Positions 1 through 35,750 of a DNA stretch of 35,750 bases are shown one piece after another (position 1 is the first letter of the stretch; each line of letters opens with the position of its first letter). The position numbers and the translations under genes were made by a program. Source of the DNA: Bermanella sp. (lineage in GTDB: Bacteria; Pseudomonadota; Gammaproteobacteria; Pseudomonadales; Oceanobacteraceae); assembly GCA_002683575.1 (NCBI GenBank), contig NYTP01000016.1:8023-43772 (forward strand), in the 5' to 3' direction. The notes beneath the pieces are model-generated. The model had not been told where the DNA came from. It worked only from the letters and a program-made list of their open reading frames with translations, and made no database searches.

Positions 1-491
1 TGCGCATCATGGCAACGCCCTCTGAACATGCACCACAGGCTCTGGGGATTAATTTGTTTCCGCATATTCATGATCATGCGCCTGAAGAAAGCCCAAAATA
101 TATCTGGCAATGGTCACAAGGCACTAATATTAACTGGGTCGTGGATTTCCTTGCACAACCCAATGCAGAGACGGTAACTGAACGGATTTTTGTACAAACA
201 TCCGCATCCGCTTTCCCCGTCGGTGTACCTGACATTCAAGATGGAATACGTATTAACAAGGTGTTTTTAGCCGCCGCATCATTTGATCACGTGGATAATT
301 ACCCAACAGGATTAATCAAGCAACTTAAGCCAAGCCAAATTATTTTTATTCATTGGGAAAACTTTTTCAAACCCTGGCTTGATGAGCCCGAGGCATTATC
401 ACTAATTGATTTTGACAGGTTAATGAGCAACTCAACCCTAGCCGGTCAAGCCAAACACGCATTAATTGGCCAACCAGGGTTTTGTTATTGA
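1..491 (+). CDS. MBL-fold metallo-hydrolase, C-terminal part (5' end outside window)
   Basis: The reading frame is open to the left edge, so this is the 3' end of a longer gene; the ATG at 9 need not be the real start. The visible ~160 residues lack the HxHxDH metal motif, which would lie upstream. What remains resembles the C-terminal half of an MBL-fold hydrolase: a hydrophobic strand, then AASFDHVDNYP, then a strand and IHWENFF, a pattern I associate with uncharacterised MBL hydrolases in which a late His completes the metal site. The protein ends at a TGA at 489-491 and converges on yejK with a 29-base gap. No substrate can be named. Family assignment is from pattern memory and moderately sure. 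Confidence 0.55.
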   Translation, partial: RIMATPSEHAPQALGINLFPHIHDHAPEESPKYIWQWSQGTNINWVVDFLAQPNAETVTERIFVQTSASAFPVGVPDIQDGIRINKVFLAAASFDHVDNYPTGLIKQLKPSQIIFIHWENFFKPWLDEPEALSLIDFDRLMSNSTLAGQAKHALIGQPGFCY

Positions 492-520
492 TCGTATTTA
501 AATATGGGCTTCAAACAAAG

Positions 521-1576
521 CTAGGCGTCTGTATCGCTGGACATATTCGCTTCTTGCTTTAACTGCTTAAGCAAACGAGCCGGCAAATTTGTGATCATTA
601 AACTATTATCAGCTTGGTTAAACTGCACATCACCACCTAATGCAACCGCCGAAAAGCTCAAGGTCACATCTTTATTTTTACCGCTATAACGAATGTAATT
701 TTTTAAGCTTTTACGATCAGGAATAAACTCTGTTTTCTCAACGACCTCAGCATGACTTTGCTCAGGATTCGTTTGACGAATTTCCTCGCGCTTTTGCTGC
801 ACAAATTGCTCAAATTTTTGTGGTGCTTGCTCGTCTAGCTCGCTTGATAAGGCTTTAAATTCAACCGCAGCGCCATATTTGTCTTGCTCCATACAGAACT
901 CAACTACCTTGGAGCGGGTCTCATTGGCTTGCTCTTCAGGTAACGCCTTCGTGTAGGCTTCTACGATTTTCAAAAATTCTTGTGTCTCTTGCTCAACATT
1001 CACCGTATCGCTAAACCCACAAAATTCACAAAACAAGTTTTGTACGGCCTTTTCACCACGGCCATAACTAAAACTCAGGTACTTTTTCGCATCACCTGTT
1101 TGCAAGGCAGTAGTATCCAAACACAAAGCAAACCCCGTATTTGAAAAATCAATGAACCGAGTCTCAGTTAGCTCGCCTTTATCGTTCAGCGCCACATTGG
1201 ATTTCTCTCTGATGTGATACACATAAAAACGGTCACCATCGGCTAATTGCTCCGCCATGAAAGCAAGATAACCATCCACCTCAAACTGAGTATTATCGAA
1301 TTTTTCACTGAATAGTTTGGTTAATCGTTGGGTTAAAGAAATAAAAGATTGCTTATTATTCAGCCAATCCAGCATCAACCCTTTGAACTGAGGGGCCTCA
1401 GGACCAAACTCACCATATCGCTTACTGGCACGACCAATAAAGATATTGCGCAGCTGTGACATGACTTTAGCGGCATATTCTTCTTGAAAGTGATCATTTT
1501 CCGAACACTTCACAAGTGCACCAGGGGCCTTAGGGTCTTTATCAATTTGATGGGTAATAAAATGGGTAACAGGCAT
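521..1576 (-). CDS. yejK: Nucleoid-associated protein YejK (NdpA family)
   Basis: A 351-residue protein, close to the ~335 residues of E. coli YejK. Family features are the N-terminal segment with THFITHQIDKD, the central block with KKYLSFSYGRGEKAVQNLFCEF, in which YejK has a matching TRYLTFLKGRVGRKVADFF-like block, a conserved segment around VEFCMEQ, and a C-terminal segment ending in ITNLPARLLKQLK. NdpA/YejK proteins are abundant nucleoid-associated DNA-binding proteins of gammaproteobacteria, acting in the cytoplasm on chromosomal DNA. The gene is divergent from cysZ, with 107 bases between the starts. The ATG at 1576 is the only sensible start. No unusual truncation is seen. Confidence 0.92.
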   Translation of the reverse strand: MPVTHFITHQIDKDPKAPGALVKCSENDHFQEEYAAKVMSQLRNIFIGRASKRYGEFGPEAPQFKGLMLDWLNNKQSFISLTQRLTKLFSEKFDNTQFEVDGYLAFMAEQLADGDRFYVYHIREKSNVALNDKGELTETRFIDFSNTGFALCLDTTALQTGDAKKYLSFSYGRGEKAVQNLFCEFCGFSDTVNVEQETQEFLKIVEAYTKALPEEQANETRSKVVEFCMEQDKYGAAVEFKALSSELDEQAPQKFEQFVQQKREEIRQTNPEQSHAEVVEKTEFIPDRKSLKNYIRYSGKNKDVTLSFSAVALGGDVQFNQADNSLMITNLPARLLKQLKQEANMSSDTDA

Positions 1577-1683
1577 AGATCACAACAAGCAGTAAATAGA
1601 TAGCCAGATTCTACCACAGCCCTTGTGGCATCGGGCAGTTATGGCTAAAGTTGGCCATCTTTGTTTTTCGCTAAGAGCCACCT

Positions 1684-2424
1684 ATGCAGCACCTATTCAG
1701 CGCTTTTCGAACCCTAATGAACCCAGGGTACCGCAAATATATTCTGATCCCCTTAGTGGCTAACCTCATTCTCTTTGTGATTATTACCGGTATTTTGGCC
1801 ACCCTATTTTCAGACGTTATTGATATTGCATTAAATTACATTCCAAGCTGGCTACATTTTATGGCCTGGATGTTTTGGCTGGTGTTTGGATTAGCCCTGT
1901 TAATTTTATATGGCTTAAGCTTCACACTAATTACTAACCTCATAGCCGCACCGTTTAATGGTTTACTGGCTGAAAAGATTCAACGGGACAATGGTATCCC
2001 AATGCCTGAAGGCGAGACGCTCACTCATATCATCATGCGTACTTTATGGCGTGAAATCGTTAAACTCAGCTACTTTATTAGTTATGGTTTGGCCGTTACA
2101 TTAATTTTAATGCTGATCAGTTTTATTCCTTTTGTGAATTTAGTGGTGCCTGTTTTAGCCTTTATATGGGGAAGCTGGTGCATTGCTATTCAATATCTAG
2201 ATTATGGTGCAGATAACTGCCAACAAGATTTCAACGACTTACGTAAACTGGCAAAACGCCCTACATTTCAAACATTCAGTTTTGGTGGCAGCGTCACCTT
2301 GCTTACCATGATTCCAGTGGTCAATATATTTGTTATGCCCCTTGCTGTGGCTGCCGGCACCCAGCTTTGGATAAAAGACATCTACCCTCTCATGCAAGAA
2401 CAAAAACTGATCAACCAAGCATAA
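1684..2424 (+). CDS. cysZ: Sulfate permease-like inner-membrane protein CysZ
   Basis: A 246-residue integral membrane protein, near the 253 residues of E. coli CysZ. It starts with an FSAFRTLMNPGYRKYILIP-type segment typical of the family and has long hydrophobic segments at about residues 20-42, 58-85, 130-170 and 200-225. The stretch with LITNLIAAPFNGLLAEKI matches the conserved CysZ loop after the second hydrophobic segment. CysZ proteins mediate sulfate uptake into the cytoplasm for cysteine synthesis. No other cys gene adjoins it, though a SulP transporter lies 23 kb away in this window. The stop codon lies at the edge of a hairpin whose uridine run fits the opposite strand better. Confidence 0.9.
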   Translation: MQHLFSAFRTLMNPGYRKYILIPLVANLILFVIITGILATLFSDVIDIALNYIPSWLHFMAWMFWLVFGLALLILYGLSFTLITNLIAAPFNGLLAEKIQRDNGIPMPEGETLTHIIMRTLWREIVKLSYFISYGLAVTLILMLISFIPFVNLVVPVLAFIWGSWCIAIQYLDYGADNCQQDFNDLRKLAKRPTFQTFSFGGSVTLLTMIPVVNIFVMPLAVAAGTQLWIKDIYPLMQEQKLINQA

Positions 2425-2426
2425 AA

Positions 2427-2446
2427 AACCCACCTATTGGTGGGTT
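2427..2446 (-). terminator. Rho-independent terminator of the Ig-like lipoprotein gene
   Basis: AACCCACC and GGTGGGTT form an 8-bp stem with a TATT loop. On the minus strand the hairpin is followed by a run of T (the A run at 2423-2428), so it terminates the leftward lipoprotein gene whose stop is 40 bases away. On the plus strand, where cysZ ends at 2424, no T run follows, so it is at best a weak terminator for cysZ. Confidence 0.8.
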
Positions 2447-2485
2447 GAATAAATAACGAAAGGCATTTGATTTAATGGCTTGTGA

Positions 2486-5452
2486 TTAGCTTTTTACCAT
2501 TTTAGAGACCAATGTGATCCTGAGTTCTTCTTTTGGAATAACTAAATCCACATTGGAGCCGGAACCAATCTCAACACCGATGTCCACGGCCTTTTCATTG
2601 TAAAGCTGAATCTCCATGCGCCCATCTGGTAAAAACACAATAGGGCCTTTAAGCAAAATAGTTAATGGTAAACTGTGCATATTGGTTTCCAGTTCAATAC
2701 CAAGAACCTCAGGCTTTAACCCTGGCGCATCAAGATAGACGTCCATGGTACTTTCAAACATGGCTTGGCCTTTGCCGCCGCTCTCATTGTCGTAATCTGG
2801 ATCCCAGTAAATATAACCAATGCCAGGTAAGCTATTTCCCTGATCATCATAACGTGGACGCATACGCATCACTTGTGGCCCAGTTGGATTTTCTAACCAC
2901 GTAATGCCTAATACTTTGGCGTACATGGTGACTGATGTGGTCATGAGTGCCTGGCTGTATAATTCAACTGGAATTTTCCCCATATTTTCATTAAATACGC
3001 CGACATCAGTGGGTAGATAACCACTGACGTAGATGTACTCTTTATCTGTACAAGAGCCACTTTTACAACCAATGCGCGCATCACTAATTAAACCGCGTGC
3101 ATCCTTCACCTCTAAGCGGGACGAGTTTTCTTTGACCGACTGCTCGCTCCCATCAAAATTAAAGTTACGGTTAACATCCCCCGCTGGCAATTTACTGAGT
3201 GGATTAAAAACTTTAGTTTGTTCAGGTGCACTGGCTATAAATGGAATCGACATGGGCGCACTGCCCTGATGACGATTTTCAAATGTCACGGTTAAAGGGT
3301 TTGTTCTAAGCGGTAGACCGGTAGCACTACACAGCACATCATCACTGCCATCACACAAGGACGTTTGAGATGAATTTAATACAACACGGTACAAGGTGTC
3401 AGATTGCCATGGCACACTTGGAATGAATCGCAGGCGTGATGCATCAAATTGAATACTGCCACTGACTGCGTTGAGACATTGACCATTAGTATCAACCTCC
3501 TCCACTCTAATGGCGCCTGTATCGCATTGCGAACCCAGTTTAAACGTACTGGTATCCATGAGCTGATTGAAGGTTACTTGCACGTCTCGATTTTCTGGGA
3601 TTTTGAATACCGAAAACACATCATCACTCTGTTTACCACTTTCACAGCGACCCGCTATATTATTCAATAGATCTTGACCAGTTAAACGACAGTTATAGCC
3701 AGGGTAAATAGATCCCACCAAGGGTGCTGCCAATTGAGCATGATCAAAATTAAGAGTTGTGAAACTTAAATCCAATGGCGCATCAATGGGGTTATTTGCC
3801 ATATCCATGACTTGGCCACTCACTTTAACTTGGTAATCGCTGTTATAACGCAAGGGCTGATGGGGTTTTACGATAATAGAACTGCCATCGTGCGTAACGG
3901 TAACATCAACGACTTCATTGCCGTTTCGAATCAAAGAAACTTCTTGCTGTAGATTCTCAGGGCTGAGTGGTTCGGTAAAAATTAAAAGAATGGCATCCGC
4001 AGGATCTACTTTACCGATGTTTTCTCCAGGCAGCCAACTTTGTAATTCAGGTGGTGTTTCATCCTCAATCTTAACCGGTGCATTATCTTGATCCGAATAG
4101 GCCTCTAGAAAAAACGAAACCATGCCATTGGCTTTTTCAACGCCGAGTAATGTTGGGTTAATTTCCCCTACGGTATCCACCACTAACACATCATTTTCAG
4201 TGGTGGCTATGCCAAACAAATTAATATGCAGTACATCCTGACTTAGACCGCCGTTCGCCTTAGGGTGTTGAGCGGTCATGGCGACATCCATAACCAGCTG
4301 AACCTGTTTTGGCGCATTTTTATCTGTGCTGTTTTTATTATTAATTAAGAATCCGGTGGCATCCGTGATCAGGGTTAAATAAATTTCTTCTGTGGTGTAT
4401 CCGGCACTCACCTTTCCACCGATCTCTACCGGCATACTACTGCCTTTAATGACTGCGCCTTTTCGAATAACAAAAGGCGAGGCATCCGGAAAGTTAGGAA
4501 TAAAGGCTAACTCAGTATAATAATTACTATTAGCATAACTGATGACATTGCCCATCAATGTGGAGTTCACCGGTACGGAGTTTCGTGGCAATGCCGACAA
4601 AGGTGAAATATTGGCATTCACTTCACCTTTAATTTTCTGAACCATAGTAGTACGTGGTTTTGAATCTAACGGTATATAGGTTTTAGCATCATAAGTTGGC
4701 GCCTCGAGATATAGGCCTGAATTGCTTTTAATCGTATCGGCCAAACTTAATGTGTAGGTTTTACCTGGTGTTAAATCATCCTTGGGGTCAAAGATAATAT
4801 AACGATCTTTTACCATTAATTTTCCCGGTATACTTTGTGTCTGACCTTGCTCTACAAATTTAAAACCGTCATCCAGCTTAACGGTAGAGATATCAACCTC
4901 ATGGCTAAGTGTTAAATGAATCACCGAAAAATCCATAAAAGGCAAATCTTGCGAGGGAAACTCTTGCGTCACATGAAACCAGAGCGGGTCCACATTATTA
5001 CCATCACGGCCACTGCCGGCTTCTGCATCTTTTGACACACCTATGGTATTAAATTGGATGGTTTTATTAAATTCCACCTCTCCAATTTCACTGGTCACAC
5101 CATCGTAGCTCAGAGTATAGGTCTCCCCTTCTAATAGCTGTGTACTGGGGGTGAAAATTAAACTTCTATCACTTTCTTGCTGGATACTAATATTACCTTC
5201 AACTTTTTCGCCATTTTTATCCAGTAAATTTACATGACTGTTCAGGTATATATCATCAATATCGTGACTAAACATTAAAGTTACATTGGTTTTCACCGAT
5301 ACATTGTTCTGTCCATCAAATGGGTAACTATAAACAAGATATGATTTTTCCCAGCTTGAAAAATCAACGCTTTGGTCTGTCTCCACCTCACTGCATGCAC
5401 TTAAGAAAAAAATGAAACTAAGACTGACTATTATCTGAGTAAGTTTTTTCAT
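2486..5452 (-). CDS. Large outer-membrane lipoprotein with repeated bacterial Ig-like domains
   Basis: A 988-residue lipoprotein. The signal peptide ends in the lipobox LSAC, making Cys20 the lipidated residue; the following Ser predicts outer-membrane sorting. At least four Big_5/SbsA-type Ig-like units can be picked out: around residues 40-135 (YPFDGQNNVSV ... GETYTLSYDG), 170-265 (ending LTPGKTYTLSL), 465-570 (ELQSWLPGENIGKVDPADAI ... RYNSDYQVKVSG) and 625-725. Each has the hallmark 'consequence-of-differences' build: a strand with FSHDID-like or FTEPLS-like text, then a GxxYTL strand. The last ~220 residues are not recognisable. It starts 11 bases after the FadL-type porin gene ends, so the two are surely co-transcribed. 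A partner or surface extension of that porin is the obvious reading, but this is inference; no enzyme motif is seen. Confidence 0.8.
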   Translation of the reverse strand: MKKLTQIIVSLSFIFFLSACSEVETDQSVDFSSWEKSYLVYSYPFDGQNNVSVKTNVTLMFSHDIDDIYLNSHVNLLDKNGEKVEGNISIQQESDRSLIFTPSTQLLEGETYTLSYDGVTSEIGEVEFNKTIQFNTIGVSKDAEAGSGRDGNNVDPLWFHVTQEFPSQDLPFMDFSVIHLTLSHEVDISTVKLDDGFKFVEQGQTQSIPGKLMVKDRYIIFDPKDDLTPGKTYTLSLADTIKSNSGLYLEAPTYDAKTYIPLDSKPRTTMVQKIKGEVNANISPLSALPRNSVPVNSTLMGNVISYANSNYYTELAFIPNFPDASPFVIRKGAVIKGSSMPVEIGGKVSAGYTTEEIYLTLITDATGFLINNKNSTDKNAPKQVQLVMDVAMTAQHPKANGGLSQDVLHINLFGIATTENDVLVVDTVGEINPTLLGVEKANGMVSFFLEAYSDQDNAPVKIEDETPPELQSWLPGENIGKVDPADAILLIFTEPLSPENLQQEVSLIRNGNEVVDVTVTHDGSSIIVKPHQPLRYNSDYQVKVSGQVMDMANNPIDAPLDLSFTTLNFDHAQLAAPLVGSIYPGYNCRLTGQDLLNNIAGRCESGKQSDDVFSVFKIPENRDVQVTFNQLMDTSTFKLGSQCDTGAIRVEEVDTNGQCLNAVSGSIQFDASRLRFIPSVPWQSDTLYRVVLNSSQTSLCDGSDDVLCSATGLPLRTNPLTVTFENRHQGSAPMSIPFIASAPEQTKVFNPLSKLPAGDVNRNFNFDGSEQSVKENSSRLEVKDARGLISDARIGCKSGSCTDKEYIYVSGYLPTDVGVFNENMGKIPVELYSQALMTTSVTMYAKVLGITWLENPTGPQVMRMRPRYDDQGNSLPGIGYIYWDPDYDNESGGKGQAMFESTMDVYLDAPGLKPEVLGIELETNMHSLPLTILLKGPIVFLPDGRMEIQLYNEKAVDIGVEIGSGSNVDLVIPKEELRITLVSKMVKS

Positions 5453-5463
5453 TTCCAGCCCTC

Positions 5464-6813
5464 CTAAAACATCATTGAAAATGACAAGCTCACCACATGA
5501 GCATTACCCGATGCAGTGACTGATTCATAAGGACTCGTGGCCACTTCATCGGATGACAATATAAAATCACGCTCTGCAAGGTGATGGTATTGGTAAGCGG
5601 CATCAATGCGAAGTGGGAACGCTAAAAAATGAGTATCGGTGTACTCATGTGTTACTCCTAAGCCCAAAATAAAGCGATCATTATCAAATAGGTTCACATC
5701 TTGGGATAGACCATTTTCAAGCACCGATTCCTCATAACTTAACCCCATCAACAAATGGGTAAGCGGTGCGTATTCATAACGGGCGCCAATGCGAGGGACA
5801 AATGCATCTTTAAATGACAAACCCGCTTGATCTTTAATGGTGTCGTCTTTTAATTTATTTTCTAATTCTGCCCAGTTTTGATATTCCAGTGTTGTGGCTA
5901 CTTGCCAGCTTGGGGTGAGTTGGTAGCGAGCACCTAAAGAAACGATCGTAGGTTGATACGCATCCAGTGTATTGACCACAAGAGGTAAACCAGGATTAGG
6001 GATTGTCCCCGGAATGGTTGCCGTTGCATTCACTTTGGTTTGTGTATCGCTCTCTCCTCGGTAGGACAACGCAATATCAAGACCTTGCCACAGGCAAGGT
6101 GACTTCTTGTCGCAAATGATTTCACCTAAGTCCATGTAGGCACCTAAAAGCGGAATAAAAACAGGCTCCGCACTCACATCTAGCTCTTCACTATTGGTGT
6201 TACCCGCTAGATCTGACTCCAACACCATATTCGCTTTTGCATGGAGGGTAACCCGTACACCCCCGCCCAAATGAAAGCCAGGCATGACGTTGGCGGCTGC
6301 GGATATAGACAAAAATAACGGCTTTTGGCCATATTGCATAAACTGACCTTCTTGCGAGGTATTGGATTCAAACGCCAACATCTCTAGGCCATATTTTTCA
6401 ACACCGGCCATTAATGCCAGATACACAGGTGTTTTGAATTTGGTCAGGCTGGTCAGATTGGTTTTCATGCCAAACAAAACGGTTTCCGTTTGATTTGACT
6501 CTAAAACCGTTCCGTTTCTTTGTGGTGGGTTAGCACCACCATTAGATGTTACCTCTAAACTGGGTGTGGCTTGAAGGAAACCAAAGGTCAATTCGCCTCG
6601 CTCACTCAGGGCTAAACTGGCAGGGTTATAATATGAAGCACTGACTTGTTCGCTGAATAATGAAAAAGATTGAGCGGTTGCTATGTCTTGTGGCAATAAC
6701 CCATAGGTGGTGGCGATATTCCCCATGCTGGCAACCACTGGAGTTGATGCTAACAGTCCACCTAGAAAAACTGTGCTGGTAAACTTAGAAAATGATAAGC
6801 GAGACGTAATCAT
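5464..6813 (-). CDS. OmpP1/FadL-family outer-membrane transporter
   Basis: A 449-residue outer-membrane beta-barrel of the FadL/TodX/OmpP1 family, which carries long-chain fatty acids and other hydrophobic compounds across the outer membrane. A signal peptide runs to about residue 28 (ends STPVVAS). The mature N-terminus has the family's hatch-domain signature, with SASYYNPASLALSERGELTFG containing the NPA motif. The protein ends in alternating barrel strands with a terminal Phe (SLSFSMMF). The length matches FadL (~420-450). It is the first gene of a two-gene leftward unit with the Ig-like lipoprotein, and an AraC regulator lies just upstream in the same direction. A 29-bp inverted repeat sits over its likely promoter. 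The substrate cannot be read from sequence; lipids or hydrocarbons are plausible from context. Confidence 0.88.
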   Translation of the reverse strand: MITSRLSFSKFTSTVFLGGLLASTPVVASMGNIATTYGLLPQDIATAQSFSLFSEQVSASYYNPASLALSERGELTFGFLQATPSLEVTSNGGANPPQRNGTVLESNQTETVLFGMKTNLTSLTKFKTPVYLALMAGVEKYGLEMLAFESNTSQEGQFMQYGQKPLFLSISAAANVMPGFHLGGGVRVTLHAKANMVLESDLAGNTNSEELDVSAEPVFIPLLGAYMDLGEIICDKKSPCLWQGLDIALSYRGESDTQTKVNATATIPGTIPNPGLPLVVNTLDAYQPTIVSLGARYQLTPSWQVATTLEYQNWAELENKLKDDTIKDQAGLSFKDAFVPRIGARYEYAPLTHLLMGLSYEESVLENGLSQDVNLFDNDRFILGLGVTHEYTDTHFLAFPLRIDAAYQYHHLAERDFILSSDEVATSPYESVTASGNAHVVSLSFSMMF

Positions 6814-6838
6814 AGTGAGCCTAATTCAATTTATTATT

Positions 6839-6875
6839 TTTATAGTGAATCAAGCAAAAACGAGTCGCTTGATTC
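6839..6875 (-). promoter_or_regulatory. Likely promoter of the FadL-type gene with a 29-bp inverted-repeat operator
   Basis: GAATCAAGC (6847-6855) and GCTTGATTC (6867-6875) are a perfect 9-bp inverted repeat around an 11-base spacer, with arm centres 20 bp apart (two helical turns). Reading leftward, TATAAA (plus positions 6839-6844) follows 2 bases after the repeat and would be the -10 box, placing the repeat over the -35 region about 35-60 bases before the FadL start. No T run follows on either strand, so a terminator is less likely. The neighbouring AraC protein is the natural candidate to bind here, although AraC proteins more often use direct repeats. Binding is inference. Confidence 0.5.
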
Positions 6876-6983
6876 TTATGATTGAAATAATAGAGTCTTG
6901 AATACAGATTACATTGTCAGTAGTGACAGGCGTGGGGTGTTTTTCGGTCAATGGCGCAATATGAGACCATTTTCCTCATGATT

Positions 6984-7997
6984 TCATACAGTTTCTTGTT
7001 CGCTTAACTGCTTTCGATACTCAACGGGTGTCATGTCAGTCCAACGTTTGAACGCGCGATAAAAAGCGCTCACCTCTGAAAACCCTAATAAGTAACAGAT
7101 CTCTTCGACTGGCTCTTGCGTGCGCTCTAATAAACGCTTGGCTAGAAAGCTGCGATATTCTGAAAGCACCTGATTAAAATTCGTATCAAGCGAAGAAAGC
7201 TGTGTTCTAAGTAAACGAGGCGTCATTCCAAGACTTTGAGCGACAAGCTCCAAGTTCACTTGTTTTTTATCTAGGTGCTCACTGAGTACCTGACGGATTT
7301 GATATACCAGATCTTGTTTTTCAATCTTAGCCACTTGAGCACCCGCCAGCTCTTCATGTAAGTCAATTAGCTCTGGTTCAGCATGCTGAGATTGCACACC
7401 AAGAATGGCATTTGGAAAATTGATAGCGTTTTTTGTCTGGTTGAATTTTACGGTGCAACCAAATACACGTTTGTATTCAGCCTTATTGATCGGTTCATCA
7501 ATAATTAAATCTATTGAAATAGGGGTAAATTGCTCTTGGGTGATACTTTTAAAGAAACGAATCACACCAAACATGATGCACTCAATAAAATGATGATCAA
7601 CCTCATCACCCAGGGAAGTATCGAAAACCAAGCTTGCTGTTTGGCCGTCATTGATAAGATAGGATTGCGCCACATCAGACAACAAACGCTGATAATTTAA
7701 GGCACGCTTGAGACCATCACCGAATGTTTGGCTGCTCAAAAACAAGTACTCCAGTACCTGCCCTTTATACAGAGGAATGTGCTCAGCCACATGCAACCCA
7801 ATGGACTGATCACCCGTTACGGACTCAGCCACCTGCCAAAAACGGATATTACCGCGATGTTTTAAGCGCGCCTTTCTATCTTGTATATGCTCTAGGGTTA
7901 TGCCACATTTTTGGTAAATTTGTGCCACATCCACTTGCATCGCTTGCATTGCTTCATGAACTAAGCGTAATAAAATACTCGCGTCGCGCATCGCCAT
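6984..7997 (-). CDS. AraC-family transcriptional regulator, OruR-type
   Basis: A 337-residue regulator. Residues ~20-210 form the arabinose-binding-like N-terminal domain found in OruR-type AraC proteins (PF12625-like), with LKHRGNIRFWQVAESVTGD and a predicted ligand-binding fold. Residues ~235-330 are the double helix-turn-helix of AraC/XylS, ending in the classic YLLGFSEVSAFYRAFKRWTD and MTPVEYRKQL. It lies upstream of the FadL/lipoprotein genes in the same direction (170-base gap) and diverges from the MaoC-like gene, so either set could be its target. Relatives often control fatty-acid, alkane or amino-acid pathways. A second in-frame ATG two codons on is equally possible as start. One of three regulators of this subfamily in the window. 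Confidence 0.9.
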   Translation of the reverse strand: MAMRDASILLRLVHEAMQAMQVDVAQIYQKCGITLEHIQDRKARLKHRGNIRFWQVAESVTGDQSIGLHVAEHIPLYKGQVLEYLFLSSQTFGDGLKRALNYQRLLSDVAQSYLINDGQTASLVFDTSLGDEVDHHFIECIMFGVIRFFKSITQEQFTPISIDLIIDEPINKAEYKRVFGCTVKFNQTKNAINFPNAILGVQSQHAEPELIDLHEELAGAQVAKIEKQDLVYQIRQVLSEHLDKKQVNLELVAQSLGMTPRLLRTQLSSLDTNFNQVLSEYRSFLAKRLLERTQEPVEEICYLLGFSEVSAFYRAFKRWTDMTPVEYRKQLSEQETV

Positions 7998-8141
7998 TCC
8001 GTATTAACAATGAATCCCTTAAGTGGTTGAAAGTAACAGAATTTTTTATTAATTACCAAGTGGCATTCTGCTCTTTTATTAAACATAAAATCGAGTTTTT
8101 AGTAACTTAGAAAATATTGTCGTAAATTTGTCATGTTTTCT

Positions 8142-8154
8142 TCTCACAATGAGA
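8142..8154. promoter_or_regulatory. Small palindrome in the divergent AraC/MaoC intergenic region
   Basis: TCTCACAATGAGA is a 13-bp palindrome (5-bp arms) about 35 bases before the MaoC-like start, inside the 191-base divergent region. It could be an operator for the divergent pair. Short palindromes of this size also occur by chance. Confidence 0.25.
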
Positions 8155-8188
8155 GTAGATTAAAATTAAAAACTCGTTAGGACGTTGA

Positions 8189-9079
8189 ATGAAACATGAA
8201 TTACGCCTACATAAGGCGCCTTCGCTACTTTCCCTGTATACAAGAGCCTTATTAAAGCGAGGCAATCCCTCAGCGACACCTAAGACCTTACCCACGCTGG
8301 TTTTATCCACGGGCGTTAACTCGTCAAAACTGAGTAAATACAATTCAACCTGTCAAATTACGCCAAAAGAGAACATTCTTCCCCCTTTTTACCCTCAAGT
8401 CCTGGCATTCAAACTCCATTTAGAACTGCTATTAAATAAGCAATTGCCGTTTGCGGTTATGGGACTGGTACACCGCAGCAACAAGGTAGAATATTTCACC
8501 CCTATTTTTGCCAGCGATACGCTAGACATAAAAGTCAGCCTTAATGAATACAGCAAAATTAATAAGGGCATTAACTGCACCCTACTCACTGAGGTATACG
8601 TTAAAGGCCAACTAAAATGGCAAGCTCAAAGCACGTATTTTTATAGACAATCCAAGCCAACGCGATTTTCAAATAAAGCGACTAATAAAGCCCGTACAAT
8701 TCCCAACTCCACTCATCACGCCACTTGGTCTCTCGCTGCTAACCTTGGTCGACAATATGCTCGTGTGACAGGCGATTTAAATCCTATCCACCTTTTCTCT
8801 TTGAGTGCCAAACTATTTGGCTTTAAACAAACCATCCTTCATGGCATGTGCATGGCAGCTAAAGCCACTGCCCAATCTCAATCAGATGACTATGAATTCC
8901 CTTTCAATATTAATATTGTATTCAATAAGCCGGTTTACCTTCCCTGTACAGTGGGCTACATCCAAAATCAGGATGGTTTTGGCATTTACCCAAAGCATGA
9001 TAAAAACATCGTGGCTAGCCCACTATTAAGTGGTCAATTTGAAACTAATATGAGTTTTAAAGACTCTAACGTCTTATAA
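8189..9079 (+). CDS. MaoC-like (R)-hydratase/dehydratase, double hot-dog
   Basis: A 296-residue protein. The C-terminal half carries the hydratase-2 signature YARVTGDLNPIH (190-201), with the expected catalytic Asp196 and His201, followed by AKLFGFKQTILHGM. The N-terminal ~150 residues look like a second, degenerate hot-dog (FAVMGLVHRSNKVEYFTPI). MaoC proteins hydrate trans-2-enoyl-CoA or related thioesters in the cytoplasm, in beta-oxidation, PHA supply or fatty-acid synthesis. AGGA at about 8 bases before the ATG supports the start. The gene is followed almost directly by the exported methyltransferase gene, an odd partner. It diverges from the OruR-type regulator. Exact substrate unknown; a role in lipid metabolism fits the FadL and acyl-CoA ligase neighbours. 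Confidence 0.82.
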   Translation: MKHELRLHKAPSLLSLYTRALLKRGNPSATPKTLPTLVLSTGVNSSKLSKYNSTCQITPKENILPPFYPQVLAFKLHLELLLNKQLPFAVMGLVHRSNKVEYFTPIFASDTLDIKVSLNEYSKINKGINCTLLTEVYVKGQLKWQAQSTYFYRQSKPTRFSNKATNKARTIPNSTHHATWSLAANLGRQYARVTGDLNPIHLFSLSAKLFGFKQTILHGMCMAAKATAQSQSDDYEFPFNINIVFNKPVYLPCTVGYIQNQDGFGIYPKHDKNIVASPLLSGQFETNMSFKDSNVL

Positions 9080-9100
9080 CAAAACATATAGGTGCAAAAA

Positions 9101-9856
9101 TTGAAACTCTTACTGATCACACTAATCTTCTTTAGTACCGCCAGCTTCGCAGACCTCCTGCGTAGCCCTGAGAACCAATCAAGGGATGAATATAGAAACC
9201 CAACTAAAACCTTAAATTTTTTTGATGTAAAACCAAACCATAAGGTCGTCGAAATATGGCCTGGTGGTGGTTGGTATTCAGAAATCCTGGCTCCATTATT
9301 ATTTGAAAAAGGCCAGCTCATTGCGGCGCATTTCCCTGCTGACTCACCGATTTCTTTTTTTAGCACAAGCCGTAAAAAATACGAATATCGCATAACACAA
9401 CAAGCAAAATTCTCAAAAATTACTTTGGTTGACTTTGCCCCACCTAAGCTTACAAATATCGCAGAAGAAAATTCCGTTGATCGTGTACTCACTTTTCGAA
9501 ATGTTCACAACTGGATGAGAAACAATGGGGAGCAAGCCGCATTCAATGGTTTTTATAACGCATTAAAACCAGGTGGTATATTAGGAGTGGTTGAGCACAG
9601 AGCACCCAGTGATTTTAGCAAAGAAGAAATGATTAAATCCGGTTATGTAAGTGAAGCCTATGTGGTCACCTTAGCTGAAAAAGCAGGTTTCAGACTAATA
9701 GCTAAGTCTGAAATTAATGCCAATAGCAAAGACACTAAAACCCACCCAAAAGGCGTATGGACACTTCCTCCAAGCTTACGTCTTGGGGAGCAAGATAGGG
9801 AAAAATATTTAAACATTGGAGAAAGTGATCGCATGACACTTAAATTTATAAAGTGA
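9101..9856 (+). CDS. Predicted exported class I SAM-dependent methyltransferase
   Basis: The product looks like the 'predicted methyltransferase' family COG4798. An N-terminal signal peptide (MKLLLITLIFFSTASFA) is followed by RDEYRNPTKTLNFFDVKP and the Rossmann SAM motif VVEIWPGGGWYSEILAPLL, then DRVLTFRNVHNW and a LKPGGILGVVEHR strand typical of methyltransferases. I place the start at the TTG at 9101, because AGGTG lies six bases upstream; the in-frame GTG at 9092 is part of that Shine-Dalgarno and has none of its own. The gene follows the MaoC-like gene by about 20 bases, so the two probably share a transcript, and ends 2 bases from the convergent MBL gene. An exported protein should find no SAM in the periplasm, so its real role is open. 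Confidence 0.78.
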   Translation: MKLLLITLIFFSTASFADLLRSPENQSRDEYRNPTKTLNFFDVKPNHKVVEIWPGGGWYSEILAPLLFEKGQLIAAHFPADSPISFFSTSRKKYEYRITQQAKFSKITLVDFAPPKLTNIAEENSVDRVLTFRNVHNWMRNNGEQAAFNGFYNALKPGGILGVVEHRAPSDFSKEEMIKSGYVSEAYVVTLAEKAGFRLIAKSEINANSKDTKTHPKGVWTLPPSLRLGEQDREKYLNIGESDRMTLKFIK

Positions 9857-9858
9857 TG

Positions 9859-10668
9859 CTAATTTAGTCTAAGTTCAAGCCCTTGACGAATAAGATTCGC
9901 TTTGCAAAAGTTTCCGCCTGTCAATTTTGCCACCATGTCTTCTGGACCCAGTAGCTGGTGGCAAACATCATCAAGTGTCATACCTTTTTTATGTAACATT
10001 TGAGCTTGCTCGCATAAGGCCAAAATATTATCGAGCTTGTCCGCCAGTGCAGACTTACCATTTTCAATCACCCCGCCATGGGGACAAAATAAGGTCTTAA
10101 AATCCAGCTTTAATACCTTTTTTATGCTGTCTACCAGTTGCTCTAAGTTTTCATCGCTGCGCAAGAGTTTTAATTTTCGAGCAATAAACAAATCACCACT
10201 AAAAAAGTAACCCTGCTCGGGCAGAAAGAAACAAGTTAGATCCCTGGCATGGCCAGGTGTATGCACCGGAATAATCTGACTACCATCGGCTAAAAATTCC
10301 TGCTCACTAAGCGCCTGAGTTTTAACCGGCACCAATGATCCCCAAACTACCCTTTGCAAAATTGGGGTTTTATAACCCGTGGCAAGTTTTTCTTGTGCTA
10401 ATTTAGGCGCTTTTGGCAATACACCATGGGTAACAGAAATATGATGAGCATTCCCACTGTGATCCTCATGGTGATGCGTCAGCAGCAATTGCTCTACTGG
10501 GTGAGAAGACAAAAACTGCTTAACATAACGCCATTGATTACTTGGGCCTGTATCAATAATCGTTTCACCTATGCGGTAAACGATAAACTGCGTGTTAATA
10601 CCCTGATTTAAACGACCAACTTTGACGCCAGAAACCCTTTCAAATTCATAAGTTTTACGGATGGGCAT
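9859..10668 (-). CDS. MBL-fold metallo-hydrolase
   Basis: A 269-residue cytoplasmic metallo-beta-lactamase-fold enzyme. The metal motif reads THHHEDHSGNA, an HxHxDH variant with Glu before the Asp; further ligands are in HTPGHARD, SGDLF and FCPHGG. This is the glyoxalase-II/RNase Z-like arrangement for two metal ions. The N-terminus (GRLNQGINTQFIVYRIGETIIDTGP) matches the usual first strands. The last ~60 residues form a helical tail seen in many single-domain hydrolases of this group, including thioesterase-like members. It converges with the methyltransferase gene (2-base gap) and diverges from a small orphan gene. No substrate can be assigned. Confidence 0.82.
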   Translation of the reverse strand: MPIRKTYEFERVSGVKVGRLNQGINTQFIVYRIGETIIDTGPSNQWRYVKQFLSSHPVEQLLLTHHHEDHSGNAHHISVTHGVLPKAPKLAQEKLATGYKTPILQRVVWGSLVPVKTQALSEQEFLADGSQIIPVHTPGHARDLTCFFLPEQGYFFSGDLFIARKLKLLRSDENLEQLVDSIKKVLKLDFKTLFCPHGGVIENGKSALADKLDNILALCEQAQMLHKKGMTLDDVCHQLLGPEDMVAKLTGGNFCKANLIRQGLELRLN

Positions 10669-10815
10669 AGTGTATTCCTAAAAGTTATGAGCGAATCATG
10701 CCAAACGTGAACCAGATTACAATCACACAATAAACCCAATTTATTAGTAAAACCGACCAAAGCAAAATGGACAATCTCTGCTAAGGTAATACTATTCCAT
10801 GACGAAGGCCGGCCC

Positions 10816-11103
10816 ATGTTTTACCTGCCCAAATCCAGCTTAGAGCTTACATTCAATCTTATCCGTCACGTACAACCGAGCCTTGCCCTAAAAGTGCGCA
10901 ATGCTGCCATGGCCATTGACTCAGGCAACGATCAAACCCGCACGGCGATGGATCTCACCGAAGATGATGTCTTTACTATTGTTAATCACTTGATGCAGAT
11001 TGAAAATCAGGCACGCATGGGCGCTAAAGCCGATAAAGGTCGCCAAATCTTAGCCAGCGCCTTAATCGCCGACTGGCTTACTCTCAACCTTAAAGACAGC
11101 TAA
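10816..11103 (+). CDS. Small protein of unknown function (95 residues)
   Basis: I do not recognise this protein. It is soluble, 95 residues, mostly helical by appearance, with a central acidic patch (MDLTEDDVF) and an alanine-rich C-terminal helix (ILASALIADWLTL). GAAGG about 8 bases before the ATG is a good ribosome binding site, and the codon use is like the neighbours', so I judge it real. It stands alone between the divergent MBL gene and the convergent acyl-CoA ligase gene, with no signal peptide or membrane segment. Nothing in the context gives a function. Confidence 0.65.
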   Translation: MFYLPKSSLELTFNLIRHVQPSLALKVRNAAMAIDSGNDQTRTAMDLTEDDVFTIVNHLMQIENQARMGAKADKGRQILASALIADWLTLNLKDS

Positions 11104-11240
11104 CCCTCTTTAAATGTGCAATAACGCAATAGTCTTAACATAAAACACCATTAAAGATAACGGTATAAATAATAAGTAGCCCAATTTTGTCACAAGCCAT
11201 GCTGGGTATTGCAGCTAACTGACTTTTATATGGGTCAAAA

Positions 11241-11268
11241 AAAGCCCTTACAATAATGTAAGGGCTTT
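11241..11268 (-). terminator. Rho-independent terminator of the acyl-CoA ligase gene
   Basis: AAAGCCCTTACA and TGTAAGGGCTTT form a 12-bp stem with a 4-base loop. On the minus strand the hairpin is followed by a T run (A run at 11237-11243), 37 bases after the ligase stop. On the plus strand only TTTCC follows, so it may act weakly for the small gene at 10816. Confidence 0.88.
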
Positions 11269-11304
11269 CCTATTAAGGCTTGAGTTATGATAAAGCAGGA
11301 ATAA

Positions 11305-12972
11305 CTAGGCCGCTTGGTGAGATTTTTGCTCCTCTTCTTCGGGTCCCCAGATAATTCCCTTGGCCCCTTCTTGGGCAAGTTCAAGATAGCGCCCTTCAAC
11401 GCTATCACGGCGTACCTTCAACGTCGGTGTAATTAGGTTAGATTCAACCGTCCATGGCAACTGTGTCAAAACCAGACAATCCAAACGCTCGTGATGTTCC
11501 AGCTGAGTATTAATGGCTGCAAGGTGGGCTTCAAGGGCAGCTGTCACCTCAGGTTTTGGTAAGTTACGCGCTGTTTCGGATAATTCGATCACCGCTAAAG
11601 GCTGATTACGCCCAGACCCCATCACACACGCTTGCTCTATTGCCTCATGGGAAACTATCAAGCCTTCAATTGGCGCCGGAGCAATGTACTTACCCTTGGT
11701 GGTTTTAAACAGTTCTTTTACACGCCCAGTAATTCGCAGAAAACCTTGTGCGTCTACCTCGCCTTTATCACCGGTGCGGTAATAGCCATCTAAAAACGCT
11801 TCTTGTGTTTTTTCAGCGTCTTTGTAATACCCCTGCATTAAGGCAGGGCTTTTAAATAGGATTTCACCTTGTTCACTGATCTTCAAATGGTTTTGAAAGA
11901 AAGCTTTCCCTACGGCACCAATACTTCTTTGCCCTGGCAAACTTAAAGTGCCATAACACAGGTTTTCGGTCATGCCATACCCTTCCATCACTGGTAAATC
12001 AATTTGATCAAACCATTCTAAAAGCGCTTGAGGCATGGGCGATGCGCCACAACCGCATAAGCGAGCTTTATCCAGCCCTAAACCTTTTTTGATTTTCTTT
12101 TTAATTAACCCTGAAATAAGCGGGATTTTAAGCAAGGTATCCAGTTTTTTCTGCCCACCGACTTTGCCAAGTATGCCCTCTTGAAATTTAGACCACAGTC
12201 TTGGCACCGCGAAAAACAAAGTGGGTTTCACACTGACAATATTGTCAGCAAAGCTATCGAGGGATTCAACAAATGAAATACTGAACCAGCCATAAAAACT
12301 CTGCCCTTCAACAATCATACGTTCAGCTACATGAGCAAGGGGTAAAAATGAAATAGCTCGGTCTGTGCTTTTTATGCCCACTTGCTCAACAAAATTATTA
12401 GCCGCAAACGCGAAAGCACGATGAGTATGCACCGCACCCTTTGGCTGGCCAGTGGTACCTGATGTGTAAACCAGTGTCATCACTTCATCTAATTCAGCCA
12501 TATGAGATTTAAAATCAGCACTGGCTGGTTTGTTAACCAGATCGTCCCACTGATAGTTCACATCCCCTGAATAAAATGGAAACCCTATCGTGGTAAACCC
12601 ATCTGGAATGCTGTTAATTACATCCTGGTCGTTATCATGCTTACCAACAAACAGGATTTTAGCCTCACTGTGTTCAAGCACGTAATGGACGTTATTTTTG
12701 GACTGCCCAGGATACAAGGGCACAGAAACAGCCCCTGCCATCATGATGGCCAAATCGGCCATAATCCATTGCGCACAGTTTTTAGACCAAAGGGCGACCT
12801 TGTCCCCTTTATTTATGCCTAATTGCGTAAGCTGATGGGCCATATTACGGGCCAAAACCTCTACCTGAGACCAGGTTAATTCTTGATATTCACCATTGAT
12901 AGGTTGGCGTAGATAGGCTCTATTGGGCTGTTCTTCAACGGCTTTGTAAAAAGCGGCTAATGGGCTAAGCAT
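11305..12972 (-). CDS. Long-chain fatty acid--CoA ligase (AMP-binding)
   Basis: An AMP-forming acyl-CoA synthetase of about 555 residues. It has the P-loop-like YTSGTTGQPKG, the GYGMTE motif, and the C-terminal YRTGDKGEVDAQGFLRITGRVKEL block, all typical of the long-chain FACL group with the short C-terminal lid. It activates fatty acids to acyl-CoA in the cytoplasm for degradation or lipid synthesis. The frame stays open to a TTG at 13026, but that region has no spaced ribosome site. GAGGTG lies just before the ATG at 12972, and the family's N-terminus (SPLAAFYKAVEEQP) begins there, so I use 12972. It diverges from an AraC regulator, its likely controller, and ends at a strong terminator. 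Confidence 0.9.
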   Translation of the reverse strand: MLSPLAAFYKAVEEQPNRAYLRQPINGEYQELTWSQVEVLARNMAHQLTQLGINKGDKVALWSKNCAQWIMADLAIMMAGAVSVPLYPGQSKNNVHYVLEHSEAKILFVGKHDNDQDVINSIPDGFTTIGFPFYSGDVNYQWDDLVNKPASADFKSHMAELDEVMTLVYTSGTTGQPKGAVHTHRAFAFAANNFVEQVGIKSTDRAISFLPLAHVAERMIVEGQSFYGWFSISFVESLDSFADNIVSVKPTLFFAVPRLWSKFQEGILGKVGGQKKLDTLLKIPLISGLIKKKIKKGLGLDKARLCGCGASPMPQALLEWFDQIDLPVMEGYGMTENLCYGTLSLPGQRSIGAVGKAFFQNHLKISEQGEILFKSPALMQGYYKDAEKTQEAFLDGYYRTGDKGEVDAQGFLRITGRVKELFKTTKGKYIAPAPIEGLIVSHEAIEQACVMGSGRNQPLAVIELSETARNLPKPEVTAALEAHLAAINTQLEHHERLDCLVLTQLPWTVESNLITPTLKVRRDSVEGRYLELAQEGAKGIIWGPEEEEQKSHQAA

Positions 12973-13090
12973 AGGCACCTCGGCTGTCTTAATTGATTTT
13001 GTTATTGTTATTTTTATCCCCTCCAATAGATCATATAGTGTTCATGATGTCTAGGTTATCTGCTGCAAGAGCAAACCGCTTTGTGTATGC

Positions 13091-13117
13091 TTGTCGCAAT
13101 TCGTCAATTATTATAAT
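13091..13117 (+). promoter_or_regulatory. Possible promoter of the second AraC gene
   Basis: A perfect TATAAT at 13112-13117 lies 16 bases before the ATG at 13134. TTGTCG at 13091-13096 could be the -35 box, but the spacer is only 15 bases, shorter than the usual 17. The -10 box is convincing; the -35 box is weak, as expected of an activated promoter. Confidence 0.4.
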
Positions 13118-13133
13118 TATTTAGCTGGGTGTT

Positions 13134-14156
13134 ATGAGCATATTAGAATTTTCAATACCCTATCATTATGTAAAAGCCGCATTACGAGGCCCGCAAGACC
13201 ACGGCGTTGATATCAATGCGCTATTAGAACGATCCGGGATATTGCAGGATGTTTTACATGAGCCTAAGGCCCGTGTGACAGCAAAACAATACGCTCAGCT
13301 TATTCAAAACATCTGGGTAGAAATGCAAGATGAATACATGGGGCTTGGCCAAGAGGTGAGCCCTCTTGGCTCCTTTGCGATGATGTGCCATGCCGTAATA
13401 CATTGCCCAACATTGGAAAAAGCCTTTCGCCGAGCTTATCGCTTTTATGGTTTGTTTTTACACCTACCCGATATCACCTTAGAGGTGGATGATGAATACG
13501 CAACAATTAAGGTAGACGAAAGTAAATTAAACGATCCTGATCACTTTTTAATTGAGTCAATACTGGTTATCTGGCATCGCTTTGGTAGCTGGTTAATTGG
13601 CCGTCGTATTCGTTTAGTCGATGCCTATTTCACATTTCCTGCACCGGTAAATCAAAACGAATACCAACAAATATTTTATTGCGACATCCATTTTAACAAT
13701 GACTTTACCGGCATTCGTTTTCCCATTAAATTTTTGCAATCGAAATTAACGCAAAATGAAACGACTCTAAAACAATTTCTAAAGCAAAGCCCAGCAGATT
13801 TATTGGCTCGACCTGATGAAGGCAATAGCTTAGTCACTCAAATACGTGAAATTATTGGCTCAGATTTATCCGCTGAACTGCCCAACTTTGAGTACGTGGC
13901 TCAGGCGCTTCATACCAGCGCGCAAACTCTTCGACGCCGTTTAAAAGAGGAAGGCCTCACCTATCAGGAACTTAAAGACCAACTACGTCGCGATAGTGCG
14001 TTATACTACTTAGAACGCGGTGACCTAAGTATTCAAGAAGTGGCTGAAAAACTCGGGTTTTCAGAACCCAGCACCTTTCATCGTGCATTTAAAAAATGGA
14101 CTAACATGACACCGGGCGCCTATCGCCAAGGTGAAGAATATAACCAAAACGATTAA
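13134..14156 (+). CDS. AraC-family transcriptional regulator, OruR-type
   Basis: A 340-residue regulator with the same two-part build as the one at 6984-7997: an N-terminal ligand-binding domain (~20-215, with MCHAVIHCPTLEKAFRRAYRFY) and a C-terminal AraC/XylS double helix-turn-helix (~240-335) ending in KLGFSEPSTFHRAFKKWTNMTPGAYR. It diverges from the acyl-CoA ligase gene with about 160 bases between starts, the classic layout of a regulator and its target, and runs into the SET-domain gene with a 3-base gap. Control of lipid activation in response to a fatty acid or derivative is plausible but not shown by the sequence. Confidence 0.9.
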   Translation: MSILEFSIPYHYVKAALRGPQDHGVDINALLERSGILQDVLHEPKARVTAKQYAQLIQNIWVEMQDEYMGLGQEVSPLGSFAMMCHAVIHCPTLEKAFRRAYRFYGLFLHLPDITLEVDDEYATIKVDESKLNDPDHFLIESILVIWHRFGSWLIGRRIRLVDAYFTFPAPVNQNEYQQIFYCDIHFNNDFTGIRFPIKFLQSKLTQNETTLKQFLKQSPADLLARPDEGNSLVTQIREIIGSDLSAELPNFEYVAQALHTSAQTLRRRLKEEGLTYQELKDQLRRDSALYYLERGDLSIQEVAEKLGFSEPSTFHRAFKKWTNMTPGAYRQGEEYNQND

Positions 14157-14159
14157 CAC

Positions 14160-14474
14160 ATGACTAAACAACTATCCGATCTCGTTGAAGTAAAAACCAG
14201 TGAAATTCATGGCAAAGGGTTATTTGCTAAATGTGCGATCAAAAAAGACACACTCATCGGAAAACTAGAAGGGAAAGCCTGCAAAACGGATGGCCCGCAT
14301 GTATTATGGATGAATGATGGCCAGGATAAATTTAAAGTCAGTAATGATCTTAAGTACATCAATCACAACAAAAAACCCAATGTCGCGTATTATGATGACT
14401 TTACGGTTGTGGCAATCAAGAGCATCAAGAAAGGTGACGAACTTGTCCATGACTATGGCGACGGCTGGGATTGA
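14160..14474 (+). CDS. Minimal SET-domain protein (putative lysine methyltransferase)
   Basis: The whole 104-residue protein is a SET domain. It starts with the strand KTSEIHGKGLFAKCAIKKDT, has the SAM-binding YINHNKKPN block (Asn68-His69, the NHS-like motif) and ends with KGDELVHDYGDGW, where Tyr99 would be the catalytic tyrosine of the family. SET proteins transfer methyl groups from SAM to protein lysines. No pre-SET or post-SET cysteine cluster is present, as is usual for short bacterial members. It follows the AraC gene by 3 bases and is probably co-transcribed with it. The substrate is unknown. Confidence 0.85.
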   Translation: MTKQLSDLVEVKTSEIHGKGLFAKCAIKKDTLIGKLEGKACKTDGPHVLWMNDGQDKFKVSNDLKYINHNKKPNVAYYDDFTVVAIKSIKKGDELVHDYGDGWD

Positions 14475-14658
14475 GCGTCTTTAATGCTCGAGTGTTTACC
14501 CAAAGCAAGACGCCCATCACAGCTTGAGGCTTTGCCTTTGTTATTCGCCTTGCGTAACGCTAACCTATACTGATAACACACGGTTTCATCGAAACGGATT
14601 TCATGGAATATTTGAACGATTTTTAACCACTTTATCGCTTTTTTAGCGAACCTAGGTT

Positions 14659-16050
14659 ATGCAAAACATTCACTTTCTTAAGAAACTGCGCTTTCCTTTA
14701 TTTTGGCAAATACTGCTGGCAATGGCCTTCACCCTAAGCCTCACCATTGGGATTATTTGGGCTTATCTTGGGCATAATCTAAACCATTTATTGCAACAGC
14801 AAACCGATACATTTGCCAATACTATTACTCAACAAGCCGCTGACAGTGCTGCCGAAATGGTAATGGCATCTGACCAGCTCGCCATCATGTCCATGTTGGA
14901 TAACTTGGTGAGTAAAAATACCAGTATTCGTCAAATTCGCGTATTGGATGATAAACAACAATTAATTGCCCAAAGCCCCTTAACAAGAACCCGCGCGCGC
15001 CCTCAAAACGTCAACCGATACACAACCCCTATTCTATTTCATGATGTACAGGCGGGCAGTATTTCGCTGGTTCTAGACAACAGCGCCATTCGGGACTCGC
15101 TCATTCAAACGCGTAAAGTATTAGGCGGCATTGTCTTTAGCATCGGCTTAATGGCGTTAGTGATTTCAGCTTGGTTAGCCAACAATTTAAGCTCGCCACT
15201 TAAACGGTTGCAAAAAGTTGCAGCCGAGGTGGCAAATGGTAATTTAAACCCGCAATTACCTGACACTAAAAACGACGAAGTTGGCGATTTAGTTAACGAT
15301 TTTGATGACATGCTTCAAGGACTCAGAGACAAAGAGTCCATCGAGCATAAATTCAGTAGTTATATTTCCAAAGATATTGCCAGAGGCATACTTGCAAATT
15401 TAAATTCCAATAAGACGCCACTCCGAAGTGTCTATGGATCTGTATTGTTTGTGGACATCGTGGGATTCACTCAACTAAGTGAACGCTCTAAACCCAGCGA
15501 AATAACCGACATCCTAAATCATTATTATTTTATCTTGCATCAAGCGGCAAAAATGTACCGAGGCTCGGTAGATAATTATATTGGAGATGGCGCGATGCTC
15601 ACCTTTGGTGTGCATAAAGAAGATAACAAACACAGCATTAATGCCATTTGCTCAGCACAGATATTCTTGCGTTTAACCGACCTTATGAACGCACAACGAA
15701 AAGAAAAGGGGCTTCCTAGCTTAGACTTTCGCTTAGGATTACATTGCGGGGAAATGCTGGCAGGGACCATTGGCTCAAGCGAGCGCATGCAGTTAACCAT
15801 AACAGGTGATAGTGTAAATTTAGCAGCTCGTATGTGCGAGCAAGCTCAAATGAATACATTAATGATCAGCGATGATGTTTTAAACCACCCTTCTACTCTG
15901 GGTTTAGTGGTCACTGAGCCACCGGTAAAACTACAAATAAAAGGCAAACAAAATGCGGTTAACGGGCACAATGTGATTCGTTTAGCCCCTAAATTTAATC
16001 GCCTTTTGATGCAACAAGAAGCAGAAATGGAAGCCATGCAATATGAATAA
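14659..16050 (+). CDS. Membrane-bound class III adenylate/guanylate cyclase with HAMP domain
   Basis: A 463-residue sensor cyclase. Membrane segment 1 is at ~15-36, a periplasmic sensor loop at ~38-152, membrane segment 2 at ~155-174, then a HAMP linker to ~225 and a class III cyclase domain at ~255-430. The two metal-binding Asp residues are present (Asp266 in FVDIVGFT, Asp310 in YIGDGAM), as are the transition-state pair Asn387 and Arg391 in VNLAARM. The purine-binding pair is Asn306 and Thr380: canonical adenylate cyclases have Lys at the first site and Asp or Thr at the second, guanylate cyclases Glu and Cys, so the substrate is uncertain. The gene overlaps the downstream lipoprotein gene by 8 bases, implying coupled translation. 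Confidence 0.9.
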   Translation: MQNIHFLKKLRFPLFWQILLAMAFTLSLTIGIIWAYLGHNLNHLLQQQTDTFANTITQQAADSAAEMVMASDQLAIMSMLDNLVSKNTSIRQIRVLDDKQQLIAQSPLTRTRARPQNVNRYTTPILFHDVQAGSISLVLDNSAIRDSLIQTRKVLGGIVFSIGLMALVISAWLANNLSSPLKRLQKVAAEVANGNLNPQLPDTKNDEVGDLVNDFDDMLQGLRDKESIEHKFSSYISKDIARGILANLNSNKTPLRSVYGSVLFVDIVGFTQLSERSKPSEITDILNHYYFILHQAAKMYRGSVDNYIGDGAMLTFGVHKEDNKHSINAICSAQIFLRLTDLMNAQRKEKGLPSLDFRLGLHCGEMLAGTIGSSERMQLTITGDSVNLAARMCEQAQMNTLMISDDVLNHPSTLGLVVTEPPVKLQIKGKQNAVNGHNVIRLAPKFNRLLMQQEAEMEAMQYE

Positions 16051-17056
16051 ACTCATCATTGCATTAACCTGCTTTATACTGAGTGCCTGTAGTACACTCA
16101 ATCAAGGTATTTGGTTTGAAGACACCGATACCTTGATCAGTCAGCATCGATACCAAAAAGCCTTATCTCAAGTAAAGCACAGCAAACCGGACGATCAGGC
16201 CACTATAAAAAAAATTCAACGTTTAGCCAGCGTTCATCGTCGCAAACAACTAAAACGTGTGCAGACATATTTTATAAAACAAGAATGGGAACAAGCTGAA
16301 CGTTTTTTATTGTCACTGCAAGAAAACCAACCACCGAATCCTCAGCTTAAAAAAGCGGCTTTACAACTGGACTCTCTGAGAAACCAAGAACGAGTTGAAC
16401 GCGAAGCGTCAGTGGCTTTAGCCCAAGCGCGTTTGTTAGTAAAACAGTCTCAGGAACAAGACTTTAAACGCAGAAACAATCAACTGAGTCTTTACTGGTG
16501 GCAAACAGACATGCCACTTGAATCTGAAAAGAAAGCATTAGCAAATAAGTTATTGTCTTTGTCTACTGAGGCACTTAATCAAGATAATTACAATTTAGCG
16601 CATACTACCTTTACCCAGGCGCTCGCCTTTAATCACGAATTAAAGAATGCACCCATCCGCATTGATATACGCCAAGCTCTTAAGAAAAGAAATACCGCCA
16701 CAGCAAAACAAAGGCAAGACCGCTTAATCAGACGCTTAACAAATGCTATGAACGATGAGAATTTTGAACAAATTCTTACCCTGTCGTCTAAATTGGCCAA
16801 CCCTCCGTTTAAGGGGAAAGCTGTTGCCAGCATACTGCAGAAAGCCCAAGCCCAGCTATCTGCGAATGCACAAGAATTAGAGCAGCAAGGGGACAGCATT
16901 TACCGACAAGGCAACATCGCCACTGCTATTGAGCTTTGGCAACAGGCACAAGCTCTCATGCCTAATCTTCCTGGGCTCAAGGATAAACTGACACGGGCAC
17001 AAAAAGTCAAACACAAGCTAGACTCATTGCGTCAAACACAAAACCAAGAACCGTAA
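16043..17056 (+). CDS. Outer-membrane lipoprotein, helical TPR-like, coupled to the cyclase
   Basis: A 337-residue lipoprotein: the signal peptide ends in LSAC (Cys16), with Ser at +2 predicting the outer membrane. The rest is almost entirely helical, rich in Gln, Leu and Lys, with long coiled or TPR-like segments; the last ~70 residues (QQGDSIYRQGNIATAIELWQ ... ALMPNLPGL) look like one clear TPR unit. The start codon overlaps the end of the cyclase gene (ATGAATAA), so the two are translated together. The obvious inference is that it delivers a periplasmic or envelope signal to the sensor part of the cyclase, but no direct evidence of contact can be read. No enzyme motif is visible. Confidence 0.78.
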   Translation: MNKLIIALTCFILSACSTLNQGIWFEDTDTLISQHRYQKALSQVKHSKPDDQATIKKIQRLASVHRRKQLKRVQTYFIKQEWEQAERFLLSLQENQPPNPQLKKAALQLDSLRNQERVEREASVALAQARLLVKQSQEQDFKRRNNQLSLYWWQTDMPLESEKKALANKLLSLSTEALNQDNYNLAHTTFTQALAFNHELKNAPIRIDIRQALKKRNTATAKQRQDRLIRRLTNAMNDENFEQILTLSSKLANPPFKGKAVASILQKAQAQLSANAQELEQQGDSIYRQGNIATAIELWQQAQALMPNLPGLKDKLTRAQKVKHKLDSLRQTQNQEP

Positions 17057-17154
17057 AATATTGTCGCATTAAGTCCAATCTATTCCTCCAATTTCAGTCA
17101 TCGTTACCTGATATTCAGCTAATATAAAAAGATGGGGAATTTAAGGACAACACC

Positions 17155-20100
17155 ATGATGGACTTTACGCTGGATCCGGCCAATATTCATGCTGATAAAG
17201 CCCCTGCCCTAAGGGCTCAGATTCAACAGCACTATTTATGTGATGAGCAGGATTACATCCAAGAATTACTGGACACCTTCCCTGATACTCAAAACGACGC
17301 TCTTACCGAATCGGTATCACAAACTATCGAGCTCATTCAAAAGCAAAATAGCCAATCTATTCTGCACAAACTCCTTCAAGAATATGACTTAAGCACAGAC
17401 GAAGGCATTACTTTAATGTGCCTAGCTGAGGCATTAATCCGCGTTCCAGATATTGCCACCGCTAATGACCTTTTGATTGACAAATTATCACAACGTGGTT
17501 GGCAGCATCATTTAAATAAAAGTGAATCTTTTTGGGTAAACGCAGCAAGCTGGGGGTTAGCCTTAAGTGGCAAGGTACTCAAGTCACGTAACCCTCAACC
17601 GAATGAAGCCATTACAGGCTTGGTTAACAAACTAACCCTTAATATTACCCGTGAGGCCATTGGTCGTGCGATACGTATCATGGGAGAGCAATTCATATTT
17701 GCGCAGAGTATCGAAGAAGCCATAGAGAACGGTCAGCACCTAGAATCAAAGCAGCAATGCTGCTCGTTCGATATGCTGGGCGAGCAAGCGCTAAGTGATG
17801 CCGATGCTCAGAAATATTATGACGCTTATTCTCATGCCATCGACATTGTGGCACAGGGCAATAAACGTAAAAAGAAATACACTGACAATATCTCAATCAA
17901 ATTATCCGCATTACACCCAAGATATGAGCCAAGCCAACAGCATAAGGCAATGCCCATTATTATTGACCGATTGTTAAATCTAGCGCGCAAAGCCCGAGCT
18001 GAGAATGTGCCTATTACCATCGACGCTGAAGAACAGTATCGCCTAGATATTTCACTGCAGATTTTTGAAACGGTACTGAGTCATCAAGATCTCGCCAATT
18101 GGGGGGACTTTGGTATTGTTGTTCAAGCTTATGGTAAGCGGGCATTAAGTTTATTGCATTGGCTATATGCGCTGGGTAATAAACTGCAAGTTAACATTCC
18201 GGTGCGCCTTGTAAAAGGCGCTTACTGGGATACAGAGATAAAATGGGCTCAACAACTGGGTTTATCTGAATATCCGGTATTTACCCAAAAGGCCAGTACC
18301 GATTTAAATTTCTTAGCCTGTTCACGGTTTTTATTAAATAATCAACAAAAATGGCTAAAACCCAAATTCGCTACCCATAATGCATGGACAGTGGAATTTA
18401 TTCTTAATCTGCAGTCACAAGTGCCGTTTGAATTTCAACGCTTACAAGGCATGGGTGAAGCCTTGTATGATCATGTTAACAAACAACACGGTATTACTTG
18501 TCGTATTTACTCACCCATAGGGTTACATCAAGAATTACTGCCCTACTTGGTTCGTCGTTTAATTGAAAACGGTGCAAATAGTTCGTTTGTATTTCAAGTG
18601 CATGATCCTCAAATCCCCATGCATTTATTAACTGAACACCCAGCTGATCATTTAATTCAATCCTCAATTATGAACCCGAACGTTCCTCTTCCGGGTGAAA
18701 TATTTGTTGATTATAGAAATAGCCATGGCGTAGAACTTGAGCATGATAAATTTTATCATCGCACCATGGACGCTGTACTTCCTTTTTTTGAAGAACATTA
18801 CGAAGCCAGCCCTATTATTAACGGCCAAGAGTTCAAGCATTGCCAACCTCGAGACTTACTCAGCCCCGTGGACAATCAACGCTTGGGCATGCTTTATCCA
18901 AGTGACGATATCGCCATTAATGCTTGCTGCGAATTATTAAAAAATCCCGCGCCGGTGTTTGCAGACCTAGAGACATTAACAAATTGCGTTGAGCGCATTG
19001 CAGATGTTTTATACAAACACCGCTTCGAATTAATCTTTTTATGCATGCAAGAGGCCGGGAAAACATTACAAAATGCGTTAGATGAAGTACGTGAAGCCAT
19101 GGACTTTTGCCGGTATTACGCAAGACAAGCACAAAAGAATTTTGCTGATCCAGCAATCCTTGATTCCGTAACAGGCGAAGAGAATTTATTACAGTATCGC
19201 CCACGAGGTACCGTCCTGTGCATCAGTCCTTGGAACTTCCCATTAGCAACCTTTGTTGGTCAAATTTGTGCGGCATTGGCCTGCGGTAACCGCGTAATCG
19301 CTAAGCCTGCACAACAAACCAGCATAACCGCTCAACGTGCCGTTGAGATCATGTATCAAGCCGGCATTAGTCAAGAGCAGCTCATATTCTTACCCGGTGA
19401 TGGTGAAAAGATTTGCCGTACTTTGGTAAATCAGCAACTCATCGACATGGTATGTTTTACTGGCTCAACACAGGTCGCAAAAACCATACAGCAATGGCTA
19501 TTAAAAGACTGTGAAAAATTCATACCCTTCCTGGCTGAAACCGGTGGTCAAAATGTCATGTTAGCCGACAGTACATCACTGATTGACCAACTCATCCCTG
19601 ATGTCATTGATTCTGCATTTGATAGCTCAGGACAGCGTTGCTCTGCTTTACGTGTTTTGTTTATCCAAAAAGATATTAAAGACGTGTTTTATCAAGCACT
19701 ACGTGGACGTCTAGCCGTATTAAACATTGAATCACCGTTTTTACGTGATACCGACTTCGGCCCACTCATTGATGACCATGCAAAACAAAAACTCAATGAG
19801 CACATAAAATGGCTAGACGAACACGCTAAACTGATTGCAGAGGTGAAACTACCCGAGCAGTTACCGAGTGAATTATATTTAGCCCCATGCGTATATGAAA
19901 TTGAAGACTTCTCACAATTAACACAAGAAAACTTTGGCCCTATTCTTCATGTTATTCCATTTGATCATGATGAGCTTGATGAAAAAATCAAACAAATCAA
20001 TGACAGTGGCTATGGCTTAACCCTCGGGGTACATAGCCGAAACCAACGCTGGATTGATTACATTATCGACCATGCCATTGTGGGCAATATTTATATTAAT

Positions 20101-20268
20101 CGTAATATGATTGGCGCAAAAGTTGGCTCACAACCATTCGGCGGTCATGGTTTGTCCGGTACAGGACCAAAAACAGGGGGGCCAAATTATGTGCACGCTT
20201 TTGTTAAGGAATACACTATCACTACCAATACATCTGCATTCGGTGGCAACCAAGAGCTACTAAGCTGA
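17155..20268 (+). CDS. putA: Bifunctional proline dehydrogenase / L-glutamate-gamma-semialdehyde dehydrogenase
   Basis: A 1037-residue PutA. It oxidises proline to P5C with FAD and then glutamate semialdehyde to glutamate with NAD+, at the inner face of the membrane, passing electrons to quinone. The PRODH barrel lies at about 190-490 (with TIDAEEQYRLD, VRLVKGAYWDTEIKWA and a C-terminal VRRLIENGANSSFV segment). The aldehyde dehydrogenase lies at about 560-1030, with catalytic Glu795 (AETGGQN) and Cys829 (SGQRCSALR), the usual 34 residues apart. At 1037 residues it lacks the N-terminal ribbon-helix-helix of E. coli PutA (1320), so it is a short type A enzyme that cannot repress its own gene. 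AAGGA 7 bases before the ATG fixes the start. No putP or regulator adjoins it. Confidence 0.96.
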   Translation: MMDFTLDPANIHADKAPALRAQIQQHYLCDEQDYIQELLDTFPDTQNDALTESVSQTIELIQKQNSQSILHKLLQEYDLSTDEGITLMCLAEALIRVPDIATANDLLIDKLSQRGWQHHLNKSESFWVNAASWGLALSGKVLKSRNPQPNEAITGLVNKLTLNITREAIGRAIRIMGEQFIFAQSIEEAIENGQHLESKQQCCSFDMLGEQALSDADAQKYYDAYSHAIDIVAQGNKRKKKYTDNISIKLSALHPRYEPSQQHKAMPIIIDRLLNLARKARAENVPITIDAEEQYRLDISLQIFETVLSHQDLANWGDFGIVVQAYGKRALSLLHWLYALGNKLQVNIPVRLVKGAYWDTEIKWAQQLGLSEYPVFTQKASTDLNFLACSRFLLNNQQKWLKPKFATHNAWTVEFILNLQSQVPFEFQRLQGMGEALYDHVNKQHGITCRIYSPIGLHQELLPYLVRRLIENGANSSFVFQVHDPQIPMHLLTEHPADHLIQSSIMNPNVPLPGEIFVDYRNSHGVELEHDKFYHRTMDAVLPFFEEHYEASPIINGQEFKHCQPRDLLSPVDNQRLGMLYPSDDIAINACCELLKNPAPVFADLETLTNCVERIADVLYKHRFELIFLCMQEAGKTLQNALDEVREAMDFCRYYARQAQKNFADPAILDSVTGEENLLQYRPRGTVLCISPWNFPLATFVGQICAALACGNRVIAKPAQQTSITAQRAVEIMYQAGISQEQLIFLPGDGEKICRTLVNQQLIDMVCFTGSTQVAKTIQQWLLKDCEKFIPFLAETGGQNVMLADSTSLIDQLIPDVIDSAFDSSGQRCSALRVLFIQKDIKDVFYQALRGRLAVLNIESPFLRDTDFGPLIDDHAKQKLNEHIKWLDEHAKLIAEVKLPEQLPSELYLAPCVYEIEDFSQLTQENFGPILHVIPFDHDELDEKIKQINDSGYGLTLGVHSRNQRWIDYIIDHAIVGNIYINRNMIGAKVGSQPFGGHGLSGTGPKTGGPNYVHAFVKEYTITTNTSAFGGNQELLS

Positions 20269-20282
20269 CGAGCAAGCCAAAA

Positions 20283-20311
20283 AAAACGCCAAGAGATCAT
20301 CTTGGCGTTTT
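20283..20311. terminator. Bidirectional rho-independent terminator between putA and the START gene
   Basis: AAAACGCCAAGA and its complement form a 12-bp stem with a 5-base loop, flanked by an A run on one side and TTTT on the other. It lies between the convergent ends of putA (20268) and the START-domain gene (20335) and suits both. Confidence 0.88.
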
Positions 20312-20334
20312 AAATTACTCAGCAGTAAATATGA

Positions 20335-21063
20335 TTATTCTGAAACAATCCCTTCACCTGCTAATTCTTCATTAACCAGTTCTTGCGCAACTGACTGGCT
20401 TGCTTTCATAGCTGTTTCAATAAATGCATAGGTTTTGTTTTGGTACTGTTCTTCTTGCACCTTGTCATGCAAATTTGTGAGCGTTTCCATAGGTGTTTCA
20501 ACCACAATTGCGTTCACTAACCAGTCTGGTAATGACCCACCAGGATTTGCATGTACTTGGTAAACCACTTCCACAATACCCTCATCTTGAGGTGTAAACG
20601 TCCATGCGCCATCTACACTTGGCATACGTACAAAGTCTTCATCGACATTGCCATAATCAGGCTCTGCTTTAATTGATGATGTAACCACACCATTAGCATC
20701 AGCCGTCATAATAGAACGAATATACGTATCACGATTGGTCACAGGCCAAGGGGCTTCATTCACGGTATAAATAACCGTTTCTTCATCACTCACGCGTTCT
20801 TTTACATCAAACACAATAACGTTATGCATCCAGCTTGTAGCTTGCGGGTCATCTTTTAAAAGAGCCACAAACGCATTCACACTGGCCTTAATATGAGTAA
20901 CACCTTTGAACTCTTTTAGCTCAGAGCCTTCAACTTCACGGGTAAACACCTTGATGTCTTTATCTTCATCATGGGCTTCTAATTGCCAAGGGCTGACATC
21001 CGCAAGGCTTAATTGACTAAGAGAAAGTAACGCGGCACTGGCCAGAATTGTTAACCGTTTCAT
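20335..21063 (-). CDS. Exported START-domain lipid-binding protein
   Basis: A 242-residue protein with a signal peptide to about residue 21 (LSLSQLSLA) and a START-type lipid-binding fold over the rest. The START-like pattern is seen in WQLEAHDEDKDIKVFTREV, a LKEFKGVTHI strand, WPVTNRDTYIRS and the C-terminal helix LPDWLVNAIVVETPMETLTNL. The WPVTNRD motif is characteristic of bacterial START proteins. These bind hydrophobic ligands such as sterols or lipids; here the protein would act in the periplasm or be secreted. GAGGA 6 bases before the ATG supports the start. It lies downstream of bolA on the same strand, 103 bases on. Confidence 0.83.
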   Translation of the reverse strand: MKRLTILASAALLSLSQLSLADVSPWQLEAHDEDKDIKVFTREVEGSELKEFKGVTHIKASVNAFVALLKDDPQATSWMHNVIVFDVKERVSDEETVIYTVNEAPWPVTNRDTYIRSIMTADANGVVTSSIKAEPDYGNVDEDFVRMPSVDGAWTFTPQDEGIVEVVYQVHANPGGSLPDWLVNAIVVETPMETLTNLHDKVQEEQYQNKTYAFIETAMKASQSVAQELVNEELAGEGIVSE

Positions 21064-21166
21064 TTATTATCCTCATTATTAACGGTGCGTGGAGTCAGCA
21101 GTATACCTATCAAGACTCACCTAACAATGACCAAAGGCGCACACTTGCCTGTCAATTGCGCCAATA

Positions 21167-21478
21167 CTACTTACCGTTTCCGCCTAAACAATTTGGGGAA
21201 TCCGGTATCCCTTGTGCAGCTTGCCAAGTCTGTGGGTTATAAGTATGCAAGGCCAGCGCATGCACCGAGCCAGCCAGCTCGTCCGCCAAAACCTGATAGA
21301 CCGCTTGGTGTTGCTTAACTTTGTTAAGGTCATCAAATTCATGCGTAACCAGTACCACCTTAAAGTGAGTCTCTGAATCTTTAGGCACATTATGCATATG
21401 GCTTTCATTCTCAACCTGAAGATGCATGGGTTTGAAGGCTTGATCGAGTTTTAGCTTTATTTGTTGTTCAACCATCAT
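21167..21478 (-). CDS. bolA: BolA family protein
   Basis: A 103-residue BolA, matching the 105 residues of E. coli BolA. It has the family block ESHMHNVPKDSETHFKVVLVTHEF and the VHALALHTYNPQTW C-terminus with the conserved His that binds Fe-S clusters with monothiol glutaredoxins. BolA acts in iron-sulfur trafficking and in cell-shape and biofilm control. AAGGAG 8 bases before the ATG at 21478 fixes the start, though a second ATG follows at once. It diverges from the acidic-tailed protein gene, with a TATAAT (21507-21512 on the minus strand) suited to its promoter. Confidence 0.93.
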   Translation of the reverse strand: MMVEQQIKLKLDQAFKPMHLQVENESHMHNVPKDSETHFKVVLVTHEFDDLNKVKQHQAVYQVLADELAGSVHALALHTYNPQTWQAAQGIPDSPNCLGGNGK

Positions 21479-21506
21479 GACTATTACTCCTTAAAAATAA
21501 TAAAAA

Positions 21507-21512
21507 ATTATA
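21507..21512 (-). promoter_or_regulatory. -10 box of the bolA promoter
   Basis: Reading leftward, TATAAT occurs about 29 bases before the bolA start, with AAGGAG in between. No good -35 box stands 17 bases upstream, so the promoter may need an activator or another sigma factor. Confidence 0.4.
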
Positions 21513-21557
21513 CCCATTACACACAGCAAAAACCATGTATGGATATACAGATTCACA

Positions 21558-21586
21558 TTGACGAAGGCTTTTTAGGCATGTATAAA
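21558..21586 (+). promoter_or_regulatory. Strong sigma-70 promoter of the acidic-tailed protein gene
   Basis: TTGACG at 21558-21563 and TATAAA at 21581-21586 are separated by exactly 17 bases, giving a near-consensus promoter with a ~20-base leader before the ATG at 21616. GAGGTG stands about 6 bases before the ATG. This predicts steady high expression. Confidence 0.72.
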
Positions 21587-21615
21587 TTAGCTCAAATTAA
21601 GCAAGAGGTGACAGC

Positions 21616-22209
21616 ATGAGCAAGGCGCAATCATTAATCGAACAGTTTTACCAAGAAGAACAAGAGCGCATTGCGCAAGAATCCACCTTCACCCCTGTTG
21701 ATGTAAGTGTAAGCAGTGCCGATATGGCCATGATTAACACGATCTCTAAACGATTCAACAAAGATAAAAACCAACTCGTACGCGAAGCGCTTAGCCAGGC
21801 TATCCTTGATATGTTCAGCGCGCTGGAGCCTGTAGAACGAAAGATGCTGGCCAAGGACGCTGATGAATTAGCAAACAGCATCGCGGCCGAAATCGCCGAA
21901 GAACAGGGTTTAGATGCCCTAGAAGTTACCGGTACCAACTGGGTTGCACAAGATAAGCAATGCATCAAAGATGAGCGCAAAGCTGAAAAAGAGCAGCAAA
22001 AACAACAAGAAATGCTGGCACAGCAAATCTTAGCGGAACAACAGGCCAAAGCAGAGTCTGAAGAAAGCCCTGAGGCAGATGCCTTAACCGCTGGCACGCA
22101 AACGGACGAGTCTGACGTGGAAGCACCTTCACAAGACGCGCCCTTTGCTGAACAAGCCAACGCTGAAAACGAAGAAGATGCGCCAAGCAACAACTCTATC
22201 TTTGCTTAA
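21616..22209 (+). CDS. Unknown protein with RHH-like N-terminus and acidic, disordered tail
   Basis: I do not recognise a named family. Of 197 residues, ~25-70 (VDVSVSSADMAMINTISKRF ... LVREALSQAILDMF) read like a ribbon-helix-helix unit: one strand, then two helices with a NQLVREAL turn, as in Arc/MetJ-type DNA-binding proteins. Residues ~110-145 are a Lys/Glu/Gln-rich helix, probably a coiled coil. The last ~60 residues are acidic, Ser/Ala-rich and likely disordered. It has its own strong promoter and diverges from bolA. A DNA-binding or chromatin-associated role is possible, but the RHH assignment is by eye only. Confidence 0.68.
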   Translation: MSKAQSLIEQFYQEEQERIAQESTFTPVDVSVSSADMAMINTISKRFNKDKNQLVREALSQAILDMFSALEPVERKMLAKDADELANSIAAEIAEEQGLDALEVTGTNWVAQDKQCIKDERKAEKEQQKQQEMLAQQILAEQQAKAESEESPEADALTAGTQTDESDVEAPSQDAPFAEQANAENEEDAPSNNSIFA

Positions 22210-22226
22210 TTTTTAAGCAAAACCCT

Positions 22227-22254
22227 CAGATTGCCTTAGTTTTAAGGCAATCTG
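22227..22254 (+). terminator. Rho-independent-like terminator after the acidic-tailed protein gene
   Basis: A 12-bp stem (CAGATTGCCTTA and its complement) with a GTTT loop, 18 bases after the stop at 22209. The T run that follows is poor (CTTATTTCC). A smaller hairpin (TTGCTTAA/TTAAGCAA, 22202-22220) overlaps the stop codon just before it. Confidence 0.6.
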
Positions 22255-22331
22255 CTTATTTCCTTTCCCCACCTGCCATAACCCCGTAAAATAGCCGGCT
22301 TTCTGTTGTCTACATATTTATAGGATTCATC

Positions 22332-23285
22332 ATGGCTATTCAGTGGTTTCCCGGTCACATGCACCGAGCACGTAAGCAAATTACTGAGATGATGCCGCAA
22401 ATCGATCTTGTGATTGAAGTCCTAGATGCTCGCTTACCCTATTCAAGCGAAAACCCATTAGTGCCAGAACTAAGAGCCGGAAAAGCCTGCTTAAAGCTAC
22501 TTAACAAATCCGATCTAGCAGACCCTGAGCATACAAAAAAATGGCTCGATTACTTTAATGGCTTACCCAACACACGAGCCATGGCATTAACTGGACTAGA
22601 TAAAAAACAGGTTAAAGCCATTACACAATATTGCTTGAGCATGCTGCCAGAGCGAGCCGATAAAAAACAATCAATTCGCACCATGATCATGGGCATTCCC
22701 AATGTGGGCAAATCCACTTTAATCAATACACTGGCGGGTCGTACCGTGGCAAAAGCAGGTAACCTGCCTGCCTTAACACGACACCCACAGCAGATTAAAA
22801 TCAACGACGGTATTGTGCTATCGGATACTCCGGGCATTTTATGGCCAAAAATTCATAATATCAGCAGTGGTTTTCGCTTAGCCGCCAGCGGTGCCGTTCG
22901 TGACACAGCACTGGACTATTTCGAAGTGGCCGAATTCACCGGCAACATGATGCTTCAGCTTTATCCTCAAACCATACGCGAGCGCTATAAATTTACTGAC
23001 CTACCCACAACAGGTGAAGCGCTCATCGACGGCATTGGCCGTAAACGGGGCTGCCTACGTGCAGGTGGTGTGGTTGATATGCACAAAGCAGCAGAAATAC
23101 TGATTCACGAACTGCGCTCAGGCAAACTGGGCAAACTCACCTACGAAACCCCAGAAATGATGCTGGCTGAAGAAGAAGCGTTACGGATACAAGCTGAAGA
23201 GAAAGCCGCTGAAATAGAAGCAAAAAAACTAGCCGCTAAAAAAGGCACTCGCCAACAGAAGCCTGAAAGTCCAGACGCTCAATAA
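22332..23285 (+). CDS. ylqF: Ribosome biogenesis GTPase YlqF/RbgA
   Basis: A 317-residue circularly permuted GTPase. G4 (NKSD, 58-61) precedes G1 (GIPNVGKST, 121-129) and G3 (DTPG, 165-168), the order that defines the YlqF/RbgA/YjeQ group. The N-terminal WFPGHMHRARKQI is the YlqF signature, and a C-terminal ~80-residue domain with LPTTGEALIDGIGRKRGCL contacts the ribosome in RbgA. RbgA completes 50S subunit assembly in Bacillus; proteobacterial homologues are presumed similar. The last ~35 residues are a Glu/Ala/Lys-rich tail. The gene stands alone and ends at a long hairpin. Confidence 0.94.
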   Translation: MAIQWFPGHMHRARKQITEMMPQIDLVIEVLDARLPYSSENPLVPELRAGKACLKLLNKSDLADPEHTKKWLDYFNGLPNTRAMALTGLDKKQVKAITQYCLSMLPERADKKQSIRTMIMGIPNVGKSTLINTLAGRTVAKAGNLPALTRHPQQIKINDGIVLSDTPGILWPKIHNISSGFRLAASGAVRDTALDYFEVAEFTGNMMLQLYPQTIRERYKFTDLPTTGEALIDGIGRKRGCLRAGGVVDMHKAAEILIHELRSGKLGKLTYETPEMMLAEEEALRIQAEEKAAEIEAKKLAAKKGTRQQKPESPDAQ

Positions 23286-23320
23286 TCATTTTTTCTGTGA
23301 GTAGCTAACTGGATCGCACA

Positions 23321-23353
23321 AACAAAAAAAGCCGCTAAGCGGCTTTTTTTGTT
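23321..23353. terminator. Strong bidirectional terminator
   Basis: A 15-bp inverted repeat with a 3-base TAA loop: GC core GCCGC/GCGGC flanked by seven A and seven T. It lies between the convergent GTPase gene (ends 23285) and DUF695-like gene (ends 23377) and serves both. Confidence 0.93.
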
Positions 23354-23376
23354 TCGATGTTATTAGGATAGGTAAA

Positions 23377-23811
23377 TTATTGTGTTTTGATGGCATCACG
23401 CAATTGAGTAAAGATATCCCACTTTGTATCTTCTTCCGCCACAATCTTAATGGGGTATAAACCCGTATCGGTAGGAATAGAATTTAAATCAGCCTGCAAT
23501 TGTGTTGTGTCTTTTGCGTATAAAATCCATTGGTTCACCCCTTGGCACATAATCACCATGACAACCAAGGCATGAGCGTCTTTTTCTATGGCGCCCATCA
23601 ATTTTTGATTAAAATCATCAATGAAAACTAATTCTTTATTGCTAGGGTAACCGGTTTCAGGGTCAACATCCGCAGCGCTCCAAGAAATCTGCACGCACTG
23701 GTTAAATTCACCAGATGCCAATTCTGCATCCAGTTCATCACGGTAACGAATGGTAATAGGCTCATCATTTAGCGTGCCGTCTGCCAGCACCCAACGGTTT
23801 GAAAACGCCAT
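23377..23811 (-). CDS. DUF695-like protein
   Basis: A 144-residue cytoplasmic protein without signal peptide. It resembles DUF695: an early block WVLADGTLNDEPITIRYRDEL, a middle strand-helix section with LVVMVIMCQGVNQWILYAKD, where the WxLY strand is typical, and a late YPIKIVAEEDTKWDIF, matching the family's 'P ... EDPxW' end. The function of the family is unknown. The gene is monocistronic and convergent with the GTPase gene. The ATG at 23811 starts with MAFSNRW; no better alternative is seen. Family assignment is from pattern memory and only moderately sure. Confidence 0.65.
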   Translation of the reverse strand: MAFSNRWVLADGTLNDEPITIRYRDELDAELASGEFNQCVQISWSAADVDPETGYPSNKELVFIDDFNQKLMGAIEKDAHALVVMVIMCQGVNQWILYAKDTTQLQADLNSIPTDTGLYPIKIVAEEDTKWDIFTQLRDAIKTQ

Positions 23812-23909
23812 ATGCCTTCCCTGCTTTTATTCTTTGATACGCTTAAAGCTAGCAGAGTATAAGTAAAATGCACAAGAACACCGGTTCTTATGGCTATTTA
23901 TATCCAAAC

Positions 23910-24764
23910 TTAGCGTATAGGGATCTTTAGGAACCGCCTACCCTGCTCATCGGTACTGGGCAAATGACCTGCGCGCACGTTGACCTGTAAGCTGGGTAGA
24001 ATCAAGCGAGGTGCGGCTAAGTTTTCATCTCGTGCTTCACGTTTAGCGACAAACTCAGATTCACTGACCCCTTGCGACACATGAATATTATCGCGTTTTT
24101 GCTCAGCCACGCTGACAACCGACCTTACATCGCGTCCATTGGGTGGATAATCATGACACATATGCAACTGAGCATCATCGCCAAGAGCAAAGATCGATTG
24201 AATTGAGCGATATAACTGAATCGCGTCCCCACCTGGAAAATCACACCGTGCGGTACCAATATCGGGCATGAATAAGGTATCCCCCACAAACACATGCACA
24301 CTTTCATTTGGCGCACGCACAACATAACTCAGACATGCCGGAGTATGACCAGGGGTTGCTAACGCTTGAATAGTAACTTCACCCAGTTCCAAAACATCCC
24401 CTGCCGATAGCAAGCCATCAAACAAGGCCTCTTGCTGGCTATTAATGGCAAATACCTGATCAAAATGTGCCTGGACTTGTGATACTTTATCGCCAATCAA
24501 GATACGACCACCCAGCTGTTGTTTTATATGCTGCGCTGCGCTTAGGTGATCGGCATGCACATGGGTCTCTAAGATAAAGAGCACCTTCAATCCAAGGCTG
24601 TTAACCCTAGCAATGACATCATCTGCAAAGATGAAGCTGGTTTGACCGGAATTGGCTTTATAATCCATTACGGGATCAATAATAGCCGCCTGCAAGGTCA
24701 TCTCATCATAAAGGATATGGCAAAATGACTGAGTATCTTGATGATAAAAGCTTTCGATCTGCAT
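23910..24764 (-). CDS. Persulfide dioxygenase-like MBL-fold protein (ETHE1/Blh type)
   Basis: A 284-residue enzyme of the ETHE1/Blh branch of the MBL fold. THVHADHL gives the family HxHxDH motif; the likely mono-iron ligands His68, His140 (TPGH) and Asp162 (VGDTLF) match the 2-His-1-Asp triad of ETHE1. DIGTARCDFPGGD and HMCHDYPPNGR are the two motifs of the Blh subgroup. ETHE1 oxidises glutathione persulfide to sulfite in H2S detoxification. Unlike Blh of Xylella and Agrobacterium, it has no fused N-terminal DUF442 domain, and no rhodanese domain. It diverges from an ArsR regulator of the BigR/SqrR type and a SulP transporter gene. AGGA 8 bases before the ATG fixes the start. Confidence 0.88.
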   Translation of the reverse strand: MQIESFYHQDTQSFCHILYDEMTLQAAIIDPVMDYKANSGQTSFIFADDVIARVNSLGLKVLFILETHVHADHLSAAQHIKQQLGGRILIGDKVSQVQAHFDQVFAINSQQEALFDGLLSAGDVLELGEVTIQALATPGHTPACLSYVVRAPNESVHVFVGDTLFMPDIGTARCDFPGGDAIQLYRSIQSIFALGDDAQLHMCHDYPPNGRDVRSVVSVAEQKRDNIHVSQGVSESEFVAKREARDENLAAPRLILPSLQVNVRAGHLPSTDEQGRRFLKIPIR

Positions 24765-24809
24765 GCTTTATCCTTGTATAAAAAATGAATAAGACTACAT
24801 TAGCAAAAT

Positions 24810-24849
24810 CTAATTTAGCTTTCATTAAATATTGTGTTAAATTTAGAAT
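24810..24849. promoter_or_regulatory. Overlapping divergent promoters and likely BigR-type operator
   Basis: The 109-base divergent region holds CTAATTTAG (24810-24818, a 9-bp palindrome) and a second AATTTAG at 24840-24846. Leftward, TTAACA (plus 24835-24840) and TAAATT (plus 24812-24817) are 17 bases apart. Rightward, TTCATT (24821-24826) and TAGAAT (24844-24849) are also 17 apart. A repressor on the AATTTAG repeats would block both promoters at once, as expected for a BigR/SqrR-type regulator. The promoter calls are inference. Confidence 0.42.
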
Positions 24850-24873
24850 AGCTCATCTACTTCCGAGGAAGCC

Positions 24874-25191
24874 ATGGAAACATTCCCCATTGCTCAAGAA
24901 ATGAAGGCTCACGCCACCGAGGCGTCTCAATTGCTAAAAGCCTTGGCGAACGAAAACCGCCTGATGATTTTATGCTCATTGGCTCAAGGCGAATTGAATG
25001 TTAGCCAATTAAACGATCGTCTCGATTTAAGCCAGTCTGCATTGAGTCAGCATTTGGCCTGGTTACGCCGTGAAAACCTGGTGAACACCCGCCGAGATGC
25101 GCAAACCATTTTTTATTCACTGCAAGGCTCAAAAGCCAAAGAAGTGATCGAAGTATTGCAGTCTATCTACTGCGCTGACCTTGCGAAGTAA
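24874..25191 (+). CDS. ArsR-family sulfide/persulfide-responsive regulator (BigR/SqrR type)
   Basis: A 105-residue winged-helix repressor of the ArsR family. The recognition helix region reads LSQSALSQHLAWLRREN and the wing RRDAQTIFYSL. It has only two Cys: Cys34 in LMILCSL and Cys100 in SIYC, 66 residues apart. SqrR (Cys41/Cys107) and BigR (Cys42/Cys108) have the same spacing, where the pair forms a tetrasulfide or disulfide in response to persulfide and so leaves DNA. The metal-binding motif of ArsR/SmtB sensors (CxC) is absent. It diverges from the dioxygenase-like gene and is followed 2 bases on by a SulP gene. GAGGA before the ATG supports the start. Confidence 0.88.
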   Translation: METFPIAQEMKAHATEASQLLKALANENRLMILCSLAQGELNVSQLNDRLDLSQSALSQHLAWLRRENLVNTRRDAQTIFYSLQGSKAKEVIEVLQSIYCADLAK

Positions 25192-25193
25192 CT

Positions 25194-26822
25194 ATGCCTA
25201 ACTGGCTTTTCCCATGGAGACAGGGTCAATGGTCACTGTCCAGTGACATCATTGCAGGTTTAGTGGTGGCTATCTTGATCATACCCCAAGCGATTGGGTA
25301 TGGATTATTAGCCAACCTACCTCCATCAGTGGCACTGGCTAGCTGTATCTTTCCTCTGCTTGCCTACACCTTGTTTGGCAGAAGCCACGCTCTAGCTATA
25401 GGGCCAGTCGCCATTGTCAGCTTAATGGTGGCACAGGCATTAAAAGACATAGACACATCCCAGGTTACAGGTGCGGCTCAATTACTGGCACTGCAAGTTG
25501 CTTTGATATTAGCGGCGATGCGCATGGTTAACCTTGGCCATATTGTAAACTTTATTGGCCATCCTGTTATTCAGGGATTTACCACCGCGGCTGCCGTGTT
25601 AATCATCAGCAAACAGCTGCCGCTTGTGCTGGGTGAGAACATCTTTAAACAAGGGATTTTCGATGTAGCAGTAACCACCCTGTCGGTTATTTGCCTGCTA
25701 GCATTGTTAATTTTTCGCCGCATCCCACACAGCTTTATCAGCAAACTTGGCCCCTTATGTGCTGTCATAGTGGGCAGTTTAGCCGTATATTTTCTGCCGC
25801 ACAGTTTTAGCACCATTGAATTAGGTTCACAGGCAAATAATCATGGCGTGATTCAATTTTCCATCCAACTGCCCTGGCATTTATTCGAGCAGCTTTTACC
25901 CAGCGCCTTACTGATAGCCTTAATTGGATTCCTTGAAAGTACCTCCGTTGCAAAAACCCTCGCCAAAACCCACAAAGAACGGATTCACGTGAATCAAGAA
26001 TTAGTCGGCATATCCAGTGCAAACTTTGCAGCCAGCTTATTCTCAGGGTACCCAGTGGCTGGGGGATTTGGGCGCTCTATGGTCAACCATCAAGCTGGTG
26101 CTAGTAGTCCACTGGCTGGTACCTTTACCGCGTCATTTGTTTTATTGTTTTTAGTCTTTGCGTTAGATCTCATTCAATATATCCCCCTTGCTGCTTTGGG
26201 CAGCATTGTTATTTTAGCTGTCTGGTCCTTGATCGACATCAGCCCATTGGTTCGTAATTGGCATATACACCCAAAGGAAAACAGCATATGGCTGATCACG
26301 TTTATAGGCGTACTTTGGCAAGGCGTTGAAATGGGCATTATTGCCGGTGTGGCTTTATCGGTTATTTTTTTAATTCGCAGTGCAGCCAAGCCACACATGG
26401 CCATTATCGGGCGAATCCCAGACTCCACACATTTCAGGAACATCAAACGACACAAAGTGATTACAGATGACAACCTGCTTGCCATCCGCATTGATGAAGG
26501 TATTCATTTTGCCAACATCGAAACCATCAATGCATTTATGGAACAAGCACTGGCACAATCGCCAAAGATTCATAATTTGTTGATTGTTTGTTCAGCCGTC
26601 AATATTGTCGACAGCGATGGCCTAGACCTTTTGCAAAGTTGGAATGAAAAGCTTCAAGCACAAGGTAAACAGCTGCATTTAGCAGAGGTAAAAGGCCCGG
26701 TAATGGATGAACTCAGTAAGCGAGGCTTCATAGAGGCGCTCTCACCTGGTATGGTTTTTCTTAGCACCAACCAAGCTTTTGATGCCCTTTCGCAACCTTA
26801 CGATGAAACCTATATAATCTAG
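25194..26822 (+). CDS. SulP-family anion transporter with STAS domain
   Basis: A 542-residue inner-membrane transporter of the SLC26/SulP family. The first helices carry PQAIGYGLLANLPPSVALAS and FGRSHALAIGPVAIVSLM, the SulP signatures. There are 10-12 hydrophobic helices to about residue 400, then a cytoplasmic STAS domain at ~425-535 (LLIVCSAVNIVDSDGLDLLQSW). Members carry sulfate, bicarbonate or other anions. The gene starts 2 bases after the ArsR-type regulator gene, so the two share a transcript. The context suggests a sulfur oxyanion (sulfite, sulfate or thiosulfate) made by persulfide oxidation, but direction and substrate are inference. Confidence 0.92.
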   Translation: MPNWLFPWRQGQWSLSSDIIAGLVVAILIIPQAIGYGLLANLPPSVALASCIFPLLAYTLFGRSHALAIGPVAIVSLMVAQALKDIDTSQVTGAAQLLALQVALILAAMRMVNLGHIVNFIGHPVIQGFTTAAAVLIISKQLPLVLGENIFKQGIFDVAVTTLSVICLLALLIFRRIPHSFISKLGPLCAVIVGSLAVYFLPHSFSTIELGSQANNHGVIQFSIQLPWHLFEQLLPSALLIALIGFLESTSVAKTLAKTHKERIHVNQELVGISSANFAASLFSGYPVAGGFGRSMVNHQAGASSPLAGTFTASFVLLFLVFALDLIQYIPLAALGSIVILAVWSLIDISPLVRNWHIHPKENSIWLITFIGVLWQGVEMGIIAGVALSVIFLIRSAAKPHMAIIGRIPDSTHFRNIKRHKVITDDNLLAIRIDEGIHFANIETINAFMEQALAQSPKIHNLLIVCSAVNIVDSDGLDLLQSWNEKLQAQGKQLHLAEVKGPVMDELSKRGFIEALSPGMVFLSTNQAFDALSQPYDETYII

Positions 26823-26846
26823 TATTTTGATTAAAGGGTCCACGCC

Positions 26847-27317
26847 ATGCTGTATCTCGTGATAACCGCCACTATTATATTAGCCGCCCTTGTGGCGACC
26901 GCTGCGTATTACCTTATTAAATTACGCAAGGTCAAACACCAGCAAGCCGAGCAAATTCAACGCAATAAGGACGCTTGGCAAAAACACCGAGACGAACTGG
27001 CCAGTGATCTTCGATTTATTGCGAATTCCATGCTGCAAGGTCAGTGTGAAATCACTGAAGGCTGCCTACGAATAAAAGTACTGATGGATCGATTAGACGA
27101 TGAGCTGCAGCATAAACCTGAGTTCAAAACTATCCAGGCGCACTTTGCACAGACCATAACAATGCCTACCCATGAAGCCTATAAAGCACTCACCCGCCAA
27201 GAACAGTTCAAACAAGACAAACAACGTTTTGCTCTAGAAGAGGCCAACCGAGAACAAGTGTTAATAGAGGTAAAAATTCTGAGCGAATATAAATTCCATA
27301 TTTTGCAGCCAAATTAG
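26847..27317 (+). CDS. DUF2489 membrane-anchored protein
   Basis: A 156-residue protein with one N-terminal membrane helix (residues ~2-24) followed by a helical cytoplasmic domain. ELASDLRFIANSMLQGQCEITEGCLRIKVLMD is the recognisable core of DUF2489, a family common in Pseudomonas and relatives with no known function. The two Cys in this core are conserved in the sequences I recall. AAAGGG stands 8 bases before the ATG. It follows sulP by 24 bases, so it may be read from the same transcript, but nothing ties its function to sulfur. Confidence 0.8.
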   Translation: MLYLVITATIILAALVATAAYYLIKLRKVKHQQAEQIQRNKDAWQKHRDELASDLRFIANSMLQGQCEITEGCLRIKVLMDRLDDELQHKPEFKTIQAHFAQTITMPTHEAYKALTRQEQFKQDKQRFALEEANREQVLIEVKILSEYKFHILQPN

Positions 27318-27380
27318 CCTGTCCTTATTAATAGCCTTTGGTAAACTGTTAAGTAGATCACATTTACCAAGGCCACCCTC

Positions 27381-28817
27381 ATGAATAAAACCTTATTGGG
27401 TTTATGCACATTAAGTTTAATTTCCGCCTGCTCAGGCCCTGCAATCAAAGATACCGCCCTTATCCAACAAGCAGCAATCAGTGAAGCACAAACCAGCGAA
27501 CTAGACCCAACTGAAGCCATTGAAACGAGCCGTAATTTACAAATCAGCGCCCAACAACAAGATCTATACTATTTTAGCCCGGGCTATATGGCGCAAGCAG
27601 AACAAGAAATGCAGAAAGCCGAGGCGGCCCTTAAACAAAACAAGCCTGCCAGTGAAACCGTAACCCATAGTCTTACAGCTCAAGCATTATTTGAGCGAGG
27701 CCTTACTAACAAAAAGGCCGTCTTAAATCAGTTAAAACCCAGTTTTGATGGCATGCAAATGCTCAGCGATATTAATGCACATGTTCTGGTGAAAGATGAT
27801 TTCGAGGACATCGAAGATGATATCAAGGACCTAATCATTCTCATTGAAAAAGGTAAAACCAGTAATGCCAGCAAAGACCAACAAGACGTATTAGATGACA
27901 TCACTGAATTAGAGATCGAAACCCTAAAAGTTGCCCACTTTAATCCAGCTGAAAACGCATTAGAAAAAGCAGAAGATGCCGACGCTGAAGACTTTGCCAT
28001 TAAAACTTATGAGATTGCAGAAAAAGCCGTTGAGAAACTGGAAACTCTCATCGAAAGCCAATACAAAAACCGCGAGTTAATTGCTGACAGCGCCAAAGCG
28101 ACAATTCGCCTAGCCCAACATGCTGAAGAAGTCGCCAAGGCCGCTCAACCACTTTTAAAACTCAATGCTGAACAAGCTGAGCAACATATCTTATATGTAG
28201 AATCACTACTAGACCGAGTCAAACAGGCTATAGGACACGACAACATCAACCACATGCCTCTTAAAAATCAATCCATCGCCTTGGCTCAAGCGGTAGAAAC
28301 ACTTAGCAAGCAAGCCCTAGCCAAACAAGGTAATGCTCAATGGGAGCAAGAAAAGCTCACGCTAGAAGCCACAATTAAATCCCTCAAAGAACAAGCTCAA
28401 TTGAACATGACACAAGCGCAGCCACAATTAACAACACCTGAGGTCACCGGTGGCAACGCAGTTGATGACGCCTCCCCAGACAACTCTTCAGTTGATTCGG
28501 CCCTGCCATTAGATCCTGTTGAACCGACGCCTGCTCAAGTAGATACCTTGCCAACACAAGAGCAAGCTGTGGACACAAGCGTACCTGAGCAACCTGAAAC
28601 CTTACAGTCTCAACAACCCACCAAAACGGCTGAGCCTATTGAGTCAACTGAACCTGTTGTAACCGAAAAAGCGATAGATCCGTCAGAACCTGTTGAAGTA
28701 GAAATAACATCACCCTCAACTGACGCCGAAATTGAGGAAACAGTACAAGAAGTCGACTCAGCCGAAGTGATTAACTCACAGGTAGCGCCTGCTCAGACAC
28801 CGACACAGCAACCATAA
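27381..28817 (+). CDS. Outer-membrane lipoprotein, helical with Pro/Thr/Glu-rich tail
   Basis: A 478-residue lipoprotein: lipobox ISAC (Cys17) with Ser at +2, so probably outer membrane. Residues ~45-350 are helical, with the DUF4398-like early section (YFSPGYMAQAEQEMQKAEAALK) seen in many gammaproteobacterial envelope lipoproteins. The last ~125 residues are low-complexity, rich in Pro, Thr, Glu, Val and Ser, likely disordered and perhaps a wall-spanning or surface tail. AAGG stands a few bases before the ATG. The function is unknown. It ends just before a hairpin and murI. Confidence 0.72.
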   Translation: MNKTLLGLCTLSLISACSGPAIKDTALIQQAAISEAQTSELDPTEAIETSRNLQISAQQQDLYYFSPGYMAQAEQEMQKAEAALKQNKPASETVTHSLTAQALFERGLTNKKAVLNQLKPSFDGMQMLSDINAHVLVKDDFEDIEDDIKDLIILIEKGKTSNASKDQQDVLDDITELEIETLKVAHFNPAENALEKAEDADAEDFAIKTYEIAEKAVEKLETLIESQYKNRELIADSAKATIRLAQHAEEVAKAAQPLLKLNAEQAEQHILYVESLLDRVKQAIGHDNINHMPLKNQSIALAQAVETLSKQALAKQGNAQWEQEKLTLEATIKSLKEQAQLNMTQAQPQLTTPEVTGGNAVDDASPDNSSVDSALPLDPVEPTPAQVDTLPTQEQAVDTSVPEQPETLQSQQPTKTAEPIESTEPVVTEKAIDPSEPVEVEITSPSTDAEIEETVQEVDSAEVINSQVAPAQTPTQQP

Positions 28818-28854
28818 ACCACCCAAACCGATACCCTTCACACATTTTTCATAT

Positions 28855-28882
28855 AAAAGGCCCGTATAATGTCGGGCCTTTT
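28855..28882 (+). terminator. Rho-independent terminator with a TATAAT in its loop
   Basis: AAAAGGCCCG and CGGGCCTTTT form a 10-bp stem with an 8-base loop, ending in a short T run, 38 bases after the lipoprotein stop. The loop contains a perfect TATAAT (28865-28870), placed to start transcription just before murI. Whether that box is used is not shown; no clear -35 box accompanies it. Confidence 0.85.
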
Positions 28883-28890
28883 ATTAACGA

Positions 28891-29718
28891 GTGCTCGTTT
28901 TGACCTGCATTGCTTTATTTGACTCCGGCGTTGGCGGGCTCAGCCTTTTACCTGCCATAAAAAATGCCGTACCCCATTGTGATATTGTGTACTTAGCCGA
29001 CCATGCACATTCGCCATACGGCAACAAAGACCTGCAATGGCTAAACCAGCGTATGGAATATTTAGTCACCGAATTACAAAAACAACACCCTATTGATGTC
29101 GTCGTTATTGCTTGTAATACCGCCAGCACAGTCTGTCTAAATACTCTTCGTCAGACGACCAATATTCCCGTTGTGGGTGTGGTTCCCGCCATAAAAACCG
29201 CTGCACAATTAAGTAATAATAACGCGATTGGTATTCTTGCGACCCCCGCCACGATTCAAGGCACTTACTTAAAAGGCCTCATAGAAGAATTTTCTCAATC
29301 AGATTATGTCACTCAAATAGGTACCACAAAACTGGTCGAAATGGCCGAGAATAAACTCAGCCAGCAACCTATCGAATTAAACCAACTCAATCGCATTATC
29401 GCCCCCTTCATACACGCACAATGCGATGTGGTTGTACTCGGTTGTACGCACTTTCCTCACTTAATAGATGAACTTCAACAATGCGCGCCACATATTCACT
29501 GGATCCACTCCGCCCACGCCATTGCCAAACGCTGTAAAACACTACTCAAAAATCACAGCATCGACACCACAACAGATCAGCAGGAAACGCTCAAAAAAAC
29601 GAGCAAGATAGGACACACCAAGTTTTATTCAACCGCAAATATCTCACAACCACTTCATACAACCCTTGAGAAAATGGGGTTTAATGACATTCAACACTTG
29701 TTACTGGCAGGCTCATAA
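28891..29718 (+). CDS. murI: Glutamate racemase
   Basis: A 275-residue MurI, which interconverts L- and D-glutamate for peptidoglycan synthesis in the cytoplasm. FDSGVGGLS (Asp11), ADHAHSPYGNK, the first catalytic cysteine Cys75 (IACNTAST) and the second Cys185 (LGCTHFPH) are all present, as expected of a two-base, cofactor-free racemase. The frame opens with a GTG at 28891; a TTG at 28900 (giving TCIALFDSGVGG) is the alternative, and neither has a good ribosome site. It stands between a terminator and the DUF924 gene; the 37-base gap suggests co-transcription with the latter. Confidence 0.94.
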   Translation: MLVLTCIALFDSGVGGLSLLPAIKNAVPHCDIVYLADHAHSPYGNKDLQWLNQRMEYLVTELQKQHPIDVVVIACNTASTVCLNTLRQTTNIPVVGVVPAIKTAAQLSNNNAIGILATPATIQGTYLKGLIEEFSQSDYVTQIGTTKLVEMAENKLSQQPIELNQLNRIIAPFIHAQCDVVVLGCTHFPHLIDELQQCAPHIHWIHSAHAIAKRCKTLLKNHSIDTTTDQQETLKKTSKIGHTKFYSTANISQPLHTTLEKMGFNDIQHLLLAGS

Positions 29719-29755
29719 TTTAAATTCGAAAAACATTTAGATAAAGGTGATCAAC

Positions 29756-30346
29756 GTGAATTCACTCACTCAAGATATCTTAAGCTTTTGGTTCGGCGCA
29801 TGGCCTTATGATGAGAAAGCGGCCAAGCAACAAGCGAGTCTATGGTTTGAAAGCGATGAAGCACTGGACAAAAAGATTGAAGAAACATTTGGCGACGCGG
29901 TACAAGCAGCACTCGTCGGTGAATTTCCCTGTGACAGCCAAGAAGATAAAATTGCCAGTATTCTTTTACTTGATCAATTCACACGCAATATTTTCCGCGG
30001 CCAAGCTAAAGCATTCAGTGGAGACCCTCAAGCCTTAGACATTTGCTTAGCTATGATTGATAGCCAACACCACTTAACGCAGCCCCTAGATGTGGCCATA
30101 TTTTGCTGCATGCCACTGCAACACAGTGAGGATTTAGCCATTCAAGAGCGATCTATTAAGGTCTTTTCTCAATTAGTTGAGCGCCATGGGGAAAAAGCTC
30201 AGCGTATTCTAGAGTTCGCGCAAACACATAAAGCGATTATTGAGGAATTTTCACGCTACCCTCACCGCAATAAAGCTTTAGGCCGAACATCAACCGAGCA
30301 AGAACGCCAATATCTTGAAAACAGCGGCATGAGATTTGGTCAATAA
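29756..30346 (+). CDS. DUF924 family protein
   Basis: A ~196-residue cytoplasmic protein of the DUF924 family (TPR-like helical fold): ILSFWFG at the start, WFESDEALDKKI, ILLLDQFTRNIFRG, FCCMPLQHSED and a late RYPHRNKALGRTST are all family landmarks. Function is unknown, although members are widespread. I place the start at the GTG at 29756, because AAGGTGA stands six bases before it; the GTG at 29747 is part of that ribosome site. It follows murI by 37 bases. Confidence 0.88.
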   Translation: MNSLTQDILSFWFGAWPYDEKAAKQQASLWFESDEALDKKIEETFGDAVQAALVGEFPCDSQEDKIASILLLDQFTRNIFRGQAKAFSGDPQALDICLAMIDSQHHLTQPLDVAIFCCMPLQHSEDLAIQERSIKVFSQLVERHGEKAQRILEFAQTHKAIIEEFSRYPHRNKALGRTSTEQERQYLENSGMRFGQ

Positions 30347-30504
30347 CACCGCGCAAACCTAATACCATGGTTTTACTTTTCTAATTCAAAGGTAAATTAA
30401 CCAGGTTCATGCCTGCTTTAAGCCAAGAATCCAACACAAGCCATGACAGCCAAAGGAATGCTGGTTAAAATGCCTGCCAAATAAAAATAATCATAGAGCT
30501 ATTC

Positions 30505-31260
30505 ATGGACGCACTCACTTCCTTTAAAACCCTTGCATTGGTTTTCATCAGCGGCACTCTTTTTTCTTTTCATGTACATGCTGGCTACTTTGGCGCGGCA
30601 CACAACATTAATACCTCGGCCAGTTTTGACCAACAAGACGATGGTTTTCGTGTGGACTTTGGCAGCAATGTCACGCCCTGGCTAGATCTTGAGTGGAGCT
30701 ATATTGATTATGGCTATTCTCGCTACGATGACCCAACCTTTAAAGAAGGCGACCCGGATGACATCGATGACAATGGCAGCTTTGAAAACACCGGCTATGG
30801 TGAACAGTCCGTGAACGAACAGGTGGCACGATTTGAAGGTCTAGCGAATATTCGCACCCAAGGCCTATCGGCCGGTTTAAAATTCAAAAAATCCGTTAAT
30901 GGCTGGATGCAGGTCTATGCTCGGGTGAGCTTTATGGCTTGGCAGGCAGAAAGCATCAGCATGACCATTTTTGCCCCTCGCCCAGCGTTTGATTCAGACG
31001 GTAACGAAACAGATTTGGACAATGCTGCAAACATTCCAGACGAGTGCCCTAATCAAGATCTTAATGGTTGCCGCGTAGTAGACACAGACAACCCAAAAAG
31101 TACCTGGGCCGTGGATTTCTGGTATGGCTACGGTGCCATATTCAAACCTCTTAGCTGGCTAGCGGTTCGCACGGAATACTCCATTTTGACTCTAAACGCA
31201 GAAGCCTTCCCGCGGGGCAAACTAGAAGCCTTCTCTACTGGTCTTGAGATTCATTTTTAA
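30505..31260 (+). CDS. Small outer-membrane beta-barrel protein
   Basis: A 251-residue exported protein: the signal peptide ends around residue 26 (FSFHVHA) and the mature part has alternating strands ending in the aromatic FSTGLEIHF, as in OmpA/OmpX-type 8-strand barrels. FRVDFGSNVTPWLDLEWSYIDYG and AVDFWYGYGAIFKPLSWLAVRTEYS are typical barrel strand pairs. A long acidic loop at ~75-100 (EGDPDDIDDNG) and a Cys pair at ~176 and ~184 (DECPNQDLNGC), perhaps a disulfide, are distinctive. The gene has its own 158-base upstream region and a terminator-like repeat downstream. No family name can be given. Confidence 0.75.
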   Translation: MDALTSFKTLALVFISGTLFSFHVHAGYFGAAHNINTSASFDQQDDGFRVDFGSNVTPWLDLEWSYIDYGYSRYDDPTFKEGDPDDIDDNGSFENTGYGEQSVNEQVARFEGLANIRTQGLSAGLKFKKSVNGWMQVYARVSFMAWQAESISMTIFAPRPAFDSDGNETDLDNAANIPDECPNQDLNGCRVVDTDNPKSTWAVDFWYGYGAIFKPLSWLAVRTEYSILTLNAEAFPRGKLEAFSTGLEIHF

Positions 31261-31285
31261 GCAACCAATAAGAGTAAAATGTACC

Positions 31286-31326
31286 CAGACTTGTTACTGA
31301 AATAGTTACTATGCGTAACAAGTCTG
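31286..31326 (+). terminator. Terminator-like perfect 12-bp inverted repeat after the barrel gene
   Basis: CAGACTTGTTAC (31286-31297) and GTAACAAGTCTG (31315-31326) are perfectly complementary around a 17-base loop. The loop itself holds TAGTTACTA, so GTTAC occurs twice and can pair with the GTAAC at 31315 in two ways. An imperfect T-rich stretch (CCTGTTTTGATTTTT) follows. It lies 25 bases after the barrel stop. Terminator is the simplest reading; an operator for the next gene is the alternative. Confidence 0.6.
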
Positions 31327-31408
31327 CCTGTTTTGATTTTTCTATTAACCCGTTCTGATAAAAAAAACCTAGCCCGTACCTGCCATATTTAGACAAATAA
31401 TGTAAATG

Positions 31409-31432
31409 GCACATTATGTGCATTTTTATAAT
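31409..31432 (+). promoter_or_regulatory. Promoter of the third AraC gene with palindromic operator
   Basis: A perfect 13-bp palindrome GCACATTATGTGC (31409-31421) stands 5 bases upstream of a perfect TATAAT (31427-31432). No -35 box is seen where it should be; the palindrome occupies that side of the promoter. Transcription would start near 31439, which places the GTG at 31485 as the first usable start codon. A self-regulating site of the AraC protein or an activator site is likely; inference. Confidence 0.55.
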
Positions 31433-31484
31433 CAGGACAGAGATCCCATTTAAAATAACAATAACAAAAGAAAGGATCAGTACG

Positions 31485-32528
31485 GTGACATCCGACTGCA
31501 TATCTGTATCACTGATTAACCCAGTTATCAGCCATGTTAAAGCCCTTGGGTTTGACACGGCCAGCGCAGTAACCCAAGCAGGGATCAATCCTGACTTGCT
31601 GCTGGACCCTGATAACCGCATTACCGTTGCTAAGGTTGATGCCCTTTTCCAAGAACTGGTTAAGGTCAGCGGCAAGAGTGACTTAGGGTTAAGCGCTGGT
31701 GCCAGCCTTGAAGCACGTTCCTACAATTTATTGCAGCACTTGCTTTTATGCTGTTCCACCTTAGGTGAAGCACTCGTATTCCTTAATCGTTACTACATCC
31801 TGTTCAGTGATGAAGCACCGCCAACTTTCAGTCGCAAAGGGGATGGAAGCGTCAAAATTACGTTTCCAATTAACCAAGATATTGACGAACAACAGCGAGT
31901 CCGCTTGGACTTAATGATGTCTGTTATGTGTCATTGGTTACGACAAGTTTGCGGTCGTGAATTCAAGCTTACCCAACTTTTGTTTCCGTTTTCAGCACCC
32001 AGCTACGAAACGTCTTATGAAAGATGGCTTCATACTCCGGTCCGGTTTAACTGTCAGGAAGTATCAGCAGTATTCCCTGCTTTCTGGCTTGACAAACAAC
32101 TTCATCAAGCAAACCCACACATTATGAATATGATAAAAACAGAAGTGAAAAACCTGGCAGAGAAAATCAATAATCGTGCATTGCTGAGCGATCGTATTCG
32201 TCAAGCTATTGTGCAGAACCGTATTGAATTCAGTGCCACACAAAAGGAAGTGGCCGAGCTATTTCACATTAGCTCGCGCACATTGAATCGTCACCTTCAG
32301 CAAGAAGGGACATCACTCAAATCAATTCTGACGCACTCGCGCATCGAGGAAGCAAAAAGTTTGTTGATGGATAACAAACAAAGCATCGAGCAAATTGCCA
32401 TGAAGATTGGTTTCTCTGGTCGTCGCACGCTGGATCGTATTTTCATTAAATACGTGGGAATGAGCCCTGCTCAGTACCGCAGCAACCGAACCCATGAAGC
32501 CCATGTAAGCAGCACCGAAGTCGCTTAA
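31485..32528 (+). CDS. AraC-family transcriptional regulator, OruR-type
   Basis: A 347-residue regulator, third of its subfamily here. The N-terminal domain (~15-220, beginning LINPVISHVKALGFDTASAVTQAGI) and the C-terminal AraC/XylS double helix-turn-helix (KEVAELFHISSRTLNRHLQQEGTS ... IGFSGRRTLDRIFIKYVGMSPAQYR) match the OruR layout. The frame is open to an ATG at 31416, but that lies upstream of the -10 box; the GTG at 31485 has AAGGA 8 bases before it, so I use 31485. It stands alone between an outer-membrane barrel gene and a convergent PLP-enzyme gene, and either may be its target. Confidence 0.88.
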   Translation: MTSDCISVSLINPVISHVKALGFDTASAVTQAGINPDLLLDPDNRITVAKVDALFQELVKVSGKSDLGLSAGASLEARSYNLLQHLLLCCSTLGEALVFLNRYYILFSDEAPPTFSRKGDGSVKITFPINQDIDEQQRVRLDLMMSVMCHWLRQVCGREFKLTQLLFPFSAPSYETSYERWLHTPVRFNCQEVSAVFPAFWLDKQLHQANPHIMNMIKTEVKNLAEKINNRALLSDRIRQAIVQNRIEFSATQKEVAELFHISSRTLNRHLQQEGTSLKSILTHSRIEEAKSLLMDNKQSIEQIAMKIGFSGRRTLDRIFIKYVGMSPAQYRSNRTHEAHVSSTEVA

Positions 32529-32578
32529 TTCTTGGTGAGACTGTGAGGAATGCCAAGCATTCCTCACAGAAAACTCTG

Positions 32579-33472
32579 CTATGCCCTTGCACCTTGAAGC
32601 CCACCTGTGTGAATGAACAACACACGGCTGCCCTTTTTTATTACCGACCTTTTGACCATATCAACCAAACCATACAATGCCTTAGCGGTGTACACCTTAT
32701 CCAATGTCAAGTTGGCTTCATGCTTTACATGTTTTATAAAACCCAACAGCTCTTCATTCCACTTAGCATAACCAGAAAAATGATAGTCCAACGCTAGCTG
32801 CCAGTTATCCCTCCCTGGATTTAAATATTGCTCGACCTCTGCCTGCATCCACCTAGCCCCTTTCAAAACTGGAATACCGACTACATGAATATGCGGCTCA
32901 CTGGCATTAATCACCCCAGCCAGTGTGGTACCCGTTCCGCAAGCCAAAACAATAACATCGTATTGAGACTGATCCACATCTTTTAAAATCAACTGGGCAC
33001 CGCGAACACCTAATACTCCTGAGCCACCTTCAGGTACCCAAAGGGGATCAGGATATTTTTGAGCAATGTCACACACACAAGCAGACTGCTGCTTTAATTT
33101 ATACTCACTGCGAGAAACCGGTTCAAGGCGCATCCCCCAGTCGCGGCAATCTTGTAAGGTCGGTGTTAGATGGGTTAGCTCATGAGGTTCAGCACGAACA
33201 ATTCCGACCGTATTAATACCCAGATGTTTGCCAATATAAGCGGTCGCATGCAAATGATTACTAAATGCTCCGCCGAAAGTTATTAACGTTTGTTTTTTTT
33301 CTTGTTGTAACCTTTGCAAATAATAATGCAATTTAAATAATTTATTGCCACTGACAGCACCATGAATCAAATCATCACGCTTAACATGCAACGAAACATC
33401 AAAGTCAGTCAAAACATGCAAACGGATAGGCTGGATTATTGGCTTAGGAAATGTAGAAGCGGAAAGAGTCAT
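32579..33472 (-). CDS. PLP-dependent D-cysteine desulfhydrase / ACC deaminase family enzyme
   Basis: A ~297-residue fold-type II PLP enzyme. The PLP lysine lies in SGNKLFKL, preceded by HVKRDDLIHGAV; GGAFSNHLHATA, VPEGGSGVLGVRGAQLI and CGTGTTLAGV are the family's other motifs, and HTGGLQG ends the active site. Relatives are D-cysteine desulfhydrases, which release H2S, pyruvate and ammonia, and ACC deaminases; the two are hard to tell apart from sequence. The frame reaches a TTG at 33517, but the first 15 residues do not resemble the family, so I take the ATG at 33472. It is the second gene after the coiled-coil protein and converges with the AraC gene. Confidence 0.86.
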   Translation of the reverse strand: MTLSASTFPKPIIQPIRLHVLTDFDVSLHVKRDDLIHGAVSGNKLFKLHYYLQRLQQEKKQTLITFGGAFSNHLHATAYIGKHLGINTVGIVRAEPHELTHLTPTLQDCRDWGMRLEPVSRSEYKLKQQSACVCDIAQKYPDPLWVPEGGSGVLGVRGAQLILKDVDQSQYDVIVLACGTGTTLAGVINASEPHIHVVGIPVLKGARWMQAEVEQYLNPGRDNWQLALDYHFSGYAKWNEELLGFIKHVKHEANLTLDKVYTAKALYGLVDMVKRSVIKKGSRVLFIHTGGLQGARA

Positions 33473-33520
33473 GTGGAAATAACAACAGCACAAACAAGCT
33501 AGTCTCCACAAACTCAAGGT

Positions 33521-34570
33521 TTACTCAAGTGGTTTATGCTGTTCACAATAAATATCTGAGTGCTCATCAAAAATACTCGGGTCTCCTATCACACTAATAG
33601 TCGTGTCACAGACAGCACATTGAGGCGAATCATGGTGCTTAAGCCAAGTAAGGTAATCGCCTTTACTTAACGAAACTTGATGGGCGGCATAGGCAATGGG
33701 GTCATCTAAATATTCAAATAACTGATGAGGATGCAAATTAATATGGCCAGCCCCTGGGTGGTAGGCCACGCTCATGACCTCATTATCCTGCATACGCTTA
33801 ACAACACTGTCATTCGCTTCATAATCTAATTCATCCACATCAGCATTAGAAGACGGTGTGGATTGAGCGCGTAACTTTTCAAGTAAGACTTGCTGCTCTC
33901 TTACTTTCATATTTAAGCGTTCATTCTGCATTCGCAGTTCATGTTCATGCAGTGATGAACGTTGCTCCGTTAACTGTAAAACTTGCGCCGTTAAGCGCTC
34001 GCTGAGCATGGTTTGCTGCTCAAGGGCCTGCTGTAGCTGCTGAACTTGATTTCGATTTGCTGCTTCTTCATTGCGTAAGGTGCGCTTGATGACATCCACA
34101 TCACTTTCATCGTTGTGTTTGTCAGCACCCGAATCTAACAAGCTGTCTTGGCATTCTTTTAGGGCTTGCGTGACAGCACTAAAGGTTTTAGTAGAAGGGT
34201 CCCAAAGATCCACCTTATAACCGGATATAGGACATTGACTGCGACAGGCTAATCGAATCCGGCCGGCGCCGAAGTCAGGGCCTGGCCCGGCTGAATCACA
34301 CAAACGTTGCAGTGGTAAGAAGCGATCCGTCTCGCAATACCCGTCTTCGTCAAACGACAAGGTACAGCACACCATGGCCTTGATGAGCCAATCATGATTG
34401 GCCTGCACATAAACCACTCTTAGTTGCCCACGAAGATCTGGCAACCCCATATCAGAGTCAAGTAAGGCATCAATTTGTTCTACCGTCAAAACCTGCACAG
34501 CTTGATCATCGTTAAAGACAATCAAGGTTTCGATATAACTGGAAACCGGATGAATCCAATCTAGCGCCAT
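33521..34570 (-). CDS. Unknown cytoplasmic protein with coiled coil and C-terminal zinc-ribbon-like motif
   Basis: I do not recognise this family. The ~349-residue protein has an N-terminal globular part (~1-135) with seven strands or helices and four Cys, of which CRSQCP at ~105 is notable. A long coiled coil follows at ~160-245 (QVQQLQQALEQQTMLSERLTA). The C-terminal ~100 residues contain LHPHQLFEYLDDPIAYAAHQV and end with CAVCDTTI, then YCEQH, a CxxC-x(n)-CxxH pattern that could bind zinc. I use the ATG at 34570, because GGTG stands just before it; two GTG codons upstream are weaker. It precedes the PLP-enzyme gene and is probably co-transcribed. Function unknown. Confidence 0.7.
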   Translation of the reverse strand: MALDWIHPVSSYIETLIVFNDDQAVQVLTVEQIDALLDSDMGLPDLRGQLRVVYVQANHDWLIKAMVCCTLSFDEDGYCETDRFLPLQRLCDSAGPGPDFGAGRIRLACRSQCPISGYKVDLWDPSTKTFSAVTQALKECQDSLLDSGADKHNDESDVDVIKRTLRNEEAANRNQVQQLQQALEQQTMLSERLTAQVLQLTEQRSSLHEHELRMQNERLNMKVREQQVLLEKLRAQSTPSSNADVDELDYEANDSVVKRMQDNEVMSVAYHPGAGHINLHPHQLFEYLDDPIAYAAHQVSLSKGDYLTWLKHHDSPQCAVCDTTISVIGDPSIFDEHSDIYCEQHKPLE

Positions 34571-34705
34571 ATTCACCACGTGCCTAAAGGATTGTTATCT
34601 CACTTTAGTGTAGGTCAGTTATACGGGCGAATATGTGATAAAGCTTACAGTATTGAACCTTAAATTAGGTGAGCCTCGCCATTTTGAAACAAGCGCACAA
34701 ACAAA

Positions 34706-34736
34706 AACACCCCTGCACTTGCGTAACAGGGGTGTT
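34706..34736 (-). terminator. Rho-independent terminator of the fadH gene
   Basis: AACACCCCTG and CAGGGGTGTT form a 10-bp GC-rich stem with an 11-base loop. On the minus strand it is followed by a T run (A run at 34703-34707), 25 bases after the fadH stop at 34761. Confidence 0.85.
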
Positions 34737-34760
34737 AAGGCCTAGTAGGAAGGTCGCCCG

Positions 34761-35750
34761 TTAGATCACCGCGGCCAATTCCGTACCTTGTTTAATGGCA
34801 CGCTTGGCATCCAGCTCGGTTGCTTTGTCGGCCCCACCAATCAAATGCACCTCAATACCGGCATCTTGTAACGGTAACTGCAGTTCACGCAGAGGGTCCT
34901 GGCCAGCGCAGACAATCACGTTATCCACTTCTAATAGCATGGGTTTGCCATCCATTTCGATATGCAAACCTTGATCATCTATCTTCAGGTAGCTGACTTT
35001 ATTCATCATCTGCACATTTTTATGCTTAAGCGTGGTGCGGTGAATCCAACCTGTGGTTTTACCTAGCCCTGCCCCCACTTTTGACTTTTTACGCTGTAAT
35101 AAAAACACCTCACGCGCAGACGCTTCCACTTGTGCATCTTGGGCCAAGCCACCGGCATGGCTAACGGTCAAATCCACGCCCCACTCTTTCATGAACTCAT
35201 CTTTGTTCAGGCTTGGGTTTGTTTTGCCATGAGTTAAATACTCAGACACATCAAAACCGATGCCCCCTGCTCCCATGACCGCCACACGCTTGCCAACGGT
35301 TTTCTTATCACGTAATACATCCAAGTAGTTTAAAACCATAGGGTGATCAATGCCTTCTAATTCAGGCGTGCGCGGCACGATACCCGTGGCCAGAAACACC
35401 TCATCAAAGCCTGCGGCAACAAGATCAGCGCATTGCACCCGAGTATTCAACTGCAACTTAACGCCGGTTTTTTCAATCATCTTGTTAAAGTAACGAATGG
35501 TCTCGTTGAACTCTTCTTTACCCGGCACTTGTTTAGCAATATTAAACTGACCACCAATTTCACTGGCGCCATCAAAGAGTGTTACATCGTGGCCACGCTC
35601 GGCGGCGGTTGTCGCCGCTGATAAACCAGCTGGGCCTGCACCCACTACTGCAATTTTTTTCTTTTTGACTAATGGCTGCTGAATTAACTTGGTTTCATTA
35701 CACGCATACGGATTCACCAAACAAGAGACTTCACCACCACTAAACACATG
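34761..35750 (-). CDS. fadH: 2,4-dienoyl-CoA reductase (NADPH), C-terminal half (5' end outside window)
   Basis: The last 330 codons of FadH (E. coli 672 residues); the frame is open to the right edge. FadH reduces 2,4-dienoyl-CoA during beta-oxidation of unsaturated fatty acids. Visible are the end of the Fe-S cluster motif (SCLVNPYAC), the FAD-binding VVGAGPAGLSAATTAAERGHDV, the NADPH-binding VMGAGGIGFDVSEYL and the C-terminal VIVCAGQDPLREL ... GGADKATELDAKRAI, where the end matches the family. The N-terminal TIM-barrel half with the FMN site lies outside the window. It is transcribed leftward and ends at a terminator. Confidence 0.93.
   Translation of the reverse strand, partial: HVFSGGEVSCLVNPYACNETKLIQQPLVKKKKIAVVGAGPAGLSAATTAAERGHDVTLFDGASEIGGQFNIAKQVPGKEEFNETIRYFNKMIEKTGVKLQLNTRVQCADLVAAGFDEVFLATGIVPRTPELEGIDHPMVLNYLDVLRDKKTVGKRVAVMGAGGIGFDVSEYLTHGKTNPSLNKDEFMKEWGVDLTVSHAGGLAQDAQVEASAREVFLLQRKKSKVGAGLGKTTGWIHRTTLKHKNVQMMNKVSYLKIDDQGLHIEMDGKPMLLEVDNVIVCAGQDPLRELQLPLQDAGIEVHLIGGADKATELDAKRAIKQGTELAAVI

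Follow-up and report, generated by a model that had tools for sequence, protein, structure and literature searches.

Proteins of the ArsR family sense many things. The nearest characterised relatives of the regulator described here, HlyU, SqrR, and BigR, are persulfide sensors, and a polysulfide bridge between two cysteines is the accepted hallmark of the ArsR persulfide sensor class. In its best-known role, HlyU of Vibrio cholerae is an activator. SulP proteins, to which the transporter of the present locus belongs, have varied substrates. In the available parts of PMC10509353, HlyU reacted only with persulfides, not with H2O2 or GSSG, and released DNA afterwards; another member of the superfamily, RexT, was described as an H2O2 sensor. 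BigR of Acinetobacter baumannii, which carries C34 and C100, controls yeeE-yedE-pdo2, with a FisR/SQR system alongside (PMC7315123, accessible portion).

Gene layout and genomic setting

In the window, the whole stretch of 35,750 nucleotides of Bermanella sp. DNA that was analysed, ORF analysis placed a gene for an MBL-fold enzyme of the persulfide dioxygenase (PDO) type (positions 23910–24764, minus strand, 284 aa, without a DUF442 half) divergent from a gene for an ArsR-family regulator of the HlyU/BigR/SqrR/YgaV type with Cys34 and Cys100 (24874–25191, plus strand, 105 aa). Directly behind the latter lay a gene for a SulP/SLC26-type anion transporter with a STAS domain (25194–26822, plus strand, 542 aa), which starts 2 nt past the ArsR stop. 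A preceding sequence-only reading had described a 105-residue ArsR protein with exactly two cysteines, 34 and 100, spaced by 66 residues, a divergent MBL protein with a His68-His140-Asp162 set, and a SulP start two bases past the regulator; the ORF coordinates, strand, length, and residue check bore out each of these points. The flanking ORFs at 23377–23811 and 26847–27317 were assigned by Pfam to DUF695 and DUF2489, respectively, and the ORF at 27381–28817 had no match to any Pfam family.

That reading had also called the module stand-alone, without SQR, rhodanese, or DUF442 in cis. No such gene was recognised beside the module (three neighbours by Pfam, the remaining ORFs by eye only), but contig C122 of the same genome carries a FisR-like activator, a second PDO, and a type-I SQR, and rhodanese domains are present elsewhere, so that the cell's response to sulfide extends beyond the module. 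The SQR of C122 was found in none of the eight other genomes of the genus, and its nearest matches (89%) belonged to another genus; misbinning of C122 was therefore suspected. As far as testable this was rejected: the YebC encoded on C122, which had one match in G000, was nearest to members of the genus (88, 87, and 82%), and the tetranucleotide make-up of C122 correlated with that of the window at 0.966, within the 0.917 to 0.980 obtained for genus loci of the same kind. Acquisition of C122 by transfer is possible. No SQR was seen in five further genomes of the genus that carry the triad, two of which are 99–100% complete.

For the conservation of the locus, a family sample of 44 genomes was used, in which 32 had a strong regulator match; one of these (G028) was excluded because its match lay elsewhere, leaving 31 syntenic loci. 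At these, PDO was found in 28, SulP in 23, and both in 22. Among the remaining 12 family genomes, a PDO of this type occurred in G033, G001, G022, and G020, which were not counted in the 28.

The whole MBL protein matched the PDB chains 4efz and 4ysk with 298.7 and 295.7 bits, and human ETHE1 (4chl) with 66.9 bits. Its match to the NCBIfam Blh model NF040641 covered profile positions 143–420 of 423 and scored 297.7 bits, under the cut-off of 625. This is the dioxygenase half only, without the fused sulfurtransferase (DUF442), and the protein is accordingly classed here, by its profile match, as not being a Blh. A two-His-one-Asp iron site in an MBL fold, as in PDO/ETHE1 enzymes, was found in the sequence: His68, His140, and Asp162, which we take to be the iron ligands of ETHE1 in agreement with the earlier assignment, were invariant in 28/28 syntenic orthologues, and so were His70, Asp72, His73, Arg173, and His204. 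By these residues the enzyme is of the persulfide dioxygenase type, and the corresponding activity is predicted.

The SulP protein scored above the cut-offs of both Pfam PF00916 (265.8 bits) and STAS PF01740 (43.5 bits), and under the cut-off of 380.45 for the NCBIfam sulfate permease model (324.4). Its top PDB match was AtSULTR4;1 (7lhv, 263.7 bits). In an alignment of which 26 SulP rows were examined, Gln32, Tyr36, Glu248, and Arg294 lined up with Gln112, Tyr116, Glu347, and Arg393 of AtSULTR4;1, and Gly293 occupied the position of Ser392. In the accessible text of PMC8298490, Ser392 is required for transport and Glu347 for proton-driven uptake; a Glu347 equivalent was present in 22 of the 26 rows. 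The SulP gene started 2–3 nt past ArsR in 6/7 genus genomes that have it, and was missing at 6 of the 28 syntenic PDO loci; it is not a fixed part of the module. SulP takes the place that YeeE/TauE have in BigR loci, and it can accompany PDO where the regulator is lacking: it adjoined PDO in G001 and in G022, with a DUF442 gene between them in the latter. On a Paracoccus plasmid SulP adjoins PDO and SQR-type genes, with no ArsR listed, and the same neighbours are described for Methylophaga clusters in the part of PMC6548844 available.

The regulator, its cysteines, and the shared operator

Among solved chains, the regulator was most similar to HlyU (4k2e, 112.7 bits; 3jth, 99.9 bits) and to 5znx (99.8 bits), which is annotated as a transcriptional activator, followed by chains scoring 84.3 bits, which we take to be SqrR, and by BigR (72.3 bits); a NolR chain was also among the nearest solved relatives. 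In the printed alignments, Cys34 and Cys100 coincided with the Cys pairs of the HlyU and SqrR-type chains, and by alignment the regulator has the Cys pair that defines ArsR persulfide sensor cluster 4 (BigR, SqrR, HlyU, and YgaV), where it sits in helices 2 and 5. The score against the NCBIfam BigR model NF040642 was 104.9 bits, under the cut-off of 155. The initial assignment to a BigR/SqrR-like regulator was therefore kept in part: a persulfide-type ArsR sensor is the best reading, but the nearest solved relative is HlyU and the BigR cut-off was missed. We classify the regulator as HlyU-like, as indicated by its top solved-chain similarity and an HlyU-like operator.

Both cysteines were retained in 80/80 regulator relatives taken from genome contigs, beyond what chance would give; these were the 80 most similar of 458 and hence a sample leaning to close relatives. 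Among the 31 syntenic orthologues, Cys100, on which the proposed switch depends, was missing in 12 from less closely related genomes, with the PDO and the operator kept in all 12. Besides Cys34, the proteins without Cys100 had varied sets of cysteines from positions 35, 47, 48, 63, 72, 78, 80, and 82, and none in G018; one common new cysteine substituting for Cys100 was not seen among them. Nor was there a link between the loss of Cys100 and the absence of type-I SQR, which was present in 9/12 genomes without Cys100 and in 11/19 syntenic genomes with it (G031, which has a type-II SQR piece at a contig end, was counted as lacking type-I SQR). The loss of Cys100 in 12/31, together with the absence of the regulator in G033, indicates that some members of the family can do without the switch. 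In the relative SqrR, the residue at the Cys34 position is said to be a haem ligand. We tentatively suggest, while holding it rather doubtful, that the dithiol switch was lost within one family, probably repeatedly, with retention of locus, operator, and dioxygenase, and that regulators retaining Cys34 without Cys100 switched their sensing to haem, to single-thiol persulfide chemistry, or to a new cysteine partner, so that the same module would be run by sensors of different chemistry. The 12 orthologues without Cys100, which stand beside Cys100 ones with nearly the same operator, are natural mutants for a direct test of the need for the bridge.

One HlyU-type operator was found between the divergent MBL and ArsR genes. 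This shared candidate operator, ATTAGCAAAATCTAATTTAGC (24799–24819, plus strand; ATTAG-N6-CTAATTTAGC, with the core ATTAG-N6-CTAAT at 24799–24814), lies upstream of both genes, 34 nt from the start of MBL and 54 nt from that of ArsR, and has CTAATTTAG in common with the footprinted V. cholerae HlyU site (oligo O1, bottom strand; PMC4330345, in the part available). It matched the genus pattern with 0 mismatches. Conservation of the operator at the module locus was directly observed: it was exact in 8/9 genus genomes, with 2 mismatches in G004, and the element was kept at the syntenic loci, including those without Cys100. In G033, operator and regulator were both absent from the locus while PDO and SulP remained. 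A weak sigma-70-like promoter for the MBL gene (24812–24840, minus strand) has its -10 inside the operator; with 1 found against 0.8 expected in shuffles it is at chance level and is given for its position only. In the accessible part of PMC5823870, BigR of the bigR operon binds the -10 region, and the candidate operator here contains the weak MBL -10.

Operator sites beyond the module and a possible wider regulon in the genus

Operator-like matches with at most 2 mismatches numbered 219 in the nine genomes against 167 for a reversed-pattern control, a weak excess. Within the genus, the extent of the search for sites beyond the module locus, the core (at most 1 mismatch) recurred before the gene for a YgaP-like membrane protein (YgaP_TM) in 6/6 genomes with an orthologue and before that for an RND adaptor in 6/6 genomes with an orthologue. 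The corresponding frequencies were 0/10 for paralogous adaptors (10 fetched loci out of more matches) and about 2% for random windows; two of the paralogous adaptor loci did contain a 1-mismatch core, but at a place other than upstream of the gene. These observations were post hoc. Attention was first drawn to the RND sites by G004, G008, and G009, after which the orthologous loci were looked up; those of G005 and G006 were weaker matches in the same pattern list, and that of G011 was not among the matches listed. For YgaP_TM, G006 and G011 gave the first sites; the same list also contained the sites of G004, G007, and G008, and that of G009 was not among the matches listed. Because the later sites came mostly from the same match list, they check the gene and not the pattern. 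Two matches pointed to alaS, which was rejected as a target because the site is nearer the divergent YgaP_TM gene, 17–36 nt before its start. Neighbours of other operator matches in the genus included a CobW protein, an S51 peptidase-like protein, a haem peroxidase, and a Tll0287-like protein.

In the window genome, there was no RND operon orthologue, alaS and the YgaP-like gene were not found in the assembly, and no convincing operator site was seen outside the module, the sole other 1-mismatch site (on C91) lying inside an ORF. In close relatives, by the recurrence of the core, the sensor seems to serve further genes, namely those for the YgaP-like protein and the RND pump. Both PDO and SulP have disappeared from the locus in G009 and G011, yet these genomes keep the regulator with both Cys and its own operator, and the core also precedes their RND adaptor and YgaP_TM genes; the additional sites could explain this retention and offer a reason for the regulator outliving the loss of the dioxygenase. 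In marine bacteria they would also connect efflux with the sensing of persulfide. No report combining HlyU, RND efflux, and sulfide was found in the open-licence PMC literature, and YgaP was not mentioned in PMC11858517 by term search.

Proposed mechanism and comparison with known systems

We consider it likely that the module as a whole is a persulfide-responsive detoxification unit. A reduced regulator dimer on the single operator would repress PDO and its own gene together with SulP. On a rise of glutathione persulfide or polysulfide, sulfur atoms would bridge Cys34 and Cys100, and the bridged dimer would leave the DNA, allowing both divergent transcripts to begin. PDO would then convert glutathione persulfide to sulfite, and SulP, whose translation would keep pace with that of the regulator, may move a sulfur oxyanion (sulfite or sulfate, in either direction) or balance charge, a position occupied in BigR loci by YeeE/TauE. 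The persulfide would derive in part from the SQR encoded on C122 and in part from other sources in the cell, and in the genus the same regulator appears also to control the YgaP-like membrane protein and the RND efflux pump. Since V. cholerae HlyU is best known as an activator, repression here rests on analogy with BigR and SqrR. The gene set is of a known kind and probably controls itself, and the locus in the window is well formed and unexceptional.

Alternatively, the regulator might serve mainly a wider purpose in the genus, centred on the efflux pump and the YgaP-like protein, with PDO and SulP as replaceable members of the regulon. We regard this as a serious possibility, though not the expected one: the state of G009 and G011 speaks for it, as does Nevskia, where the regulator lies between SQR and an adaptor-RND operon, but PDO is kept at 28/31 syntenic loci with metal-site residues that never vary, the window genome has no pump orthologue, and the further sites come from a search within the genus only. 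That SulP is a sulfate or bicarbonate importer standing behind the regulator by chance seems unlikely. SulP behind the regulator at 23/31 loci, 2–3 nt off in most of the genus, its pairing with PDO in the regulator's absence in G033, G001, and G022 (across a DUF442 gene), and its position beside PDO and SQR-type genes on the Paracoccus plasmid and in the Methylophaga clusters (PMC6548844, as available) all argue against this reading; in its favour are the absence of SulP at 6/28 PDO loci, the breadth of SulP substrates, and the frequent Glu347 equivalent, a residue of proton-driven uptake in the plant transporter (PMC8298490, accessible text). We judge it quite improbable that the signal is another oxidant or a metal. 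The range of signals in the ArsR family, with H2O2 for RexT (PMC10509353, available parts), and the missing Cys100 in 12/31 orthologues leave some room for it, but HlyU, SqrR, and BigR sense persulfide, HlyU was unreactive with H2O2 or GSSG in the same parts of that report, and the operator is common to the regulator and a PDO.

The proposed persulfide-responsive unit has partial counterparts among described systems. No description of a PDO divergent from ArsR-SulP was seen among the open-licence PMC papers listed, including the accessible parts of PMC5823870, PMC7315123, PMC9774590, PMC12170894, PMC6548844, PMC6305408, and PMC2621215. Comparison with BigR/SqrR and Blh loci, which the sequence-only reading had recommended, gave a kindred sensor and dioxygenase, but the BigR and Blh cut-offs were missed and SulP replaces YeeE/TauE. 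Of five plasmid records opened, three had a divergent ArsR/PDO pair with YeeE-YeeE-TauE behind ArsR, another had a sulfurtransferase gene before PDO, and the fifth, from Paracoccus, listed no ArsR. As in the A. baumannii BigR operon (PMC7315123, accessible portion), a C34/C100 ArsR sensor and a second PDO occur with FisR/SQR elsewhere in the genome, whereas SulP is found here and YeeE/YedE there, and the window regulator is nearer HlyU. The bigR operon of Xylella/Agrobacterium likewise places a dioxygenase from the same enzyme family under an ArsR sensor, but its Blh carries a fused sulfurtransferase half and its transporter is TauE-related, both of which the window module lacks (PMC5823870, accessible part). 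Vibrio HlyU, the closest in solved sequence, has the Cys pair and CTAATTTAG in its operator in common with the window system, but is known as an activator of a gene elsewhere, whereas the window regulator has its divergent intergenic region in common with PDO (PMC10509353 and PMC4330345, both in part). In Escherichia coli, the ArsR dithiol sensor YgaV controls YgaP (PMC9774250), resembling the YgaP-like gene with the operator core in six genus genomes; unlike E. coli YgaP, the genus protein has 67 residues, comprises the membrane part only, and is not encoded beside the regulator. SulP and PDO in one cluster have already been described for the sulfur clusters of Methylophaga (pdo, sqrB, and sulP), although the main text of that paper, as far as available, mentions ArsR 0 times (PMC6548844). 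What appears to be new here, as judged from the alignments and operator matches, is the recurrence of the operator before the YgaP-like gene and the RND operon, and the loss of Cys100 with PDO and operator kept.

Module genes and their predicted functions

The module in contig C16 of the draft genome (89% complete) consisted of an MBL-fold enzyme, identified as an open reading frame on the minus strand (23910–24764), an ArsR-family regulator on the plus strand (24874–25191) with cysteine residues at positions 34 and 100 only, and a transporter on the plus strand (25194–26822) whose SulP and STAS domains exceeded the Pfam cut-offs. This layout, the Cys34/Cys100 pair and the His68, His140, and Asp162 set of the enzyme, all described in the sequence-only reading, were found again in the sequence, and its interpretation as a persulfide-sensing module was largely right, given the corrections reported here. 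Genes for DUF695 (23377–23811) and DUF2489 (26847–27317) proteins flanked the module.

The regulator had been called BigR/SqrR-like. Its closest solved chains were HlyU (4k2e, 112.7 bits; 3jth, 99.9 bits) and 5znx (99.8 bits), and more distant ones were 6o8n-type chains, which we take to be SqrR (84.3 bits), NolR (76.4 bits), BigR (72.3 bits), and YgaV (64.0 bits). The best NCBIfam family was the BigR model, but the score of 104.9 bits fell under its cut-off of 155. Because the closest chains were HlyU and the BigR score was under the cut-off, the regulator is, by sequence, HlyU-like. Persulfides react with HlyU whereas H2O2 and GSSG do not, and a polysulfide bridge is followed by DNA release (excerpt of PMC10509353); in Acinetobacter baumannii BigR, the pair is C34 and C100 (excerpt of PMC7315123).

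The NCBIfam model of Blh, a persulfide dioxygenase (PDO) with a fused DUF442 half, covered the MBL enzyme in the dioxygenase half only. Full-length matches were obtained with 4efz (298.7 bits), 4ysk, a Pseudomonas PDO (295.7 bits), and 9g8t (278.5 bits); the score to human ETHE1 was 66.9 bits. The three iron-site residues and five more were invariant in all 28 orthologues at the same chromosomal place in the family. The closest solved relative of the SulP protein was the plant proton-sulfate transporter AtSULTR4;1 (263.7 bits), in which transport requires Gln112, Tyr116, Ser392, and Arg393, and proton drive requires Glu347 (excerpt of PMC8298490). When 26 SulP rows were compared (23 from family loci, including that of the window and two incomplete ones, and three others), equivalents of Gln112, Tyr116, and Arg393 were present in 26/26 and of Glu347 in 22/26, and Gly occupied the Ser392 position in 24/26. 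The window SulP would accordingly carry anions, perhaps coupled to protons, through a predicted binding site that differs somewhat from that of AtSULTR4;1; its residues would be compatible with sulfite or sulfate in either direction.

The locus and its operator across the family

Some ArsR match occurred in all 44 family genomes and a strong match in 32, whose loci were fetched; G028 was left out because its regulator match lay elsewhere in the genome, leaving 31 syntenic loci. DUF2489, YlqF, and DUF695 were present at 31, 30, and 25 of these, respectively. PDO was present in 28, SulP in 23, and both in 22; the remainder had PDO alone (6), SulP alone (G004), or neither (G009 and G011). In the eight loci lacking SulP, the next gene recognised by our queries was DUF2489, and G012 had a SulP of 41% identity on a separate contig. 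The SulP of the near-complete genome G008 (L123, 9426–11043) was split in two overlapping frames by a frameshift or a sequencing error.

The intergenic regions of the syntenic loci had an AT-rich element in common. The genus pattern, ATTAG-N6-CTAATTTAGC, placed a putative operator at 24799–24819 of the window, between the divergent PDO and ArsR starts, and was exact at this locus in eight of the nine genus genomes, with 2 mismatches in G004. A footprinted HlyU site of Vibrio cholerae has the identical CTAATTTAG on one strand (excerpt of PMC4330345). The arrangement fits control of both divergent genes from the single predicted operator. At the non-genus loci the element was near-uniform, with 0–4 mismatches of 28 in 22/22 loci to a consensus derived from those very loci; genus loci had 5–9 mismatches to it.

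Loci without the regulator came from the 12 family genomes having no strong regulator match. At the same locus in G033 (L243, contig C22, 1959–3848), YlqF, DUF695, and PDO were accompanied by a divergent SulP, and the 177 nt separating the PDO and SulP frames contained neither a regulator nor an operator (best match, 10 mismatches of 28); this joint loss is the behaviour expected of a genuine regulator-operator pair. PDO and SulP were adjacent on the same strand in G001 (L244, 4083–6666), and PDO, a DUF442 gene, and SulP formed a row in G022 (L245, 4649–7799), neither with an HlyU-like regulator. The pairing in these three genomes indicated that SulP accompanies PDO independently of the HlyU-like regulator. 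G020 had PDO and DUF442, with no strong regulator match in the genome.

Replacement of Cys100 and recurring operator sites

Two points reached beyond the window locus, a lost cysteine and an operator recurring in the genus. Cys34 was retained in 31/31 syntenic regulators and Cys100 was replaced in 12 (Gly in 8, Ser in 2, Asp in 1, Ala in 1). Both residues were present in 80/80 relatives from a wider search (the best 80 of 458 by similarity), so that, within the sampled sequences, the loss was peculiar to part of the family. On the YlqF tree the replacement called for two changes, the minimum that its strong branches permitted, and on the PDO tree for three, with a single change still compatible; these were quick trees with some long branches, and such counts cannot separate loss from regain. 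In BigR, persulfidation was found at Cys108, the equivalent of Cys100 (excerpt of PMC5823870), and C34A/C100A is the A. baumannii allele lacking the sensing pair (excerpt of PMC7315123). The SqrR cysteine equivalent to Cys34 is said to coordinate haem (excerpt of PMC9774250); the equivalence of YgaV Cys31 with Cys34 was deduced from aligned ranges.

The Cys100-less regulators would be either locked or sensing by other means. Conservation of the operator and enzyme favoured other sensing: the 12 loci made up 12 of the 22 with the near-uniform element, and PDO was kept in 12/12. SulP was kept in 9/12. Decay was favoured by G033, which had further lost regulator and operator and belongs to genus g7, where Cys100 was missing in five of six syntenic regulators. 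We consider it rather unlikely that these regulators switched to another sensing chemistry while keeping the same operator and PDO, and G033 lowered that likelihood slightly.

In the nine genus genomes, the operator pattern (≤2 mismatches) gave 219 matches versus 167 for the reversed control, so small an excess that isolated matches mean little. Two places recurred, upstream of an RND adaptor gene and of a YgaP-like gene, in six genomes each (L208 to L213; L231 to L236); both were picked from the pattern matches, whose listing ended within G009, and orthologues were looked up afterwards. The operator core (≤1 mismatch; found in ~2% of random and ~1% of shuffled windows) lay upstream of the HlyD/CusB-type adaptor gene, whose operon includes an AcrB-type pump, in 6/6 genomes with an orthologue, ending 79–146 nt before the aligned adaptor start, and preceded paralogous adaptors at 0/10 loci examined. 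It also lay upstream of the gene for the 67-residue YgaP-like membrane protein (PF11127) in 6/6, ending 17–36 nt before the start codon; Escherichia coli YgaV, a homologue of the window regulator, controls ygaP (excerpt of PMC9774250). Both sites were kept in G009 and G011, which had lost PDO and SulP, and such sites could be the reason that they retain the regulator. The genome of the window (G000) had no orthologue of the RND pump, and the YgaP-like gene and alaS were not found in its 89% complete assembly. In Nevskia (L027), the HlyU-like regulator stood between SQR and an adaptor-RND operon, the only one of 80 wide loci, chosen by similarity, with adaptor and pump matches beside the regulator.

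Other sulfur genes and comparison with known loci

The module had also been proposed as a stand-alone sulfide unit, which needs correction, as it is not the only sulfur locus of the genome. Contig C122 (L169, 9731–15105) carries a sigma-54 activator that we take to be of the FisR type, together with a peroxiredoxin gene and yebC. It also encodes another PDO, scoring 358.4 bits against the Blh model, and an SQR of type I, scoring 558 bits against 3sz0. In NCBIfam, the activator matched only other activators of the sigma-54 class. Six rhodanese matches, in five frames, lay elsewhere in the genome. SQR was detectable in G000 alone among the nine genus genomes; the match of G011 to a type-II SQR query was confined to the DUF442 half. 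Since it was not detected in the other eight and was 89% identical to the SQR of another genus, the C122 SQR may have been acquired. Five genus genomes had the triad with no detected SQR (G005, G006, G007, G008, and G010; 75, 99, 90, 100, and 72% complete, respectively), and if this reading is right and no SQR is hidden by incompleteness, they must need another persulfide source.

The two-system plan of A. baumannii, a BigR locus plus a FisR/SQR locus, was repeated in this genome as the C16 module and C122. In three of five plasmid records (Klebsiella, Caballeronia, and Azospirillum), ArsR was divergent from PDO and followed by YeeE, YeeE, and TauE, with an insertion element interrupting the arrangement in Klebsiella; in Sphingorhabdus a sulfurtransferase gene separated ArsR from PDO. 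On the Paracoccus plasmid, two successive YeeE genes were followed in order by genes for PDO, a fusion of SQR type, SulP, an MBL protein, and rhodanese, and in Methylophaga the genes pdo, sqrB, and sulP share clusters (excerpt of PMC6548844); SulP in the company of PDO and SQR was thus already known. SulP also followed an HlyU-like regulator in a Rhodospirillaceae MAG (L067) and Gammaproteobacterium UBA3532 (L012), the latter additionally with divergent PDO and YeeE genes. Among the papers listed in our literature search, we found no description of SulP replacing YeeE/TauE directly behind an HlyU-like regulator. Judged from its gene order and homologies, the window locus is a variant arrangement, in which SulP takes the YeeE/TauE place directly after the HlyU-like regulator.
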